NCBI GenBank assembly: GCA_000972765.1
Contig: CP011265.1
Coordinates: 992,001 to 1,056,000 of the forward strand
Origin: Verrucomicrobia bacterium IMCC26134
GTDB taxonomy: Bacteria; Verrucomicrobiota; Verrucomicrobiia; Opitutales; Opitutaceae
Length of the DNA stretch: 64,000 nt
Reading direction: 5' to 3'
This document shows positions 1 to 64,000 of the stretch, in pieces; position 1 is the first letter of the stretch; each line of letters begins with the position of its first letter. The notes under the pieces were generated by a model. The model was not told the origin of the DNA. It worked only from the letters and a program-made list of their open reading frames with translations, and searched no databases. Both the position numbers and the translations under genes were made by a program.

Positions 1-2252
1 CTTACGTCGGTCGCCTCGCCAAATTGTGCGGACCGCTCGCGGGCAAGTCTTTCACCTATGCCACGGTCGACAGTTTTGAAGTAGGCCCCCAGAATTGGAC
101 GGCCGGACTAACCAAGGAGTTTCGCAAACGGCGGGGCTACGACCTGACGCCGTTCCTGCCGTTGCTGCTCACCGGCCGGGTCGAGGACAGCGTGGAAGTT
201 TCCGAGCGCTTCTTGGAGGATTACCGGCGGACCTTGCAGGAACTGATGCTCGAAAACTATTACGGTTATCTGAAGGAATTGTGTAACCGGGATCACTTAA
301 AGTTCTGGTCGGAAAACTATCACTCGATGTTTTGTGACACGCTGGACATCGGCGGCCGGATCGACGTGGCGCAGGGCGAGTTTTGGTCCAACCTCCAAAA
401 GGATCTGACCGTATGGCAGTGGTGCGCCAAGCATGCCTCTTCATGTTCGCAGGTCTATGGCCTGCCGCTGGTCCCGGCGGAGGCCTTTACCTCGCACCTC
501 GATCGTTGGACGGAAAGCCCGAAGACGCTCAAGGCCAAGGGCGACTTGATGTATGCCAGCGGATTCAACCAGTTCGCCTTTCATCGTTACGCCCATCAAC
601 CATGGTTGGATCGCGAGCCGGGCATGACCATGGGGCCGAATGGCATTCATATGGATCGCACCAATACCTGGTGGGATGAAAGTTCGGCCTGGATCACCTA
701 CCTGGAACGCTGCCAGTCAATCCTGCAACAAGGCTCCGTGATGGGGCAAATTGTGATACTGACGCCCGAGTTTGTGCCCTCGCAAATGAGCATTGTTGAT
801 GCCCTCAACCAATGGACAAAACGCGAACTGCCGCGAGGCACCAGCTATCTTTTCTGCTCCCAAAACGGGCTGTTGAAAAATGCCCGGATTGAAAAGGGAA
901 AGATTCGTTTTCCGTTAGGCGAGGGCTACCGCCTGGTGGTGTTGCCGGATACCAAAATCAGCTCACCCGAGTTGCTCGTGAAAATCCGGGACATGCTGAA
1001 ATCCGGCATCACAGTTTACGCTCCGCAGCGGCCTGACCGCGCATTGGGACTTCGGGACCGCGCCAAACGCGACCGGGAGATTCAGGAGTTGGTCTCGGAG
1101 ATTTGGGGCGAAGTGGACGGCAAGGCCGTGACCAGCCGCAAGGTGGGCAAAGGGTTGTTGGTGCAAGGTGTTTCTCTTGCCGAGGCCACCCGTCTCGTCG
1201 GGATTCAACCTGATTTCGATTTTGCCGACGCGGATGGAACGCCCGTCGCCCCCTATAATGTCGTGGGGAATGTGCAGCAGCTGAATGCGATTCACCGCCG
1301 GGTCGGCGAACGTGAAATCTACTTCGTGGCCAACCACACGCAGCAGAACCAGCGATTGGTCTGCCGTTTTGGCGTGGCGGGAATGACACCGGAACGTTGG
1401 GATCCTGTTACCGGCCGGATGGAAAAACTGACGGCATGGCGAGAGATTTCTGGAGCGACGGAATTGCCTTTGGATTTTGGGCCTGCGGAGTCGGCGTTCA
1501 TTGTTTTCCAACCGGGAAGTGGCGCGGATTCCATCGTTTCACTGAAGCATGCGGACAATGAACTCTTCCCTGTGTGGCCAAACCGCGACGTGGCGGCAAA
1601 TTCAACCAAGGCGGCTTGTGATTGGCGGCTGGCAATTGATGCCTCCGGCGTGCCCCACTTAAAAACCGACGCGGCGGGGATATTCACCGCCACGACCGCC
1701 AGCGGTAAAACGTGGCAGGTCGAAGCTCCAGTTTTGCCGGCGCCCATCGCGATTTCAGGACCATGGCAGGTTGATTTTCAACCCGGACGCGGAGCTCCCG
1801 CGACGGCACAGTTTCCCAGTCTGATTTCCTGGAGCGATCATGATGACCAAGGCATCCGCTACTTCTCGGGCCATGCGACTTATCGGAATAAATTCACCGT
1901 GCCGACAGGACTGTTCGGCTCAAATCGTCGGCTCGTTCTAAGTTTAGGCGGTGTAGAGGTCATTGCGGTGGTCAAGGTCAACGGCAAGGACTGCGGCACC
2001 TTGTGGCACGCTCCCTATGAGATGGACGTCACCGAGGCCTTGCAGGCGAACACGAATGAACTCGAAATCCGGGTAGTGAATCTTTGGCCCAACCGGATAA
2101 TTGGTGACCTGCGCAATCCGGGCGAGAAGCCGTTCACCTTCTGCCAGACCCAGCTTTTTTCCGCCAAGGATGCGTTGCTGCCTTCCGGCCTTTTGGGGCC
2201 GATCGAAGTCCGGGTGCGATCCGACCTGCCGGTCGGCATTTTAAGTCGATAA
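1..2252 (+). CDS. GH106-type alpha-L-rhamnosidase-like glycoside hydrolase, 5' end outside window
   Basis: The reading frame is open to the left window edge. The first possible start inside is a TTG at 24, but the codons before it continue the same conserved stretch, so the gene begins upstream and at least 742 residues of its C-terminal part are present. The product resembles the GH106/alpha-L-rhamnosidase-like family, whose members remove L-rhamnose from plant or algal polysaccharides. Near the visible start is the conserved D-S-F-E, followed by QNWT and a KRRGYDL segment, all shared with the two full-length paralogues at 3938-7426 and 54472-57807. The C-terminal part (roughly residues 600-740) has the galactose-binding-like jelly roll seen in those paralogues, with VNGKDCGTLWHAPYEMDV and LWPNRIIGD. 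Export cannot be judged because the N-terminus is missing. Family assignment is fairly sure; substrate is inference. Confidence 0.82.
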   Translation, partial: YVGRLAKLCGPLAGKSFTYATVDSFEVGPQNWTAGLTKEFRKRRGYDLTPFLPLLLTGRVEDSVEVSERFLEDYRRTLQELMLENYYGYLKELCNRDHLKFWSENYHSMFCDTLDIGGRIDVAQGEFWSNLQKDLTVWQWCAKHASSCSQVYGLPLVPAEAFTSHLDRWTESPKTLKAKGDLMYASGFNQFAFHRYAHQPWLDREPGMTMGPNGIHMDRTNTWWDESSAWITYLERCQSILQQGSVMGQIVILTPEFVPSQMSIVDALNQWTKRELPRGTSYLFCSQNGLLKNARIEKGKIRFPLGEGYRLVVLPDTKISSPELLVKIRDMLKSGITVYAPQRPDRALGLRDRAKRDREIQELVSEIWGEVDGKAVTSRKVGKGLLVQGVSLAEATRLVGIQPDFDFADADGTPVAPYNVVGNVQQLNAIHRRVGEREIYFVANHTQQNQRLVCRFGVAGMTPERWDPVTGRMEKLTAWREISGATELPLDFGPAESAFIVFQPGSGADSIVSLKHADNELFPVWPNRDVAANSTKAACDWRLAIDASGVPHLKTDAAGIFTATTASGKTWQVEAPVLPAPIAISGPWQVDFQPGRGAPATAQFPSLISWSDHDDQGIRYFSGHATYRNKFTVPTGLFGSNRRLVLSLGGVEVIAVVKVNGKDCGTLWHAPYEMDVTEALQANTNELEIRVVNLWPNRIIGDLRNPGEKPFTFCQTQLFSAKDALLPSGLLGPIEVRVRSDLPVGILSR

Positions 2253-2324
2253 TGCCGCAGTCGGGCACCTCGGCGTCGGAATGCCATAAGTAAGCGAGCA
2301 GGCGGTGGAGATAAATTATGATTC

Positions 2325-2590
2325 TGATGTCGGCTGCCTCGACAAATTGTGCGGTCGGCTCGCGGAAAAGTCTTTCACCTATGCTATGGCGGCCAGTTTT
2401 GAAGTAAGTGCCCAGAATTGGACGGCCGGACTGCCACGGAGTTTCGCCAACGGAGGGGCGATGTCCTGAAGCTGTTCTTACCGTTGCTGCTTGCTGGCCG
2501 GGTTGGTGATCAGGGAGGATTCTCGCTGCCTTTGGAACCTTCGAACGCGATGAGTTTACCGGCGGAAACCTTCCGGCGGCATGGTCGGAG
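2325..2590 (+). pseudogene. Decayed partial duplicate of the GH106 gene
   Basis: This stretch aligns by eye with about the first 240 bases of the window, that is, with the region of the preceding GH106 gene around its D-S-F-E motif. Shared runs include CAAATTGTGCGG, AAGTCTTTCACCTATG, CAGTTTTGAAGTA, CCAGAATTGGACGGCCGGAC and CCGTTGCTGCT. Identity is roughly 80 percent over the first 190 bases, then weaker. The copy is broken by small insertions and deletions and has in-frame stops, so it cannot encode the enzyme. It lies between the intact copy and the convergent kinase gene. It looks like the residue of a tandem duplication or of a lost neighbouring GH106 gene. Confidence 0.75.
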
Positions 2591-2599
2591 CATGGTGGG

Positions 2600-3727
2600 C
2601 TAGGACCAGGTGGCGAGGAAGGTTTCGATATTGGCCAGCGTGGGGCTTATTCCGGTGCGCACATAATGTCCGCTGGTGCAGGCACCGAGTGTGAGGCACG
2701 ACTCGGGATCGAGTCCCAGGAGCTGGCCCTGGCTGAAGCCTCCGTTGAAATGGTCGCCGGCGCCGGTGGTGATGAGGGGCTTGTCGGTGTAGGGGCCGGG
2801 TATCCAGGCGGTGCCGGCGGCGGTGGCGCAGGCGGCGGATTCGCGGGGGTGCACCACGACTGTGGCGATGCCAAGTTTGCCACGGATGGCGGCGGCGGCG
2901 GCGCGCAGCGAAGCCTCGTCCTTGTCCGGGCAGGGTAGGGCGAGCACTTCGGCGACTTGCTGGGCCTCCTTGAGGTTGAGACCGAGGGTAACCTCACCGT
3001 AGGCGCTGAAGCGGGCAATCAAGTGGAGCACGTCGTGCAAATCGTAGCGCGTGCGTTTTTCCGGGTCGGCAAGATCGAAGAAAAACAGGCGCGCCGGCAG
3101 CCCGGGTGCACGGGCCGGTAGCGCGGGTAGAACCTGCTCCACCAGCTCGGTGAAGATGGCGGACATGTTGGGAATCATGGTCCAGTTCACCAGAGCCACC
3201 AGATCGGCGGAGGCGAGCGCGGCGCGGAATCGGGCGGCACCCATCACCTCCTCGATTTTTGGCAGCGTAATCGTGTCCAGGCTGCGGAGCTGGCCCAGCA
3301 TCAGTTTACCGTCCTGAAACTCCACGGCAATGGTGGTGGCGGGGGCGGCGAGCGATACGATTTCGGCCCGGCTGGAGAACGATTGGAAAACCGGGTGGAT
3401 TGAGGGATGCCCGAGTGCGCCGACATAAGTGATCTTGGTTCCGCCGGCGAGCAGGGCGGCGGCCATGATGGGACCGTTTCCGCCGAGTTTGTCCATGAGC
3501 GGGTAGAATTCGACGTTGGTGCTCTTTCCGGCGGCTCCGGCGATGCGGGAGGCGAATTCAGGGATGCTCGTGATGGGGGTGAATGCATCGCCTTGCGCCG
3601 TGCGCTGCGCCACCGGCGTCACGATCGTGTCCACGAACCCGTCGAGACCAATTAGGGCGGCTTTGGCGGGGGCATGGTGGGCGACGGTGCGGAGGGCTGA
3701 GAGTGCCCGGGTTTTGAACGATGGCAT
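2600..3727 (-). CDS. PfkB/ribokinase-family carbohydrate kinase
   Basis: Predicted ATP-dependent kinase of the ribokinase superfamily, about 375 residues, cytoplasmic. The N-terminal part has the substrate-side signature (LIGLDGFVDTIV, then KLGGNGPIMAAALLAGG), and near the C-terminus is the catalytic anion-hole motif TTGAGDHFNGGF, in which the Asp is the general base. The ATG at 3727 was chosen because the only upstream alternative is a TTG at 3784 that adds a tail without resemblance to the family. The length is slightly above the usual 300-340. The gene stands alone, convergent with the GH106 remnant and in the same direction as the GH106 gene upstream (210 bases away), so it may phosphorylate a sugar released by that enzyme. 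The actual substrate cannot be read from the sequence. Confidence 0.85.
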   Translation of the reverse strand: MPSFKTRALSALRTVAHHAPAKAALIGLDGFVDTIVTPVAQRTAQGDAFTPITSIPEFASRIAGAAGKSTNVEFYPLMDKLGGNGPIMAAALLAGGTKITYVGALGHPSIHPVFQSFSSRAEIVSLAAPATTIAVEFQDGKLMLGQLRSLDTITLPKIEEVMGAARFRAALASADLVALVNWTMIPNMSAIFTELVEQVLPALPARAPGLPARLFFFDLADPEKRTRYDLHDVLHLIARFSAYGEVTLGLNLKEAQQVAEVLALPCPDKDEASLRAAAAAIRGKLGIATVVVHPRESAACATAAGTAWIPGPYTDKPLITTGAGDHFNGGFSQGQLLGLDPESCLTLGACTSGHYVRTGISPTLANIETFLATWS

Positions 3728-3937
3728 GGAGGGTATTTTTGGGTGGCGAGCTAGCCGTCGGATCACGCGCGGGCCAAACGGCAAATGCCGCAGGACGCTT
3801 TGTGAACCGATTGATTAAACTCAGAATCGCTGGATGAACGAGTGATCGTAACTTGTGGGATAGTGCCGGCCCCTCTGGGTGCCGGCGACTGGCGGCGGAG
3901 CTTCAAATTTGCGGGAATCGCCCGTGACGAAGAGCGG

Positions 3938-6900
3938 CTATTTGATTTGATCTTCAAACGCAGTGCGCAGTGTTACCGGACCGAATAGTCCTGATGGCAG
4001 CAGCCCGTCCTTTGCCGCGCCGGCGCGGTATTGTTCGACGGCTCCGAACATCAGAAGGTGGCGGTCCTTCGCTGGGAGCGCGAAATCGCCGGTGATGCGG
4101 TTGACCAGCAGATTTGTCACCCGCACCACCAGCTCGTTTTCACCCGTCTTTAATGCCGCTGTGACATCGAGCCGGTAGGGCGGTTTCCAAAGCAAACCGA
4201 CCTGTTTTCCGTTCAGAGTTACCTCCGCAATGTTTTTTAATTCGCCGAGATCAAGGTCCGCACGGGCAGTAGCGCCGGTCCACGTAAAATGCTTCCGATA
4301 AGTTACGGCCCCGGAGTAACATTTGAGTTCATCTTCGGGCAGCGTCGTCCAGGAAACCAGTTTATCAAAAGTCTGGTTTCGCCCGAGACCCTCAAACGTC
4401 AATTCCCAGCTATTGGATAAATCCAGCGCCGGTGTCGGTGACGGCACGTCCACGGTATGTTTTTTCCCCGACTCTGACGTGAGTTCGTATTTTCCGGCGC
4501 TCCATGCGATGAGCCGTGACTTGTGTTTTGATCGAACGATTTCGAAATCACGCGAAATTCCAACAGGGTTTCCATCCTTGCTGATTGAATTCCAGTGCTC
4601 GGGGGCAGCTGATTTGCGCAACACCACGAACACCGATCCACGCGGATCCAGCTGCATCGGCAGCTCTACCGTTCCGGCTTCATTTCGATAAATGGATGCA
4701 ACTTTACGCAGTCCCGTTGCTGGGTCCCAAAGTTCGGGAACGGTGCCGGCGGGCGCCCGGAATTTACCGGTGAAATTTACTTCCTTTTTCGCCTGATTCG
4801 AGAGGAAGAACCAGTCGGCGTTTTCCGTGCGCCGTTGGATGAAAAGGATCGCCGCTCCATCGGCGGTAAATGCCGGCGGGCAAGACAACGAGGCCAGCAC
4901 CTCGGCGAGTGGCTTGCCCCAGATCACACGGCCGCGGCCAGACGTATTTTCGCCTGAATTGGTGTCCTCCTTGCCCCAAAGTTCCTCGGAGAGACTTTGA
5001 ACCTCACGGTCCGCGTTTTCATGATCGGAAAGTGAAGGGCTAAATCGTGGCTTCGGACCCGATAAAGTTGCCCCGTCGTGCACGAGATCGCGCAGATGCC
5101 GGAGTAGGGCCGGTGTCATGGCGCGTTGTGCCGGAGGCAAGGTGAGCACGGCGTAGCTGCCGCCGCCCGGCAGTGAAACGCGTCCGTTCTTCACTGTGGC
5201 CTTCAAGAGAGTCTCGGCATTGCAGGCGTCGTAGTCATAGTTGTCGGGAATTTTAGGCTCCATGAATTCCCTCTGGGGGACCAAGGCGGGGGCGCCTTCG
5301 CCGATGAAACAACAAATATCCGCCACCGGCCGGCCCTGCTGCAGCATGGCCGAACAACGCGCCAGATAATCGGTCCAGAATCGGGACTGTTCGAACCAGG
5401 TTGTGCGGCGGTTGAATTCGAAGGCGTGCAGACGCACGATGACCGGTTTCCCGTCCACCTCCTCCAAGGGCTGTGTCATGAAAAGATGAATCACATTACG
5501 GTTGAGCCCGTCGCAAAATGCGCGGTCGCCAAACGCCTTGATGTCGTATGGATCGAGCACGAAGGGCCGACTGTAACCAGTAAAGGACTCGGCGGCCACA
5601 ATGGGACGGCCGTAGATGTGCGCAGCGGACGCCGTTTGCCGTATCGTTTCGCATTCGGGGCCCGGCCAGCACCCGCGTCCCTGGTCATCGACCGCGACGC
5701 CAGGCCGGTAAACGCCCGACCAGAATTCCCCCATAGGAATATCGGTCCTTCCCAGTTGTGCAAGTGCGTCGAAGCAGTAGGGCTCTGGTCCGGCGGCCTC
5801 GCTTTCGAATTTGAGGCCGCGTTCGTGGCAGAGTTCCTGTGCCATCTCCCAGTGCGTTATGTAGAGATCGGCAATGGTGCGGCGGTAGTCCCAAAGGAAG
5901 CGTTCGCTGGCCCCCTGACTTTCCACGACACGGCCCGTCAGCACAGGTAGCCACGGCAGCAGATCGTAGCCGCGCCGTCTTTTAAACTCCTCCGGGAACG
6001 ATGCGGTCCATCGGTTGTAGGGCATTTCAAAACTGTCCTCGTGCAAGGCGGACAGGGCCGAGTCTTTGTCGTGCCCGATGGCCTTCAGAACCGGGTCGAG
6101 TCCCTCGGTGAAGTGCGTGTTCATGGCCTCGCGATTCAAGTAATCAACGTGGCGGCTTCCCCTAGAGAGTCCGACCGTGGATCTCCAACCCATACTGGTC
6201 CGGCCAAAGCGCAAAATTTCCCAATCGACGTCAGTCGCGCCGGCTACGGCCGAGTTCGTCGCGGGCGGATCCCAACGCAGCCGGCCGTGTTCGTCCATGT
6301 AGGATGTCAGGTCCACCACCTGTGTGATTTTAGGGAGGTCCGGCACCGCGCCGCCTTGGAGATTGCCCGCTTCGAACATCGCCAGCAGTCCGTCTCTACG
6401 GTGGCGGGTGTTGGCGATTTGCTGGGCGAACCGATTAAACGGCAGAACCGCTCCTTGGCTATTTTCGCTTGGTGCCAGGAGACGCAACTCCGCCACGCCG
6501 ATACGACCGTCCTTTGATTGCGAGGCAGGGAATCCAATGCGGAACCAGCGGCTTTTCGTTTCCGGAATCGGCAGCGTGAAGGGCTGGTTTGGTGTCATAT
6601 CCTGCCTGACCAGGCTGCGATAGGTCTTGCCGTCATCGGAAACCTGCAAATCCACGACGGCTGGCGTCCACCCGATGCGGGGAACGATGAATACACCCGC
6701 AGTGGCGAACGGCTCGGGAAAAGTCACATCAACATATTCGCCGCCTGAACGTCCGGCCGATGAGGACCACAGGGTGTTCGCATCGCCATCGAGGAGGTAT
6801 TCCGGCTCGAAATAATAATAATCCTCCATACTCGACACCTTGAGCGTTGGGGAAACATCGCACATCCGGGTTGGTTTTTGCTCCGAGGTTTTTGACACCG

Positions 6901-7426
6901 GGTAGGCGATCACCGATACATCCCGGTAGAAATCTTCCCGGGTCTCCGGTTGGGGAATTAGGACGTCAATGCGCGAACCGCCTTTCACACGGATGCCCGA
7001 GTTGACGATTATTTGTCCCGAATTCTCCATATCAACCCACGGCCCTGCACATCCGGTCGATCCGCCCGTATAGTTGATGATAAACCCCAAGCCCAGTCGC
7101 TTGGCTTCCGAGTCGGCAAAGCGAAGCATTTCATTCCATTCCGGACTCCATTGCGATTTGGGCGGACCGAAAACCGCCGAGGGCAGGAGTTGTTCATCGC
7201 AGTGGTAAAGCGTCATTCCGCCGATGCCCTTGGCTTTGAGCGCCTCCAGATCACGGGTGATGCTTTCTTTCGAAACGCGCCCCATCCACCACCAGTATAC
7301 CCAAGGCCGGGCGGCGGCCGGCGGATTCTGAAAGGTTTCAGCAAGGGTATCGGTTGAGGCGGGGGCTGAGTGAGAAATCTCAGTGGCCAACATTGACAGC
7401 AGTGTCGCGGAGAGAATTTTATGCAT
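3938..7426 (-). CDS. Secreted GH106-type alpha-L-rhamnosidase-like hydrolase with discoidin-like domain
   Basis: Full-length 1162-residue enzyme with a signal peptide (first ~21 residues, MHKILSATLLSMLATEISHS, then APAS). The N-terminal half begins with the family's PWVYWWWMGR and TRDLEALKAKGIGGM segments. Residues about 205-318 resemble an inserted F5/8-type (discoidin-like) carbohydrate-binding domain. The conserved D-S-F-E lies at about 464-467 and is followed by KRRGYDLLPWLPVL. The C-terminus is the jelly-roll domain with VTLNGKQVGLLWKPPYRLDV. The enzyme is predicted to act in the periplasm or at the surface on rhamnose-containing glycans. It is the only one of the three paralogues in the window in which I see the discoidin-like insert. 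An operator-like palindrome lies 69 bases upstream of the start, suggesting LacI-type repression. Confidence 0.87.
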   Translation of the reverse strand: MHKILSATLLSMLATEISHSAPASTDTLAETFQNPPAAARPWVYWWWMGRVSKESITRDLEALKAKGIGGMTLYHCDEQLLPSAVFGPPKSQWSPEWNEMLRFADSEAKRLGLGFIINYTGGSTGCAGPWVDMENSGQIIVNSGIRVKGGSRIDVLIPQPETREDFYRDVSVIAYPVSKTSEQKPTRMCDVSPTLKVSSMEDYYYFEPEYLLDGDANTLWSSSAGRSGGEYVDVTFPEPFATAGVFIVPRIGWTPAVVDLQVSDDGKTYRSLVRQDMTPNQPFTLPIPETKSRWFRIGFPASQSKDGRIGVAELRLLAPSENSQGAVLPFNRFAQQIANTRHRRDGLLAMFEAGNLQGGAVPDLPKITQVVDLTSYMDEHGRLRWDPPATNSAVAGATDVDWEILRFGRTSMGWRSTVGLSRGSRHVDYLNREAMNTHFTEGLDPVLKAIGHDKDSALSALHEDSFEMPYNRWTASFPEEFKRRRGYDLLPWLPVLTGRVVESQGASERFLWDYRRTIADLYITHWEMAQELCHERGLKFESEAAGPEPYCFDALAQLGRTDIPMGEFWSGVYRPGVAVDDQGRGCWPGPECETIRQTASAAHIYGRPIVAAESFTGYSRPFVLDPYDIKAFGDRAFCDGLNRNVIHLFMTQPLEEVDGKPVIVRLHAFEFNRRTTWFEQSRFWTDYLARCSAMLQQGRPVADICCFIGEGAPALVPQREFMEPKIPDNYDYDACNAETLLKATVKNGRVSLPGGGSYAVLTLPPAQRAMTPALLRHLRDLVHDGATLSGPKPRFSPSLSDHENADREVQSLSEELWGKEDTNSGENTSGRGRVIWGKPLAEVLASLSCPPAFTADGAAILFIQRRTENADWFFLSNQAKKEVNFTGKFRAPAGTVPELWDPATGLRKVASIYRNEAGTVELPMQLDPRGSVFVVLRKSAAPEHWNSISKDGNPVGISRDFEIVRSKHKSRLIAWSAGKYELTSESGKKHTVDVPSPTPALDLSNSWELTFEGLGRNQTFDKLVSWTTLPEDELKCYSGAVTYRKHFTWTGATARADLDLGELKNIAEVTLNGKQVGLLWKPPYRLDVTAALKTGENELVVRVTNLLVNRITGDFALPAKDRHLLMFGAVEQYRAGAAKDGLLPSGLFGPVTLRTAFEDQIK

Positions 7427-7820
7427 TGCTTCAGTTATTGGAGGCGGATGGGGGCCATATTACGTTGGAAAACCGATGGCCGTTGACAACAATAATTAAA
7501 ACGTTTAATCAAATTAGTTCTCAGTCGTGCCATTCCCAAAGCCATTTCCTTCTAACAACCCCGCCTACGACCCGACTCAGCAGCTGGGTTTACACCGTCC
7601 TTACGCGGTGGTTTCGTCGGCTGGATTATCGTCATTGTGGCAGGTCTTTCGGGTAACGGCGCCAATCATTCGCGACGGGCACGATCGAAATTAGAGTCTT
7701 AAAGTTAAGAAAACATTCGCTCTCGATGCAGGTGAAACTCAGCCGCGAATACCTACCCCGTTCCCGTAAAACTTTCGGTTGCAGCACGCTGATTGCAGCT
7801 CCGAACACTTTGTTAGAATT
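7427..7820. other. Divergent intergenic region with operator
   Basis: This 394-base gap lies between the divergent GH106 gene and the SGNH esterase gene. It is visibly AT-richer than its surroundings near 7480-7520 and holds the operator-like palindrome at 7495-7509. No convincing gene, RNA or terminator was seen in the rest. Confidence 0.6.
7495..7509. promoter_or_regulatory. LacI-type operator-like palindrome
   Basis: ATTAAAACGTTTAAT has perfect 6-base arms (ATTAAA / TTTAAT) around ACG. The 12-mer TAAAACGTTTAA inside it recurs exactly at 24312-24323, and close variants occur at 15688 and 18797, each in the promoter region of a carbohydrate gene. CG-centred AT-rich palindromes are typical of LacI/GalR-family operators. 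The repressor is not in the window. Confidence 0.6.
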
Positions 7821-8555
7821 ATGAAATCTAAATTCGTTACCAAATTCACGCTCATTGCTTTCATGATTTGCTTGCTGATTGTCTCCAAATCCAGCGCCCA
7901 AGTCGCATCCCAGGAAAACTACCTCTCCCCAGTGGTTTCGATGTTGGAAACAAAGTGGCCCAAAAACCGCGCGGTGAACGTTGTCTGCCACGGGCACAGC
8001 GTGCCGGCCGGTTATTTTAAAACCCCCGTCACCGACTCACTACATGCTTACCCAAATTTGCTGCGCGTGGCGCTGGCCGAAAAATACGATAATGCGGTCA
8101 TAAATATCATCGTGACCGCCATTGGTGGTGAAGCATCAAACCGGGGCGCCGCTCGTTTCGACTTGGATGTGCTGGCACTCAAGCCGGATGTCGTGCTGAT
8201 CGACTATGCGTTAAACGACAGAGGCATGGATCTGGCGCAGGCACGGAAACACTGGGTGAGCATGATTGAAAAGGCGCAAGCCGCCGGCGCGAAAGTTATT
8301 CTGCTAACGCCTACGCCGGACCAGAAATCCAAGCTCGACGATCCGGCCGATCCTTTGAATTTGCACGCCGAACAGATCCGCCAACTAGCTGCGGAGTATC
8401 ATGTTGGCCTGGTGGATTCGCTTGCCCTTTTCAAAATGCAGATGGCGCAAGGCAAGGCTCTCGTGGATTTTATGTCGCAATCAAATCACCCAAACTCACG
8501 TGGGCACGAAATTGTAGCAAAAGAGTTGATTAAATGGTTTCGGTTAAAAGAATAA
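7821..8555 (+). CDS. Secreted SGNH/GDSL-type hydrolase (esterase-like)
   Basis: A 244-residue protein starting at the ATG at 7821, with a signal peptide (MKSKFVTKFTLIAFMICLLI, cleavage near SSAQ). SGNH blocks are visible: CHGHSVPAG (nucleophile Ser), AIGGEASNRGA (block II Gly), YALNDRG (block III Asn) and NHPNSRGHEIV (block V His). Such enzymes often remove acetyl or other ester groups from polysaccharides in the periplasm, which fits the glycosidase neighbours. One oddity is that the acid residue usually three positions before the block V His is Gln here (S-Q-S-N-H), so the triad may be a dyad or the acid may come from elsewhere. It is divergent from the GH106 gene and may share its control region. 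Confidence 0.8.
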   Translation: MKSKFVTKFTLIAFMICLLIVSKSSAQVASQENYLSPVVSMLETKWPKNRAVNVVCHGHSVPAGYFKTPVTDSLHAYPNLLRVALAEKYDNAVINIIVTAIGGEASNRGAARFDLDVLALKPDVVLIDYALNDRGMDLAQARKHWVSMIEKAQAAGAKVILLTPTPDQKSKLDDPADPLNLHAEQIRQLAAEYHVGLVDSLALFKMQMAQGKALVDFMSQSNHPNSRGHEIVAKELIKWFRLKE

Positions 8556-8722
8556 GCGAATAAAGTCATCGCTTAAATTTCTGATGATATCGGCTGGTCA
8601 TATCGGGGGGCAGTCGTCCTTTTCCTGCAATTCGCCCTCTTCTCGGATTCAGGGTTGCATCACATGATTTGATGTATCGATTAACCAAAGTCTGTTGCCC
8701 ACACATTCCGAACCCCGATTTG

Positions 8723-9562
8723 ATGTCCCCATCTGGCTACCTCCCTGCAGGCCTGCTTCTCGCTTCGATGCTTGCCGCACCCGGTCTGGCCGCTGCGAAC
8801 CGGTCTGACCCTTGGGCTGATGCGCGGAACCTGAATTTCACCGCCGCGGGCGCGGGCATTGCACCCTTGCATCAAGCCGCGCCGGACGACGCCCGCCTTG
8901 CCGTCGCTTACGCCGCCGCGCTACTCGCACGCCAGCCCAGAACCGAGGCCAACATCATCGAAGCCCGCGCCCTGCTCGAACGCACCGCCCAGTTTACCCC
9001 CACTGCGCCGTCCCCGGCCGACACCGATCAACGCATCCTCGCCGCCTATCTAGTAGCCCGCATCGACCACGATCACTTTGAGAACCCTCGTCTCGACATC
9101 GCCCGGTCCGGCTACGAGGCCTTACGGGTTGCGCATCCCGGCCATCCGCTTGCCGATCAGGCCGCTTTGCAACTGGGATACATGCTCGCCTACCAGACCG
9201 CCGGTCTCTCGCCCGCCGACACCATTGCCCCCGTCGAGGCATTACTTGCCTCCGTCCACTCCGAGAACGCACGTCGCGAGCTCCATCTACTGCTGGCCCG
9301 CATTCAAGTGCGCACGCTGCACAATGACGCCGCCGCCTTGGCGCACTTCCAAGCCGCCCGTGCCATCGGTTGTCAGGCAACCAATCGCGATAACGAACTT
9401 GATCTGACCATCGGCATGCTAGCCGCGAGACTAGGGCAGGGTGACCTCGCCGCGCGGCACTATCTCGCCTTCGCCAAGGCCAATCCTCAGGAGGTGCGCA
9501 CTCAAACCGTCCGCCGCCTAGCCGCCGAGGCCCTTGCCGCCTCCGGCAGCTCCACCAAATGA
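8723..9562 (+). CDS. Exported TPR-like protein coupled to a sugar-binding protein
   Basis: About 279 residues from the ATG at 8723, which gives a clean signal peptide (SPSGYLPAGLLLASMLAAPG, then LAAANRS). The mature part is almost all helical, Ala/Leu-rich and has the spacing of tetratricopeptide (Sel1/TPR-like) repeats, for instance DQAALQLGYMLAYQ and LLARIQVRTLHNDAAALAHF. No catalytic motif is seen. Its stop overlaps the start of the next gene (ATGA), so the two are translationally coupled. This implies that it works with the ABC importer, for example as a periplasmic scaffold. The function is otherwise unknown. Confidence 0.7.
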   Translation: MSPSGYLPAGLLLASMLAAPGLAAANRSDPWADARNLNFTAAGAGIAPLHQAAPDDARLAVAYAAALLARQPRTEANIIEARALLERTAQFTPTAPSPADTDQRILAAYLVARIDHDHFENPRLDIARSGYEALRVAHPGHPLADQAALQLGYMLAYQTAGLSPADTIAPVEALLASVHSENARRELHLLLARIQVRTLHNDAAALAHFQAARAIGCQATNRDNELDLTIGMLAARLGQGDLAARHYLAFAKANPQEVRTQTVRRLAAEALAASGSSTK

Positions 9563-11136
9563 AGCGCGCGCCGTTATCCTCTATCGTCCCTTACCTGGTG
9601 CTGGGCTTGGTTTTCGCTTGGTCCTGCTGGCACGTCGCCTCCATCCGCCGTGTCGCGGTCGACACGGACAAGGTCACGCTCCGGATCGGCCATTGGATGC
9701 TTCATGCCGGCATGAGGGAATCCTTTGATCTTGCCATAACGGATTACCAGAAGCTCCACCCTGACGTATCCATCGAGCAGATACCGGTTCCGATCCGTTC
9801 CTACGCCATGTGGCTGCGAACCCGCCTCGTCGGCGAGACCGCGCCCGATATCACCGGACTCTCCGCCGTGGGCGAGGAGATCGCCGGCCGTTATTACCTC
9901 CCTCTCGACGCCTACGCGAGCCAGCCAAATCCCTACAACGCCGGCACCCCGCTCGAGGGCGTTCCGTGGCGCGATACTTTTGTGGATGGTCTTGAGTCCG
10001 TGCGCAACTTGCTTGGCCCGGTCTCGGGCGAACTTTACGGGGTGAATCTCCAGATTAACACTCTGCGGCTCTATTTTAACCGGAACCTGCTGCGTGCCGT
10101 GACTGGCAGCGATGCACCGCCCGTCACATTTGCCGAGTTACGCGCCCTCGGCGATCAGATCGCCGCCTACAATGCCCGAACGGGCACCAAGCTCGTTCCC
10201 ATCGCATCATGCGGCCCCTATTCCCGTTATCTTTTCAACACCCTTGTTCCGTCCCAAACCCAGCGTTTCGCGGTCGAATCCAGTCCGTCGCTCAACCTCT
10301 CGGTATCCCCGCAGGACATGGCCACCGCATTTCTTCGCGGGGAGTGGACCTACGCCACGCCGGCTTTTCGTAGCGGACTGGAACTCATGCGCGAGGTCAC
10401 TTCGCTCATGCCGCCGGGTTTCTCCCAACTCGAGCGCGACGATGCGCTCTTCGCCTACCTTCAGCAGCAGGCCGTCATGTTTTACGCCGGGAGTTGGGAT
10501 TATGGCGTGCTGGTGCGTGACGGCCCTTTCCCGACCGGAGTAACCAGCCTTCCCCTGCCGGATAGGGATGATCCGAAGTATGGTCGCTTTGTGCTCGGTC
10601 CCATTTCCGAGGTCGCCGGCAGTCCTGAGGCCATCCTCGGCATCACCCGCACCAGCCGCCATCCCGAGGTTGCCCTCGATTTCCTGCGCTTCCTCTCCTG
10701 CCGGTCAGTCGCCACCACATTCTCCCGCGAGAGCCACCGTATTTCGTCGGTCGTCGGCACGCCGCCTCCGCCCGATGCCCCTGGGCTCGCCCCTGTCCTT
10801 AACGGCGAGGTCAACGGCTTCGGCATCGACTTCACCTATCTCGCAGGCGGAAACACCAACCGCGCTTTTCAAAATAATCTCCACCGCGCGCTCGGCCCAA
10901 AGGGTGACTTGGATGATTTCATTAAAGCAGTCGAATCCACCATGCCTGAAAACCTTCGCCGCGACCTCGCCCAGGCCGCACTCGGGCAGCAGCGTGAGAT
11001 CCGTCGCCTCGATTCCCAGCTCGCTTTCGCACTGACCCGGTCCGACCCCAAACCCGGGGAGTGGAGTCGCCTCGCCGAGGCGCAGAGTATTCGCCAACAG
11101 GAGCGCCTGCCTCTCGTGCAGGAGTTCTTCCCCTGA
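9559..11136 (+). CDS. ABC transporter extracellular solute-binding protein, family 1, membrane-anchored
   Basis: A 525-residue substrate-binding protein of the MalE/UgpB type. The N-terminus (about residues 10-26, VPYLVLGLVFAWSCWHV) is a single hydrophobic segment with no lipobox Cys or evident cleavage site, so the protein is probably anchored in the inner membrane. After it comes the family pattern: VTLRIGHWMLHAGMRESFD, TAPDITGLSA, and NLQINTLRLYFNRNLL, which matches the LYYNKDL element of the family. It is longer than the usual 400-440 residues. It starts inside the stop of the TPR gene and is followed 54 bases later by the two permeases, so the four form one operon for oligosaccharide uptake. 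Confidence 0.88.
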   Translation: MKRAPLSSIVPYLVLGLVFAWSCWHVASIRRVAVDTDKVTLRIGHWMLHAGMRESFDLAITDYQKLHPDVSIEQIPVPIRSYAMWLRTRLVGETAPDITGLSAVGEEIAGRYYLPLDAYASQPNPYNAGTPLEGVPWRDTFVDGLESVRNLLGPVSGELYGVNLQINTLRLYFNRNLLRAVTGSDAPPVTFAELRALGDQIAAYNARTGTKLVPIASCGPYSRYLFNTLVPSQTQRFAVESSPSLNLSVSPQDMATAFLRGEWTYATPAFRSGLELMREVTSLMPPGFSQLERDDALFAYLQQQAVMFYAGSWDYGVLVRDGPFPTGVTSLPLPDRDDPKYGRFVLGPISEVAGSPEAILGITRTSRHPEVALDFLRFLSCRSVATTFSRESHRISSVVGTPPPPDAPGLAPVLNGEVNGFGIDFTYLAGGNTNRAFQNNLHRALGPKGDLDDFIKAVESTMPENLRRDLAQAALGQQREIRRLDSQLAFALTRSDPKPGEWSRLAEAQSIRQQERLPLVQEFFP

Positions 11137-11190
11137 GCCCCGTCGTTTTTCCGCCACTCACTGCAACCCTCAGCCTACCCCTTACACCCC

Positions 11191-12138
11191 GTGGCCCTGC
11201 CTATTTCTCGTCACAAAGCTCTTCGCGAATGGAAGCTCTACTTCTTCATTCTGCCGTCGCTGCTGTTTATCGGCGTCTTCTCCTACTTTCCCGCGGGAAG
11301 CGCGATCTATCACAGTTTCTTCGACTGGCAGGGCGGCGATAATAAGCAGCTCATCGGCTTCGAAAACTTCTCTCGCGCGTTGCATGATCCGGTGCTCTGG
11401 AGCTCCTTCGGAACCGTATCGGTGCTCATTGTTTTCAACCTCATTAAGATGATCCCCGCCATCCTCATGGCCGTGCTCATACACCGACTCAAGAGCGACC
11501 GCGCCCAATACGGCTACCGTGTCCTACTGGTCGTTCCCATGATCGTGCCCGGACTGGTCACGCTTTTCATCTGGAAGTTTTTCTTCGATCCCAATCTCGG
11601 TGTTCTGAATAACGTCCTCGATTTCACCGGCCTCAAAACCGTGCTCGTCCACCTCGACCAGTTCTTCGGCTGGGACGTCTTTTTCGCCAATGCTCCCATC
11701 GGCTGGCTCTCGCAACCCGCCTTGATCCTGCCTTCGCTTTTCCTCTGGGGCTTCCCATGGATCGGCGCCGTCGGTGTGCTCATCTACCTCGCCGGCCTGC
11801 AATCGATTGGCCAGGAGGTTTACGAGGCCGCCGAACTCGACGGCGTCGGCCCGTTTCAAAAATTCCTCTACATCGAGCTGCCGCTCATCCTCACCCAGGT
11901 TCGCCTATCCCTCGTGTTGTTGATCATTGGCACGCTCAAAGACTACGGCCTGCAACTCGTGCTACTCGGCGACACCGGCGGCCCCGGCGGACGCGGCATG
12001 GTGCCCGGGCTCTGGATGTATAACCGCGCCTTCATCGCCGGCGAATTTGGCTACGCCTGCGCCATCGGCATGATCTTGTTCGTCTTCATCCTCGGTCTGA
12101 CCTACCTCAATAATAAATACGTGAGGGTAGATAAATGA
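11191..12138 (+). CDS. ABC sugar transporter permease, MalF/UgpA type
   Basis: A 315-residue inner-membrane permease of the MalF/UgpA/LacF family with six or so membrane segments. The EAA loop that contacts the ATPase is visible near residue 212 (EAAELDGVGPFQKFLYIELP). The GTG at 11191 is used as the start because it precedes the first hydrophobic segment at the expected distance and there is no in-frame ATG before it. The stop overlaps the start of the MalG-type partner (ATGA). It imports a sugar delivered by the binding protein at 9559. Confidence 0.92.
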   Translation: MALPISRHKALREWKLYFFILPSLLFIGVFSYFPAGSAIYHSFFDWQGGDNKQLIGFENFSRALHDPVLWSSFGTVSVLIVFNLIKMIPAILMAVLIHRLKSDRAQYGYRVLLVVPMIVPGLVTLFIWKFFFDPNLGVLNNVLDFTGLKTVLVHLDQFFGWDVFFANAPIGWLSQPALILPSLFLWGFPWIGAVGVLIYLAGLQSIGQEVYEAAELDGVGPFQKFLYIELPLILTQVRLSLVLLIIGTLKDYGLQLVLLGDTGGPGGRGMVPGLWMYNRAFIAGEFGYACAIGMILFVFILGLTYLNNKYVRVDK

Positions 12139-13139
12139 GCGCCGCCCTCAACGACTCCGTCGGCTCCCGCCGCCATCGCGACTGGCCCAAGCACCTCGTG
12201 CTGATCGCCATCCTCTGCATCGAGCTCTTTCCGCTCTACATGATGCTCCAGGTCTCGATGAAGGACAACGCGAGCTTCATCCAGAACCCGTGGCTCCCGC
12301 AGCCGCCGTATGCGGTCACCGAGGTGCGCAGTGCGCCCGTCGCCGGACAGCCCGATGTCGTCCACAACCGCACCGCCACCTGGACGGAAGTCCTGCACGG
12401 TATCACGCCCGCCCTCGTTCCAGACCCCGCCCTGATCTCGGCGGAGAAGCACTTCGACCTCGGCGTCTATCGCGTCGGCAACCTGGTGAATGGTGTGAAA
12501 ATCGTCGGCCCCTACGTCGCCAACACCGTATTTGTCGCCCTCACCGGCACCTTCCTCTCGCTTAGTCTAGCCATTTTCGGAGCGTATTTCTTCGCCCGAT
12601 ACAGGATGCCCTTCGCCGGCGTGCTCTGGGGCGCCTTCATGCTGCTCATGTTGCTCCCCGGCGTGGCCAACATCGTCCCGCTTTTTACCCTCTTAAAAGA
12701 TCTCGGACTGCTCAACACCCTCTCGGCTCTCATCATCGTGGGCATCGCAGGCGGGCAGGTGTTTAATATTTTTGTCCTGCGCAACTTCATCGAGGACCTG
12801 CCCAAGGACCTTTTCGAGGCGGCCGAGATGGACGGCGCCAGCCACCTGCAGCAGATCAAAACGGTCGTGCTACCGCTCGCCGCGCCCATCATCGGCACTC
12901 TCGCCATCCTCGCATTCCTCGGCAAGTGGAACGATTTCCTCCTGCCTTTGATCGTGCTGCGCGACAAAGAGCTTTTCACGCTCGGCGTCGGTCTCATCTA
13001 CCTCGACGGCGAATATGTGAAACAATGGGGTCAGATCATGTCCGCCTACTTCATCGCTTCGATCCCGCTCATCATCATTTTCCTCTTTTGTATGCGCCTC
13101 TTCGTCCGCGGCCTCTCCGCCGGCGCGGTCAAGGGATAG
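12135..13139 (+). CDS. ABC sugar transporter permease, MalG type, with a periplasmic insertion
   Basis: A 334-residue partner permease of the MalG/UgpE family. The EAA loop is at about residues 230-250 (EAAEMDGASHLQQIKTVVLP). The family is normally about 275-290 residues. The extra length lies between the first membrane helix and the second: roughly residues 50-115 (ASFIQNPWLPQPPYAV to VYRVGNLVNGVK), which should face the periplasm. No ATPase gene is in the operon, so a shared MsmX/MalK-type ATPase encoded elsewhere is probably used, as is common for such importers. Confidence 0.92.
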   Translation: MSAALNDSVGSRRHRDWPKHLVLIAILCIELFPLYMMLQVSMKDNASFIQNPWLPQPPYAVTEVRSAPVAGQPDVVHNRTATWTEVLHGITPALVPDPALISAEKHFDLGVYRVGNLVNGVKIVGPYVANTVFVALTGTFLSLSLAIFGAYFFARYRMPFAGVLWGAFMLLMLLPGVANIVPLFTLLKDLGLLNTLSALIIVGIAGGQVFNIFVLRNFIEDLPKDLFEAAEMDGASHLQQIKTVVLPLAAPIIGTLAILAFLGKWNDFLLPLIVLRDKELFTLGVGLIYLDGEYVKQWGQIMSAYFIASIPLIIIFLFCMRLFVRGLSAGAVKG

Positions 13140-13202
13140 CTGCAGTCTTGTTCCACATGCGATACCCTGAGGTGCTTTAAGTTATTCCGGCCAAACTATT
13201 CG

Positions 13203-14213
13203 ATGCAATCTCCGCTCCCCTCCGCCGCCTTGTTCGCCAGCCAAAGCGCCTTCACCGTCGTTTATTCCGCCGCTATCCGTAAGGAATTGTCCACCCTGTG
13301 TTCACTTAAGGTGGATGCGGTCACGCCTCAAGACCTCTCGTATTACTCCGTAGCCCTACGTGACGTTGAGTTTCTTTTCACCACCTGGGGTGCGCCAAAG
13401 CTCGACGTTACCACGCTCGCCTTGTTGCCAAAGCTAAAGGCTGTTTTCTACGCCGCTGGAAGCATCAAGAGCATCGTGACCGAAGAGTTCTGGGAGCGCA
13501 ACATTCCCATTTGCTCCGCCTGGGCCGCCAACGCCGTTCCCGTTACCGAATTCACCTTCGCCCAGATCATACTCGGTCTTAAACAGGTCCATCGCTACCC
13601 CGCCCTGATGCGTGCCGCGCGCGCACGGGCGCGACCCGAACACTATGAAAACGTGGGTGCCTTCGGCACCACTGTCGGCTTGGTTTCCCTAGGACAGATT
13701 GGTCGCCGCGTCGCCGGCATGTTGCGACAGCTCGACGTCCATGTGTTAGCCTACGATCCATTTTGCCCGATTCACGTCGCGCAGGAATTAGGCGTTACCC
13801 TCGTTTCGCTCGAGGAGGTCTTTGCCCGCAGTCGTGTCGTGTCTTTACACGCTCCGTGGATAAAGGAAACCGAAGGACTTATTACCGGTGACCTACTCGC
13901 TTCGATGCCCCTCGGCGGCACTTTCATCAACACTGCCCGCGGCGCAATCGTCAATGAACCCGAGATGATTACCGTGCTCCAGTCCCGCACCGACCTCACC
14001 GCGGTGCTTGATGTCACCTGGCCCGAGCCAGCACCGGCCTACTCTCCGCTTTATGATTTACCCAATATCTTTTTGACTCCTCACGTTGCGGGGTCCGAGC
14101 AGGGAGAATGTGCTCGATTGGCGCGCTACATGATCGACGAATACCATCGATTCCTTCACGGCGAGCCGCTGCGCTGGAATGTCAGCCGCGAGGCCGCCGC
14201 CCGTATGGCCTAA
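13203..14213 (+). CDS. D-isomer-specific 2-hydroxyacid dehydrogenase family protein
   Basis: A 336-residue cytoplasmic NAD(P)-dependent dehydrogenase. The Rossmann fold is seen at GTTVGLVSLGQIGRRVAGML; the first Gly of the classical GxGxxG is replaced by a Ser-containing variant (VSLGQIG), as in some members. The catalytic residues fit the family: Arg in NTARGAIV, Glu in TWPEPAP, and His in LTPHVAGSEQ. It lies 63 bases after the permease gene on the same strand and is probably co-transcribed, so it may act on the imported sugar or a derived keto acid. The substrate is not evident. Confidence 0.88.
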   Translation: MQSPLPSAALFASQSAFTVVYSAAIRKELSTLCSLKVDAVTPQDLSYYSVALRDVEFLFTTWGAPKLDVTTLALLPKLKAVFYAAGSIKSIVTEEFWERNIPICSAWAANAVPVTEFTFAQIILGLKQVHRYPALMRAARARARPEHYENVGAFGTTVGLVSLGQIGRRVAGMLRQLDVHVLAYDPFCPIHVAQELGVTLVSLEEVFARSRVVSLHAPWIKETEGLITGDLLASMPLGGTFINTARGAIVNEPEMITVLQSRTDLTAVLDVTWPEPAPAYSPLYDLPNIFLTPHVAGSEQGECARLARYMIDEYHRFLHGEPLRWNVSREAAARMA

Positions 14214-14250
14214 GCCCCGTCTCTCGTATCTGCGGCTACCTGCCGATTAT

Positions 14251-15594
14251 TTAGTCGGTTTTTCCTCCATCGGGATTAAGGGTTTCCTCTCTTTGAGTCG
14301 TTTTTTCTGTTTTAGCTTTTGTGATTGGCTGGCTGGCACTGATCTCGCGAAGCCAGTCGGCCCAGTGGTCGTCGACCTCGGCGATAAGGGGCTTCGGTGA
14401 CCAGTCGTCGTTATACATGGCGAATTTATCCTTCGACACGGGAGCCAGGTTAACGAATTCGAACCCGTAGCCGGTTCCCTGCGCGAGGGCGTTGCGCAGC
14501 ATGGGGACGACCTCGGCGGGACGATAGTCGGAGCCGTTGAGGGTCATGTGCTCGCTCACCGCCCATGAACGGCCGGTGGCCTTCATGACCTTGTGAACCG
14601 TGTCGTAGGCGATCTGGTTGGGGGCGCGTTTTCCCAGGTGCCAGTGCCAGTTGACCTGAATGATGTTCACGCCTTTGAGGGCGGTGAGGAAGCGTTCGGA
14701 GTCGCCGTTGCGCCTGGCCATATCGCGGCCGCCCGTCTCCAGATAATCAACCGCGATGAGCGCGTCGGGGCCGACCACGGACCGATAGGCGGCGATGTCT
14801 TGATTGACCCAGTCAGCTAGGCTCTCGGCACGGAAACGCAGCCAGACGGGATGAAGGCGGAAGCTGTCCGGAATCGGAAATGTCTCGGGCCAGGCTGGTG
14901 CGTCGGAGAATTTCTTGCTCCAGGCGATGTAAGCGGCGCGTGCGGAGACACTGAAGTCTATGTCGCGGTCGCCCATGAACTGGGGCTCGACGGTGGTTTC
15001 GTAGTGGAGGATGAGCTTGTGCGGAAGCACGGATACAAGATTTCGAATGTAGGTGTGGACGGCTTCGCAGTAGCCTGGGTGCAGGATGCTGGGGACGATG
15101 CTATTGAAACCGTATTCGGTGTCGCGAACCTGTTTGCCTTCGTGGTCGACGGCGACCGCTTCCGGGAAACGATTCCAAAAATCTTCAGTCAGGGTGCCGC
15201 CACCGACGCCGTAGGTTTCGACTGAGAGACAAGGAAACATACCGGCGGCGTCGATGGCTTCGATCAACTCCGCGAGAGGATGAGTGTCGGCATCAATCAT
15301 ACCGTCGCCGTCCTTGTCGAAATGGTGCCAATAGCAATTCAGCTCGATGGCGTTGTAGCCTTTGGCCTTTAGGATGGGCAGAGCCTCGCGGAGGCGTTTG
15401 CAGGCGGTCGGGTTGGCGAAATCCAGAAGGGGTTTGCCGATCTTGAGAAAAGTCCACCGGCCGTTGACGTAAAGCCGACCGTCGCGGAGCTCGCGTGTCC
15501 TGACCGCGGCGGCAGGGGAGGGCGCATCGGCGCCGAAAGCGAGACCGGCGGCGAAAAGGGCGATGGAGGTAGTTAACGAAGAGTGGAGGTGCAT
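14251..15594 (-). CDS. Secreted TIM-barrel glycoside hydrolase-like protein (clan GH-A type)
   Basis: About 447 residues from the ATG at 15594, which gives a signal peptide (HLHSSLTTSIALFAAGLAFG, then ADAPSP). The frame is open further upstream but without sense. The start of the domain (RDGRLYVNGRWTFLKIGKPL) and the run KGYNAIELNCYWHHFDKDGD resemble beta-galactosidase-like GH42/GH5 barrels. Candidate acid and nucleophile glutamates are in LHYETTVEPQF and SWAVSEHMTL. The fold assignment is moderate and the exact family is not recognised. It is divergent from the GH92 gene, with an operator-like site between them, so the two are likely co-regulated and may attack the same glycan. Confidence 0.72.
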   Translation of the reverse strand: MHLHSSLTTSIALFAAGLAFGADAPSPAAAVRTRELRDGRLYVNGRWTFLKIGKPLLDFANPTACKRLREALPILKAKGYNAIELNCYWHHFDKDGDGMIDADTHPLAELIEAIDAAGMFPCLSVETYGVGGGTLTEDFWNRFPEAVAVDHEGKQVRDTEYGFNSIVPSILHPGYCEAVHTYIRNLVSVLPHKLILHYETTVEPQFMGDRDIDFSVSARAAYIAWSKKFSDAPAWPETFPIPDSFRLHPVWLRFRAESLADWVNQDIAAYRSVVGPDALIAVDYLETGGRDMARRNGDSERFLTALKGVNIIQVNWHWHLGKRAPNQIAYDTVHKVMKATGRSWAVSEHMTLNGSDYRPAEVVPMLRNALAQGTGYGFEFVNLAPVSKDKFAMYNDDWSPKPLIAEVDDHWADWLREISASQPITKAKTEKTTQREETLNPDGGKTD

Positions 15595-15687
15595 GGCCAG
15601 GGTTGCTAGGTGAACAGGTGTTAAGGGGGCCGCTTGGGTGGGTTGGCTTCGCGGACGGTTGATTTTCAGCTTTGACGAAGGATTTGA

Positions 15688-15700
15688 TAAAACGATTAAA
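15688..15700. promoter_or_regulatory. LacI-type operator-like site between divergent glycosidase genes
   Basis: TAAAACGATTAAA differs from the sites at 7497 and 24312 by one base in the core. It lies 94 bases before the secreted hydrolase start (15594) and 38 bases before the GH92 start (15738), so it could control both. Confidence 0.5.
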
Positions 15701-15737
15701 TAAAATCCAGCTTTAGAGATCAATCACCACCCATTTT

Positions 15738-17852
15738 ATGGCCATAACCCCATTCACGCTCGACGAGATCAACGTGTTTCAAGGCACCGACAGCTCGCCG
15801 GATTTTTCCAACGGCAATACTCTGCCGCTCGTGGCCTTGCCGCGCGGACTGACCCATTGGTCACTTCAGACCAATGATGCCTCGACCTTTTTCTACAGCT
15901 GGTCGGAGCGACGGATTCAGGGGGTGCGAGCCACTCATCAGCCTTCGCCTTGGATGGGCGACTACGGTGCCGCGCTGTTTTTACCCGTGCTCGCCGACCA
16001 TGGCCGCAACTTGGGCGAGACGGCCGCTTTCGTGTGCCGGGAAGCCATGCAGGCCACTCCCGCACGGCTTGATCTCACTTTCGCCCACACGGGTATCCGT
16101 CTGGCGTTGGTGCCCACTGCGGCCGGGGCGCGGATGCGTTTTGATTATCCGGCCCCGACCGGAGCGCGGGTAATCGTTTATCTTCACGAGGGAGAGATCA
16201 ATGCACGGGCAGGGGTCCGGCGTCTGGCGTTTACCTCTCGGACGACACGGCCCGATGGCGATGTAGATTGTCACTACGAATTGATCTTCACGGCGCCTCT
16301 TCGGTCGCTCCACGAATTGCCCGACTATGGCGCATCCCGGAAGGGTGCCCGCGCCTACGCGCTGGTTTTTGGCCGGCTGCCCGCTGGCCGGTTGGAATGC
16401 ACGGTGGGCACCTCATTCATCTCGCCTGCTCAAGCGCGGGTGGCGGCGGACCGCGAAGCGGGTTCAAGCCTGGCAACCCTGACGGCCCGCGCCAGTGCCG
16501 CGTGGCAAAACGAACTCGCCGGGCTCTCGGTGGATTGCGATGACCCTGATCGCCGTCGCACGATAGCCAGCGCGCTCTATCGAGCCGGGCTTTTCCCTCG
16601 ACGCTGGGCCGAGCGCGACGCGCGCGGAAGGGAGGTTCACGCAAGCCCCTTCGGCACGCCGGGTGCGCGCCCGGGAGCGCTGGCGGTGGACGTGGGATTT
16701 TGGGATGTGTATCGCACGCTCTTTCCCTGGCTTTCGCTCACTCGGCCGACGCTTACCGGCGATATGATTGCAGCGTTTCTGCGACTCGCCGATGCCGCCG
16801 GAGGTTGGCTGCCGCAATGGCCCAGCCCAGGGCATCGCCGCTGCATGACGGGGACGCATAGCGACCTCGTGCTCGGCGACGCCATCGTTAAAGGCCTGCC
16901 CGGTTTTGACCCCGCCGCCGCCTACGCCATCATACGCCGGCATGCGTTGGAAATCCCGCCTGCCGATCTCCCCGTGGGCCGCGTGGGTCTCGCCGATTAT
17001 CTCAAGCTCGGTTATATGCCGGTCGAGGCTGGCGGTCATTCGGCCGCCATCACGCTCGATTACGCGCTCGATGATTTCGCGGCGGCACAGGCGGCCCGGA
17101 CGCTCGGACATACCGCCGACGCGGTGTGTTTCTCCGCAAGGGCCGGCAACTATCGGCACCTCTTTGATTCAAAAACCGGCTTTTTCCGAGCCCGCCACCG
17201 AGATGGCGCCTGGCGCACGCCCTTCGACGAGTTTAACTGGGGCGAGGAATACATCGAAGGCAGTGCGTGGCAGTATCGCTGGAGCGTGCCCCATGATCCG
17301 GACGGACTCGCTGCGCTCCATGGGGGACGGCGGCGTTTCGTGAGGGCTTTGGAAAAATTGTTTACCACTCCGCCGCGCTTCGGCACGGGAGCCTATGGAA
17401 AGGAGATCCATGAAATGCTTGAAATGGCGGATGCTGGCTTTGGCCAATACGCGCACTCCAATCAACCCGTCCATCACGCCATCTATCTCTTCGCGGCAGC
17501 AGGCCGCTTTGACCTCACGGAACACTGGCAGACGCAAGTCTGTGACCGACTGTATGGCGCCGGCCCAGACGGTCTGCCGGGCGACGACGACAATGGCGAG
17601 ATGAGCGCCTGGTATTTGTTGGCTACCGTCGGCCTGTTTCAATCCGCCCCCGCCCGTGACGAATACATGCTCACGTGTCCGGCCGTGCGCGCTGCATCGT
17701 TGCGGGTGGGGGATGATCGCACTTTGGAAATCGTGCGTCGAAATCGTCCCGGCACCTCGGTGCGTGAAGTGCTTCATCAGCGTCACGTCGTGCCCTCCCG
17801 CCGGCTTACCCACGCCCAGTTAACGAGTGGCGGTCGACTTGAGTTCCGCTGA
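15738..17852 (+). CDS. GH92 family alpha-mannosidase-like enzyme
   Basis: A 704-residue protein matching the calcium-dependent GH92 exo-alpha-mannosidases. Near the N-terminus is INVFQGTDSSPDFSNGNTLP with LVALPRGLTHWSLQ, the usual start of the beta-sandwich domain. The catalytic (alpha/alpha)6 domain shows VGFWDVYRTLFPWLSLTRP, WQYRWSVPHDPDGL and GDDDNGEMSAWYLLATVG. The Glu and Asp residues of the last motif belong to the conserved active-site region. No signal peptide is seen, so it probably works in the cytoplasm on imported oligosaccharides, unlike many Bacteroides homologues. It is divergent from the hydrolase at 14251-15594 with an operator between. Confidence 0.9.
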   Translation: MAITPFTLDEINVFQGTDSSPDFSNGNTLPLVALPRGLTHWSLQTNDASTFFYSWSERRIQGVRATHQPSPWMGDYGAALFLPVLADHGRNLGETAAFVCREAMQATPARLDLTFAHTGIRLALVPTAAGARMRFDYPAPTGARVIVYLHEGEINARAGVRRLAFTSRTTRPDGDVDCHYELIFTAPLRSLHELPDYGASRKGARAYALVFGRLPAGRLECTVGTSFISPAQARVAADREAGSSLATLTARASAAWQNELAGLSVDCDDPDRRRTIASALYRAGLFPRRWAERDARGREVHASPFGTPGARPGALAVDVGFWDVYRTLFPWLSLTRPTLTGDMIAAFLRLADAAGGWLPQWPSPGHRRCMTGTHSDLVLGDAIVKGLPGFDPAAAYAIIRRHALEIPPADLPVGRVGLADYLKLGYMPVEAGGHSAAITLDYALDDFAAAQAARTLGHTADAVCFSARAGNYRHLFDSKTGFFRARHRDGAWRTPFDEFNWGEEYIEGSAWQYRWSVPHDPDGLAALHGGRRRFVRALEKLFTTPPRFGTGAYGKEIHEMLEMADAGFGQYAHSNQPVHHAIYLFAAAGRFDLTEHWQTQVCDRLYGAGPDGLPGDDDNGEMSAWYLLATVGLFQSAPARDEYMLTCPAVRAASLRVGDDRTLEIVRRNRPGTSVREVLHQRHVVPSRRLTHAQLTSGGRLEFR

Positions 17853-17961
17853 AGAATCCGATTTGGTGACTCGCGCGCTCATCTTCGGATTTAATCAGTT
17901 AATCTGAGGCCAAGAGATAGATGACCGGTTTGGGATCGGGCTGCAGCAATGGAATGGGGCA

Positions 17962-17994
17962 TTAAAAAACCATGCTCTTTTCACGCATGGTTTT
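17962..17994 (-). terminator. Rho-independent terminator of the pseudopilin-like gene
   Basis: Perfect 10-base stem AAAACCATGC / GCATGGTTTT with a 9-base loop. On the minus strand the stem is followed by a T run. It lies 28 bases past the stop of the gene at 18023-18709. Confidence 0.8.
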
Positions 17995-18022
17995 GAACTT
18001 TTTCTTCCGGTTCAGGGCCTGC

Positions 18023-18709
18023 TTATTTGTAAGTGAAATAGCGCCAGTTGGTGCCGTCTTTCGTGTTTAAATCGGCAAAAGTCAGCGCCACGACGTGTCC
18101 ATCGAACATGCAGACGTTAGCCTTGGTGTTACCATTGTGACGCGTTCCGGGAATATGGTTGCCGGAAAGAAGCGTGACCACGAAACCTGCCCCGCTTGGA
18201 ACAGGGATTTCATACCAACCGTAGGTAAAATCATCGACGGCTTTCGGGAAGGCGGACACTTCTCCAATCATCCAAGTGCGGGAGGGGGATGGAATGGCGT
18301 TTAGGGTGTATTTTTGGTTCTCAACGCAGACGCCATAGGACGTGGGCGAACCCACGCGATTCTCGGCTACGGTTTCCGGACAGAACCAGAAACCATCATC
18401 TTTTTTGGTGAGATCATACTTTGGCAAAAGCCCGCTGTTATCCAGCACTACCTGCCACAAAGTCGTCCCTGCCCCTGTTGGCATACATTTCCCCTTGTTG
18501 TCGTTCGCGTAGAGCAGGTAACCCACGCCGATCTGGCGAACTTGCGAAAGGCATTTCGCGGCCTTGGCGGTCTTGCGCACGGTGCCGACAGTCGGAATGA
18601 TGATCGCGGCCAGAATCCCGATAATGGCAATTACGGTTAGCAACTCGATTAAAGTGAATCCGCGGACCGTGGTTGCACCTGCGGACCTGAAAGGGGAGTG
18701 AAGTTTCAT
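18023..18709 (-). CDS. Type II secretion pseudopilin-like protein (prepilin N-terminal methylation domain)
   Basis: A 228-residue protein with the canonical prepilin motif: residues 16-19 VRGF, then TLIELLTVIAIIGILAAIII, cleaved by prepilin peptidase after the Gly and with Glu at +5. The rest is the globular head common in Planctomycetes and Verrucomicrobia, ending with RHNGNTKANVCMFDGHV. This resembles the H-X9-DG element, but with 11 residues between His and Asp. These proteins are exported and assembled at the inner membrane. Many copies usually occur per genome and their roles are unclear. The gene is monocistronic, has its own terminator, and an operator-like site lies 88 bases upstream. 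This suggests co-regulation with the glycosidases. Confidence 0.88.
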   Translation of the reverse strand: MKLHSPFRSAGATTVRGFTLIELLTVIAIIGILAAIIIPTVGTVRKTAKAAKCLSQVRQIGVGYLLYANDNKGKCMPTGAGTTLWQVVLDNSGLLPKYDLTKKDDGFWFCPETVAENRVGSPTSYGVCVENQKYTLNAIPSPSRTWMIGEVSAFPKAVDDFTYGWYEIPVPSGAGFVVTLLSGNHIPGTRHNGNTKANVCMFDGHVVALTFADLNTKDGTNWRYFTYK

Positions 18710-18796
18710 GGGGTGTGGCTGGCGCGTTTGAAAACAACTAAGATGGCTCTGCTGTTGGAGAAAGAATTAGGAACGGCAGGCTGGTCAAGTTGAAAC

Positions 18797-18810
18797 TAAA
18801 ACGATTTAAC
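18797..18810. promoter_or_regulatory. LacI-type operator-like site before the pseudopilin-like gene
   Basis: TAAAACGATTTAAC shares the core of the other three sites, with one extra base (TAAAACG-A-TTTAA). It is in the 195-base gap between the beta-helix gene stop (18905) and the pseudopilin start (18709). Nothing else was seen in that gap. Confidence 0.5.
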
Positions 18811-18904
18811 ATAAATCCTAGAGTGTCCTCCTTGGTAGCGCCACCGGGGAACTCCTCCAGCGCCCGACAGCCCTATCGTCAACCGGGTCACGCGAGTGAT
18901 ACGG

Positions 18905-20686
18905 TCATTTTCGATAGGACTTTCGCGGGCTCGCTAGTTGCCAAACGGCGAGGGTCGATGGGGATTTGTTGTTCAAAAGGAGCTCATCGGGAGCGAGACC
19001 CGTTACTTGATTGCCTTGAACGCAAACCGTGCCCGAGACGCCTTTCTCAATGAGAATGCCGGAAGCAGCGGGATGGCTGATTCGGTTATTCTCGATGATG
19101 AGTTTATGCAGGGTCGCCGCGATGGTCAGGCCGGACCGGCGGGAGTCTTCGATGGAGTTGTCGCGGAAAGTTACGACAGAAGCCTGATCGGGGCGGGAGG
19201 CAAAGACCACGCCGTGGCGATCGGTGCCATTCCAGCCACCTCCCCGACGGATGACGTTATGCTCGATAAGAGCGGACTCAATGGGTTGGCCGGAGTTCCC
19301 GAATATCCCTATATTCATTCCACTGTTGGCGGCGGGGTCGGTGAGCAGATTGCCACGCACGACGACCTCACTCCCGCCGGCGACGCGCAGGGAGTTGGCC
19401 CAGTAGGGGGCGACCGCCGTGTTGTTGAGGAAGGAGGCGCCGATCATCTGGCCGTTGGTGCCGTCTTTGCCGCGGTCAGAGTAGGTGGCGAGGCCGTCGT
19501 CGCCGGTGCCGCGCACGAAGTTATTTTCGGCGGTGAGATAATGGCCGAGTCGGTCGGGGTGGGGAGTGTTGCCGTTGTTGAGGTTGATGCCATCGCCCCA
19601 GCTATCGCTGACGCGAGAGTTGCGGATGATGCCGTCGGAGCCGCTCAACCAGACGGCATCACAGTGACGCGCCCATACGCGATCCACCAGCCAGCCTTCG
19701 CCGGAGGCGAGAATGCTGTAGTCGCCGCCTCCTGGTTTACCTATGGCGCGACGGACCGAGTTACAGTCTATGGACAGATCGCTCACGGTGCTGTGCGCGC
19801 CGAGCTGGATGTAGGTTCGCCAGAGTTTTGGCGAGTTGGCGGTCGCGACGGGGGGCCGGCGGTAGAGCGTGGTGTGCCACATGCCGGCTCCGCGCACGGT
19901 GACGCCTTTGATCGCGATACCGCCGGAGACCATGCTGCCGACGAGGTAGCGGCCGGCCGGAAGCCATACCGACATGCCTTTGGTGGCGGCGTCGGCGATG
20001 CAGCGGGAAATGGCCTCCTGACTGTCGGTTTCAGTGTCTGGCCGGGCGCCGTAGTCGAGCACAGAAAGAGAGCCGGCGGGTTGGGCGGCGGGAGCGGCGA
20101 CGGCTTCGAGGTCTATGCAGTCGAGATTGTATTCAGAGGCGGTGCTATCGGTGTCTTTTCGCAGCATGATCAGGCTGCCCCTAGAGATGGGTGCACCGGT
20201 GATGAAGGTGGGATCCTCGTTGTAGAACTTGAAGGCGACGCCACCGCTGTGCGGATCGTCAGACCAAATGCCGGGTTTGCGGTAAACCCAAGATTGTTTC
20301 GAACTGAGCGTAACGGCTTGGCGAAAGGCTCCGTCCACGTAGAGGTTGAGTGTGCCGGTGATGCCGCCGCCATCAGGTGTATCGGGCAAAGAACTACGGA
20401 CGACGATCGCGTTGGCGCCGTCCATCGGATTTTTCCACGTGATTGCGTCGCCGGTTCGGGCAAGTTTGACGAAGGCGCCGCCGGAGGATTCGAGCTCGGC
20501 GATCGGTGAAGTAGGGACAGGCGAGCCGAGGATGAAGGCGTGGATTTTGGCGCCGCCGCTGAGACTGCCCGCCTCGGCCTCGAGCGTGGTGAAGGGCGTA
20601 TCGGCACCCACGGCACGGAGCTGAGATACAGCGGAAAATGCGGCGATCCCGACCCAGAGGGCCGCGAGTGAGTGAGTGAGCTTCAC
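18905..20686 (-). CDS. Secreted right-handed beta-helix protein with N-terminal carbohydrate-binding-like domain
   Basis: A 593-residue exported protein (signal peptide KLTHSLAALWVGIAAFSAVS, then QLRAVGAD). Residues about 30-195 look like a CBM6/35-type jelly roll (TTLEAEAGSLSGG at the start and DSTASEYNLDCIDLEAVA at the end). From about 205 it has a pectate-lyase-3/glycosyl hydrolase 28-like beta-helix, beginning SVLDYGARPDTETDSQEAI and continuing with helix turns such as GDGINLNNGN and IIENNRISHPAASGILIEKG. It is probably a polysaccharide lyase or hydrolase at the cell surface or periplasm; the catalytic residues were not identified. It is the last gene of the operon starting at 24299, 12 bases after the SGNH gene. 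Confidence 0.8.
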   Translation of the reverse strand: MKLTHSLAALWVGIAAFSAVSQLRAVGADTPFTTLEAEAGSLSGGAKIHAFILGSPVPTSPIAELESSGGAFVKLARTGDAITWKNPMDGANAIVVRSSLPDTPDGGGITGTLNLYVDGAFRQAVTLSSKQSWVYRKPGIWSDDPHSGGVAFKFYNEDPTFITGAPISRGSLIMLRKDTDSTASEYNLDCIDLEAVAAPAAQPAGSLSVLDYGARPDTETDSQEAISRCIADAATKGMSVWLPAGRYLVGSMVSGGIAIKGVTVRGAGMWHTTLYRRPPVATANSPKLWRTYIQLGAHSTVSDLSIDCNSVRRAIGKPGGGDYSILASGEGWLVDRVWARHCDAVWLSGSDGIIRNSRVSDSWGDGINLNNGNTPHPDRLGHYLTAENNFVRGTGDDGLATYSDRGKDGTNGQMIGASFLNNTAVAPYWANSLRVAGGSEVVVRGNLLTDPAANSGMNIGIFGNSGQPIESALIEHNVIRRGGGWNGTDRHGVVFASRPDQASVVTFRDNSIEDSRRSGLTIAATLHKLIIENNRISHPAASGILIEKGVSGTVCVQGNQVTGLAPDELLLNNKSPSTLAVWQLASPRKSYRK

Positions 20687-20698
20687 GTCGAACCTGGC

Positions 20699-21397
20699 TT
20701 AAATCCCGCGAGCGGTTTCGAGCCAGTTTTTCACCAAAGGCCAGGTGTAGAGCAGACTGCCCTCCTTGGTCGGATGGCTGCCGTCGGCGATGAGGCTTTG
20801 AAATATCTCGGGCTTGGTATCCTTGAGCTGATTCCAGGCGATGAAGTGGTCGAGCAGCGGGAGCTTCTGCTCTTTGGCGTAAACGCGGTAGTTCTCGTTG
20901 AAAGCGAGAAGCTGCGGACGAACGGAGAGGCTGCGGTTTCCGTTGGGCGCGTCCCAACCGATGTTCATGATCTGCAGCACAATCGTGGTGTCTGGATTTT
21001 GGGCGTGGATGGCCTTCACCATAGCATCGAGGTTTTCCTTCCCCTTGGGGAGGGACATTTTGAATTTCTCGTGGGCGTCGTTGTAGGAGAACTCGATGAA
21101 CACGAGGTCCGGCTTATGCTTCAGAACCTTTTCCCCGAGGTTTTGCAGGCCCCAGTCGGAACACTGGCCGGGGCCGGCGGTGTTGAGGACGGTCACTTGC
21201 TTCGGGTAGGCGGTTTGGAGCCATTCTTTCAATGCCCCTGCCCATGCACCCTGGGCGGTAAGGCTGGTGCCGTAGAGGACGACGGTTTGGGGCTTTCCTG
21301 CTTTGAGGTTTTTGAACACGGCGGGGATTTCTTGGGCGGACAGGCCGGAGGCGACGAGGCCTAAAAAGGCGATTCTTAGGAGGGTTTTGAGGTTCAT
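20699..21397 (-). CDS. Secreted SGNH/GDSL-type hydrolase (esterase-like)
   Basis: A 232-residue protein with a signal peptide (NLKTLLRIAFLGLVASGLSA, then QEIPA). All SGNH blocks are visible: VLYGTSLTAQG (Ser nucleophile), NTAGPGQCSDWG (Gly), EFSYNDAHE (Asn) and IADGSHPTKEGS, where Asp and His of the triad are present in D-G-S-H. This is the complete triad, in contrast with the SGNH protein at 7821. Carbohydrate deacetylation is the likely role given the neighbours. It sits 6 bases after the FAD oxidoreductase gene and 12 before the beta-helix gene, within one operon. Confidence 0.85.
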   Translation of the reverse strand: MNLKTLLRIAFLGLVASGLSAQEIPAVFKNLKAGKPQTVVLYGTSLTAQGAWAGALKEWLQTAYPKQVTVLNTAGPGQCSDWGLQNLGEKVLKHKPDLVFIEFSYNDAHEKFKMSLPKGKENLDAMVKAIHAQNPDTTIVLQIMNIGWDAPNGNRSLSVRPQLLAFNENYRVYAKEQKLPLLDHFIAWNQLKDTKPEIFQSLIADGSHPTKEGSLLYTWPLVKNWLETARGI

Positions 21398-21403
21398 GGG
21401 GAA

Positions 21404-22819
21404 TTAAGAATTCGGGGAAGCTTCGAGCATGGCGCCGTTGGCGACCAATGCCTCTCGCACGAGGCGGAAATCTAGCTGGCGAGGGTCGCAATGGTGACGG
21501 ATGCACAGGGCGGCGACGGTGCCGGTGCCCTGGCCGAGGGCCATCATCTGCGGAGTGACTCGGATGGCTGCGAGGGCCTCGTGGGTGGCACTGAGGCAGC
21601 GGCCGCCGACGAGGAGGTTGGGCACCTGCTCGGTGAGCAGGCAGCGCAGCGGAATGCTGTATTGGGTGCCGGGCTTGAAGAAACGGGTGGCGGTGCCTTC
21701 GCCGCTGGGGGCGTGGATGTCTATGGGGTAGCCGCCGAGGCAGAGCGCGTCGGGAAACTGCACGCCGTTTAGGATGTCGTCCTGGTTGAGTGTATAGAGA
21801 CCTTGGATACGACGGGTCTCGCGCACTCCAATCTGGGCAGACGTATCCATGCGGATGGCATGTTCGAAGCCGGGGGCGTGTTTTTTGAGAAAGTGGAAAA
21901 TCTCCGCGCACTGGCGGCGTCCGATAGTCTCGGCTTTGCTGAGATCGTAGGGGTTGGTGCCGTCGAGCCCCTGGATGCGGGAGACGTTGAGAATGAAGAC
22001 GCCGGGGGTGCCGGTTTCAAAGAGGAGGATGAACTCGCGCGGAGTGGAGATTTCCCCTGCCTCGCGGGCACGGCGGAGGGGTCCGATGAAGGCCTTGAGG
22101 CTCACGCGCGGGCTGGTTTCCAGGCGGCGCAGGCCTTCGGCGGCACCGGCGTCGAATTCGCAGTCGTCGGGGTTTTCGCGGGCGTAGCGGCGCAGTTGCT
22201 CGGTGTCCACGTTGCCGACCTTGAGATTCATGGTCATCGGCTGGGTCAGGCCGTCCTGCTCACGGCCCTTAGCGAAGGGCACGCCGGCGCGCACCGCCAC
22301 GTCGCCGTCTCCGCTGGCATCAATGAAAATGCTGGCCTTGAGCTGGGTGAGACCGGCCTTGTTAGCGACGAGCAGGTGGGTGAGACGGCCGTCCACGATA
22401 GCGGTATCCACGACGAGAGTGTGGTAGAGGAGATCGGCACCCGCCTCCTCGATCATGGTTTCGAGCTCCATCTTGAGCGCCTCGCTATCGAAGGGCGTGA
22501 CGGTTGAGCAGTAGGTGATGACGTCGTCCACGTGGCCGGGGCTGGAGCCCTTTTTGATCATGCGGTCTATCAACTCCTGAGGCAGACCGCCGATGATCTG
22601 GCGGCGGAGGTTGTCGTGGAAGCTCATCATCGGGCCGACGCCCATCGCTGTGAGCGAGCCGCCGAGGAAGCCGTGCTGCTCGATGAGCAAGGTCCGTGCG
22701 CCTTGGCGGGCAGAGGCGATGGCGGCCATAGCGCCGGAGGGACCACCTCCGGTCACGATGACATCGTAGGAATCGGTGCGCAGGGGAGTGGGTATGGGGA
22801 GTGTGGTGGGGGCGAACAT
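21404..22819 (-). CDS. FAD-dependent oxidoreductase (FAD_oxidored family)
   Basis: A 471-residue flavoprotein. The N-terminal dinucleotide-binding motif is VIVTGGGPSGAMAAIASARQ with the acidic end in LLIEQHGFLGG. Near the middle it has IDASGDGDVAVRAGVPFAKG, and the C-terminus has NLLVGGRCLSATHEALAAIR, both typical of the FAD_oxidored (PF12831) family that is often found in carbohydrate loci. No signal peptide is seen, so a cytoplasmic location is likely. The substrate is unknown. It lies 25 bases after the sugar symporter gene and 6 before the SGNH gene, which suggests it oxidises an imported sugar or sugar derivative. Confidence 0.83.
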   Translation of the reverse strand: MFAPTTLPIPTPLRTDSYDVIVTGGGPSGAMAAIASARQGARTLLIEQHGFLGGSLTAMGVGPMMSFHDNLRRQIIGGLPQELIDRMIKKGSSPGHVDDVITYCSTVTPFDSEALKMELETMIEEAGADLLYHTLVVDTAIVDGRLTHLLVANKAGLTQLKASIFIDASGDGDVAVRAGVPFAKGREQDGLTQPMTMNLKVGNVDTEQLRRYARENPDDCEFDAGAAEGLRRLETSPRVSLKAFIGPLRRAREAGEISTPREFILLFETGTPGVFILNVSRIQGLDGTNPYDLSKAETIGRRQCAEIFHFLKKHAPGFEHAIRMDTSAQIGVRETRRIQGLYTLNQDDILNGVQFPDALCLGGYPIDIHAPSGEGTATRFFKPGTQYSIPLRCLLTEQVPNLLVGGRCLSATHEALAAIRVTPQMMALGQGTGTVAALCIRHHCDPRQLDFRLVREALVANGAMLEASPNS

Positions 22820-22844
22820 AGTTTAGGGAGCGACCGAAGCAGGT

Positions 22845-24299
22845 TCAAATTTGGCCGCGACGGGCTTCGAGTGTCGCGCGGATCTCACCCATGCGCGCGG
22901 GGGTGAGCGGGTAGGTTCTCAGGATCAGGAGCGCCAGGCTGTAAACGATGACCGGAGATAGAATGAATCCGAGGCGTAGGGCGCTGATGGTTTCAGGGGG
23001 TTGATGACCTCCGAGGGATTGTTGGAAGCCTATGAGGACTAGAAATAAGCCGGTCAGGCTGAAGGTGAGGGCGCTGCTGAACTTTTGCAGCCAGGTGGAG
23101 GCCGAGGCAAAGGCGCCCTCGCGACGCATTCCGCTCTGGAGTTCGTCCCAGTCGCAGATGTCGGCCTTCATGGCGTTGACCAGCACCCAGAAACCGAAAT
23201 TCGGGAGAATGGAGATGATCGGGTCGAAGAGCTGGAGATAGGGATGCGCAGGGGTATAGAGCAGCCACTTGGTAAGGCCGGTGCAAATGCCGGCGATCAA
23301 GCATAATGAGAGCACGCGCTCCTTGCCCCACTTTTTGGCGAATTTGGTGATCAGGGGAACGAAGACCCAGGCGAGGGCGAAGTTGATCGTGCCGGTCATT
23401 CCAGCGAGCGTGGCGGCCAGTTTAGTGTCACCGCCAAAAACGTAGTAGATATTTACATACAGGCCGAGGGAGTTGAAGCTCATTACCCCCAGGATGATCA
23501 GCACGGTCATGCCCATGAGGATGCGGAAAGGTTTGGCGCCCAGTGCGACCTTCAGGTTGGTGAGGATCTTTTGTTTGGGCTGGTTGGCTATCTGGGCCTG
23601 GAAACGCTCGCGGCCGAAGATGGCCGGCATGAGACCGAAAATCAGGAACGCGGCGCCGAAAACAATGCCGACGGTGCGGATGCCGATAAATGCGTTGGGG
23701 AAGATATCCGACTGCGCCGCGCGGAACGCCCAAGTGATGGCGAGGGTGGCGATCGCACCGAAGAGAAGCAAAGTTCCCGAGACCTTTGTGCGCTGAGAGT
23801 AGTTGGGCGTGAGTTCCAGCGTGAGGGTGAAGAACGGCACGTAGAAAATCGTGAACACCGAATAGAAGAGCAGGACGCTGCAGAGGAAGTAAACGGCGGC
23901 GGCTTCGTGGGAAAAACTCTGCGGCACGAACCAGATCAGCGGGTAGCAGATCGCGCCTAGGATGGCCCCGACGAAGATGAACGGACGACGGCGACCCCAA
24001 CGCGTGCGGGTATTGTCGGAAATAGAGCCCATGATGACGTCGCACACGGCATCCCAGAGGCGCGCGATCATGAGCATTGAGCCGATGAGGGCGGGGTTAA
24101 CGCCGAGCAGGACGTTGTAGATGGGACCGGCGAGCGATTTTACACCTTCGATGCCGATATTCATCGGAATCCCCCCCATAGCACAGCCGATCAAAACCCG
24201 GCGCGGCACGGCAGATTCTGTATTGAGGGATTTACAACCTAAGGGGTCAGGCGCAGGCGGTGATGCTGAATTCAGTCGGGTAGGGGCGGGGGACGACAT
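22845..24299 (-). CDS. GPH/MFS-2 type sugar:cation symporter
   Basis: About 484 residues from the ATG at 24299; the frame is open for 36 more codons but these overlap the promoter region. The product belongs to the glycoside-pentoside-hexuronide (MelB/XynP) symporters, with 12 predicted membrane helices. Signatures are ARLWDAVCDVIMGSISDNTR, the classical R-x-WDA-x-D-x-x-MG-x-x-SD loop, then TRWGRRRPFIFVGAILG. It would bring oligosaccharides or uronic acids into the cytoplasm with a cation. It is the first gene of the operon with the FAD oxidoreductase, SGNH hydrolase and beta-helix protein. An operator-like site ends 12 bases or so before its start codon, which would let a repressor block the promoter or transcription start. 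Confidence 0.9.
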   Translation of the reverse strand: MSSPAPTRLNSASPPAPDPLGCKSLNTESAVPRRVLIGCAMGGIPMNIGIEGVKSLAGPIYNVLLGVNPALIGSMLMIARLWDAVCDVIMGSISDNTRTRWGRRRPFIFVGAILGAICYPLIWFVPQSFSHEAAAVYFLCSVLLFYSVFTIFYVPFFTLTLELTPNYSQRTKVSGTLLLFGAIATLAITWAFRAAQSDIFPNAFIGIRTVGIVFGAAFLIFGLMPAIFGRERFQAQIANQPKQKILTNLKVALGAKPFRILMGMTVLIILGVMSFNSLGLYVNIYYVFGGDTKLAATLAGMTGTINFALAWVFVPLITKFAKKWGKERVLSLCLIAGICTGLTKWLLYTPAHPYLQLFDPIISILPNFGFWVLVNAMKADICDWDELQSGMRREGAFASASTWLQKFSSALTFSLTGLFLVLIGFQQSLGGHQPPETISALRLGFILSPVIVYSLALLILRTYPLTPARMGEIRATLEARRGQI

Positions 24300-24311
24300 C
24301 TCATATGATGC

Positions 24312-24324
24312 TAAAACGTTTAAA
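24312..24324. promoter_or_regulatory. LacI-type operator-like site before the sugar symporter operon
   Basis: TAAAACGTTTAAA contains the 12-mer TAAAACGTTTAA that is identical to the site at 7497-7508. It lies immediately upstream of the ATG at 24299, a position suited to repression. Confidence 0.6.
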
Positions 24325-24795
24325 CAGTAAATGCACAATACTGAAAAATGAGGATGGCATGACTCTCTACACCGCGTTTGCGCACGCGGGCAGAAGCTTT
24401 TGCGCAAGGTAGTTGTTGTTGCGTCGGAGATGTCCTATTTCGCGCAGAATCGCGCTTTCGGAACGGCAACTTGGATAGTCGTAGACGTTCCGGCTTGGCA
24501 GCTCGTTAAGGCCGCGCCCGAGCCAGTAACGATTCCGCGCGAGGCCAAATGATTCTTCGGTTGTCCCCAATCTGTCCCTACTAAAAGCGCTTGCCTATGA
24601 AATAGCGTGCCTGTCCCGGGCACCACGTTTCATAGGTAAGGCAAAACTAAGGGAGCGGAAAGGGAACAAAATATCCCGCGTAAGCGTGCACCTCGCCAAA
24701 CCCAAGGGCACAAAACCCGTCACCCATTTCGAGAGGCGGCTCACATTTGTCCCGCTCCATGCAGCCGTAGAAGCCGTAGGTGCCGCCAAAGACGC
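24325..24795. other. Intergenic region with hairpin, no recognised gene
   Basis: About 470 bases separate the symporter promoter from the terminator of fabV. A minus-strand frame of 67 codons (24367-24570) has no recognisable family, and its start is poor. The stretch 24640-24790 has short open frames that resemble nothing known to me. The clear structural element is the hairpin at 24594-24636. The region could be the remains of a mobile or repetitive element. Confidence 0.45.
24594..24636. repeat. Long interrupted inverted repeat (hairpin)
   Basis: CCTATGAAA (24594-24602) pairs with TTTCATAGG (24628-24636) perfectly. Inside it GTGCC (24607-24611) pairs with GGCAC (24619-24623). There is no adjacent T run, so it does not look like a terminator. 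It resembles REP/BIME-type extragenic palindromes or a transposon end. Confidence 0.6.
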
Positions 24796-24834
24796 AAAAA
24801 GGGCCGGAGTCTCCGTTGAGACTCCGGCCCTTTT
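24796..24834. terminator. Strong bidirectional-looking terminator
   Basis: GGGCCGGAGTCTC (24801-24813), loop CGTT, GAGACTCCGGCCC (24818-24830): a perfect 13-base stem with A5 before and T4 after. It lies 65 bases past the fabV stop and serves as its terminator on the minus strand. Confidence 0.9.
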
Positions 24835-24898
24835 CTATTTCCGAACGGTGCTGCGGACGGGAGGGAAGGCGCGGTTCAGGCGGCGCCTGAGCGACGAG

Positions 24899-26086
24899 TT
24901 AGTCGAGCAAGACGTGCGGGTCGATGTCGGCGTCGTAGTCGATGGCGGGCAGGCCGAAACCGAAGAGTTTCAGGAACTCCTCGCGGTAGCCGGCGATGTC
25001 GGTGAGGGAGGCCAGGTTCTCGGTGTTGACCTGCGGCCAGAGCGCGGCGACGTCGGCCTGCACGTCGGGCTGCATCTCCCAGTCGTCGATGCGCACCCGG
25101 CCGGCATCGTCGAACGTGAGGCCGTGGCCACCATACATCTGGGTGCGGAAGAGACGGTCGATCTGCTCGATGCACCCCTCGTGGCTGCCCTTGGCCTTCA
25201 TGACCTTGTAGAGCATGGAAATGTAGAGCGGCACCACCGGGATGGCGGAGCTCGCCTGGGTCACGAGGGCTTTGTTGACCGAGATGAAGGCGCGGCCGTA
25301 GCCGTTGACCTTGAGGGTGGCGTTGATCGCTTTGGCGGCGCGCTCGAGATCGTTTTTGGCGAGGCCGATGGTGCCGTTTTTATAGATCGGCCAGGTGAGG
25401 GACGGCCCGATGTAGGAATAGGCGACGGAGGTGGCGCCGGGGGCGATGAGGCCGGCCTCGTCGAGGGCGTTGATCCACAGCTCCCAATCCTCGCCACCCA
25501 TGACGGCGGCGGTGTCGGCGATCTCGGCCTCGTTGGCGGGCTCGATGGTGATGGTGCTGACGATGCCCTTGTCGGTATCGACCGTCTGGTTGGAGTAGGA
25601 CTGGCCGACGGGCTTGAGGGTAGACTTGTGGGTGACGCCGGTCTTGGGGTGGGTGCGGCGCGGGGAGGCGAGGGAGTAGACGATGAGGTCAACCTGGCCT
25701 AGGTCGCGTTTGATGGTGGCGAGGACGTCGGTTTTGAGCGCGTCGGAGAAGGCGTCGCCGTTAAAATTCTTGGCGTAGAGACCGGCGGCGCGGGCGGCGG
25801 TGGTGAATGCGGCGGTGTTATACCAGCCGGGAGTGGCGGTTTTGTCCGGCTCGGAGGGTCGCTCGAAAAACACGCCGATGGTCGCGGCGCCGGAGCCGAA
25901 GGCGGCCGAGATGCGGGAGGCGAGGCCGTAGCCGGTGGAGGAGCCGATCACCAAGACCTTTTTGGGGCCGTTGGGCACGGGCCCCTTGGACTTTACGTAG
26001 TCGATCTGCTGGCGCACATGGGCGGCGCAGCCGGCGGGGTGGGCGGTGACGCAGACGAAGCCTCGGACTTTGGGTTTGATGACCAT
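24899..26086 (-). CDS. fabV: Enoyl-ACP reductase FabV (trans-2-enoyl-CoA reductase family)
   Basis: A 395-residue NADH-dependent reductase that performs the last step of the fatty acid elongation cycle. It starts with IKPKVRGFVCVTAHPAGC and has the cofactor-binding VLVIGSSTGYGLASRI. The active site Tyr-x8-Lys of the FabV type is in IYKNGTIGLAK. The C-terminus has QMYGGHGLTFDDAGR and YREEFLKLFGFGL, also typical. Length matches the family (about 395-400). FabV-type reductases are known for low sensitivity to triclosan. It is followed by a strong terminator and preceded by two tiny membrane-protein genes on the same strand, which may be part of the transcript. Confidence 0.96.
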   Translation of the reverse strand: MVIKPKVRGFVCVTAHPAGCAAHVRQQIDYVKSKGPVPNGPKKVLVIGSSTGYGLASRISAAFGSGAATIGVFFERPSEPDKTATPGWYNTAAFTTAARAAGLYAKNFNGDAFSDALKTDVLATIKRDLGQVDLIVYSLASPRRTHPKTGVTHKSTLKPVGQSYSNQTVDTDKGIVSTITIEPANEAEIADTAAVMGGEDWELWINALDEAGLIAPGATSVAYSYIGPSLTWPIYKNGTIGLAKNDLERAAKAINATLKVNGYGRAFISVNKALVTQASSAIPVVPLYISMLYKVMKAKGSHEGCIEQIDRLFRTQMYGGHGLTFDDAGRVRIDDWEMQPDVQADVAALWPQVNTENLASLTDIAGYREEFLKLFGFGLPAIDYDADIDPHVLLD

Positions 26087-26134
26087 ATAGAGGGGCGATT
26101 AAGGCGGCGGGGCAGGGGCCTCGTCCAGAATGTT

Positions 26135-26419
26135 TTACGGACCAGGCGAGGAGGCAGGCGCGGACTGGGGCGGTGGTGCCGTATTACCCAGCAAGGCGGA
26201 GCGCAGGAGACGGTTTTGGGCGGCGGCAAGCAGACGCTCGGCCTCGAGCTGTTGACGGAGCGAGCGGGCTTCTTCTTCCGCCAGGCTGGCCCTGGTAGCG
26301 GCTGCGCTGAGTTCGGCTCGCTGGGCGATGAGGCGAACGAGGAGTGTGCCAGAGGCCCCCAGCAGAAGAGCGCAGGCCGCGAGCAGGGCGCGATTCAGAA
26401 GCTTGGGCGGATTGGTCAT
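26135..26419 (-). CDS. Small membrane protein with coiled coil
   Basis: About 94 residues from the ATG at 26419. There is one membrane helix (LLNRALLAACALLLGASGTL), then a heptad-like stretch (RAELSAAATRASLAEEEARS) with LRQQLEAERLL, and a Pro/Ser-rich tail. A TTG at 26437 overlaps the stop of the upstream 31-codon gene and could be an alternative coupled start, adding MNHFSR. No family was recognised. It could be a small division or envelope-associated protein, but nothing proves it. It lies 48 bases upstream of fabV on the same strand. Confidence 0.5.
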   Translation of the reverse strand: MTNPPKLLNRALLAACALLLGASGTLLVRLIAQRAELSAAATRASLAEEEARSLRQQLEAERLLAAAQNRLLRSALLGNTAPPPQSAPASSPGP

Positions 26420-26433
26420 GCGGGAGAAGTGAT

Positions 26434-26529
26434 TCAACCGAGGATCCAGAGCCCGAGCACGCCTAAAACCAGCAAGGTGGCGACCACGCCGGCGGCGAGG
26501 CGTTCCTGTTTGGTGAGCTGGTGGAGCAT
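26434..26529 (-). CDS. Tiny single-helix membrane protein
   Basis: A 31-residue frame, MLHQLTKQERLAAGVVATLL and then VLGVLGLWILG. It is a charged head followed by a hydrophobic helix that ends with the protein. The head (LTKQERLA) resembles the very N-terminus of ComEA-like proteins, but no helix-hairpin-helix follows. The stop overlaps a TTG that may start the next small gene, suggesting translational coupling. The frame is open upstream, but the earlier part is unlike a protein. Confidence 0.4.
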   Translation of the reverse strand: MLHQLTKQERLAAGVVATLLVLGVLGLWILG

Positions 26530-26723
26530 GGCGGGAGACAGGTGACGACGGTGGTTGCGGTGTTTGGCGAGGTCAAACCCGGGTTCACGGACGGAGCGAA
26601 GTTTGATGAAGTGTCGCCGCGATAGAACGCAGAGATCGCAAAAAACAGCGGGCGGAAAAGAAGGCCTCCCTATTCGTGGCAATATCCTATCGCTTCCGAA
26701 GCGGCGCTATGGGCCGGTGTAGT

Positions 26724-26870
26724 CGCGCCCGTGCCGGGCGCGTTCAGGCGTAAGGTAGCGGCCGACACGACCGGTGCTACATTAGACCGGAAGTTAACCA
26801 TAAACGGCATAAGGTCCGTGCCGGACGTTTTCTCCAAGCCAGGGAACACGGGCGACACGGCCGTGGCTAC
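26724..26870. repeat. REP-like extragenic palindromic elements
   Basis: A perfect stem CGCGCCC / GGGCGCG lies at about 26724-26742. GTAGC / GCTAC arms enclose 26755-26780. The 21-base unit at 26760-26780 recurs at 26850-26870 with 17 of 21 identities (core CGACACG, end CTAC). Several short copies so close together resemble REP/BIME sequences. Confidence 0.5.
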
Positions 26871-26884
26871 GCGGGGGGATAAAT

Positions 26885-26920
26885 AAAAAACCGCCGGGGT
26901 GCGAAGCACCGGCGGCGGTT
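26885..26920 (-). terminator. Terminator of the PEP-CTERM repeat protein gene
   Basis: On the minus strand CCGCCGGTGC, a TTCG-type loop and GCACCCCGGCGG are followed by TTTTTTATTT. It lies about 50 bases after the stop at 26969. Confidence 0.85.
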
Positions 26921-26968
26921 TGTGGGTTGGATCCTCCTAAGGGAAGGGAGCGTTAAGCCCCGGTTTCT

Positions 26969-29900
26969 TTAGGCGGCTTGTTTCGCGTTGCGGCGGCGGC
27001 GGTAGGCGGCGAAGCCAATGATACCGAGGCCGGCAAGTGCGGCATAGGCGGAGGGCTCGGGGATGGCGGCGTAGGTCAGGACCAAGTCGTTGCCTACCTG
27101 GGCCAGCGTGAACGAGCCGGTTTCAGCATTGATAAAGTTGCTGGCGTCCACCGTCCAGTTAGCGGCGTTGAAGCCGGTGATGCCGGTGGTGGTGCTGGCG
27201 ATCGTCCAGGACGTGGTGGCCTCGCTGAAGTTTGGCACGGCGGCGGAGGCATTACCTGCGTCCAGCGAAAGCACGTTGAGCTGGTAGGCGTTGCCGCTGT
27301 TGAGCGTCAGGCTTCCGGTGATGGCGATCTTGTCGAAGGCGGTGCCGGCGACGGTGCCGGTGAAGTCGTTGACTTCCCAGTCATAGGTGAAGGCAGACCA
27401 GTTCTGGTCGGCACCGAAGGTCTGGATACCGGGGCTGTTACCGGGAGCGACGTGGTCGGCCAAGCTGTTAAGGGCGAGGTCCACGTTAAGCGCACCGGAG
27501 CCGGAGACGGTGCCGCCGTTGATGGTGAGAGTGCCGGTGAAGGCGGATGCACCGTTGTATTTGAAGGACGCGCCGCTGCCGATGGTCACGTTGGTGCTGG
27601 CCAAGGAGCCGGTGCTAGAGATGACCAAGGTGCCGTTGTTGACCGTCGTAGAGCCGGTGTAGGTGTTGACGCCTGAGAAGGTTTGAACGCCGGTTCCGGT
27701 TTTCACGACGTTGACGATTTTGCCGTTAACCGTGTCGGAATCTTGGATGACGCCGCTGAAGTTGGCATCGGTATTGCGGCCACCTATCGTGTAGGTGGTT
27801 TGCAGGTTGTTAAGGCCTGTTCCGCCCATGGATACGGTGCCCGAACCGCTGAGAGCGCCCAAGGCTACGTTACCGTTATTACGGGTTGATATTGAGCCAT
27901 CGACTTGGAAGAGGGCGTTATCACTCCCTTGGTTAAGTGAGGTTGAGCGGAAGGTAAGATTATTGCCGCTGGCGATGGACACTGTTCCGTAGAAATTTTG
28001 AAGCTGCTTGGAACTTTGCAGGTTCATATTCACGCCGGTTCCGCCCGCGCTGGAGATGACCAGAGTCTGACCGGCGCTACCGTTGATGACACTGTTGAAG
28101 CCGCCGCTCGCGTTATTATTGGTCAGCGTGACGGTGGCGTTCGAGCCGGAGAGGGTGATGGCTTCACCAACCGCATTAGTTCCGAGACTCGAAGTGGCTG
28201 CGATCGTCGTTCCATTTGCGGCCGTGATGGTGCCGGTGCCCGCAGCTTGACTGCTTCCAACTGCCAGGGTTCCGGCATTGAGGGTGGTTCCGCCCGAGTA
28301 GGTTCTATCACCATTCAGAGTGAGGGTGCCGGCTCCATCCTTTACGACCGAGCCGTTGCCGGAGATTGCATGGGTGACGGTGATGGCATCACTGCGGTTG
28401 TAGGCGAGGATGCTATTATTCGTTACGCCGCTGGTGTTGGAGATGGATCCCGTGGTGCCGCCGTTGCCGACCTGCAGGGTGCCGGAGTTGATGGTGGTGG
28501 CACCGGTATAGGTGTTGGTATTGGTGAGGCTAATGGTGCCTGAACCGTCTTTAACCAGAGTGCCGGCTCCTGAAACAACATAATCAACCGTGCTGGCATC
28601 ACTGCGGTTGTAATCGAGAGTGCCGCTGTTGGCTACGCCGCTCGTGCTGGCAATCGAGCCGCTGGTGCCGCCGTTGCCGATTTGAAGGATGCCGCTGCTG
28701 GCGATCGTTGTCGCTCCCGAGTAGGTGTTGGCACCTGTAAGGACAACGGTGCCGGCTGTGGTCTTGGACAGGCCGCCGGTGCCGCCGAGGATGGCGCTGA
28801 CGCTACCGGATTGAGCGACCATTGCATTGCCACCGGTGCTCAGCACGCCCGTGGTGCCGGTGATCGAGCCGCTGGAGAGCGTAAGATCGGCGACAGACTG
28901 GTTTCTGGTTCCGACGTCGAGTTGACCGCCCGACACGGTGACCGTAGCCGTGCCGTTGCCAGCCGCTCCGTTGGTGCCGATCGCCAAGGTGCCACCGGAA
29001 ACGGTGATCGCACCGGTAAGCGCGTTGGCGGTGTTGAGCGTCATCGTGCCGCCTTGCACTTCGGTGCTGGTCGCGGAAATCGCGTTGCCAACACTCAGGT
29101 TGCCGGCGCCGGATTTGGTTAAGAAAGCGGTGGAAAGATTCCCGCCGGTAAGTGCTGCGGTGCCACTGGTGTTGTTGACCAAGATGGGGCCGGCGGTGAC
29201 CCCGCCCGCATCGACCGTGATGGTGTCACCCGTGCCAATGGTGATGTTGTCTCCGGCGAAGAACGCGATATTTGATCCCGTGCCGTCCTTCTGCCAGTTG
29301 GCATCGGAGTTATTCCAGTTGGTGCTGCCGCCGTTCCAGGTAAGATTAAACGCACCGCCAGTCACGGCGAGTTGCAGCGCCGTAGCGGTGGAAGTAAAGG
29401 CATAGGTGGTGCGGCCAATGGTGGCGTTGGAACCAACGGGAATCGTTTGGTTGGCGACAGCCGATCCTGTGATTGAAATACCGCTGGCCGATAGACTGCT
29501 GCCGCTGATCAAGGAATAGGTATTACCTGCAGTCGCGGCGCTGCCGCCGACGCTCAGGATATTGCTTGAGCCAGAGATGCTCACTGTTCCAGCGGAGATG
29601 AAATTACTGGAAACGTTGGCCAGCGAAAGAGTGCCGCCACCGGTGAGGTTCAGGCTTCCGAGATTAGCGGATGTGTTCGTCGAGAGCGTGGCCGCGTTTG
29701 AGACGGAGACCGTGCCGGTGCCAAGTGCTCCGGCGCTGTTGGCTGCCAATGTGCCGGCAGTGACCGTGGTGCCACCGGTGTAGGTGTTGTTGCCCGAGAG
29801 CGAAAGGGTGCTGGCTCCATCCTTGGTGAGGGCGAGGGTGCCGGCGGCACCATCCCTGAGGACACCGGCATAGGAACTCGAACCCGTGGTGTTGCTGACG

Positions 29901-31246
29901 GAGAGTGTAGCAGCGGTGCTATTATTGTTCTCAACGACAGGCGTGCCAACCGTTGGATTGCTGTTCAATGTCGTGACCGTCACGTTATTGCCCTTGAGGG
30001 CGAGTATTCCTGTGCTGCCCGCGCCGAAAGCGACTCCCGCAGTGTTGGAAGCACCCAGGGCGGTGGCATTGCCGATCTGGACGGTGCCACTGTTAATCGA
30101 GAATTTACCTGCGTAGTTGCTGGCTTGACCTAGCAGCACGGTGCCGGAGCCCGTGACATTGAGGACCGTATCGGATGCGCCGCCGGTCAGATCATTGGCC
30201 GCATTGCCAATAGTGAAGACATCGCTAGAACCGATCGTTCCGAGAGTGGCGCTGACCGAACCAGCGTTAGAGACATTGACAGTGGATGAGGTTTGGTTGG
30301 TGCCCTTGGAACGAAGGGTGCCTCCGCTCATGAGCTGTAGCGTCAGAGCGTTGTTTAGGTTGATGCTACCGTTGGCGCTGCTGTCATTCAGCTCTAGCGT
30401 GCCACCGGTGTTAATGTAATTGTTGATGGAGCCCGTAGTGCTGCCGAGAGCGTTATTATTTTGTGCGACGAGCACCCCTTGATTGATCTGGATTCCGGTT
30501 GTGGCATTTGCCGACGTCACCGCTGTGCCAGAGAACGTATTGTTACCAGAGAGTATCCAGGTGCCGGCGCCACTCTTGGTGAGGATCGCCACGGCTTGAC
30601 CGGAGCTCGGATTTGCGAGGTTTCCACTGATGGTGTTGTTGCCGGTATTCGTGCCGGAGAGGATGAGCTTGCTCGGGCGAGTCCCGCTAACGTTTGCGGT
30701 GATTGCACCGGTAAGGCTAAGGGTTACCGCACTGCTGTTCGCGCTGTTGCTAAACGTAAATTGACTGTTGGTGGCGCTCGCGTAGGCATATATCTGAATC
30801 GGTGCCGCAATGATTTGGGAATTTGCCACCGTGCTGGTAAGATTAACAGCAGCCGCTGATGCAGCACTGTTTGAGCCCAAGCCTAATACCGGTCCGGCAT
30901 TGGTGCCTATCTGCAATGCGCCCACGTTGACCGTGTCATAAGTGATGGCGCCCAGGCGCCGACCGGTATCAATTACGATTGGATTGCCTGTGCCGCCAAC
31001 TCCGCCGGTAAGGGCGGCGTTAAATGTCGCTGTGTCAGTGCTGTTTGAGGTTGTTGAACCTGGGGTAGCGCCACCTACCCAGTTGGTCGTGGTGGCCCAG
31101 TTGGCGTCGGTTGGCGATGCCTTCCATGTCTGGCTGGCGGCAAAGGCGGAGGACGCACCACCCGCCAGCATGGCGGCGAGAAGGAGGCGGGCGGCGGGGG
31201 AGCTGGCGGTAGCGCGGGTCTGCATGGAGGCGGTGGTGTTATTCAT
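26969..31246 (-). CDS. Giant PEP-CTERM protein with autotransporter-associated beta-strand repeats
   Basis: A 1425-residue secreted protein. The N-terminus is a signal peptide (RLLLAAMLAGGASSAFAAS) followed by an A-S-Q-T-W-K-A-S-P-T-D-A-N-W start seen in this protein type. The body is a long beta-helix of repeats of the autotransporter-associated beta-strand type (TIGR02601 pattern): for example GAGTLTLNGDRTYSGGTTL, GTISLTNTNTYTGATTINSG and GTGVQTFSGVNTYTGSTTV, with at least ten copies. Composition is rich in Gly, Ser, Thr and Asn and almost free of Cys. The C-terminus is a PEP-CTERM sorting signal: IPEPSAYAALAGLGIIGFAA and then YRRRRN, recognised by an exosortase (not in this window). There is no outer-membrane barrel domain, so it is not a classical autotransporter. 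It is likely a surface or matrix protein, monocistronic with its own terminator. Confidence 0.93.
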   Translation of the reverse strand: MNNTTASMQTRATASSPAARLLLAAMLAGGASSAFAASQTWKASPTDANWATTTNWVGGATPGSTTSNSTDTATFNAALTGGVGGTGNPIVIDTGRRLGAITYDTVNVGALQIGTNAGPVLGLGSNSAASAAAVNLTSTVANSQIIAAPIQIYAYASATNSQFTFSNSANSSAVTLSLTGAITANVSGTRPSKLILSGTNTGNNTISGNLANPSSGQAVAILTKSGAGTWILSGNNTFSGTAVTSANATTGIQINQGVLVAQNNNALGSTTGSINNYINTGGTLELNDSSANGSINLNNALTLQLMSGGTLRSKGTNQTSSTVNVSNAGSVSATLGTIGSSDVFTIGNAANDLTGGASDTVLNVTGSGTVLLGQASNYAGKFSINSGTVQIGNATALGASNTAGVAFGAGSTGILALKGNNVTVTTLNSNPTVGTPVVENNNSTAATLSVSNTTGSSSYAGVLRDGAAGTLALTKDGASTLSLSGNNTYTGGTTVTAGTLAANSAGALGTGTVSVSNAATLSTNTSANLGSLNLTGGGTLSLANVSSNFISAGTVSISGSSNILSVGGSAATAGNTYSLISGSSLSASGISITGSAVANQTIPVGSNATIGRTTYAFTSTATALQLAVTGGAFNLTWNGGSTNWNNSDANWQKDGTGSNIAFFAGDNITIGTGDTITVDAGGVTAGPILVNNTSGTAALTGGNLSTAFLTKSGAGNLSVGNAISATSTEVQGGTMTLNTANALTGAITVSGGTLAIGTNGAAGNGTATVTVSGGQLDVGTRNQSVADLTLSSGSITGTTGVLSTGGNAMVAQSGSVSAILGGTGGLSKTTAGTVVLTGANTYSGATTIASSGILQIGNGGTSGSIASTSGVANSGTLDYNRSDASTVDYVVSGAGTLVKDGSGTISLTNTNTYTGATTINSGTLQVGNGGTTGSISNTSGVTNNSILAYNRSDAITVTHAISGNGSVVKDGAGTLTLNGDRTYSGGTTLNAGTLAVGSSQAAGTGTITAANGTTIAATSSLGTNAVGEAITLSGSNATVTLTNNNASGGFNSVINGSAGQTLVISSAGGTGVNMNLQSSKQLQNFYGTVSIASGNNLTFRSTSLNQGSDNALFQVDGSISTRNNGNVALGALSGSGTVSMGGTGLNNLQTTYTIGGRNTDANFSGVIQDSDTVNGKIVNVVKTGTGVQTFSGVNTYTGSTTVNNGTLVISSTGSLASTNVTIGSGASFKYNGASAFTGTLTINGGTVSGSGALNVDLALNSLADHVAPGNSPGIQTFGADQNWSAFTYDWEVNDFTGTVAGTAFDKIAITGSLTLNSGNAYQLNVLSLDAGNASAAVPNFSEATTSWTIASTTTGITGFNAANWTVDASNFINAETGSFTLAQVGNDLVLTYAAIPEPSAYAALAGLGIIGFAAYRRRRNAKQAA

Positions 31247-31334
31247 GTTAGTAAAGTTTTTCGGACAGGGGGTGGGGTGGTGGGGGTGAGGTGTTAAAAA
31301 TTTGGATACTGGAAAATTTAAAAAGCTGAAAAAT

Positions 31335-31601
31335 TCAGGTCAGGGTTTCCAGACGTTGGGAAAGGCGGGGACGGTTGGTATTGTCGAAAGCTTCGATCTG
31401 CTTGAACGAGCCGGCAGGCATCACCCAGCTGACATGCGCGTCCGATTCGGAGCGCGATACCTCTAGTAAACCGTCTTGCTTTACCATTACAGCGGCATCC
31501 ACAGCAGTCGCTCGCAGTGCCGGCACGGCACTAAAAAACACGAACGCGCAAACTAGCGCTGTGATGAAATCAAGCATAGGGGCGGGACAAAAGGGGTTCA
31601 T
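31335..31601 (-). CDS. Small hypothetical protein with one membrane segment
   Basis: An 88-codon frame, with a second possible ATG at 31577. It begins with a hydrophobic stretch (MLDFITALVCAFVFFSAVPA) that recalls the single N-terminal helix of ExbD/TolR proteins, and the following VMVKQDGLLEVSRSES recalls their strand pattern. It is too short for a full ExbD (about 130-140 residues), and I see no ExbB neighbour. It is either a short remnant or a small membrane protein of unknown role. Confidence 0.35.
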   Translation of the reverse strand: MNPFCPAPMLDFITALVCAFVFFSAVPALRATAVDAAVMVKQDGLLEVSRSESDAHVSWVMPAGSFKQIEAFDNTNRPRLSQRLETLT

Positions 31602-32316
31602 TTAAATCCGATACTTGAGACTGAGATACGAGGACCTCGGAATCTTACAGTCAGCTTTACTTGGGTTTTAGTCCCTTGTGTTTGGCGAAAAGTCGCAGGG
31701 AAGTGACAGTCCGACTCCGAATTACCCGCAGTTTAACCACGGATCTCGCAAAGCGGGACCTATGAACATGGATGACGGAGGTCGGATCGGAGAGGTCGTA
31801 ATATCTCTGAGGTATTACGGGGAGGGGGGCACGAGAGGTGGCTGGAGACCACGGCGTTGAATTGCTTCGCGCGATAAACGCGCGAGTGCTTGAAAATTGG
31901 CGTGATTTCGAATCCAGCCGAATCAAGCCGATGTAACTAGTTAACCGCTTAACCTGATAGCCGAAGTGGAGCGCCGTGAACTGGTGCAAGCTGCCTGGCC
32001 TCTGCTTTTTCCTTTACCCGTTCCCTGCACACTTCAGCGCAACTCGCCGATACACAATCGACCCTCTGCTCCAGCCTGGTGCGTCCTTTCCACGGTTCCG
32101 ATATCGGATTTCGGGATAAATAATGCTCATTCGTGTTAAAACTAGGTGCGGCAGGTCAAACCTGACCACGGGGACTGATTACCGATCGCCGTAGTTAACA
32201 TCTCATCGGATTAAGCCTCGTGCTGGCATGCCAGTTGCAATTTGCCCGAAACTTGTGCCTCGCCCGATCGGATCGCTTCGGCACACTCTCGCGCCTTTTT
32301 ACCCCTCTCGCTCCCC
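31602..32316. other. Intergenic region, nothing recognised
   Basis: About 715 bases between the small frame at 31335 and the nucleoside transporter. Open frames here are short, on both strands, and without resemblance to any family. No tRNA-like cloverleaf, CRISPR-like array or strong terminator was seen. Confidence 0.5.
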
Positions 32317-33615
32317 ATGGACCAATTGTTTCATATCCTCCGCGGCCTTCTCGGAATCGCCGCTTTTATCGGAATCGCCGCCCTTTTTAGTGAAAACCGG
32401 CGGGCCATACCCTGGAAACTCGTCCTCATGGGCTTGGCCCTTCAAATCGCCTGCGGTGTGCTCGTGCTGAAGGTGGACGCCGTCCGGCTCGGGGTGGATG
32501 CCATCGGCAATGCCTTCGTCGCCATCCTTGATTTCAACAAGGCCGGGACCCAGTTCCTCTTCGGCAGTCTGGTGACCGACACCCAATCATTCGGTTTCCT
32601 TTTCGCTTTTAACGTCCTCCCTACGATCATCTTTTTCTCCGCCCTGACCTCGCTGTTGTTCTACCTCGGGGTGTTGCAGAAGGTCGTCTATGGGTTCGCC
32701 TGGCTCATGTCCAAGACGATGAAGCTCTCCGGGGCCGAAAGCCTGAGTGCTTCGGCCAACATTTTTCTGGGCCAGACCGAGGCTCCGTTGCTCATCAAGC
32801 CCTACCTTGCCACCATGACCCGGTCCGAGTTGCTGGCCGTGATGGTCGGCGGCATGGCCAACATCGCCGGTGCCGTTCTGGTGGCTTACATCGGTATGCT
32901 CGGCGGCGATGATCCGGTGCAGCGTTTGATTTTCGCCAAGCACCTCATCACGGCTTCGATCATGTCGGCCCCGGCCTCGCTTTACATTGCGAAGATCATG
33001 CTGCCGCAGACTGAAAAAGTGGATGAAACCATCTCGGTTCCCAGTGAGAAAATCGGCGCCAACGCCCTTGAGGCGATCTCCAACGGCACGACCGATGGTC
33101 TCAAGCTCGCGGTCAATGTCGGCGCGATGCTGCTCGTTTTTACCGCGCTCATCGCGATGACCAATGCCGTCCTCGCTTCCGGCCTCGGGGGCTGGACCGG
33201 GCTCAACGACACCATCTCCGCCGCCACGGGGGGGCGCTACCCTTCGCTTTCACTCCAGTATATCATGGGGCTGGTTTTCGCTCCCTTCGCCTGGCTGATG
33301 GGCATCGACTCCGGCTCGCTCATGATCGCCGGACAGGTCATCGGCGAAAAAACCATTCTCAACGAGTTCTACGCCTATGGCACCTTGAGCAAATTGATCG
33401 CGTCCGGTCTTTTGTCCGATGTTCGGGCGCAGATTATCCTGACCTACGCGCTCTGCGGTTTTTCCAATATCGCCTCCATCGGTATTCAGGTCGGCGGCAT
33501 CGGCGTCCTCGCACCCAATCAACGCTCCAACCTTGCGAAACTCGGCTTCCAATCGCTCATCGGCGGCAGCCTTTGTTGTTTCATTGGTGCCGCCATCGCC
33601 GCGATGCTGACTTAA
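32317..33615 (+). CDS. Concentrative nucleoside transporter (CNT/NupC family)
   Basis: A 432-residue inner-membrane symporter from the ATG at 32317; the frame extends upstream but without family resemblance. The family order is clear: N-terminal gate domain (GLLGIAAFIGIAALFSENRR, AIPWKLVLMGLALQ), then VLPTIIFFSALTSLLFYLG. The substrate-binding motif SANIFLGQTEAPLLIKPYL follows at about residues 145-165, and GLVFAPFAWLMG and YALCGFSNIASIGIQVGG lie later. It imports nucleosides using an ion gradient. It is monocistronic, upstream of an IS3 element. Which nucleosides and which ion cannot be told. Confidence 0.93.
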   Translation: MDQLFHILRGLLGIAAFIGIAALFSENRRAIPWKLVLMGLALQIACGVLVLKVDAVRLGVDAIGNAFVAILDFNKAGTQFLFGSLVTDTQSFGFLFAFNVLPTIIFFSALTSLLFYLGVLQKVVYGFAWLMSKTMKLSGAESLSASANIFLGQTEAPLLIKPYLATMTRSELLAVMVGGMANIAGAVLVAYIGMLGGDDPVQRLIFAKHLITASIMSAPASLYIAKIMLPQTEKVDETISVPSEKIGANALEAISNGTTDGLKLAVNVGAMLLVFTALIAMTNAVLASGLGGWTGLNDTISAATGGRYPSLSLQYIMGLVFAPFAWLMGIDSGSLMIAGQVIGEKTILNEFYAYGTLSKLIASGLLSDVRAQIILTYALCGFSNIASIGIQVGGIGVLAPNQRSNLAKLGFQSLIGGSLCCFIGAAIAAMLT

Positions 33616-33712
33616 ACGGGTCTGTAGCACCTGCGGCCCCGGCTTAAGCCCGGTCTTTGAGGTTGCCCCGAATCGACGGACACGAGTTGAGCCACTAAAG
33701 AAAGACTCAACG

Positions 33713-34054
33713 ATGAAAGAACAAAAGCAGACAGGAATGAAGCCACCAAGGCACGACGAAGCGTTTCGTCAGCAAGCAGTGCGCATGTGGAAGCAAAGCG
33801 GGAGGTCAGCGGAGCTGACTGCCCGGGAGCTGGGAATCAGTGTGTTTCAGCTCTACGACTGGAATCGGACGGGGCAGCCAGCCCGGGCCGCCGGGCTGGC
33901 TGCCCCGTCCGATAGCAAGGAGGTGTTGCAGGCCGAGAACGAACGACTGCGGCAAGAGCTGGCGAGGATCACCGAGCAGAGGGACATCCTAAAAAAAGCT
34001 GCGGGCATCCTCTCCGAACCATCGCACAGCGGTATGCCCGGATTAAAGCGATGA
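33713..34054 (+). CDS. IS3-family transposase OrfA
   Basis: A 113-residue protein with a helix-turn-helix of the HTH_Tnp_1 type (HDEAFRQQAVRMWKQSGRSA, ELTARELGISVFQLYDW) and a leucine zipper at about residues 75-97 (LRQELARITEQRDILKKAAG). It binds the IS ends and regulates transposition. At 33991-33998 there is A7G in the frame CTA-AAA-AAA-G. A -1 shift there enters the OrfB frame, which stays open through to the OrfB ATG. This is the usual way this family makes the OrfAB transposase. Confidence 0.92.
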   Translation: MKEQKQTGMKPPRHDEAFRQQAVRMWKQSGRSAELTARELGISVFQLYDWNRTGQPARAAGLAAPSDSKEVLQAENERLRQELARITEQRDILKKAAGILSEPSHSGMPGLKR

Positions 34055-34887
34055 GCCACGAACATCCGACCAAAACGATGTGCGAGGTGCTGGAAGTCTC
34101 GCGCAGTGGTTACTACCAATGGCAAAGCGCGCGGGCCTCGGCTCGTGCACTTAAAACCAAAGCGATCAGGGCAAAGATCGCCAGGGTGCACGAGGACTCG
34201 CGTGGCACATATGGGAGTCCGCGGGTGACGGTGGCCCTGCACAAGCAAGGCGAAGCGGTAGGCCGCAACCGCGTGGCCCGCTTGATGAAAGAAGCCGGAC
34301 TGCACGGTCGACAGGCCCGCCGGTATCGGGTTCGAACCACCGACAGCGCGCACAACGAGCCTATCGCCCCAAACCTGCTGCCAAAGGCAAGCGTCCCCAC
34401 CAAGCCCGACGAAGTGTGGGTCACCGATATCACCTATGTCGAAACCGGCGAAGGCTGGTTATACTTGGCCGGAGTGCTCGACCTTTATAGCCGCCGATTG
34501 ATCGGCTGGGCCATGGGATCGAGCCTGGAGACAGCGCTCCCGCTGGCCGCCCTGCACATGGCCTTGCGAAAACGCCGGCCGGGCGCAGGCCTGCTTCATC
34601 ACTCGGATCGTGGCTGTCAGTATGCCAGCGCAGCCTATCGCTCCACCTTGGCCGGCCACGGTTGCATCGCCTCCATGAGCCGCCGGGGTAACTGTTACGA
34701 CAACGCTACAATGGAGTCGTTCTGGAGCACGCTCAAACATGAGCTGATCTACCGCCGCCGCTTCGCCACCCGCAGCGAAGCCACCACCGCCATCTTCGAC
34801 TACATCGAGAGCTTCTATAACCGAATACGCCTTCACTCGTCCCTCGGCTTTAAAAGCCCCCTCGACTACGAATCCAACCTCAACTAA
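34051..34887 (+). CDS. IS3-family transposase OrfB (DDE integrase-type)
   Basis: 278 residues from the ATG at 34051, which overlaps the OrfA stop (ATGA). The first segment (MCEVLEVSRSGYYQW) and RGTYGSPRVTVAL are typical of HTH_21 plus rve-type OrfB. The catalytic triad is seen as Asp in WVTDITYV, Asp in HHSDRGCQYAS and Glu in NATMESFWSTLK. The frame upstream of the ATG is open back to the A7G slip site at 33991, so the active protein is probably the OrfAB fusion. No frameshift or stop disables it, so the element may be active or recent. Confidence 0.93.
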   Translation: MSHEHPTKTMCEVLEVSRSGYYQWQSARASARALKTKAIRAKIARVHEDSRGTYGSPRVTVALHKQGEAVGRNRVARLMKEAGLHGRQARRYRVRTTDSAHNEPIAPNLLPKASVPTKPDEVWVTDITYVETGEGWLYLAGVLDLYSRRLIGWAMGSSLETALPLAALHMALRKRRPGAGLLHHSDRGCQYASAAYRSTLAGHGCIASMSRRGNCYDNATMESFWSTLKHELIYRRRFATRSEATTAIFDYIESFYNRIRLHSSLGFKSPLDYESNLN

Positions 34888-35063
34888 CAAAAGTAAAATC
34901 TAGCCCAACTAGTGTCCGTTTTATCGGGGGAAGCCCACTTTAGGGCTTTAAGTTTCGGCCTTAATATCGCCCGTGGCGCCGCTTCGCCCCTTCCGGTCGC
35001 GTTTTTTGGCTAAACACCTCAATTGACGAGCGGGGCAAAGACCGCATTAGGTCTCTCTTTCCC

Positions 35064-36365
35064 ATGAGCACTGTCTCCACTATAAACATCGGTATCTGCG
35101 GTCTCGGCACCGTCGGTCAGGGCGTGTGGAAGCACATCGAGCGCGCCCGCCCCGAGCTGGAGGCCCGCCTCGGCGCCCGTCTCGTGCTCGCCCGCGCTTC
35201 CGTCCGCGATCTTGAGAAAAAACGTGATGTCCGCCTCAAGTCCGCCCAGCTCACCACCGATCCGCTCGCGGTCGCCACCGATCCGTCCATCCAGATCGTC
35301 TGTGAGCTCATCGGCGGCACCGGCATCGCCCGCCAGGTCACCCTCGCCGCGCTCAAGCTCGGCAAGACCGTCATCTCCGCGAACAAAGCACTCCTTTGCG
35401 CCCACGGCCCCGAGCTTTTTAACACCGCCCGAAAACACGGAGGCCAGTTTTTCTTCGAGGCATCCGTCGCCGGCGGCATCCCGATCATCAAAGCCCTGCG
35501 CGAGGGTCTCGTCGCCAACCGCTTTCGCCGTATTTACGGCATTTTGAACGGCACCTGTAACTACATCCTCACCCGCATGGAGCGGGAGGGGCTCGCCTAT
35601 CCGGTTATTCTCAAGGAAGCCAAGGCCCTCGGTTATGCCGAGGCGGATGAGTCTCTCGATGTCGAGGGCTGGGACACCGCCCACAAGGCCTCCGTGCTCG
35701 CCTACCTCGCGCACGGCACTTGGGTTCCGACGTCCAAGATGGTCGTCGAGGGCATCACCCAGCTCACTCAGGCCGACCTTACGTTCGCCCGCGAAAACGG
35801 CTACGCCATCAAACTCCTTGCCGTCATCGAGCGTGACCTCGAGCGCAACGTGCTCTCGGTGGGCGTATATCCCGCGCTCCTCCCGCTCACCAAGGCCATC
35901 GCCAACGTGAACGAGGTTTACAACGGCATCTCCGTCGCCGGCGACATCGTCGGCGAGACCACCTACATCGGTCGCGGCGCCGGCCAGGATCCGACTGCCA
36001 GCGCCGTCATCGGCGACATTATCGACGCCGCTTCGCAGATGGTCCGCGGAGGCACCGTGCTCCCTCCCGCCCCCGCGACCAAGCTCGCCCTCACCCCGCC
36101 CGCCGCCTTGCGCTCGCGCCACTACCTGCGCCTCGATGTCAAGGATCAGCCCGGCGTGCTGGCCAAGATCGCCACTTGCACCGCCAAGGCCGGCGTCAGC
36201 ATCGCCAGCCTCGTGCAGCGTCCGGGCGAGAAGCCCGCCGCCGCTTCGCTCCTGCTCACCACCCACGAGAGCAACGAAGCCCAGATCCGTCTCACCATCG
36301 CCCGCCTCACCAAGCTCAACTGCGTTCTCGGCAAACCCCTCCTCCTTCGCATCGCTGATTTCTGA
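35064..36365 (+). CDS. hom: Homoserine dehydrogenase
   Basis: A 433-residue cytoplasmic enzyme that reduces aspartate semialdehyde to homoserine with NAD(P)H, in the threonine and methionine pathway. It has the N-terminal nucleotide fold (INIGICGLGTVGQGVW), the conserved SANKALLC segment, the hallmark FEASVAGGIPIIKALREG and NGTCNYILTRMEREG, and a C-terminal ACT domain (YLRLDVKDQPGVLAKIATCT). This places allosteric control in the protein. Length is normal. lysC follows after 82 bases on the same strand, so the two form an operon. The IS3 element ends about 130 bases upstream and may have changed its promoter. Confidence 0.97.
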   Translation: MSTVSTINIGICGLGTVGQGVWKHIERARPELEARLGARLVLARASVRDLEKKRDVRLKSAQLTTDPLAVATDPSIQIVCELIGGTGIARQVTLAALKLGKTVISANKALLCAHGPELFNTARKHGGQFFFEASVAGGIPIIKALREGLVANRFRRIYGILNGTCNYILTRMEREGLAYPVILKEAKALGYAEADESLDVEGWDTAHKASVLAYLAHGTWVPTSKMVVEGITQLTQADLTFARENGYAIKLLAVIERDLERNVLSVGVYPALLPLTKAIANVNEVYNGISVAGDIVGETTYIGRGAGQDPTASAVIGDIIDAASQMVRGGTVLPPAPATKLALTPPAALRSRHYLRLDVKDQPGVLAKIATCTAKAGVSIASLVQRPGEKPAAASLLLTTHESNEAQIRLTIARLTKLNCVLGKPLLLRIADF

Positions 36366-36447
36366 GTTTCCAGCCTCCAGCTGCTGGCAACTAGCTCCTG
36401 GCGACTCACTCCTCCCCCCGGTCTACTCACTCCTTTCCCCCCCCACC

Positions 36448-37665
36448 ATGTCCAGAATCGTCCAAAAATACGGCGGCACCTCCGTCGGTGACGTTGAACG
36501 CATCAAAAAAGTGGCTGCCCGCATCAAGGGTTACCGCGAGGACGGTCATCAGGTCGTCGTCGTTGTCTCCGCCCGCTCCGGCGTCACCAACGAGCTCATC
36601 GCCCGCGCCAAGGCCGTTTGCGATAACCCGGACGAGCGCGAGATGGACCAGCTCCTCTCCATCGGCGAGCAGGAGACCATCGCCCTCACCGCCATGGCCC
36701 TCCATGGCCTCGGCGTGCCCGCCATTTCCTACACCGGCGCGCAGGCCGGCATCGTCACCGACGACGTCCACACCAAGGCCAAGATCCAGGGCATCGACGC
36801 CTCCGACATCGAAGCTGACCTCGCCGCCGGCAAAGTCGTGATCGTCGCCGGCTTCCAGGGCATTACCGCCGACGGCCGCATCTCCACCCTCGGCCGCGGC
36901 GGCTCCGACCTCACCGCCATCGCCCTCGCCGGCGCGCTCAAAGCCGACAAATGCGAGATCTACACCGACGTGGACGGCGTTTACACCGCCGATCCCCGCG
37001 TCGTCAAAGACGCCCGCAAACTCCAGGAAATCTCCTACGACGAGATGCTCGAGCTGGCCTCGTCCGGCTCCAAAGTCATGCAGTCGCGCTCCGTCGAGTT
37101 TGCGCACAAGTATGACGTCGTTTTCGAAGTCCGCTCCTCCTTTAACTACAACCCCGGAACCATCGTGAAAAAAGAAGTCGCCTACATGGAAAAAGTCGTC
37201 GTTCGCGGCGTCGCCGTCGACAAGGACCAAGCCAAGGTCGTTATCTCCAATATCGCCGACCAGCCCGGCACCGCCGCCAAGGTCTTCACCGCCCTCGCCG
37301 AGGCCAGCATCATCGTGGACATGATCGTGCAGAACGTAGGCCGCAATGGCGTGGCCAACCTCACCTTCACCGTGCCCTTGACCGACACCCATAAGGTCGG
37401 CCCCACGCTTGACCCCGTGCTCGCCGCGCTTGGCGGCGCCCAGGTCGCGATCCACGACAACATCGCCAAGCTCTCTGTCGTCGGCGTCGGCATGAAGACC
37501 CACAGCGGCGTCGCCGCCACCCTCTTCACCGCGCTCGCCGAGGGCGGGGTCAACATCGAGCTTATCAGCACCTCCGAGATCAAAATCTCCGTAATCATCG
37601 ACAAGACCAAGGCCGATGACGCCGCCCGCCTCGCCCACAAGGCTTTCGCGCTGGAGTCGCTCTAA
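36448..37665 (+). CDS. lysC: Aspartate kinase
   Basis: A 405-residue enzyme that phosphorylates aspartate, the first step towards lysine, threonine and methionine. The start at 36448 gives the expected N-terminus (SRIVQKYGGTSVGDVERIKK); the open frame before it overlaps the end of hom and has no resemblance. The catalytic part has VVVSARSGVTNELI, the FQGITADGRISTLGRGGSDL motif and ALKADKCEIYTDVDGVYTAD. Two ACT domains at the C-terminus (VVRGVAVDKDQAKVVISNIA and LSVVGVGMKTHSGVAATLF) suggest feedback inhibition. It is downstream of hom in the same operon. thrC, the natural third member, is 9.9 kb away. Confidence 0.97.
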   Translation: MSRIVQKYGGTSVGDVERIKKVAARIKGYREDGHQVVVVVSARSGVTNELIARAKAVCDNPDEREMDQLLSIGEQETIALTAMALHGLGVPAISYTGAQAGIVTDDVHTKAKIQGIDASDIEADLAAGKVVIVAGFQGITADGRISTLGRGGSDLTAIALAGALKADKCEIYTDVDGVYTADPRVVKDARKLQEISYDEMLELASSGSKVMQSRSVEFAHKYDVVFEVRSSFNYNPGTIVKKEVAYMEKVVVRGVAVDKDQAKVVISNIADQPGTAAKVFTALAEASIIVDMIVQNVGRNGVANLTFTVPLTDTHKVGPTLDPVLAALGGAQVAIHDNIAKLSVVGVGMKTHSGVAATLFTALAEGGVNIELISTSEIKISVIIDKTKADDAARLAHKAFALESL

Positions 37666-37872
37666 GGGCGTGTAATCAAATAACGGTTACAACCTGGCTT
37701 GATCTTTCGGCCGGGGAGTCGCGTTGCGCATTCGGTTCAAGCCCGCAGCGGGTATGCGCCCTCGCACGCGCCTTGCTCGCGACCAAAGTCTCGGCTTCAT
37801 CTTGTTACAATTATTTCTTCACAGGTCCTACTGCTGATAGGAAATGCGATTCGCGTGGGGTCGGACCGCGAG

Positions 37873-37928
37873 GGGGGGTAAAGGCGTGGGCGGGAGCGGA
37901 AGCTAACTTCGTGGACGACGGCTGGCTG
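37873..37928. repeat. Copy A of an imperfect direct repeat
   Basis: This stretch, which spans the NRPS stop, resembles 46752-46808 in the same orientation. Shared runs are TAAAGG, GTGGG and ACTTCGTGGA; by eye about three quarters of some 54 positions match. The two copies border the block between lysC and thrC. Confidence 0.4.
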
Positions 37929-40900
37929 AAAAATGGGTTTCGAGCGCGGCACGGAGAGCGACCGCAGTGTGGGCGACTTGCGGTCGTTTTAGCACAGTCA
38001 TATGGTCGCCATCCAACCAATGAATCGTTGGCGCACAACCTGTCCACTGCCGCCAGCCTCCATCCTCGAGATAATCCCTTGCGATGAAATGGGCGGGGTG
38101 AGGTTCTTTCCGCAAATCACCGCGCTCGCGGAACAGGTGGACCGCAACTGGGTGGGTGAACTTCGGCTGATAGCGATGCGACAATTTGATCAGCTCAAAA
38201 GCCAGCGTTTTCCCCGTAGCCCAGTGTGGAAAATTCATTTTTTCACCGGCGGCGACGTGACGAAAAAATTTCGCGGTTACAATCGCCTTGTGAATCCGTT
38301 GCCAGCGATTACCCCGATCCCGTGCCAGCCCTATTGTCCAACTAGGCAACCAACGCAGGGCATGAAGCAATCGTTGAAAGCGAGTAAGCTGGCGCGGCGG
38401 CGGACGCGTGCCCAGCAAGACACAGAACGGATTGAAGCCCGTTTCCTGCGCGTATTGGCGGGCGACTTCAAACGCGAGCATACCGGCCCATGAATAGCCG
38501 ACCAACGCAAACGGGCCGACGGGATGAAATTCGGCGAGCAGTTCCCGCACTTGCCGCGCGGCGGCTTCCATTGAATCCGGAACTCGCTCGAGATGATGCA
38601 ACGCCGGGGACCGAATACCAAACACCGGCTGATCCGGCCCCAGTTCAGCGGCGAGTTCGAAATAAGCGCCGACATCTCCGGTCGCCTCGTAGAGACAAAA
38701 AATCGGCGGGCGAGTGCCGGCTCGATGCAGCGCGAGTATCGGCGTTCGCGCCTCCTCCACGGCCGCCGTCACGGCGCGGCATAACCCAGGTAGCGTTGGC
38801 TCCAGCAAAAAAGTCGAAAGGGCCAGGCGGCGCCCGGTGATTTCCTCCACACCCAGCAATAATTTTACCGCGCCCAGCGAATCACCGCCCAGCTGCTGAA
38901 AGGTTTGGTCCGGTGGCGCCCCCAAACTATCGGGCAATATCCGATACCATAATTCGGTCACAGTGCGATCCAGGCTATCGTCAGGCGGCGCAGCTTGCAC
39001 CGTCGTGTTTTGCACCGCTCGCGTCCGGCCAGCAGCGTCAAGCGCGGCACGATCCACTTTGCCTTGGGGCGTGAGCGGCAGCGCAGGATGCGTGATGAAA
39101 ATTCCGGGAACCATGTAACCTGGCAAACGTGGTTTCAGGAACTGCCGCAGTTCTGCGGGCAAAATATCTTCCGCCAGATTGGGAGCCACGACGTGAGCAA
39201 TCACGCCACTGACTGAGGCTGAAGCGGCGGGCGTGTCGGAATCAATCAGCGGACGGCAGCAAGCTTCGCGCACCTCGGGATGTTGCCGCAGCACCGCTTC
39301 AATTTCGCCTAATTCCACCCGCTGACCGCGCACTTGCACTTGGTCGTCGTTGCGACCAAGGAATTCCAAAGAGCCATCCGGCGACCACCGGACACGATCG
39401 CCAGTGCGATACATCCGCGCGTCATCCTTGCCCGCAAAGGGATCAGGAAAAAACCGTTCGGCGGTCAATTGCGGCCGATGAAGATAGCCACGTGCCACCT
39501 GCTGACCGCCGAGAAATAATTCGCCAGCAACGCCAACCGCGACGGGCTTGAATTCATCACTCAAAACATACGCACGAACATTCGCGATGGGACGGCCAAT
39601 GCTGGGTTTGCGGGAATTAACCTTGTCCGTCGGCAAAACGGTTTCCCAAGTGGCGTCCACGGTGTTTTCCGTCGGGCCATACGAATTGATGAGCGCGAAC
39701 GGAAGCTCCGGCGGCGGATAAGTCTGGAGCGCTTCGCCTCCGACACACAGAAAACGCAGGGCAACTTTCCGGGGCCAGGGACGGGCAAATAGCAATTCAC
39801 CCAACGCCGTCGGCACAAACGAGAACGTCGCCCCTTCGGTGGCCAGCCAGGCGATCAATCGATCGGGCTCGCCCAACAGCGTGCGGTCCGGAACCAACGC
39901 GGTCCCGCCAGCACACAGAATGGGCCACAGGTCGGCGACCGAAGCGTCAAACGTGGGATTCGCCAGCAAGCTGACGCGATCCGCGGCGGTCAGATTCAAG
40001 CGCTCGTGATAGAAGCAGACCAAATTGGTGAGCGAATGATGCTCGATCTCCACGCCCTTGGGCTGCCCGGTGGAACCCGATGTGTAGATGACATAAGCGC
40101 GTCGCCGGGGATTGCTCGGCACGGCGGGCGTCGCTTCCGCTAGTGCGTCCTGGGAAACCTCTTCGTCCTCGACGGCAACAGACCAGCCAGACCAATCCGT
40201 GAGCGTGGGAATAAATTCTTTGTCCATCAACGCGAACCTCGCCCCGCTGTCTTGGAGCAGAAATTCCTGCCGGGCGATTGGCAGATTGACGTCCAGCGGC
40301 AGGTAGGAACCACCGGCTTTCAGCACCGCCAGCGCGCTCACGACGAAGGCGATAGATCGCTCAAAGCGCAACGCCACGACGGCTTCAGGCAACAATCCGG
40401 CGCGCAACAGTTGGTGCGCGAGGCGATTGGCGCGCTGGTCGAGCGCCGCGTAACTGATCACTTTTGCGCCAGACTTCACCGCCGGAGCCTCCGGGCGCTG
40501 GCGAACTTGGTCGTGGAAAAAGTCCACGACTGATTGATCCAGCGGATAGGGTCGCGCCGTTTGATTCCACGCGTCGATAACCTGGTGACGTTCAGCCGCA
40601 GCCAACTCGGGTGGCGGAAGCTTTGCCGACGGCAACTGATCGGCCAACCACTGCGAAAGCATGGCCGAACGATCCGTCTTGCCCGTGCGCGTGCGGGGAA
40701 ATTGCGGCAGCGCGTGAAATTCCGCCGGAGTAAAAATCTGCGGAATATGGTCGGCCAACCAGCCGCGCAACGCGGCCTCGGTTGGCGCTGTCCCGTGGGG
40801 CACAAACCACGCCAGCAACCGATCATCGTGCAGCACGAGGGCGGCATCAGCCACGGCGGGATGACGGCGCAGCGCCGCTTCGATTTCTCCCAGCTCCACC

Positions 40901-43533
40901 CGCACGCCACGCACTTTGACTTGGAAGTCCAGTCGTCCCAGATACTCCATCCGCCCGTCCGCGAGCCAACGAACGCGGTCACCGGTGCGATACATGGTGG
41001 CGTTGGGCGCCGCCGTGAAAGGGTCGGGCAGGTATTTTTCAGCGGTCAGTTCCGGTCGATTCCAGTAGCCCAATCCCACGCCCGCACCCCCAAGGTAAAG
41101 TTCGCCAGGCACGCCTACCGGCACCGGCTGCTGTTTCTCATTCAATATGTAGCCACGGCAATTGGCGACCAGCGCGCCAATCGAGGGGCGGTTGCCGTCG
41201 GCCTTGGATTCCTCGCAGTTGAACCACACGGAACATTCGGTGGGACCACAGACATTAAAGACCCGGCGACCGGGAGACCAACCGGTCAACAAATCTGCGG
41301 TGAGCGGTTCGCCGGCGGAGATCAATACGCTCAACACCGGTGCCGGCGGCACGGGCGTGGAGCGCATCACGGTGGGCGTGAGCAGCGAAACCGAAATGCG
41401 TTGCACCACGAGCATCTGCGTGAGCGCAGGGCCGGGACGCAATTGTTCCGAAGGCACCACGACCAACGTGGCCCCTGTTTGAAAAGCCGCGACAAAATCA
41501 AATAACGACGCGTCGAAGCTCGTCGCCGATGATTGCAAAACCCGATCGGCTGGCCCGATGGCGAAGGTGCGGCGTAATTCCAACGCAAAATTATCCAACC
41601 CAACCCGACTGTTTATGGCTGCTTTGGGCACGCCCGTGGAGCCGCTGGTGTAAAGTAAGTTGGCCGCTGCTTCTGCGGGTGGCTCGGAAGTGAGCGGACC
41701 TTTTTCCAGCTCGGCTAACGCAGCGCGTTCCGCCGGAGCATCTACGCACAACAAGCGAATGTTGCCTACGGGCAGATGGGGAAGCAGTTCGGTCTGCGTG
41801 ACCAAAACGGAGGGCTGCAAATCGTCAAAATAGAATTCCAACCGTTCACGCGGATTAGCGGGATCCACCGGCGCATAAACCAAACCCGCTTTCAAGGCCG
41901 CCAGCCAGACGATAGGTTGTTCGACTGAGCGATCTAGAACAACGAGCACCCGTTCGCCAGGCCGGCAGAATTGCAGCAGCCGCCGGGCGAGTTGATTTGC
42001 TCGGGCATGCAACTCGGCGTAGGTGATGGCCTCATTTTTGAATTCGACCGCCCGAGCTTGCGGCGTCGCAGCGGCTTGCGATTCCAGCACACGTTGAAGG
42101 GGCGGCGCGGCGGCGGTCAGAGGTCCCTGCCATGCTTCGGAAATTCGATGCTGATCTTCGGGCGGCAGCATGTTCAGTTCGCCAAGCCGTGCCTCACCGG
42201 GCACGATCGCCAGCGACTCCAGCACTGTTTGCAGATGCCGCAGGACAGTCTGAATTTGAGCGGCTGGATGGCGATGCGGAGAATAAACGAACGCCAACGT
42301 CAGCACCTTGCCGGCATACGCCACCAGAATCGGAAAATCGGTCTTTTCAATGAGCTGTAAACGTTGCCCAGTGGTCGGCAAATGCTCCATTGCGTCGCGA
42401 TTCTCGAACATCAGACCAGTGCGGAACAATACGGTCGAGCGCGCCAGACCGCACCAGCGGCGGATCTGTTCGGTCGAAGCGTATTCGCCCACACGTGCCT
42501 CAAGTTGCTGTGTCCGCAGTCCGCGCAACCACTCGCCCACGGATTGTTCAGCTGAAACCTCCACCCGAAAGGGAATCGTATTGATGAACACTCCGACGCG
42601 TTCATCGGGTGCCGTGCTTGTCCAGTGCCGCCCGGAACGGACCACGCCAAAAACAACTTCCTCCACGGCTTGATAACGCGCCAACGCCAACGCCCAAGCG
42701 GCTTGAACCAAATTGTTCAATGTTACTGCGTGCCTTTGCGCGGCCGCCCGCAACTGCTCCGTCAGCTCGGCGGAAAGCACCAATGTTTCCATCGTGGGCG
42801 GAACGTCATCCGCTCCTGAATCCGGCGAGGTGGCAAGCGAGGGCAGATCCGTCGCCGCCTGGAAACCGCGCAACGTTTTGCGCCAGTAATCGGCCGCCGC
42901 CTCGGTCGGCGCTGCGTTTAGCCATGCGGGAAATTCACCAAACGAAGACGCAGCGGGTAATGGTTCAGGCACCGTGCCAGCCAGCAACTGGCGATAAACC
43001 GCCGCCACTTCCTGCCACACCAAGGCGTGTGAACGACCATCCAAAAGTCCGTGATGAAACGTCCAGACCGTCGTGACCTCATGATCGTTCCAGGGAAAAA
43101 CGGTGAGACGCCAGAGCGGCGCGCACGCCAGATCGAATCCCTTCGTGCGATCGGTTCTGAGGAAATCTGAAATCAATTGCGCACGTTCTGTCTGTGCAAC
43201 TTCGGCGGTTTTAACCTCTAAAGCGACCGCCACGGTTGCCGCGAACTGTTGCGCCAGCTCGCCGGTTGACTGCCAATTGAAGCTAGCCCGCAACACATCG
43301 TGCCGCGCGGCAACTGATTCCCATGCCTGTTGCCACGCAGACATCGACAATGCTTCACTCCACTCGCAAACCAGTTGTTGAATATAATGACCACCCGCTG
43401 GCTCAACAAGCGAACGCCCCACGACTGCTTGTTGGAGCGGAGTTAATGGAAATATTTTTTGAGTTTGAATCACTATGTCCGCCAGTTGTTCAGCGTTGGT
43501 TGGTTGTTTTTCGGATTGATGACTGACCGGCAT
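37903..43533 (-). CDS. Nonribosomal peptide synthetase, C-A-A-T-TE
   Basis: A 1876-residue multidomain synthetase. Order: condensation domain (about 27-455; active-site HHGLLDG at 160-166); adenylation A1 (about 470-960; LLYTSGSTG at 627-635, YRTGD at 848-852, catalytic Lys in RTGKTD); adenylation A2 (about 990-1500; IYTSGSTGQPKG at 1149-1160, MYRTGDR, Lys in PQGKVD); carrier domain (about 1515-1590; LGGDSLGAVK, Ser 1552 for phosphopantetheine); thioesterase (about 1605-1870; GYSWAG with Ser 1681, His in GDHMTVL). The roughly 50 residues between A1 and A2 contain no carrier and no condensation core, only a C-domain tail-like segment (HQVIDAWNQTARPYPLD), so a T-C pair seems to be missing. The TE position usually occupied by Asp reads LLGT rather than LLDT. 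It starts and ends without other NRPS genes, and no phosphopantetheinyl transferase is visible. It would make a very short peptide or acyl amino acid; the product is unknown. Confidence 0.93.
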   Translation of the reverse strand: MPVSHQSEKQPTNAEQLADIVIQTQKIFPLTPLQQAVVGRSLVEPAGGHYIQQLVCEWSEALSMSAWQQAWESVAARHDVLRASFNWQSTGELAQQFAATVAVALEVKTAEVAQTERAQLISDFLRTDRTKGFDLACAPLWRLTVFPWNDHEVTTVWTFHHGLLDGRSHALVWQEVAAVYRQLLAGTVPEPLPAASSFGEFPAWLNAAPTEAAADYWRKTLRGFQAATDLPSLATSPDSGADDVPPTMETLVLSAELTEQLRAAAQRHAVTLNNLVQAAWALALARYQAVEEVVFGVVRSGRHWTSTAPDERVGVFINTIPFRVEVSAEQSVGEWLRGLRTQQLEARVGEYASTEQIRRWCGLARSTVLFRTGLMFENRDAMEHLPTTGQRLQLIEKTDFPILVAYAGKVLTLAFVYSPHRHPAAQIQTVLRHLQTVLESLAIVPGEARLGELNMLPPEDQHRISEAWQGPLTAAAPPLQRVLESQAAATPQARAVEFKNEAITYAELHARANQLARRLLQFCRPGERVLVVLDRSVEQPIVWLAALKAGLVYAPVDPANPRERLEFYFDDLQPSVLVTQTELLPHLPVGNIRLLCVDAPAERAALAELEKGPLTSEPPAEAAANLLYTSGSTGVPKAAINSRVGLDNFALELRRTFAIGPADRVLQSSATSFDASLFDFVAAFQTGATLVVVPSEQLRPGPALTQMLVVQRISVSLLTPTVMRSTPVPPAPVLSVLISAGEPLTADLLTGWSPGRRVFNVCGPTECSVWFNCEESKADGNRPSIGALVANCRGYILNEKQQPVPVGVPGELYLGGAGVGLGYWNRPELTAEKYLPDPFTAAPNATMYRTGDRVRWLADGRMEYLGRLDFQVKVRGVRVELGEIEAALRRHPAVADAALVLHDDRLLAWFVPHGTAPTEAALRGWLADHIPQIFTPAEFHALPQFPRTRTGKTDRSAMLSQWLADQLPSAKLPPPELAAAERHQVIDAWNQTARPYPLDQSVVDFFHDQVRQRPEAPAVKSGAKVISYAALDQRANRLAHQLLRAGLLPEAVVALRFERSIAFVVSALAVLKAGGSYLPLDVNLPIARQEFLLQDSGARFALMDKEFIPTLTDWSGWSVAVEDEEVSQDALAEATPAVPSNPRRRAYVIYTSGSTGQPKGVEIEHHSLTNLVCFYHERLNLTAADRVSLLANPTFDASVADLWPILCAGGTALVPDRTLLGEPDRLIAWLATEGATFSFVPTALGELLFARPWPRKVALRFLCVGGEALQTYPPPELPFALINSYGPTENTVDATWETVLPTDKVNSRKPSIGRPIANVRAYVLSDEFKPVAVGVAGELFLGGQQVARGYLHRPQLTAERFFPDPFAGKDDARMYRTGDRVRWSPDGSLEFLGRNDDQVQVRGQRVELGEIEAVLRQHPEVREACCRPLIDSDTPAASASVSGVIAHVVAPNLAEDILPAELRQFLKPRLPGYMVPGIFITHPALPLTPQGKVDRAALDAAGRTRAVQNTTVQAAPPDDSLDRTVTELWYRILPDSLGAPPDQTFQQLGGDSLGAVKLLLGVEEITGRRLALSTFLLEPTLPGLCRAVTAAVEEARTPILALHRAGTRPPIFCLYEATGDVGAYFELAAELGPDQPVFGIRSPALHHLERVPDSMEAAARQVRELLAEFHPVGPFALVGYSWAGMLAFEVARQYAQETGFNPFCVLLGTRPPPRQLTRFQRLLHALRWLPSWTIGLARDRGNRWQRIHKAIVTAKFFRHVAAGEKMNFPHWATGKTLAFELIKLSHRYQPKFTHPVAVHLFRERGDLRKEPHPAHFIARDYLEDGGWRQWTGCAPTIHWLDGDHMTVLKRPQVAHTAVALRAALETHFSASRRPRS

Positions 43534-43606
43534 TTACATCCGCGGCAGACCGGCAAGCGATTTTTGAATCTACGCAAAATCGTTTTTCTGACTTAGCTGT
43601 AAGGCA

Positions 43607-43798
43607 TCACTTACTGATGCAAAAGGTGCTGAAACTGGAGTCGAGCAAATCTTCCGTCGTCGTTTTGCCCACGATCTCGCCCACGGCGTAGGCGTTGATG
43701 CCCAGATCCATCGCGACCAATTCCGGCGTAGCATCAGCGTGCAACGCATCCGCAGCCTGACGCGTGGTGGCGCGGGCGCGATTGAGGGCATCCTGATT
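43607..43798 (-). pseudogene. mnmE: 3' remnant of mnmE (tRNA modification GTPase)
   Basis: This 64-codon frame ends exactly like MnmE: a helical stretch (NQDALNRARATTRQAADALH), then LVAMDLGINAYAVGEIVGKT, TTEDLLDSSFSTF and the terminal C-I-S-K, matching the family's FCIGK end with its catalytic Cys. The rest of the gene (about 400 residues with the GTPase domain) is absent. Further up, 43799-44072 shows broken frames (for example a frame change near 43795) and no recognisable G motifs. It is therefore a truncated, frameshifted leftover rather than a gene. It lies 74 bases beyond the NRPS start and is followed by the HlyD gene. Confidence 0.8.
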
Positions 43799-44072
43799 TC
43801 CGCTGCGCCCTCGCCGGCCTCGACGAACCCAGCCAGCAACGCACTGCGTTGGTCGTCGAGGCTAGTTTCCGGGATTCCGGCGCCCTCGCCGCTTCGCCTG
43901 CAAACTCCGCCTCCCGGCCCTCGATCACGCCCACAAGCTCCCGATCAAATCTTCTCTTTACACCTTCAGGACGTCCTTCACACACCATGATCCACGCCTG
44001 ACTCTCGCCCGGTGGGCCACCACCGCCAAGGGTAACGAGTCCGGCCCCCAAAAATTGGCCGCGACGTGCCGC

Positions 44073-45164
44073 TCAATCGCGGATCAAGACGTCGACTTGC
44101 TCGCCGGGGCTTAGCTTGAATTCGGGCGGTATGCTTAAGTGGACGCGGAGGCCGAGTTCAGGGGAGCCGGAACGGTTCACAAGGGCGAGGAGCGTCGGCG
44201 AGACGGGTTCGAGGGCGCGGCCGGTTTCGAGCACCGTCGCGGTGCCGGTGGCGCGGGCAAGGCTGCGCGTGCGCACCTCGACTTTGGCGCCGGTCTTTGG
44301 ATTGATCGGTAGCGGCTGGCGCAGAAATCCGACCAGGCGGGCTGACTCCGTGGCGGCGACGGTGACGATGGGTTCACCGGTGGCGACCATCTCGCCGGCG
44401 CGGCGGTGGACGAGCAGAACAAATCCGCTGATCGGCGCGGTGAGGGTGACGGGCCCGAGTTGGGCTTCGGTGAGGCGGAGTTTCTCGTCCTCGACTTTTA
44501 GCGCGGCGGTGAGGGTGTCGGCGGGGGAGCGCGGCGTGGTTTCGGTGTTTTGCGCGGCGAAGCGGTCGGCGTCCGGGGCAAGAGTCGACACGAGTTTCTC
44601 TTGTTCGACCAATTGGGCGGCGAAATTGGCCCGCTGGCTCTTGGTGTTTTCGAAGACTTGGGCCGAGACGAGGTTTTGGGCATGCAGCGGCGTGAGGCGC
44701 GTGAGGTCGGCTTCGGCCTGCTGGACTTGCACGCGGAGGGAGGCGAGCGTGACGCGCTCGCGCATCCAGTCGAGTTGGAGTTGGGCGGCGTCGAGCGCGA
44801 CGCGCTGAGCAGGGAGCACGGGCTCGAGGTTGGCGCGGAGGAGTTCAATCTCCGCACGGATTAGGCCGAGCGAAGCTGCCGTCACTTCCGGGCTCGCCAT
44901 CCGCACCCGGCCAATGACCTGGCCGGCGGTGACGGGTTGAAGCAAGGCGACATCAAGGGAGACGAGGGTGCCGGATTGCACCGCGCGGACATCGCTGCGG
45001 ACGATCTCCGCCTCGGCGACGAGCGTGGGGGCGGATGCGGACTGGTTCCAGAGCACCGCGGCGCCAAACACGCCGAGCGCGAAGACGATGAAGGGGAATC
45101 TTTCCGTGAAGAATGCATTCCTGCGACGGCGCGCCGGAATGGGAATGGGAGGGAGTGCGCTCAT
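44073..45164 (-). CDS. HlyD-type membrane-fusion (periplasmic adaptor) protein
   Basis: A 363-residue protein with one N-terminal membrane helix (FPFIVFALGVFGAAVLW), then a barrel/lipoyl half (VSLDVALLQPVTAGQVIGRV). A long helical hairpin follows (about 105-215, LRANLEPVLPAQRVALDAAQ to QLVEQEKLVST), then the second lipoyl half (LTAPISGFVLLVHRRAGEMV) and a C-terminal beta domain. Such proteins connect inner-membrane transporters to an outer-membrane channel or act in export. There is no ABC or RND partner and no TolC here. Its ATG overlaps the stop of the DUF4956 gene by ATGA, so it is the third gene of the VTC/DUF4956 operon. Confidence 0.82.
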   Translation of the reverse strand: MSALPPIPIPARRRRNAFFTERFPFIVFALGVFGAAVLWNQSASAPTLVAEAEIVRSDVRAVQSGTLVSLDVALLQPVTAGQVIGRVRMASPEVTAASLGLIRAEIELLRANLEPVLPAQRVALDAAQLQLDWMRERVTLASLRVQVQQAEADLTRLTPLHAQNLVSAQVFENTKSQRANFAAQLVEQEKLVSTLAPDADRFAAQNTETTPRSPADTLTAALKVEDEKLRLTEAQLGPVTLTAPISGFVLLVHRRAGEMVATGEPIVTVAATESARLVGFLRQPLPINPKTGAKVEVRTRSLARATGTATVLETGRALEPVSPTLLALVNRSGSPELGLRVHLSIPPEFKLSPGEQVDVLIRD

Positions 45165-45847
45165 ACTTCTGATTCGCTGTCAGCACGGACGCCGTTGACG
45201 TTTTTGGCGCCGGGGAGCGCGTTAAGTTCAAGGAGGAGTTCATCCGCACGATCGGGGTCGCGCAGCAGGAGGTGATACGAGAGATCGGCGCCTGTGCCGC
45301 TGGAGGAAACGCGCTGGTTCGCGCAGCGGGCTTTGCGGCTGTGGCGCTCGAGGAGATCGCGGAGGGCGGGGAGTTCGGCGGACGGGCGCGCCCATTGGAG
45401 ATTGAGGATGAAGTCGTAGTGGTGGCGGCGGCCAAACGCCGTGAGCCACGCGTAGAGAAAGATCGCGACGAGCACACCGCCGCCGAGGACGGCGGTCGTG
45501 AATTTCTGCGTGCCGCAGGCCATGCCGACGACGATCGAGGCGAGGACGTAGGCGGTGTCGAGTGTGTCGCGGAGGATGTTGCGGAAGCGGACGACGGCGA
45601 AGACCGCCATAAGGCCGAAGGCGGTGACGAGGCTATTGGCTAGGACCATCATCACGAGTGCGACGGAGACTGGTAGCACAACCAGCGAGACGACGAAGGC
45701 GCGCGAGTAGGAAAGGCCGTTGTGTGTGGCCATGTAGACCCAGGCGATGAGCTTCCCGATCAGAAACGACAGGAGCAGGGAGAGCCCGAGCACCGAGAGG
45801 GGCGTGGGCGCGCTGGCGTAGTCGCCGTGAAGGAAGGAATCGAGCAT
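45161..45847 (-). CDS. DUF4956 membrane protein
   Basis: About 228 residues from the ATG at 45847, which begins the domain sensibly (MLDSFLHGDYASAPTPLSVL). Four or so membrane helices are followed by a soluble C-terminal part. The segment VFAVVRFRNILRDTLDTAYV is the conserved core of the DUF4956 family. DUF4956 genes are commonly adjacent to VTC-type polyphosphate polymerase genes and to CotH-type proteins, as here for VTC. The function is unknown. It lies 4 bases after the VTC gene and overlaps the HlyD gene, so tight coupling is expected. Confidence 0.85.
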   Translation of the reverse strand: MLDSFLHGDYASAPTPLSVLGLSLLLSFLIGKLIAWVYMATHNGLSYSRAFVVSLVVLPVSVALVMMVLANSLVTAFGLMAVFAVVRFRNILRDTLDTAYVLASIVVGMACGTQKFTTAVLGGGVLVAIFLYAWLTAFGRRHHYDFILNLQWARPSAELPALRDLLERHSRKARCANQRVSSSGTGADLSYHLLLRDPDRADELLLELNALPGAKNVNGVRADSESEV

Positions 45848-45851
45848 GGGA

Positions 45852-46673
45852 TTAGAGGGCGGGAACCGGGAGCCCCACGGGGCTATTCGCACGGCTGAGA
45901 TCGCCGTCGAAGGGACTGCGACCCGCCGCTTCGGCAAACCTGACCGGACCGAGGACGTTGACGCTGTCGACGTATTTGGCGGCGCCGCCCTGGACGAGGT
46001 TGAAGGTGCGCACCATGACGGCGAGCCAGTCGGGGAAGCGGTTGGTGAATTTTATCTCGAGGATCACATTATTTCCAAACGGGTGGGCGGGCGCGCTAAA
46101 CGTGGTGTCGAGGCGAGGGCCGAGTTCGGGTTCGCAGAGGACCGAGCGGTCCATGGTGACGCGGACGGCGTTATGGCCCTCGCTGGTCCAGGCTTCGCGC
46201 TCGTAGGCGACGCGAGCGCGGGGGCGGGCGCCGAGCCGGCGGATGAGTTCGCAGAATTTCTGGAGGGCCGCGAGGTCCTTGGCGCCGGGCCGGACTAGGT
46301 CGTGGGTGGTGGGCCAGGCGCCGCCGAGGAGGGCCGGGACGTGGCTGCGGATGACGGCGGCGCGTTGCTTGTAGATGCAGCGATCGACGCGGCGTTTGAT
46401 TTCGAGGAAGACGGGAGAGTCGGGCCTATCGTCGTAATAACGCGCGCGAAGTTTGTAGCGGTCTCGGTCGCCGTTGATTGTGGCGCGGTAGGTGTGGAGG
46501 TCGCCGGAATCGAGGTAGAGGCTGTGGACCGGGTAGGCCGGGAAGTCGGGGTCGGCGGCGGAGTCGTCGGGCGCGAGGTAGGGGCGGACGAAATGTCGCG
46601 CGGCCACGGCAGTAGCCTCCGGCACTTGGAACTTCAGTTCGAAGCGCTGAGTTTGCATACGATCATTTTCCAT
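45852..46673 (-). CDS. VTC-domain polyphosphate polymerase-like protein
   Basis: About 273 residues from the ATG at 46673; a GTG at 46682 and an ATG at 46658 are alternatives. It matches the VTC domain, the tunnel-fold catalytic part of the eukaryotic vacuolar transporter chaperone that makes polyphosphate from ATP. Conserved basic and acidic strands are visible: RFELKFQVPE, VHSLYLDSGDLHTYRATING, RYKLRARYYDD, VFLEIKRRVDRCIYKQRA, RPRARVAYEREAW and VILEIKFTNRFPDWL. It is the first gene of a three-gene operon with DUF4956 and HlyD genes. The actual product (polyphosphate or another polymer) is inference from the family. Confidence 0.86.
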   Translation of the reverse strand: MENDRMQTQRFELKFQVPEATAVAARHFVRPYLAPDDSAADPDFPAYPVHSLYLDSGDLHTYRATINGDRDRYKLRARYYDDRPDSPVFLEIKRRVDRCIYKQRAAVIRSHVPALLGGAWPTTHDLVRPGAKDLAALQKFCELIRRLGARPRARVAYEREAWTSEGHNAVRVTMDRSVLCEPELGPRLDTTFSAPAHPFGNNVILEIKFTNRFPDWLAVMVRTFNLVQGGAAKYVDSVNVLGPVRFAEAAGRSPFDGDLSRANSPVGLPVPAL

Positions 46674-46751
46674 GGCGGACACGGGGTGGTGAGGGAGGAA
46701 TGGGAGCAGAGTTACAGACAGGAAACTGGATTTTTCCGTGGATCGAGACGG

Positions 46752-46808
46752 GAGGGGTTAAAGGGGTGGGTCAGGCGCTGAAACTGACTTCGTGGAATAC
46801 GGCAGACT
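46752..46808. repeat. Copy B of an imperfect direct repeat
   Basis: Resembles 37873-37928 in the same orientation (shared TAAAGG, GTGGG, ACTTCGTGGA). It lies just upstream of the VTC gene, so the pair encloses the NRPS, the mnmE remnant and the VTC operon. Confidence 0.4.
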
Positions 46809-47216
46809 AGCGGGACCGAGTTGATAAAGGTCCCTTCGCGGAGCGCGCAACCATCGAAATGCGCGGTTTCGCTCTGAAACGGCAAGTTTTAAGGGCGGCA
46901 ACTCATGCACGAGGGCAAAGCTCCGACTTCGCACGATTCAAGTTAGGTGCGTTGTGATGTGCGTCTTTGTGGTCAAGTCCGCATTGGTCTTAACCCACTT
47001 CGGCGTCGGGTTGGTGTCCGTCGTGTGACGGGGATTCGTAAGATGGAGAAGCCGGGATCGTCGCTGGTGCTTTCGTGCCAAAAGACCGGCTCGCCGTCGT
47101 GGGCGTCGGGCTGGTTATTGTCGGCGGCAGGCCGTCCCCGCCGTTTTCGACCGGGTGTTTTTTCCGCACGGTTTGCGTTCAAGAGCGTCACCGAAGTCAA
47201 AACCACGATTTCCAAG

Positions 47217-47516
47217 ATGAATATCCGCGAGCGTGGTGCCTTACAGAGATACCTTTCTGATATGGATTTGCGGGTCGATGCGCCTCCTGTGCTCGCGATT
47301 TTATTTACACAGTCGAAACGAGGGGAGCTCAAAATCCATGATCTTTGCGTTCGCTTGGCCGCCAATCCCCACTGCGATTCGAAGCGGTCTGGCATTGATG
47401 AGGACGGACGTCAGCTCACGTTTGTGTTGATAGACGACGTCGGATTTCGCTACTGGGTTGATGATGCGGGCTACCGCGTGATAATCGTAAAGATTGTGCT
47501 GCCCCGAAGTCTTTGA
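47217..47516 (+). CDS. Doubtful hypothetical protein upstream of thrC
   Basis: A 99-codon frame from the ATG at 47217 within a longer open frame. The stretch FVLIDDVGFRYWVDDAGYRV looks protein-like, but no family is recognised and no ribosome-binding site is evident. An opposite-strand frame over the same bases begins with a hydrophobic segment and is equally possible. It is kept as a candidate only. Confidence 0.22.
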   Translation: MNIRERGALQRYLSDMDLRVDAPPVLAILFTQSKRGELKIHDLCVRLAANPHCDSKRSGIDEDGRQLTFVLIDDVGFRYWVDDAGYRVIIVKIVLPRSL

Positions 47517-47545
47517 CGTATTACCGACTCCTTTTCGCTCCGCCC

Positions 47546-48907
47546 ATGCGCTACATCTCCACCCGCGGTCTCGCTCCTTCCCTCGGCTTCTCCGACGCCG
47601 TCGCCACCGGCCTCGCGCCTGATGGCGGCCTCTATCTGCCCGAAACGCTCCCGCAGTTCACCGCCGCCGATCTCGAAGGCTTCGCCCCGCTTTCGTATCC
47701 GGAGCTGTGCTTCGAATTCATGTCGCGCTTCGCCACCGACATCCCGCCCGAAACCCTGCGCGCCCTCATCGCCAAGAGCTATACGACCTTCTCCCACGCC
47801 GACATCGCCCCGGTCGTGAAGCTCGATGAGCGCACCTACGTGCTGGAACTCTTCCATGGCCCGACCCTCGCCTTCAAGGACTTTGCCCTGCAGCTCCTCG
47901 GCAACCTCTACGGCAACCAGTGTGCGGTGCGTGGCCAGACCATCAACGTGCTCGGCGCCACCTCCGGCGACACCGGCGCGGCCGCCATCCACGGCCTGCT
48001 AGGCAAGCCCGGCACCGCCATCTTCATCGTTTATCCCGACGGACGCACCTCGCCGCTTCAGGAGCGCCAGATGGCCTGCACCGGCGCGAGTAACGTCCAC
48101 GCATTGGCCATCACCGGCACTTTTGACGACGCCCAGGCCGCGCTCAAAGAGCTCTTTGCCGACCAGGAGTTCCGCACGCGCCACCGCCTGAGCGCGGTCA
48201 ACTCCATCAACCTAGCCCGCATCCTTGCCCAGTGTGTTTACTACCTCTGGGCTTATCTGCGCCTGCCCGCCGGCGTCCGTGATGAGATCGAGTTTGTCGT
48301 CCCCACCGGCAATTTCGGAAACGTGCTCGCCGGCTGGCTGCTCCAGAAGATGGGTGTGCCCCTGCGCGGCTTCCGCGTCGCCACCAACCAGAATGACATC
48401 CTGCACCGGCTTTTCACCACCGGCGATTATCGCGTCGGCGCGGTCGCTCCCTCGCTCGCCCCCTCGATGGATATCCAGGTCTCGAGCAATTTCGAGCGCT
48501 TCCTCTACTACAGCGTCGGGCAAAATCCGGCCAAGGTCCGCGAGATTATGGAGACCTTTAAAACCACCGGTGCCTACACCTTCGAGGGCTTCAACCGCGA
48601 TACCTTCACCGCCTCCCGTTGCACTGACGCCGAGATTCCGGGCATCATCCGCCAGGTGTATCAAGACTTCGGTTACGTCGCCGACCCGCACACCGCTTGC
48701 GGCTTCAAGGCTCTCGCGAAGGACCGTCCGAGCATCGTGCTCGCCACCGCCAGCCCCGCAAAGTTTCCGGATACCATTGTCTCCGCGATCGGCATCGAGC
48801 CCAAGCACCCGAGCCTGGAGGTCCTGAAGGCGCGTCCGCTGGTCAAGCACCTCATGCCTGCGGATGCCGCCGCCCTGCGCGCCTACCTCGACGCCCACGC
48901 GGTCTGA
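47546..48907 (+). CDS. thrC: Threonine synthase
   Basis: A 453-residue pyridoxal-phosphate enzyme that turns O-phosphohomoserine into threonine. The ATG at 47546 gives the normal N-terminus (MRYISTRGLAPSLGFSDAVA, then TGLAPDGGLYLPE). The PLP lysine is in GPTLAFKDFALQLLGN, and the phosphate-binding NVLGATSGDTGAAAIHGL and FVVPTGNFGNVLAGWL are present. It belongs to the longer bacterial/yeast-type form. In many genomes it sits next to hom and lysC. Here about 9.9 kb containing the NRPS block lies between lysC and thrC. It ends 6 bases before the convergent ABC ATPase gene. Confidence 0.97.
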   Translation: MRYISTRGLAPSLGFSDAVATGLAPDGGLYLPETLPQFTAADLEGFAPLSYPELCFEFMSRFATDIPPETLRALIAKSYTTFSHADIAPVVKLDERTYVLELFHGPTLAFKDFALQLLGNLYGNQCAVRGQTINVLGATSGDTGAAAIHGLLGKPGTAIFIVYPDGRTSPLQERQMACTGASNVHALAITGTFDDAQAALKELFADQEFRTRHRLSAVNSINLARILAQCVYYLWAYLRLPAGVRDEIEFVVPTGNFGNVLAGWLLQKMGVPLRGFRVATNQNDILHRLFTTGDYRVGAVAPSLAPSMDIQVSSNFERFLYYSVGQNPAKVREIMETFKTTGAYTFEGFNRDTFTASRCTDAEIPGIIRQVYQDFGYVADPHTACGFKALAKDRPSIVLATASPAKFPDTIVSAIGIEPKHPSLEVLKARPLVKHLMPADAAALRAYLDAHAV

Positions 48908-48913
48908 GCCGGC

Positions 48914-50263
48914 TCAGCCTTTGCCTGCGCCAGGTCCGGCCAGCACGCGTGGTTTTTTTCGCTCGTAGAGGCGCATCTGGTGGCGGCGCTGGTCGTGCTG
49001 GATGATCTCGGCGAAGCGTCCCCAGTTCACGAGGGTCCGGAAGATCACTCGCGGCTTCTCGTGCGGAAGCAGGGCCTGCAACTCGGCGAGCAGGGTGTCG
49101 TCCGCCAGCACCTTGTCCTCCTGCACGTTGATGAGACGGGTCAGCAGTTCGAAAATCTTCAGCTTTAATATTTTTTCGCGGAGGAGTTTTTTCTGATCAA
49201 GTGTCGAGGCGGCGAGCACTTGCCGTCCGAATTCGGTGATGATCACGTTCTGCCCGGGTGTCTGGACGAGCTCCAATAGTTCGGAAGCCTTGAGGAGATT
49301 TACGACCGAGCCGAAATCGCGGCCAAGGCGTTCGGCGATATCGAAGATGTCGATGGCCTCCGCCGGCAGCATGGCAAGCAAACCGAGCACCTCGCCGGCA
49401 TTCACGGCCGGAATGATGACCGGGGCTATGCGATGGTGGGTTTCGTCCACCGGGATGATGACTTTTCCTGCATCGCCCGCGGCCGTATGGGTATCGGGCA
49501 GGGTGGTATGGGTGAGGATGCGATGCAGGTTTTCCACGGCTGCCGCGAAGGCTGGAGATTTCGGGTCGCGAGGGTAGGGGAGTGGATTGGCGACGATCTG
49601 GTCGACGCGGCCGGGGTTTGCGGCGAGCACGACGATACGGGTGGCGAGTTCGACCGCTTCGACGATGTTATGCGTCACCAGAATCATGGTGCGCAGCGGG
49701 TTGGTTTTGTCGGCCAGCAAGCGGGCGAGTTCGTTGCGCAGGGTCTCGGCGGTGAGCACGTCGAGGGCGCTGAACGGCTCGTCCAGGCAGAGAACCTCGG
49801 GGGATGCAACGAGGGCGCGGGCGATGCCGACGCGCTGTTTCATGCCGCCCGAAAGTTCCCTTGGGTAGGTGCTTTCGTAGGCGTCGAGGCCGACGGTGGC
49901 GAGGATGCGCTCCACCTTGGCATCGCGCTCGGCGGCGGGAAGATGTTCGACCGCGAGGAGCACGTTGCCTCGCACGGTCAGCCAGGGGAAAAGGGCGAAG
50001 TTTTGGAAAACCATCGCCACGCCTGGCGCGATCCCGTGCAAAGCCAGTCCATGGTGAAAGACTTTGCCCTTGGTAGGCGTGATGAGGCCGGTGAGCACGC
50101 GCATAAGGGTTGATTTTCCACATCCTGAGGGACCGAGAAGGGCGACGACATCGTTGGCTGATATGTCAAGATTCACATCGGAAAGCACGAGATCGCGATG
50201 AGTGCCGCTGCCGTATTCATGACAGACGTGGCGGAGCGATAGAATGGGGGCGGAGGCAGTCAT
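48914..50263 (-). CDS. NitT/TauT-type ABC ATPase with AAA-associated C-terminal domain
   Basis: A 449-residue protein. The first ~250 residues are an ABC ATPase of the nitrate/sulfonate/taurine family: Walker A LLGPSGCGKSTL, Q-loop VFQNFALFP, signature ELSGGMKQRVGIARAL, Walker B VLCLDEPFSALD, His switch VTHNIVEA. The extra ~190 residues (about 290-440) match the AAA-associated C-terminal domain that follows some of these ATPases, with a winged-helix-like start (AGEVLGLLAMLPAEAIDIFD). This may sense a ligand or metal and regulate the transporter. It lies 36 bases downstream of the permease gene, so the two are an operon. Confidence 0.92.
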   Translation of the reverse strand: MTASAPILSLRHVCHEYGSGTHRDLVLSDVNLDISANDVVALLGPSGCGKSTLMRVLTGLITPTKGKVFHHGLALHGIAPGVAMVFQNFALFPWLTVRGNVLLAVEHLPAAERDAKVERILATVGLDAYESTYPRELSGGMKQRVGIARALVASPEVLCLDEPFSALDVLTAETLRNELARLLADKTNPLRTMILVTHNIVEAVELATRIVVLAANPGRVDQIVANPLPYPRDPKSPAFAAAVENLHRILTHTTLPDTHTAAGDAGKVIIPVDETHHRIAPVIIPAVNAGEVLGLLAMLPAEAIDIFDIAERLGRDFGSVVNLLKASELLELVQTPGQNVIITEFGRQVLAASTLDQKKLLREKILKLKIFELLTRLINVQEDKVLADDTLLAELQALLPHEKPRVIFRTLVNWGRFAEIIQHDQRRHQMRLYERKKPRVLAGPGAGKG

Positions 50264-50299
50264 TGCGATGAGATCGGAAAAAGGGTGATGAAAGGGGGC

Positions 50300-52033
50300 T
50301 CAGCTAAAGCGACAGCGATCGTTCGCGATGGACTGCAGCTTTTTCCAGACGAGCCGGTTGATGAGCACGACGAGCACGGCCATCACGACGACGCCGGCCG
50401 CGAGTTGAGGGTAGTCGCCTGCATTGGTGGCGCGACTGATGTAGGCGCCAAGTCCGGTGGTTTGCACGAGACTGGTGCCCGAGCGCACGTATTCGGCGAC
50501 GATGGTGGCGTTCCACGCCCCGCCGGCGGCGGTGATGCATCCGGTGACCAGTCCCGGCGCAATCGCGGGTAAGAGGTAACGGGTCCAGCGGCGCACCCCT
50601 GAGAGTCCCATGATAGCGGCGCAACTCCGCACGTCGTGGGGGATCGAGGACGCCGCGGATACGACGTTGAACAGCACATACCACTGTGTGCCCAGAACGA
50701 TGAGCGGGATGGCGCCCCAGCCGAGGGTGCCTCCGATCATGCCTACAAGGGCAAGTATCCAGGGGTATATCATCGGCGCCGGAAACGAAGCGGCGAACTG
50801 GATGAAGGGTTGAAGCCGACGAGAGTAGACGGGATTCAAGCCCAACCAAACCCCGACCGGCACGGCCCAGAGAACACTGAAGGCAAGCGCCGCGAATACG
50901 CGCAATGTGGTGTATCCGGTGCCGGCTGCGATCTCGCACCAGTCCAAAAAGTTGAGCTTGGCGATCAGCAGTCCGAGACGCACCACCGCGTAGCCTCCTA
51001 GACCCAGCAATGCCGCGAAAGCTAAATTGGCCAGCCACCTTCCCAGGGCAGGCCGTGGCTGGGAGGAGCTTGCCTGCGTTTCGTTCGAGTGGGGCGGGTG
51101 CCGTCTGCGCAAAAGGGCATCAGTGGTTTTTTCCCAGGCCAGGCCAAGCTGTCGAAGCGTGGCGGAGCGAGCCATCCAGAGTCCCAGCCGACCGGAGCCG
51201 GAATCCGAGTTGGCCGAGCCCGCGAAGTCATCCAGATTAAATTTCTTAGACCAGCGCACGAGGGGCCACCAGATTAGCCGATCGACCGAGATGATGATAA
51301 TGCCCATCGCGATCACTCCGTAGATTTGTGCGGATACGTTGCCCTGTGCGATCGCCACGCTCATGTAAGATCCTATTCCTGGAAGGCGAAAGTCCTGGTC
51401 ACCGAGTTGGAAGGCTTCGGTTATACTCAGGAAAAACCAGCCTCCGGCCATGGAGACCATGCTGTTGTAAACGAGGCTCTGGGTGCCGAAGGGCAACTCC
51501 ACGCGCCAAAAGCGTTGCCAGCCTGAAAAATCATAGAGGCGCGCGAGATTGCGATGCTCGGCGGGCACCCCTTGCAGTGAATCGTAATAACTGAACGCCA
51601 TGTTCCAGACCTGTCCGGTGAAAATCATCACGATGCAGGCGATTTCGAGGCCGATGTTACTGTGCGGAAAAACGCCTACCAGGGCCAGCACCAGTCCGGG
51701 CAGGAATCCGAGCACAGGAATGCTTTGCAGCACATCAAGCGCCGGAAGGATCAGGCGTCGGGCCCGCAAATCATAAAAGGCCCACGAGGCGATGAGGATG
51801 GTGAATATCAGCGAGAGGCCGTAAGCGAGCCAACTGCGGGTCAGCGAGTAGAGCGCGTAGAGCGGCAGCACTGAAGGCGAGAGGTCGATGGGCGCCGTGG
51901 TTTTGAGCGGAGCCCGCCACTCCGCCTCGACATTGAGCGCTCCCAGTAAAAGCGCGGCGAAGAAGCTGATCACCAGCAGATCGCTCCATATACTGGAGCG
52001 GCGGATTTCAGGTGTGGATTCGCGGCGGGACAT
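50300..52033 (-). CDS. Fused ABC permease, two BPD_transp_1 domains (NitT/TauT type)
   Basis: A 577-residue inner-membrane protein in which two permease domains are fused, each with about six helices. The first EAA-like loop is at about residue 180 (EHRNLARLYDFSGWQRFWRV), the second at about 475 (DVRSCAAIMGLSGVRRWTRY). Between the domains lies a soluble linker (about 270-330). The fusion makes a single-polypeptide dimer that pairs with the ATPase encoded next. No substrate-binding protein is in the window, so the cargo (nitrate, sulfonate, bicarbonate or metal) is unknown. Confidence 0.92.
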   Translation of the reverse strand: MSRRESTPEIRRSSIWSDLLVISFFAALLLGALNVEAEWRAPLKTTAPIDLSPSVLPLYALYSLTRSWLAYGLSLIFTILIASWAFYDLRARRLILPALDVLQSIPVLGFLPGLVLALVGVFPHSNIGLEIACIVMIFTGQVWNMAFSYYDSLQGVPAEHRNLARLYDFSGWQRFWRVELPFGTQSLVYNSMVSMAGGWFFLSITEAFQLGDQDFRLPGIGSYMSVAIAQGNVSAQIYGVIAMGIIIISVDRLIWWPLVRWSKKFNLDDFAGSANSDSGSGRLGLWMARSATLRQLGLAWEKTTDALLRRRHPPHSNETQASSSQPRPALGRWLANLAFAALLGLGGYAVVRLGLLIAKLNFLDWCEIAAGTGYTTLRVFAALAFSVLWAVPVGVWLGLNPVYSRRLQPFIQFAASFPAPMIYPWILALVGMIGGTLGWGAIPLIVLGTQWYVLFNVVSAASSIPHDVRSCAAIMGLSGVRRWTRYLLPAIAPGLVTGCITAAGGAWNATIVAEYVRSGTSLVQTTGLGAYISRATNAGDYPQLAAGVVVMAVLVVLINRLVWKKLQSIANDRCRFS

Positions 52034-52162
52034 GCGAGTATAGTTCGCTAGCGGATCGCAGAAAATGAGGCAAGGGTTCTGCGTTCGAATTCAGAGTATC
52101 GGAGAGCTGCCTATCCAGTTGCTTCCCCCAAAGGCTCGGTAAAGGTCTTTTCCATTATACCC

Positions 52163-52636
52163 GTGAACACGAAACATCGATTTCGATCAGGCCTGCTTTT
52201 GGCTGTCTGCGCGTTGTTGGCCGCCTGTCAGAGTGCTCCGGTGCGCGAGACAGCCGTGACAATTGTTGATCACCCGCCACTGCCAGCCTTTGCCCGCACC
52301 GAGCTTGTTTTCACGGTGGCGCCGGCGGAGGCGGAAGGCATGGGCCTGGCCATTGCGGAGGGCGAGTGGAGGCGGTTTATGGACGAGGAGGTGACATCCC
52401 GTTTTCCCTCTCAAACCAGTGTGGTTGACGGGATCGTGCAGTGGCGTGCCGATGCCGGAGCGCCCATCGATCGCGAGCGGTCCAAGGTGCTCACCCTCGT
52501 GCATATTGAAGATGACGCTGAGCGGGAGAAAATCGCGGCAATCCTTGCAGCGTTTGAAAAGCGGTTTCCGGATGCGGGATATCGGTTGGCGGAAACGCCG
52601 GTAAGTTCCGTGAAACTGCGGGCGCCCTTGCGTTGA
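52163..52636 (+). CDS. DUF3574-type lipoprotein
   Basis: A 157-residue protein starting at a GTG at 52163. The lipobox L-L-A-A-C (around residues 18-22) predicts lipidation and a periplasmic or outer-membrane location. The mature part matches the DUF3574 family: RTELVFTVAPAEAEGMGLAI, EGEWRRFMDEEVTSRFPSQT, IDRERSKVLTLVHIEDDAER. No function is established. It is monocistronic, followed by a clear terminator, and divergent from the permease gene. Confidence 0.85.
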   Translation: MNTKHRFRSGLLLAVCALLAACQSAPVRETAVTIVDHPPLPAFARTELVFTVAPAEAEGMGLAIAEGEWRRFMDEEVTSRFPSQTSVVDGIVQWRADAGAPIDRERSKVLTLVHIEDDAEREKIAAILAAFEKRFPDAGYRLAETPVSSVKLRAPLR

Positions 52637-52640
52637 AACG

Positions 52641-52680
52641 CAAAAAGCCCCGGTCGTCGTGACCGGGGCTTTGTTTTTTT
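52641..52680. terminator. Bidirectional terminator between lipoprotein and cyclophilin genes
   Basis: AAAGCCCCGGTC (52644-52655) pairs with GACCGGGGCTTT (52661-52672), a perfect 12-base stem with a T7 run after it, and A5 before it for the convergent gene that stops at 52697. Confidence 0.93.
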
Positions 52681-52696
52681 CACCACGTGTCGTGGC

Positions 52697-53200
52697 TCAG
52701 GCGGCGACGAAGGCGATGCTGATGATCTCAACGCGTTCGCTGGGGGTGCTCCGCTCTGGACCGCCGGTGGCCACATTGGCGATGGCGTCGAGCACGGCGT
52801 CTCCCTTCACGAGCTGGCCGAAGGCGGTGTATTGCTTGTCGAGGAACTTGGCGTCGCCGTGGCAGATAAAGAACTGCGATCCGGCGCTATCTGGGTTTGA
52901 CGAGCGGGCGGCGGAGAGCACGCCGCGCACGTGGCTCTTGGCGTTGAACTCGGCCTTGATCTGGTAGCCGGGGCCTCCGGTGCCTGGCTGGCCGCTGGCG
53001 CCCTTCTTGGAGTTGGGGCAGCCGCCTTGGATCATGAAGCCCTTGAGGATGCGATGGAACGCAGTGCCATCGTAAAAACCCTTTTGGGCGAGTTTCTTAA
53101 AGTTTTCGACGTGGCCCGGCGCGACGTCGGGCCAGAATTCGAGGGTGAGGTCGCCCTTGGTGGTGGTGATAACGGCCAGTTCTTTGGTAGTGGTGCTCAT
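52697..53200 (-). CDS. Cyclophilin-type peptidyl-prolyl cis-trans isomerase
   Basis: A 167-residue cytoplasmic foldase from the ATG at 53200; the frame before it does not resemble the family. Cyclophilin motifs: FHRILKGFMIQGGCPNSKKG (catalytic Arg in FHR), AGSQFFICHGDAKFLDKQYT and AFGQLVKGDAVLDAIA. The start (LAVITTTKGDLTLEFWPDVA) is also typical. There is no signal peptide, so it acts in the cytoplasm. It is divergent from the cysteine desulfurase gene, with less than 100 bases between. Confidence 0.94.
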   Translation of the reverse strand: MSTTTKELAVITTTKGDLTLEFWPDVAPGHVENFKKLAQKGFYDGTAFHRILKGFMIQGGCPNSKKGASGQPGTGGPGYQIKAEFNAKSHVRGVLSAARSSNPDSAGSQFFICHGDAKFLDKQYTAFGQLVKGDAVLDAIANVATGGPERSTPSERVEIISIAFVAA

Positions 53201-53298
53201 GTTTGGAAGAAGGTCCAGCACACGCGCCCCTTGTCCTGGCGCAAGCCCGCACTGCATTTTAGGATTTAGCCGCAACCGATTTAGCATTTCCATTCGCC

Positions 53299-54438
53299 GT
53301 GCCTTACTTCGACCACAATTCCACCACGCCACTCGCCGAAACCGCCCGCGAAGCTTGGTTGCGGGTGCAGGCGGAGAACTGGCACAATCCCTCCAGCCCG
53401 ACGCGGTCGGCGGCGCGGGCGCGCATCCGGCTTGATTCTTACCACGAGGCGCTGGCGGTGCTGCTCGGCGGCGAACCGGCGCATTATGTTTTTAACTCGG
53501 GTGCGACCGAGGGCGCTTTTGCGGTGCTCGGGCGTTGGGCGGCGCGCCTGCCGGCGACGGCTCGCATCGCGGTTTCCCGAACCGAGCACGCGTGTGTGCT
53601 GGCGGCGGCGGCACGTTTTTTTCCCGGTCGTGTCGACTGGTTGATGCAAGACGAGGCCGGAGTGGTGTCGGCGGCGGCGGTGCGGTCGGCGTTGGAAGCT
53701 GGCGCGGCCGGGGTGGTGGTGATGGCCGCGAACAACGAGACCGGCGTGATTCAGCCGTGGCTGGAGATTGCGGCGCTCTGCCGCGCGGCGGGCGGCGGCT
53801 CAGGGGTGCCCTACCTTTGCGACGCGACCCAGTGGCTCGGAAAATTACCCGGCGCAGGCTTGGGTTCGTGCGGCGCGTGGGTGATCGCGAGCGGCCACAA
53901 GTTTGGCGCTCCTAAAGGCGTCGGCTTTGTGAAGTTGCCCGCCGCCGATCCCGATTTCTGTTCGCAGGGCGGAGGTTTGCAGGAATCGGGGCACCGCGCC
54001 GGCACCGAAGACCTGGCGGGTATCGCTGCGCTGTCGGCGGCCTTGGTCGAGGGCGAGCAGAAGCATGTCGTCTGGGAGTCGCAGCGGCTCGGCTGGCGGG
54101 AACGCTTCGAGCGCGACTTGTTATCTGCGTTGCCGGGCACGCGGATCGTCGCGGCGGGGGCGGACCGGCTTTGGAACACGGTTTTTGCGGTGATGCCGCG
54201 CGCTGAGCAGGCGCGTTGGATTGCTCAGCTCGAAAAACGCGAGGTTCAAGTCTCCACCGGCGCGGCCTGCACGACGGGCAAGGAAGGTCCCTCGCACGTG
54301 CTGGCGGCGCTGGGCGTCACGCCGGAAGACGCACGCCGTGCGCTCCGTTTCAGCGCGGGGTGGGGGACGACGGAGGCAGATTGGGCGGCGTTGCTCGCGT
54401 TGCTGCGCGAGGTCGAGGCGGCGCTGGGCTCGGGCTAA
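53299..54438 (+). CDS. Cysteine desulfurase (NifS/IscS-like)
   Basis: A 379-residue PLP enzyme that releases sulfur from cysteine for iron-sulfur clusters or tRNA thiolation. The start is a GTG at 53299, giving MPYFDHNSTTPLAETAREAW, the normal N-terminus. The PLP Lys (about 201) is in ASGHKFGAPKGVGF, and the catalytic Cys (about 324) is in STGAACTTGKEGPSHVL. NNETGVIQPW is also conserved. The Cys loop (C-T-T-G-K) differs from the usual C-S-S-G. Upstream is the divergent cyclophilin gene. No iscU or other cluster-assembly gene is nearby. Confidence 0.93.
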   Translation: MPYFDHNSTTPLAETAREAWLRVQAENWHNPSSPTRSAARARIRLDSYHEALAVLLGGEPAHYVFNSGATEGAFAVLGRWAARLPATARIAVSRTEHACVLAAAARFFPGRVDWLMQDEAGVVSAAAVRSALEAGAAGVVVMAANNETGVIQPWLEIAALCRAAGGGSGVPYLCDATQWLGKLPGAGLGSCGAWVIASGHKFGAPKGVGFVKLPAADPDFCSQGGGLQESGHRAGTEDLAGIAALSAALVEGEQKHVVWESQRLGWRERFERDLLSALPGTRIVAAGADRLWNTVFAVMPRAEQARWIAQLEKREVQVSTGAACTTGKEGPSHVLAALGVTPEDARRALRFSAGWGTTEADWAALLALLREVEAALGSG

Positions 54439-54471
54439 GCGCGCAAGAGGCGAGGCGGTCGATGCCGGGTT

Positions 54472-57400
54472 TCATGGAGCCGTTAGCCGGACGGAGCTGC
54501 GGAGAACCAGCGGACCGAGCAGGCCTGAAGGGGGAAGGAGGTCGGTCTTTTTCCAGAGCCTCCAGCTGCTGAAAGTAAAGCGGCCGGCCGGACTGGGTTG
54601 GCCGGCCAGCAGCCATTCCGGCCACGACTTGAGCGTGCCGTTGCCGTTGCGGTCGCTGTCTTCCGGGAGATTTTCGTCTCCGATCAGACGGTTCGGCCAG
54701 AGGTTGACGATGGCGACGGTGAGCGCGTTTTCGCCCGGTCGGGCGGCATCGGTGACGTCCACGACGTAGGGCGGACGCCAGAGAATGCCGAGGTCGTGGC
54801 CGTTCAGGGTCACGCGGGCCATGACCTGCACTTCGCCGAGGTCGAGCGCGAGGCGGCGGCCTTGGGCGAAGCGGACGTCGTCGATGGCAAGCGTTTTTTG
54901 ATACGTGGCTATGCCGGAGAAATGGCGAACGCCTTCCTCGAGTCGGGTGGAAAGAGACGTAAGAGCGTCGAGCGTGATGAATGGCGGCGCCCCGGAGCCT
55001 GCCGGAAAATTCACTTTCCATGGCCCGGCGACAGTCTGCGGCGCGGGGAGGGGGGCGACCTTCCATTTGATGGCGCGACCGGAGGCGTTGCGCGCTTCGT
55101 AGTCACCAGGCTCGGATGCACCGAGGACGAGGCGGCCATCGGCGTCGTATTTCAGTTGGGTGGTTTCAGCCGGCGGTAGGACGGGGCGGGAGAATTTTAT
55201 TCGTTCGGGATCGGTGCCGATGGCGGTGAAGGGTTGGCCCGAGATCGTGTATTCTAGCGCGAGGGTTTTGACTACGCCCCAAGCGGGATCGTCGCCTTCG
55301 GCGAGGCGTCCGACGACGAAGCCCTCGGGATCGGCATCGATGAGGCTTTTAACTTTTTCCCGAACATCGCGGATTCGGGATGGATCGCCCGGGACACCGT
55401 AGCTGGCCTTGGTGATGGTAGCTGAGACGCCGGGGTCGGGTTTTTCGAGTAGTTGACGACCGTCGCGGGCGAGTGAACGCACTGGATTGAGAATCGGCGC
55501 ATGCGTTGGGAAAACAACGAAGACCGATTCGCGGGCGCCGACCTGGAGACTGAGCTCGGTGGAGCCGGTGAGGGGGGCGAATAATGCGGCGCGCGTGATT
55601 CGGCCGGTCTCGGGTTGCCAGAATTCGGGGGCGCGTCCGGTGATGCGGAAACGGGCGGTGGTGTTGACCGGGCGGTCTTCGGGGTTGGCGATGAAGTAGA
55701 GATCGGCGTCGGGCAACCGGCGGTGGATCCAGCGCAGGCGGCTGGTCGCGGCGGGGGCGAAGTCCGGTGCGACATTCAAGCGGGCCAACGCCGCCTCGGG
55801 CGTGATGCCCGAGAAGACGCGGCCTTGGCCGACGATGCGCTCAGTCTCGACCGGATCGGCGCCCCAGAGTTCATCGGCGAGCGCGCGCAGTTCGACGTCA
55901 GCTTGAGGGAAATCGGTTAATCCAGGGGTGGTGAGCGGGCGCGGGCCGACGATGGCGGCGCCGGAACGGACGAGGTCGCGGATATGCGTGAGCATGGGCA
56001 CGGTCATCGTGCCAGTGTGGTCGAGCACGAGAAGGCGGTAAGCGCGGCCGCTGGGCAGGGCGAGGCGACCTTTGCTGAAAGTGAGCTGGCGGAAGGTTTC
56101 GGGCCCGCAGGCATCGTAGTCGTAGCCGACGAGCGGCCTGACCTGGAAACGGAGGAGCGGCTCCTCGGATTGGAGTCGAAGGACGTCGGCGACCGATTCG
56201 CCCTGACGAAGGAGAAATTGGCAACGCGAGAGGTAGGCGTGCCAGGGGCCGGACCAGTCCCACCAAGTGTTGGTTCGCTCGTAGTGGAGGCCCCAGGGGC
56301 CCATTTGCAGGCCGGGCGCGCGGTCGGTGAAGCGCTGTGCGGCGTAGCGGTGAAAAATGAAGCGATTGATACCCTGGGTGAACGCGTCGTCGCCGATGGT
56401 TTTGAGCATCGCCGGATGCCAGAGCCACTTCTCCTTGGCCGCGGAGGTGAATGCCTCGGCGCCGACGATGGCGCGGCCGTTGAGATGGGCGGCGGATGAC
56501 ATCGACTTGGCTGTCGGATAGAAATCAGCACCCTGGCCGGTGGGTGTCCAGAACTCGGCTATGGGCTCGTCGGCGTGGTTGGCGGCATCGAGGTCATTGC
56601 CAGAGGTGGTGTAGCTCTCGAAGGTGAAGCGCAGTCCCTCTCTGCGGGCGAGGCGGTGGAATTCGCTCACGTAGTTTTCCACCATAAGCTCGGAGACGGT
56701 TTGGCGTAGATCCCAGAGGAAACGCTCGGTGGTTTGCAGGTCGCCGAGCACGCGGTTCGTGAGGATGGGGAGGTAGGGAAGCGGATCGTAGCCGCGGCGC
56801 TTTTTAAACTCCTTGCGCATGTCCGAAGTCCAGTTTTGGCCGCCGCCCTCCCAGCTGTCGATGTGGGTGCCGACGAGGGCGGATCGGAGTTCGAGTGGGA
56901 TCGTATCGCGCAGGGTTTTTACGAAGGTTTCGAAGTGGAGTAAGGTGGCTGGGCGGCTGAGTTTGTCAGTTTCAAGGCCGCGTTGGTCGCGCAGGGCGGG
57001 ACCGACCTCGCTTCCGTTGCTGGCGTGGCCGAGGCGCAGGATGGTCCAGTCGCCGGGCGGCGGCTCCCAGTCGAGCGTGCCGTCGGGGGCCATGCGGGGC
57101 GTGAGGTCGATGACGTGGTCGAGCGGGATAACGGCGGCGGCCGGCGCGGTCGCCTCGAGCGGGGCGCTACGGGTGCCCCGGTAAGCGACCCAAGTTTTCC
57201 AATACAGGGCCTTCATCTCGAAGTCGGCGATCTTGTAGCGCGTCTTGGGGTCGCTCGCGGCGGGGGACTCGGCCACTGCATAGACGGCGAGGTCACGGTA
57301 GTCCGGGCCGGTGCGTGCGGGCCGCGGGAGCGGTCCTGTCCAGTGTGTGCCGCCGGTGACGCGGGTTTCGCTGGCGAAGACCCACTGCATGCCCTGTTCG

Positions 57401-57807
57401 GGCTTCACCCACGGGCCGCCGCTGCCGAAGTATCCTACGCCGTTGTTCAGGTTGATCTCGAGGCCGAGACGTTTGGCCTCGGCGATGGTGTGGTTGAAGA
57501 GATCCCGCCAGCCAGGGTCGAAAAACTTATCCGGTCCGGGAGGAGTGCCTTGGTCCACGTCGAGGATGAGCGCACCGCCGAGACCGACGCGCTTCATGGC
57601 TTCGAGGTCGGCGGTGATGCCTTCGCGGGTGACGTTGCTGTTCAGCCAAGTCCAGTAAACCCAAGGACGGGCGGAGTCTGGCGGAGTGGCGAACTCCTCG
57701 CGCAGGGAGGCCATCGGCGCCGACACGGAAACCGCGCCGCTGCGGGAGGTGAAGCAGCCGGCGACGCTCAGCGATACTGCGATGCAGAGTGATGATAATT
57801 TGGTCAT
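54472..57807 (-). CDS. Lipoprotein GH106-type alpha-L-rhamnosidase-like hydrolase
   Basis: A 1111-residue complete paralogue of the genes at 1-2252 and 3938-7426. The N-terminus has a lipobox (L-S-V-A-G-C at about 13-18), so it should be anchored to a membrane as a lipoprotein. Then come PWVYWTWLNSNVTREGITAD, the conserved LVGTHIDSWEGGGQNWT (D-S-W-E at 317-320) and KKRRGYDPLPYLPIL. The C-terminal jelly roll is marked by VTLNGHDLGILWRPPYVVDV and NLWPNRLIGDENLPED. It is the last gene in a three-gene operon with the GH78-like enzyme (18 bases upstream) and the isomerase, which supports a rhamnoside substrate. It ends 33 bases from the convergent cysteine desulfurase gene. Confidence 0.9.
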   Translation of the reverse strand: MTKLSSLCIAVSLSVAGCFTSRSGAVSVSAPMASLREEFATPPDSARPWVYWTWLNSNVTREGITADLEAMKRVGLGGALILDVDQGTPPGPDKFFDPGWRDLFNHTIAEAKRLGLEINLNNGVGYFGSGGPWVKPEQGMQWVFASETRVTGGTHWTGPLPRPARTGPDYRDLAVYAVAESPAASDPKTRYKIADFEMKALYWKTWVAYRGTRSAPLEATAPAAAVIPLDHVIDLTPRMAPDGTLDWEPPPGDWTILRLGHASNGSEVGPALRDQRGLETDKLSRPATLLHFETFVKTLRDTIPLELRSALVGTHIDSWEGGGQNWTSDMRKEFKKRRGYDPLPYLPILTNRVLGDLQTTERFLWDLRQTVSELMVENYVSEFHRLARREGLRFTFESYTTSGNDLDAANHADEPIAEFWTPTGQGADFYPTAKSMSSAAHLNGRAIVGAEAFTSAAKEKWLWHPAMLKTIGDDAFTQGINRFIFHRYAAQRFTDRAPGLQMGPWGLHYERTNTWWDWSGPWHAYLSRCQFLLRQGESVADVLRLQSEEPLLRFQVRPLVGYDYDACGPETFRQLTFSKGRLALPSGRAYRLLVLDHTGTMTVPMLTHIRDLVRSGAAIVGPRPLTTPGLTDFPQADVELRALADELWGADPVETERIVGQGRVFSGITPEAALARLNVAPDFAPAATSRLRWIHRRLPDADLYFIANPEDRPVNTTARFRITGRAPEFWQPETGRITRAALFAPLTGSTELSLQVGARESVFVVFPTHAPILNPVRSLARDGRQLLEKPDPGVSATITKASYGVPGDPSRIRDVREKVKSLIDADPEGFVVGRLAEGDDPAWGVVKTLALEYTISGQPFTAIGTDPERIKFSRPVLPPAETTQLKYDADGRLVLGASEPGDYEARNASGRAIKWKVAPLPAPQTVAGPWKVNFPAGSGAPPFITLDALTSLSTRLEEGVRHFSGIATYQKTLAIDDVRFAQGRRLALDLGEVQVMARVTLNGHDLGILWRPPYVVDVTDAARPGENALTVAIVNLWPNRLIGDENLPEDSDRNGNGTLKSWPEWLLAGQPSPAGRFTFSSWRLWKKTDLLPPSGLLGPLVLRSSVRLTAP

Positions 57808-57825
57808 GGTCGGGTGGTGGGCCGA

Positions 57826-60294
57826 TCAAAGCGTGGCAGGTTCGGTAAACGTTACCTTTCCGGAGTGGAGCCCCGGACCGACCTCGGCGACGAAGTAGCG
57901 GCCTTCCGAATGAGCCGGGCCGGCGGACTTGTCCGTGAATTCAAGGCGCGCGTCGGCGGCGCGGCGCGGGATGCGCAGGGTGGCTTTGACGCCGGCAGGA
58001 ATCTCGACACGGAAGCGCAGTTGGCCGGGCTCGATTTTCCAAGATACGGGGACCGGACCATGTTCGGTGACGACAATGCCCTCGGCCGAGGTAAGATCGC
58101 CGAGCCTTGGCTCGACGAGGATCCGTTTGGCGGCGGTCGTGCCGTCTCGGCGGACGCCAAGAACGTAGGCGCTGAGATGATATCCTGGAAACATGCCGTA
58201 GATGTGCGCTTTGGAACCGCCGTTAAAGTCCTCCGAGGTGGTGCCCCACGACGAGGCAGCCATGGAGCCCCAATGCTGGCGGATTGCCTGCAAGATTTCA
58301 CGGTCAAAGGCATCCGTGTCTTCGCGATACAGTTGGTTGAACAGGTAGTAGAAGGTCATCACCCGCTTCGCCTGCGCGCGGTGAGACAACATGTAGGCGC
58401 GAACCCGCTCGACGCGCTCAACGGGGACGATGCCCTGGTCGAGGGCGAATAAGGCAGGGAAGAAAGTGGGAGCGATGAGATCGTTCGTTACCGCCAGCTT
58501 GAGTCCCATAGCCCGCTTCGGATCGCGGGTGCGTTCGGCTTCGGGGTAGTAAGCGGAGTAATACGTTCCATCCGCCTCGTTCCAGAGGGTGGTGTTGAAG
58601 GCGGTGGCGAGCTCCTTCGCCGCCTGTCCAAGGCGGATTGTGTCGTCGGTCAGGCCGATGGCTTGGCCGAGCCAGGCGGCGTCCAGGAGCGCCTTATACA
58701 CAAAAGCGTTGAGACCGGCACCCTCGCAGGTGACGTAGCCGACGGGGTTGCCCCAGACGACCCACTCGCGGGCATGCACGAGGCCGCGCCCGGTGCGGCG
58801 GGCGAGGAAATAGTCCAGCTGGCCGACGATGACGGGCCAGATCTCACGGATGAGCGCGGCGTCGCCGGTGCTTTCGTAGTAGCGGCGGGCACCCTGAACC
58901 CAGTCACAGGAGCGATCCTCCATGTGGGCGTGGATATCGAAACGGTCGGAGCAGGTGTGGGCCTTGACCCAGCCTTCCTTTTGTTGGCTGAGAGCGGTGC
59001 GGCGCAGCATGGCGCCGAGCAGCCGGGCGTCGGCGTAGCGCGGTTTCCCATCGGGGCCGGAGGCCGAAAAAGCAGTGCGGGTGACGTCGAAGGCCGGCGG
59101 ATCGCAGTCCATCCACTCGGCGCGCTCGCGGTCGGCGCAATCGACGTAAGCATCTTCACTCAACAGCTCGCAAGTGCGGACGCTGATTTCCCAGACGCGA
59201 TTGAGCAGAGGGTCGTTTGATTCAAAACGACCAACGCGGTCGAACGGGTAGATGCGTTCGATGAGTTTCAGGCCGATGATGGTGGCCCGGCCGGACTTGA
59301 CCGCGATGACACCGCCATCGAAGGCGCGCGAGTCGCTGCTGATGTAAGTCTGGCGGCCGGCTCGGGCGGTGTAGCCGACCTTGGCGTGATTGAGGGACAG
59401 CTCGGTGCCCTCTTCTGCGTCGAGCTCCAGAATCGTATAGGCCTGAACGAGGCGTCCGAGTTTGAACGAGAGTTTCTGGCCGGAGACCAGGCTGACGGGC
59501 AACGATTGGCCATCGCTTAACTCGGGGGCGACCGGGGTGTCGCGCAGCAGCGGGGTTCGGCGGGCAGAGAGTGGCCCCCAAGCATCGCCTATGATGCGAG
59601 CGGCGGGCTTCCAAGCTTGGTCGTCGTAGTCGGGCTGGGTCCAGTCGCCGTCCTCTGCGCGCGCGTCGATGTGATCCTTTATGTTCGCCCAGTCGATGAG
59701 GGGATCGCGGTAGCGGGTGTGATCGCTCCAACGCCAGCTCTCATCGGTGCTCAGGACCTGTTTCGAGCCGATATCGAGACGCAGGGTAAGCGCGGGTGTG
59801 TGTTTCATCATGCGGGCGTTGTAGCCCTGGCCCGCGCGGCCATTGACTGCCTTGATCTCGCGGTCGTAGCTCATGACAAGCACGGTGATCTGATTCTCGC
59901 CGGAGTGGAGCGAAGAGGCCACGTCAACGCTGTCGTATTCGGGTCCGCGCGGGTCGAAGCGGGCTGGGCCGCGTGATACGGGCCGGCCGTTTATCCAGAG
60001 AATATAACGTGCGTCGGCGAAGATATGCAGTATCGCCTCGCGCGGAGCTGATGCGAGGTCGAAGCGTTTACGGAAAGCTATGAAGTCGGATTCCGCCTGA
60101 CTATCGGCTGGGATCCAGATCATCGCTTGCTGAAGGGCCGCCCCGATGGGGTCTTCGATCTGGGCGAGCGGGGTCGAAAGCGGGCCGGCCCGGGCGGAGG
60201 ACGGACACATGGCGTCGATAAGGATGATCAGGAAGGAAATGAACGCGCACCCGAAAAAGCCGGGGCGAGGCGGCTTTTTTTTCAAAGGTTTCAT
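57826..60294 (-). CDS. Secreted GH78-like alpha-L-rhamnosidase
   Basis: About 822 residues from the ATG at 60294; the open frame extends upstream without resemblance. A signal peptide or membrane anchor lies near the start (FFGCAFISFLIILIDAMC, then PSSARAG). The N-terminal beta domain (ILHIFADARYILWINGRPVS) is typical of bacterial alpha-L-rhamnosidases. The catalytic six-hairpin domain has EDAYVDCADRERAEWMDCD, where the Glu of the DRERAEW motif is the expected general acid. It is followed by YTCSDRF-like and HAREWVVWGNP segments and a C-terminal beta domain (VEIPAGVKATLRIPRRA). It hydrolyses terminal L-rhamnose (inference from family). It lies between the isomerase gene (43-base gap) and the GH106 gene (18-base gap). 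Confidence 0.87.
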   Translation of the reverse strand: MKPLKKKPPRPGFFGCAFISFLIILIDAMCPSSARAGPLSTPLAQIEDPIGAALQQAMIWIPADSQAESDFIAFRKRFDLASAPREAILHIFADARYILWINGRPVSRGPARFDPRGPEYDSVDVASSLHSGENQITVLVMSYDREIKAVNGRAGQGYNARMMKHTPALTLRLDIGSKQVLSTDESWRWSDHTRYRDPLIDWANIKDHIDARAEDGDWTQPDYDDQAWKPAARIIGDAWGPLSARRTPLLRDTPVAPELSDGQSLPVSLVSGQKLSFKLGRLVQAYTILELDAEEGTELSLNHAKVGYTARAGRQTYISSDSRAFDGGVIAVKSGRATIIGLKLIERIYPFDRVGRFESNDPLLNRVWEISVRTCELLSEDAYVDCADRERAEWMDCDPPAFDVTRTAFSASGPDGKPRYADARLLGAMLRRTALSQQKEGWVKAHTCSDRFDIHAHMEDRSCDWVQGARRYYESTGDAALIREIWPVIVGQLDYFLARRTGRGLVHAREWVVWGNPVGYVTCEGAGLNAFVYKALLDAAWLGQAIGLTDDTIRLGQAAKELATAFNTTLWNEADGTYYSAYYPEAERTRDPKRAMGLKLAVTNDLIAPTFFPALFALDQGIVPVERVERVRAYMLSHRAQAKRVMTFYYLFNQLYREDTDAFDREILQAIRQHWGSMAASSWGTTSEDFNGGSKAHIYGMFPGYHLSAYVLGVRRDGTTAAKRILVEPRLGDLTSAEGIVVTEHGPVPVSWKIEPGQLRFRVEIPAGVKATLRIPRRAADARLEFTDKSAGPAHSEGRYFVAEVGPGLHSGKVTFTEPATL

Positions 60295-60337
60295 AAGTCG
60301 GGCGGTGTAGTTTGCCGAAGGACGCGTGACCGAGTGC

Positions 60338-61762
60338 TCAACGCACCACGGCGATTTCCAAGCCAAGGAGCGCGGCGAGTTTTTCCAGCTTAGGAATAAT
60401 GTGGCCGATGCCTACGGCGCAGTGGTGGGCGGGACCGTGGGCATTCCAGTCGTTGACGAAGCGTCGGGCGCCGCACGGAAAGCGGTAGCGGCTGTTGGTG
60501 TTGCCGATTTCGAGGATGGGTCCTGGAACGGACTCGCCCTCGGCGGCGAGAAACTTGAGTTTGCCGTCGCGGGTCTGGACGACGGAGAGGAGCGTCACGG
60601 GGCCGTGTTTGACCGACATCTCGACCGAGAGACCGCGGCCGACCTTGCCGTGGTAAACCGAGAGCGGGCGGACCTTCGTCTTGCCCTCGGCGATGGCGAG
60701 ATGGCCGGGGCCGTCGTGGCCCATGAGCACTACGTCGTCGGTGTAGTCCATCGCGTAGTATTCGGTGAACGAGCCGCCGACGCCGAAGCTGTCCATGATC
60801 TTCATGGCCTGGGCGTTCTTGATCTCGAGTTCGCCGGCGACGGGCACGCCGCGCGCGGTGAGGAGGGAGTTGCCGAGTATGATCGAGGAGATGGCGTCCT
60901 CGTTGTCCACGTTGCCCGTGCCCATGTAGTAGTAGGCGAGCGAGCCGAGCCGGTGTTCGGCGACGAGGCGGTCGAGCGCCACGGAGGTGCGAGCGGCGCG
61001 GGCGAGTTCGGGCTCCGAGCAATCCGGCTGCACATCGAAGGCGGAGCGGAACTCGGCGATGCGTGCGGTGATTTGCGCCTCGGAAACTTCCCGGCGGAGG
61101 GCTGCTAATTCGTCTACCTCCACGATTTCGATGTGACCGCCGAAGTGGGCGCACTGCTGGGTGAGGTCGGAGTAGATGTCCAGCATGCCGTTGTAGTAGT
61201 GGCCCATGACGCCGAGGCGATTGTGCTCCATGACGTAGGCGACGCGGGCGGCGTCGATCCAGGCATCGATCTCAGACCATGCCGCCGGGTCTTCGTGCAG
61301 CATTCCAGTCACCTGGTGAAACGCGATGCCGCAGCGGTTGAAGACGTTGGCGATTTCGGGCACGGGACAAGCGCAGCAGTGGGCGAGCCATTCGCCGGTC
61401 ATGGCGGTGCGGTCTCCCATGAGGTTGAAAGTGGCGTAGTCGAGTGCGGCGGCGGGCTGGAGGTTGAGGATGATGACAGGGACTTTGGCGCGGCGCACCA
61501 CGGGAAGGACGGTCGAGGAGAGCGCGTAGGTGGTGACGTGGAGGAAGATCAGGTCCACGTCGGCGGCGCGAAAATCATGGCCGGCTTGCAGCGCCTTTTC
61601 AGGGTTGTCGATCAGGCCGAGGTTCACGATTTCGACTCCAGGTCGGGTGAGGCGGGAGGCGACCAGATCGACGTAGCCGCGCAGGCGGGTTTCGAGACCG
61701 GCGAACTGGGGCCAATACGTGTCGAGGCCGATGCCGAAGAGACCGATTTTAACGTTTTTCAT
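60338..61762 (-). CDS. L-arabinose/L-fucose isomerase family protein
   Basis: A 474-residue cytoplasmic protein of the arabinose/fucose isomerase fold. The N-terminus is VKIGLFGIGLDTYWPQFAGL, followed by DLIFLHVTTYALSSTVLPVV, the RLGVMGHYYNGMLDIYSDLT segment and a C-terminal domain with VLMGHDGPGHLAIAEGKTKV. These follow the AraA-like pattern, including the Glu/His residues around EDAISS and GHDGPGH that would bind the metal. It would convert an aldose into a ketose. Its neighbours suggest a 6-deoxy sugar such as L-rhamnose or L-fucose, but this is inference. It is the first gene of the operon that continues with GH78 and GH106 and is divergent from the AraC gene. Confidence 0.83.
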   Translation of the reverse strand: MKNVKIGLFGIGLDTYWPQFAGLETRLRGYVDLVASRLTRPGVEIVNLGLIDNPEKALQAGHDFRAADVDLIFLHVTTYALSSTVLPVVRRAKVPVIILNLQPAAALDYATFNLMGDRTAMTGEWLAHCCACPVPEIANVFNRCGIAFHQVTGMLHEDPAAWSEIDAWIDAARVAYVMEHNRLGVMGHYYNGMLDIYSDLTQQCAHFGGHIEIVEVDELAALRREVSEAQITARIAEFRSAFDVQPDCSEPELARAARTSVALDRLVAEHRLGSLAYYYMGTGNVDNEDAISSIILGNSLLTARGVPVAGELEIKNAQAMKIMDSFGVGGSFTEYYAMDYTDDVVLMGHDGPGHLAIAEGKTKVRPLSVYHGKVGRGLSVEMSVKHGPVTLLSVVQTRDGKLKFLAAEGESVPGPILEIGNTNSRYRFPCGARRFVNDWNAHGPAHHCAVGIGHIIPKLEKLAALLGLEIAVVR

Positions 61763-61928
61763 AGGGTAGGGGTGGTCAGGCTATCATGCGCATTCTGATT
61801 GTGGAATGCCTGCAATGTCACAAAGCATACACGAAACGGCACACCGTTGACGCAGCCCATTCCCTGACGCCATTGATTAGAAAGCTGACGATAGCCCTTA
61901 GCTGAATACACCGAACGATGCCACTCCG

Positions 61929-62825
61929 ATGAAAGACTATTTCCGCTATTTCCCCTCGTCGCCCCGAAGTCGGATCTGGGGCTCTGAGCTCGGGGCGATC
62001 GGTTACACGCGACTGTTTCCCGGCCGCGCCTATCCTCCGGAGAGGCACCCTGACGACCATCAGTTCGACTGGGAGCGCGGGCGCATCCTGCAAAGTTTTC
62101 AGATCGTTTTTATCTCGGAGGGTGCAGGCGTGATGGAATCAGGTCGGCCCGGCGCGCCGCTTCGGGTTGAGGGGGGCGCGGTGTTTGTTCTCTTTCCTGG
62201 CGTGTGGCACCGTTACGCTCCCGCGCCGGAGATCGGCTGGACGGAACACTGGATCGAGTGCCGTGGCCGGGCGTTCGACCAGGCATTGGCGGAAGGCTTG
62301 GTTTCGCCCGCCCGACCACTGATCGCGCCGTCCGACCCGGCGGAGATCGCGCAGCTATTCGCCCGCCTGCACGTCCTCGCTGGTCGGCCGGCGGGTATCG
62401 TTCGCGATTCGGCGGCGACGCTCGCGCTTCATTTGTTAAGCCGCCTATGCGAGACGGCGGCGCGATCCGACGGCGGCAAGGCTAGCGTGGCCGAGCGTCT
62501 GGAGCGTGCGCGCGGGTTCCTCATGGAGGAGTGTGCCAAGCCCTTCGATGCCCGAGCGGCGGCGGCGGCGGCGGGTTTAGGCGGCTCGCACTTTCGCCAG
62601 GCATTTCGTCGGGAATGCGGCATAGGTCCGCGGGCGTTTCATGCCGAGGCGCGGTTGCGCAGGGCGGCTGACCTGCTGGCCAACACGGATCTATCGGCGA
62701 AAGAGATCGCGGAGATGCTGGGGTTTTCGTCCGCGTTTCATTTTTCCAACGCCTTCAAGCGCGCGCGCGGCGTGGCTCCCACTTTGTGGCGGGATGCCGA
62801 GGCCTCGCGGCGTGCAGGCGAGTGA
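61929..62825 (+). CDS. AraC-family transcriptional regulator
   Basis: A 298-residue regulator. The N-terminal cupin-like sugar-sensing domain (SFQIVFISEGAGVMESGRPG, VFVLFPGVWHRYAPAPEIGW) is followed by a C-terminal domain with two helix-turn-helix units. The first is in AAAAAAGLGGSHFRQAFRRE, the second in SAKEIAEMLGFSSAFHFSNA with FKRARGVAPTLWR. It is divergent from the isomerase-GH78-GH106 operon across 166 bases, so it is the likely local activator. The ligand is probably the sugar released by the rhamnosidases. It ends 12 bases before the helicase gene on the opposite strand. Confidence 0.93.
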   Translation: MKDYFRYFPSSPRSRIWGSELGAIGYTRLFPGRAYPPERHPDDHQFDWERGRILQSFQIVFISEGAGVMESGRPGAPLRVEGGAVFVLFPGVWHRYAPAPEIGWTEHWIECRGRAFDQALAEGLVSPARPLIAPSDPAEIAQLFARLHVLAGRPAGIVRDSAATLALHLLSRLCETAARSDGGKASVAERLERARGFLMEECAKPFDARAAAAAAGLGGSHFRQAFRRECGIGPRAFHAEARLRRAADLLANTDLSAKEIAEMLGFSSAFHFSNAFKRARGVAPTLWRDAEASRRAGE

Positions 62826-62837
62826 ACCGGCGCTGGA

Positions 62838-64000
62838 TCAGCGGCGACCGCTGCTGCGGGTCTGCCAGTGTGCGCCGGGGCGGCCTTTTTGGACGAGGGG
62901 ATCGGGCACGCGGTCTTTGTTGTGCTGCTGGCCGCCGCTACCCTTGCCGCCGGTCGTGCCGGGCAGCGGTGCGCGGGGCTCGTTGTGGTCGGCGCGGCGG
63001 GGCGGCGAAGAGGGCCGCGGAGCGCCGTGGGCTGCAAAGCGTCCGCCGCCTTGCGGCGCGGGACCTGGGCCACGGCTCGGACCGCGTCCGCCTCCGCCGA
63101 AGCGGGGGCGGCGGTTCTCGTCCTCGGTGCCGGGTGCGGGAGCGGCGACCTTGGCTTTGTAGTCAAAGCCTTCGAGGTAGAGTTGCGGGATCTTGGCGTT
63201 GATAAATTTCTCGATTGCGCGGACTTCGCCGGTCTGGTCGGGCGAGACGAGGGTGAAGGCGTCGCCCTCCGCGGCGGCGCGACCGGTGCGGCCGATGCGA
63301 TGCACGTAGTCGTCGGGCGTGCCGGGGATGTCGTAGTTGATGACGTGGGTGACGCCCTGGACGTCGAGGCCGCGCGCTGCGATGTCGGTGGCTACCATGA
63401 CCTCGTAGCGGCCCTCTTTGAAGCCGGTGAGGGCGTCCTTGCGCTGGCCCTGGCTGCGGTTGCCGTGGAGGACGGCAACGGAGTGCTTCTCGGCCTTGAG
63501 TTTCTTGGCGATTTTGTCGGCGCCGTGCTTGGTGCGGGTGAAGACGATGACGCTGTGGAAATCGGTCTTCTCTAGCAACGCCAGCAGCAGGGTGAACTTG
63601 AGGTGCATCGGCACCGGATAGATGGCGTGGGTGACGCTCTCGTTGACCGAGCGCTGACGACCGATGCTGATGCGGGCGGGGTCTTTGAGGGCGAAGCGGG
63701 CGACGGCCTCGATCTCAGGCGGCACGGTGGCCGAGAAGAACAGGGTCTGCCGGACCTTCGGGCACATCGCCACGATCTTTTTGACGTCGTTGATAAAACC
63801 CATGTCCAGCATGCGGTCCACTTCGTCGAGGACGAGGATCTCGATCTTGTCGAGGCGCACTTCGCGCTCGTTGAGGAAGTCCATCAAGCGGCCCACGGTG
63901 GCGACGACGATGTCGGCGCCGGCGCGAATGTCGGAGCGTTGTTTGCCATAGCCGACGCCGCCGTGGAGCAGGGCGCGACGGGAGTCGGTGAACTTGCCGA
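62838..64000 (-). CDS. DEAD-box RNA helicase (RhlE-like), 5' end outside window
   Basis: The C-terminal 387 or so residues of an ATP-dependent RNA helicase; the frame is open to the right window edge. Visible motifs, N to C: VATVGRLMD (Ib), VLDEVDRMLDMGF (motif II, here D-E-V-D instead of D-E-A-D), FSATVP (III), SVIVFTRTKHGADK (IV), MVATDIAARGLDV (V) and VHRIGRTGRAAAEG (VI). The tail (about the last 90 residues) is Arg/Gly/Pro-rich (RFGGGGRGPSRGPG), typical of RhlE-type proteins that unwind RNA or remodel ribosomal RNA. It acts in the cytoplasm. Confidence 0.95.
   Translation of the reverse strand, partial: GKFTDSRRALLHGGVGYGKQRSDIRAGADIVVATVGRLMDFLNEREVRLDKIEILVLDEVDRMLDMGFINDVKKIVAMCPKVRQTLFFSATVPPEIEAVARFALKDPARISIGRQRSVNESVTHAIYPVPMHLKFTLLLALLEKTDFHSVIVFTRTKHGADKIAKKLKAEKHSVAVLHGNRSQGQRKDALTGFKEGRYEVMVATDIAARGLDVQGVTHVINYDIPGTPDDYVHRIGRTGRAAAEGDAFTLVSPDQTGEVRAIEKFINAKIPQLYLEGFDYKAKVAAPAPGTEDENRRPRFGGGGRGPSRGPGPAPQGGGRFAAHGAPRPSSPPRRADHNEPRAPLPGTTGGKGSGGQQHNKDRVPDPLVQKGRPGAHWQTRSSGRR

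Follow-up and report, generated by a model that had tools for sequence, protein, structure and literature searches.

Assembly-line enzymes are largely read and engineered on the basis of one adenylation (A) domain per carrier. In Verrucomicrobia bacterium IMCC26134, a synthetase gene codes for two adjacent A domains (A1 and A2) and a single carrier (T) domain, followed by a thioesterase (TE). This raises the question of whether the gene is the remnant of a recombination accident, in which a T and a condensation (C) domain were lost, or represents a distinct architecture, and in the latter case how one carrier could serve two A domains. Both readings had been put forward in an earlier note on this DNA. 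The gene is located in a stretch of 64 kb, the whole of which is referred to here as the window. Judging from its sequence and that of its relatives, it looks like an undescribed conserved enzyme type and not a broken gene.

Domain Organization of the Synthetase

The synthetase is encoded by a single uninterrupted open reading frame (ORF) of 1876 aa, with no internal stop, at window positions 37903..43533 of the minus strand, on which all features described below are also located. The host genome consists of one contig of 4,001,000 bases. The coordinates and the single-gene nature given in the earlier note are correct, the strand having been left unstated there. Pfam searches with the translation returned one Condensation, two AMP-binding, one PP-binding and one TE match, the same C-A-A-T-TE order that had previously been read from motifs. 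The C domain (residues 25-463; 42145..43461) carries FHHGLLDGRSH at residues 159-169, with the HHGLLDG core at 160, and constitutes the sole Condensation match of the whole 4.0 Mb genome. AMP-binding and AMP-binding_C each matched two stretches of the protein, the best at 1006-1351 and 883-952, respectively. Taken together with the mapping of motif anchors, this places A1 at residues 481-957 (40663..42093) and A2 at residues 1006-1498 (39040..40518), the latter with TSGSTG at 1148 and Lys K1492. The catalytic Lys of A1, previously placed near residue 952, is K952 in a GKTDR motif at 951. The T domain, the protein's only carrier (residues 1524-1588; 38770..38964), has its attachment Ser1552 in GGDSL at 1549. 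It is followed by the TE (residues 1606-1870; 37924..38718), in which motifs and a predicted model identify Ser1681, within GYSWAG at 1679, as well as His1844, Gly1708 and Glu1803. The Pfam Thioesterase match is partial (residues 1610-1713, profile positions 2-106 of 226), with the Ser and His motifs both there. The motif positions listed earlier agree with those found here, and the start of A2 is set at 1006 by Pfam.

The junction between the two A domains (residues 958-1005; 40519..40662) holds just the motif of the C-domain tail and C-A linker (WNxT, here WNQT). From K952 to the start of A2 there are 54 residues, compared to 46 to 58 in five relatives, which bears out the description of a gap of about 50 residues with a tail-of-C-like segment and no carrier. 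A PP-binding or Condensation match between residues 940 and 1010, which would have contradicted that description, was looked for with Pfam in the window protein and is absent. An assembly or frameshift artefact was also considered and rejected, given the one ORF and the five other genomes with an identical junction type; since these five carry the same junction, a deletion introduced by the assembly can in practice be dismissed.

Relatives in Verrucomicrobiota

Relatives were sought with a query of 285-290 residues spanning the A1-A2 junction, chosen because only a genuine A-A tandem should match it over the whole length in one piece. Five further C-A-A-T-TE proteins were found in Verrucomicrobiota (1775-1875 aa), with a similar junction length and 31-52% overall identity. 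The six proteins represent six families and range from 1775 to 1876 aa, the start of the one in genome G848 being uncertain. Some junction match was present in 41 of 387 phylum genomes, near-full-length in the window genome and G424 only; the junction was matched throughout in G424 and G652 among the 240 genomes searched from G424's class, in the window genome, G826, G793 and G848 among 384 genomes of the window's class, in G424 alone among 386 phylum genomes centred on it, and in G652 alone among the 6 genomes of its family, counts which are not rates, as the genome sets overlap and mostly few candidates were scored per genome. When the whole protein served as query against 15 genus genomes and 250 family genomes (two candidates scored per genome in the latter), the only full-length match was the window protein itself. 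Homologues with the same domain order, which the earlier note had proposed to seek in the same family, were thus not found in these 250 genomes, with two candidates scored for each, and those that were found belong to other families.

The Pfam content is identical in all six proteins, comprising C, two AMP-binding, two AMP-binding_C, one PP-binding and one TE, so that the rule of one A per T is broken in each of them. The HHxxxDG motif of C, the attachment Ser of T (GGDS or GGHS), and the Ser and His of the TE are likewise kept throughout (6/6). Altogether, 12 loci had been flagged as A-A tandems, of which L049 and L068 (on the same contig) and L055 were accepted as real. The other nine (L085, L086, L109, L115, L120, L124, L125, L141, and L143) were judged manually to be one A domain interrupted by an insert, and dropped because one of the two A pieces was 132 residues long or shorter. 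In a plasmid collection, no contiguous A1-A2 junction was found among the best 15 of 1295 records; the matches in these 15 consist of two pieces over about 1.5 kb, probably a single A domain in reverse order.

State of the Two Adenylation Domains

Both A domains have kept the checked catalytic motifs in all six proteins, namely A3 (T/S/G..G..K), the A5 Glu, the A7 Asp, the A8 Arg, the hinge Asp, Gly, Arg and the A10 Lys. A1 is conserved about as well as A2 among the members. The window protein (P0001) shares 59% identity in A1 and 60% in A2 with its counterpart in G652, and 59% and 54% with that in G826, while the values for G793 against G848 are 54% and 60%. Both domains are thus apparently working, as far as their motifs can tell. 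Taking into account that six families keep the C-A-A-T-TE order and that the motifs of both A domains are intact, a conserved distinct architecture is the better supported of the two readings offered earlier, and a recent accident is disfavored.

The ten specificity positions, set by motif anchors with PheA numbering, differ in character between the two domains. In A1 they are hydrophobic and vary among members (DAFLIAVVWK in the window), whereas in A2 they are nearly fixed (DAASCGSVDK in the window, DAATLGTVDK and similar elsewhere). Compared to reference codes, the A1 code presumably resembles those for aliphatic residues and the A2 code those for polar residues. A1 most likely adenylates a hydrophobic amino acid and A2 a polar one, a prediction kept as a hint only.

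A dispensable or structural role for A1 has been considered, following AulA, an enzyme whose own A1 is degenerate and which stays active without it (PMC5238615). In AulA, A1 has lost its adenylate-binding Asp (Asp413), while the residue equated with it by motif, D852, is present together with the other checked motif residues in all six proteins. This type of degeneracy is therefore absent here and, considering also that A1 is about as conserved as A2, an idle A1 seems very unlikely.

Origin of the Tandem

In trees inferred with IQ-TREE, the six A1 domains form one clade (100/99), as do the six C domains (100/99). The six A2 domains are found inside a nine-row clade (97/99), alongside L066 and L073, which are formyltransferase-A-T-TE proteins, and L122, a Prevotella row; L122 and the A2 of G424 were flagged for long branches. 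To see which A domain pairs with this C, modules were recruited by C similarity alone. The A domains that follow the two nearest out-of-family C domains resemble A2 more closely than A1, by 152 and 141 bits, and those after two of the next-nearest lean toward A1 by 58 and 89 bits. Among the 23 recruited modules with a scored A, 18 lean toward A2 and 5 toward A1, most of them weakly. A larger set was enriched for A2 by its mode of collection; within it, the four nearest modules of related genomes favor A2 by 141-160 bits. The nearest out-of-family rows to the window C by path, in an unrooted C tree, are those same C-A-T proteins (L020, L021, L024, and L029), which have no A1. These four, together with L066 and L073, which also lack an A1, are among the nearest A2 domains. 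Although the more distant C neighbors are mixed and the C tree has no root, C and A2 seem to be the original partners, between which A1 was added.

These pairings bear on the possibility that the gene is the in-frame relic of a two-module enzyme that lost a T-C pair and is either non-functional or makes a truncated product. The C-A linker motif remains in the junction, as such a deletion would leave it, and the C neighbors L172 and L193 precede A1-like A domains. Against this, the ORFs are intact in six families, and the A partners of the two closest C domains are of the A2 type, not the A1 type. As a recent event such a loss is unlikely, and a relic of this kind is extremely improbable as an account of the present gene. 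Of the two origins, T-C loss, as suggested earlier, is the weaker, because the two nearest outside C domains precede A2-type A domains; insertion of A1 between C and its original A domain is more probable.

The relatives of the C domain also raise the possibility that it is of a starter type, acylating an amino acid loaded onto the one T by either A1 or A2, the product then being either one N-acyl amino acid or a mixture. In each of the six proteins C stands at the N terminus, its nearest outside relatives are the N-terminal C domains of single-module C-A-T proteins, and in G249 and G037, the genomes covered for cluster gene order (some NRPS genes of G084 and G041 being hidden behind antisense ORFs), the C-A-T protein comes first among the NRPS proteins of a cluster of several genes. 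The wider clade, however, includes C domains that come after a second C-like domain, presumably an epimerization domain, and have LLDGW-type motifs. Moreover, the persistence of two different codes over six families suggests two defined monomers, and this reading is accordingly considered unlikely.

The release end appears to have had a history of its own. The T-TE portions fall into three dissimilar types, shared by the window protein and G826 (67% identity in T, 43% in TE), by G652 and G424, and by G793 and G848, and the nearest T-TE outside the family is that of L073 and L066. The T-TE end thus seems to have been exchanged, and the C-A-A core common to all six seems not to have been.

Carrier and Thioesterase

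With a profile built from 251 T domains (E up to 0.01), no second carrier was detected near the six genes in the stretches scanned, which comprised the 64 kb window, about 37 kb of G652, 30 kb of G826 and, for the remaining three genes, small contigs of 6-9.5 kb. The window genome contains five other PP-binding matches elsewhere, four of them beside ketosynthase-like or sugar-type genes (as judged by eye) and the fifth a 93-aa ORF. An 86-aa carrier of this genome adjoins an AMP-ligase-like gene.

These data are relevant to the reading in which A1 charges a free-standing carrier in trans, which would dock on C as the donor, while A2 charges the T in cis. In its favor, C stands first in the protein and must receive its donor from elsewhere than its own module, other PP-binding ORFs exist in the genome, including the 86-aa carrier, and a direct precedent has been described for ObiF, where an extra A serves the free carrier ObiD (PMC6668435). 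Nonetheless, no such carrier was found near any of the six genes in stretches of 64 kb down to 6 kb, four of the five other matches adjoin genes of other types, and the extra A of the obafluorin enzyme is C-terminal, after the TE, and not between C and A. A partner in trans is therefore regarded as somewhat unlikely, though it is the strongest competitor of the reading favored below.

The carrier of the G652 synthetase is suggested to be in use, because that gene, at its end, overlaps with a same-strand ORF for a phosphopantetheinyl transferase, an enzyme recognized by PF01648. The window genome has one ACPS-family match only, in a 148-aa ORF, and a search of this genome for the longer G652-type transferase, run without a positive control, gave no match. 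The window T has the weakest PP-binding score of the six (28.7 bits), followed by that of G826 (32.2), with the others at 49.5-56.6.

The same two proteins stand apart in the TE, where the position of the acidic residue after strand 5 is occupied by Gly in the window protein (G1708) and in G826, and by Asp in the other four. In the predicted model of the window TE (pLDDT 79.7), which matches ordinary TE folds with TM of about 0.5-0.6, E1803 is placed at the end of the next strand and may complete the catalytic triad.

Proposed Mechanism

The reading tentatively favored here is that of a conserved single-gene C-A1-A2-T-TE type in which both A domains would charge the sole T and C would work between copies of the enzyme. 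A1 and A2 would each adenylate an amino acid and load it onto the same T domain, C would link the A1-derived residue of one enzyme copy with the A2-derived residue of a second, and the TE would free a dipeptide-sized product, possibly cyclised. From charging onwards, we infer every step. Shared charging of the single T is proposed because no other carrier was found nearby. Against it, T is tethered to A2, and the low PP-binding score of the window T, the lone ACPS-family match and the five other PP-binding matches of its genome also count; a model of A1-A2-T reached a mean pLDDT of 35.6 (two sequences) and was left unused. To our knowledge, there is no enzyme in which two A domains take turns loading one T to make a single product. 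With C acting between copies or taking A1's adenylate directly, the protein could, though less probably than not, be a self-contained hetero-dipeptide synthetase that dispenses with a second carrier.

With two A domains that look intact and a single carrier, this conserved family departs from the rule by which these enzymes are interpreted, and either one carrier is charged by two A domains or a partner in trans is hidden. If the self-contained reading is true, a single chain of about 1800-1900 residues would yield a defined hetero-dipeptide with no other carrier involved. Being the product of a single gene, with a size of roughly 200 kDa, the protein is directly testable in E. coli. Automatic product predictors might omit A1 or label the gene as broken.

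Comparison with Known Systems

Among the literature matches listed, none was recognized as treating this protein, and no C-A-A-T-TE enzyme was found in the open-access full-text literature, the paper on AulA being the sole relevant one. A review on A domains (PMC11253843) contains none of the expressions "two A domains," "consecutive," and "in trans." The C-A-A-T-TE order is different from that described for the tandem-A enzyme AulA, and the mechanism outlined above is a proposal. AB3403 (PDB 4zxh), a single-module four-domain C-A-T-TE enzyme, is among the sequence matches of the window protein and among the fold matches of its TE. It resembles the window enzyme in being stand-alone and ending in T-TE, but has one A only.

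As for enzymes with tandem A domains, PyrG belongs to the pyridomycin pathway. Consecutive A domains have been described as "very rare," AulA having been preceded only by PyrG (PMC5238615). AulA, from the auriculamide pathway of Herpetosiphon aurantiacus, is arranged as A1-A2-KR-PCP and, like the window enzyme, has two consecutive A domains and one carrier in one protein; it differs in having a KR and no C or TE listed, whereas the window enzyme is C-A-A-T-TE with both A domains motif-intact (PMC5238615). No KR was matched by Pfam in the window protein at E up to 1, with A2 ending at about 1498 and T starting at 1524.

ObiF, from the obafluorin pathway of Pseudomonas fluorescens, is described as C-A-PCP-TE-MLP-AAr, its C-terminal extra A activating an aryl acid (PMC6668435). 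In the window protein, no MbtH domain was matched by Pfam at E up to 1. Both enzymes combine two A domains with a single C, PCP and TE per chain, yet the extra A follows the TE in ObiF and lies between C and A2 in the window enzyme. No counterpart of the free carrier, ObiD in the case of ObiF, was found near the six family genes in the scanned stretches, and the window genome has five other PP-binding matches elsewhere. A further likeness concerns the thioesterase, as the same paper places a Gly on strand 5 and the Asp on strand 6 of the ObiF TE (PMC6668435), and the possible shift of the acidic residue in the TE of the window protein and G826 is similar to that in the ObiF1 TE, with Gly at the usual Asp position.

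Genomic surroundings of the synthetase

Immediately upstream of the synthetase gene lies an 84-aa ORF (43607-43861, - strand) whose end matches the C-terminal part of MnmE (Pfam PF12631, 1e-10), with the alignment covering positions 153-211 of the 211 in the profile. Judging from this match, the ORF looks like a remnant of the 3' end of mnmE, and a search of the 64-kb window revealed no second copy. Genomic islands are known to integrate at the 3' end of mnmE/trmE, and the synthetase may therefore have arrived on such an island. Set against this, however, is its base composition, with the GC content of the synthetase (0.596) being close to that of the window (0.608).

Further upstream, consecutive genes for HlyD-like, DUF4956 and VTC-domain proteins (Pfam) occupy 44073-46682 on the - strand. 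On the other side, approximately 3 kb downstream of the synthetase, an ORF at 34051-34887 (+ strand) resembles a transposase and contains HTH_21 and rve domains (Pfam), and the interval between the two holds ORFs which, by eye, are homoserine dehydrogenase-like and aspartate kinase-like.

Thioesterase and carrier activation

In the thioesterase domain of the synthetase (37924-38718, - strand), Gly1708 takes the place of the usual Asp after strand 5. A Glu occurs at the end of the following strand, a feature common to the G826 relative with the same domain order and to the formyltransferase-A-T-TE proteins L066 and L073. Despite the NRPS encoded there, the whole window genome gave a single ACPS-family match, in a 148-aa ORF.

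Comparison with related proteins and clusters

L066, L067 and L073 carry a formyltransferase-like part N-terminal to an A2-like adenylation domain, and the MAGs that encode them bear the labels Sphingomonadales, Nitrosomonadales and Sinobacteraceae. L073, the one of the three assigned with Pfam, comprises Formyl_trans_N, Formyl_trans_C, A, T and TE; T-TE is also present in L066; L067 is truncated by the contig end. In the related genomes G249 and G037, NRPS clusters (L148, L149 and L154) have as their first NRPS protein a C-A-T protein whose condensation domain is the nearest to that of the synthetase. The G249 cluster continues with a second C-A-T protein, a 2066-aa protein with C-A-T at its end, and a C-A-T-TE protein.
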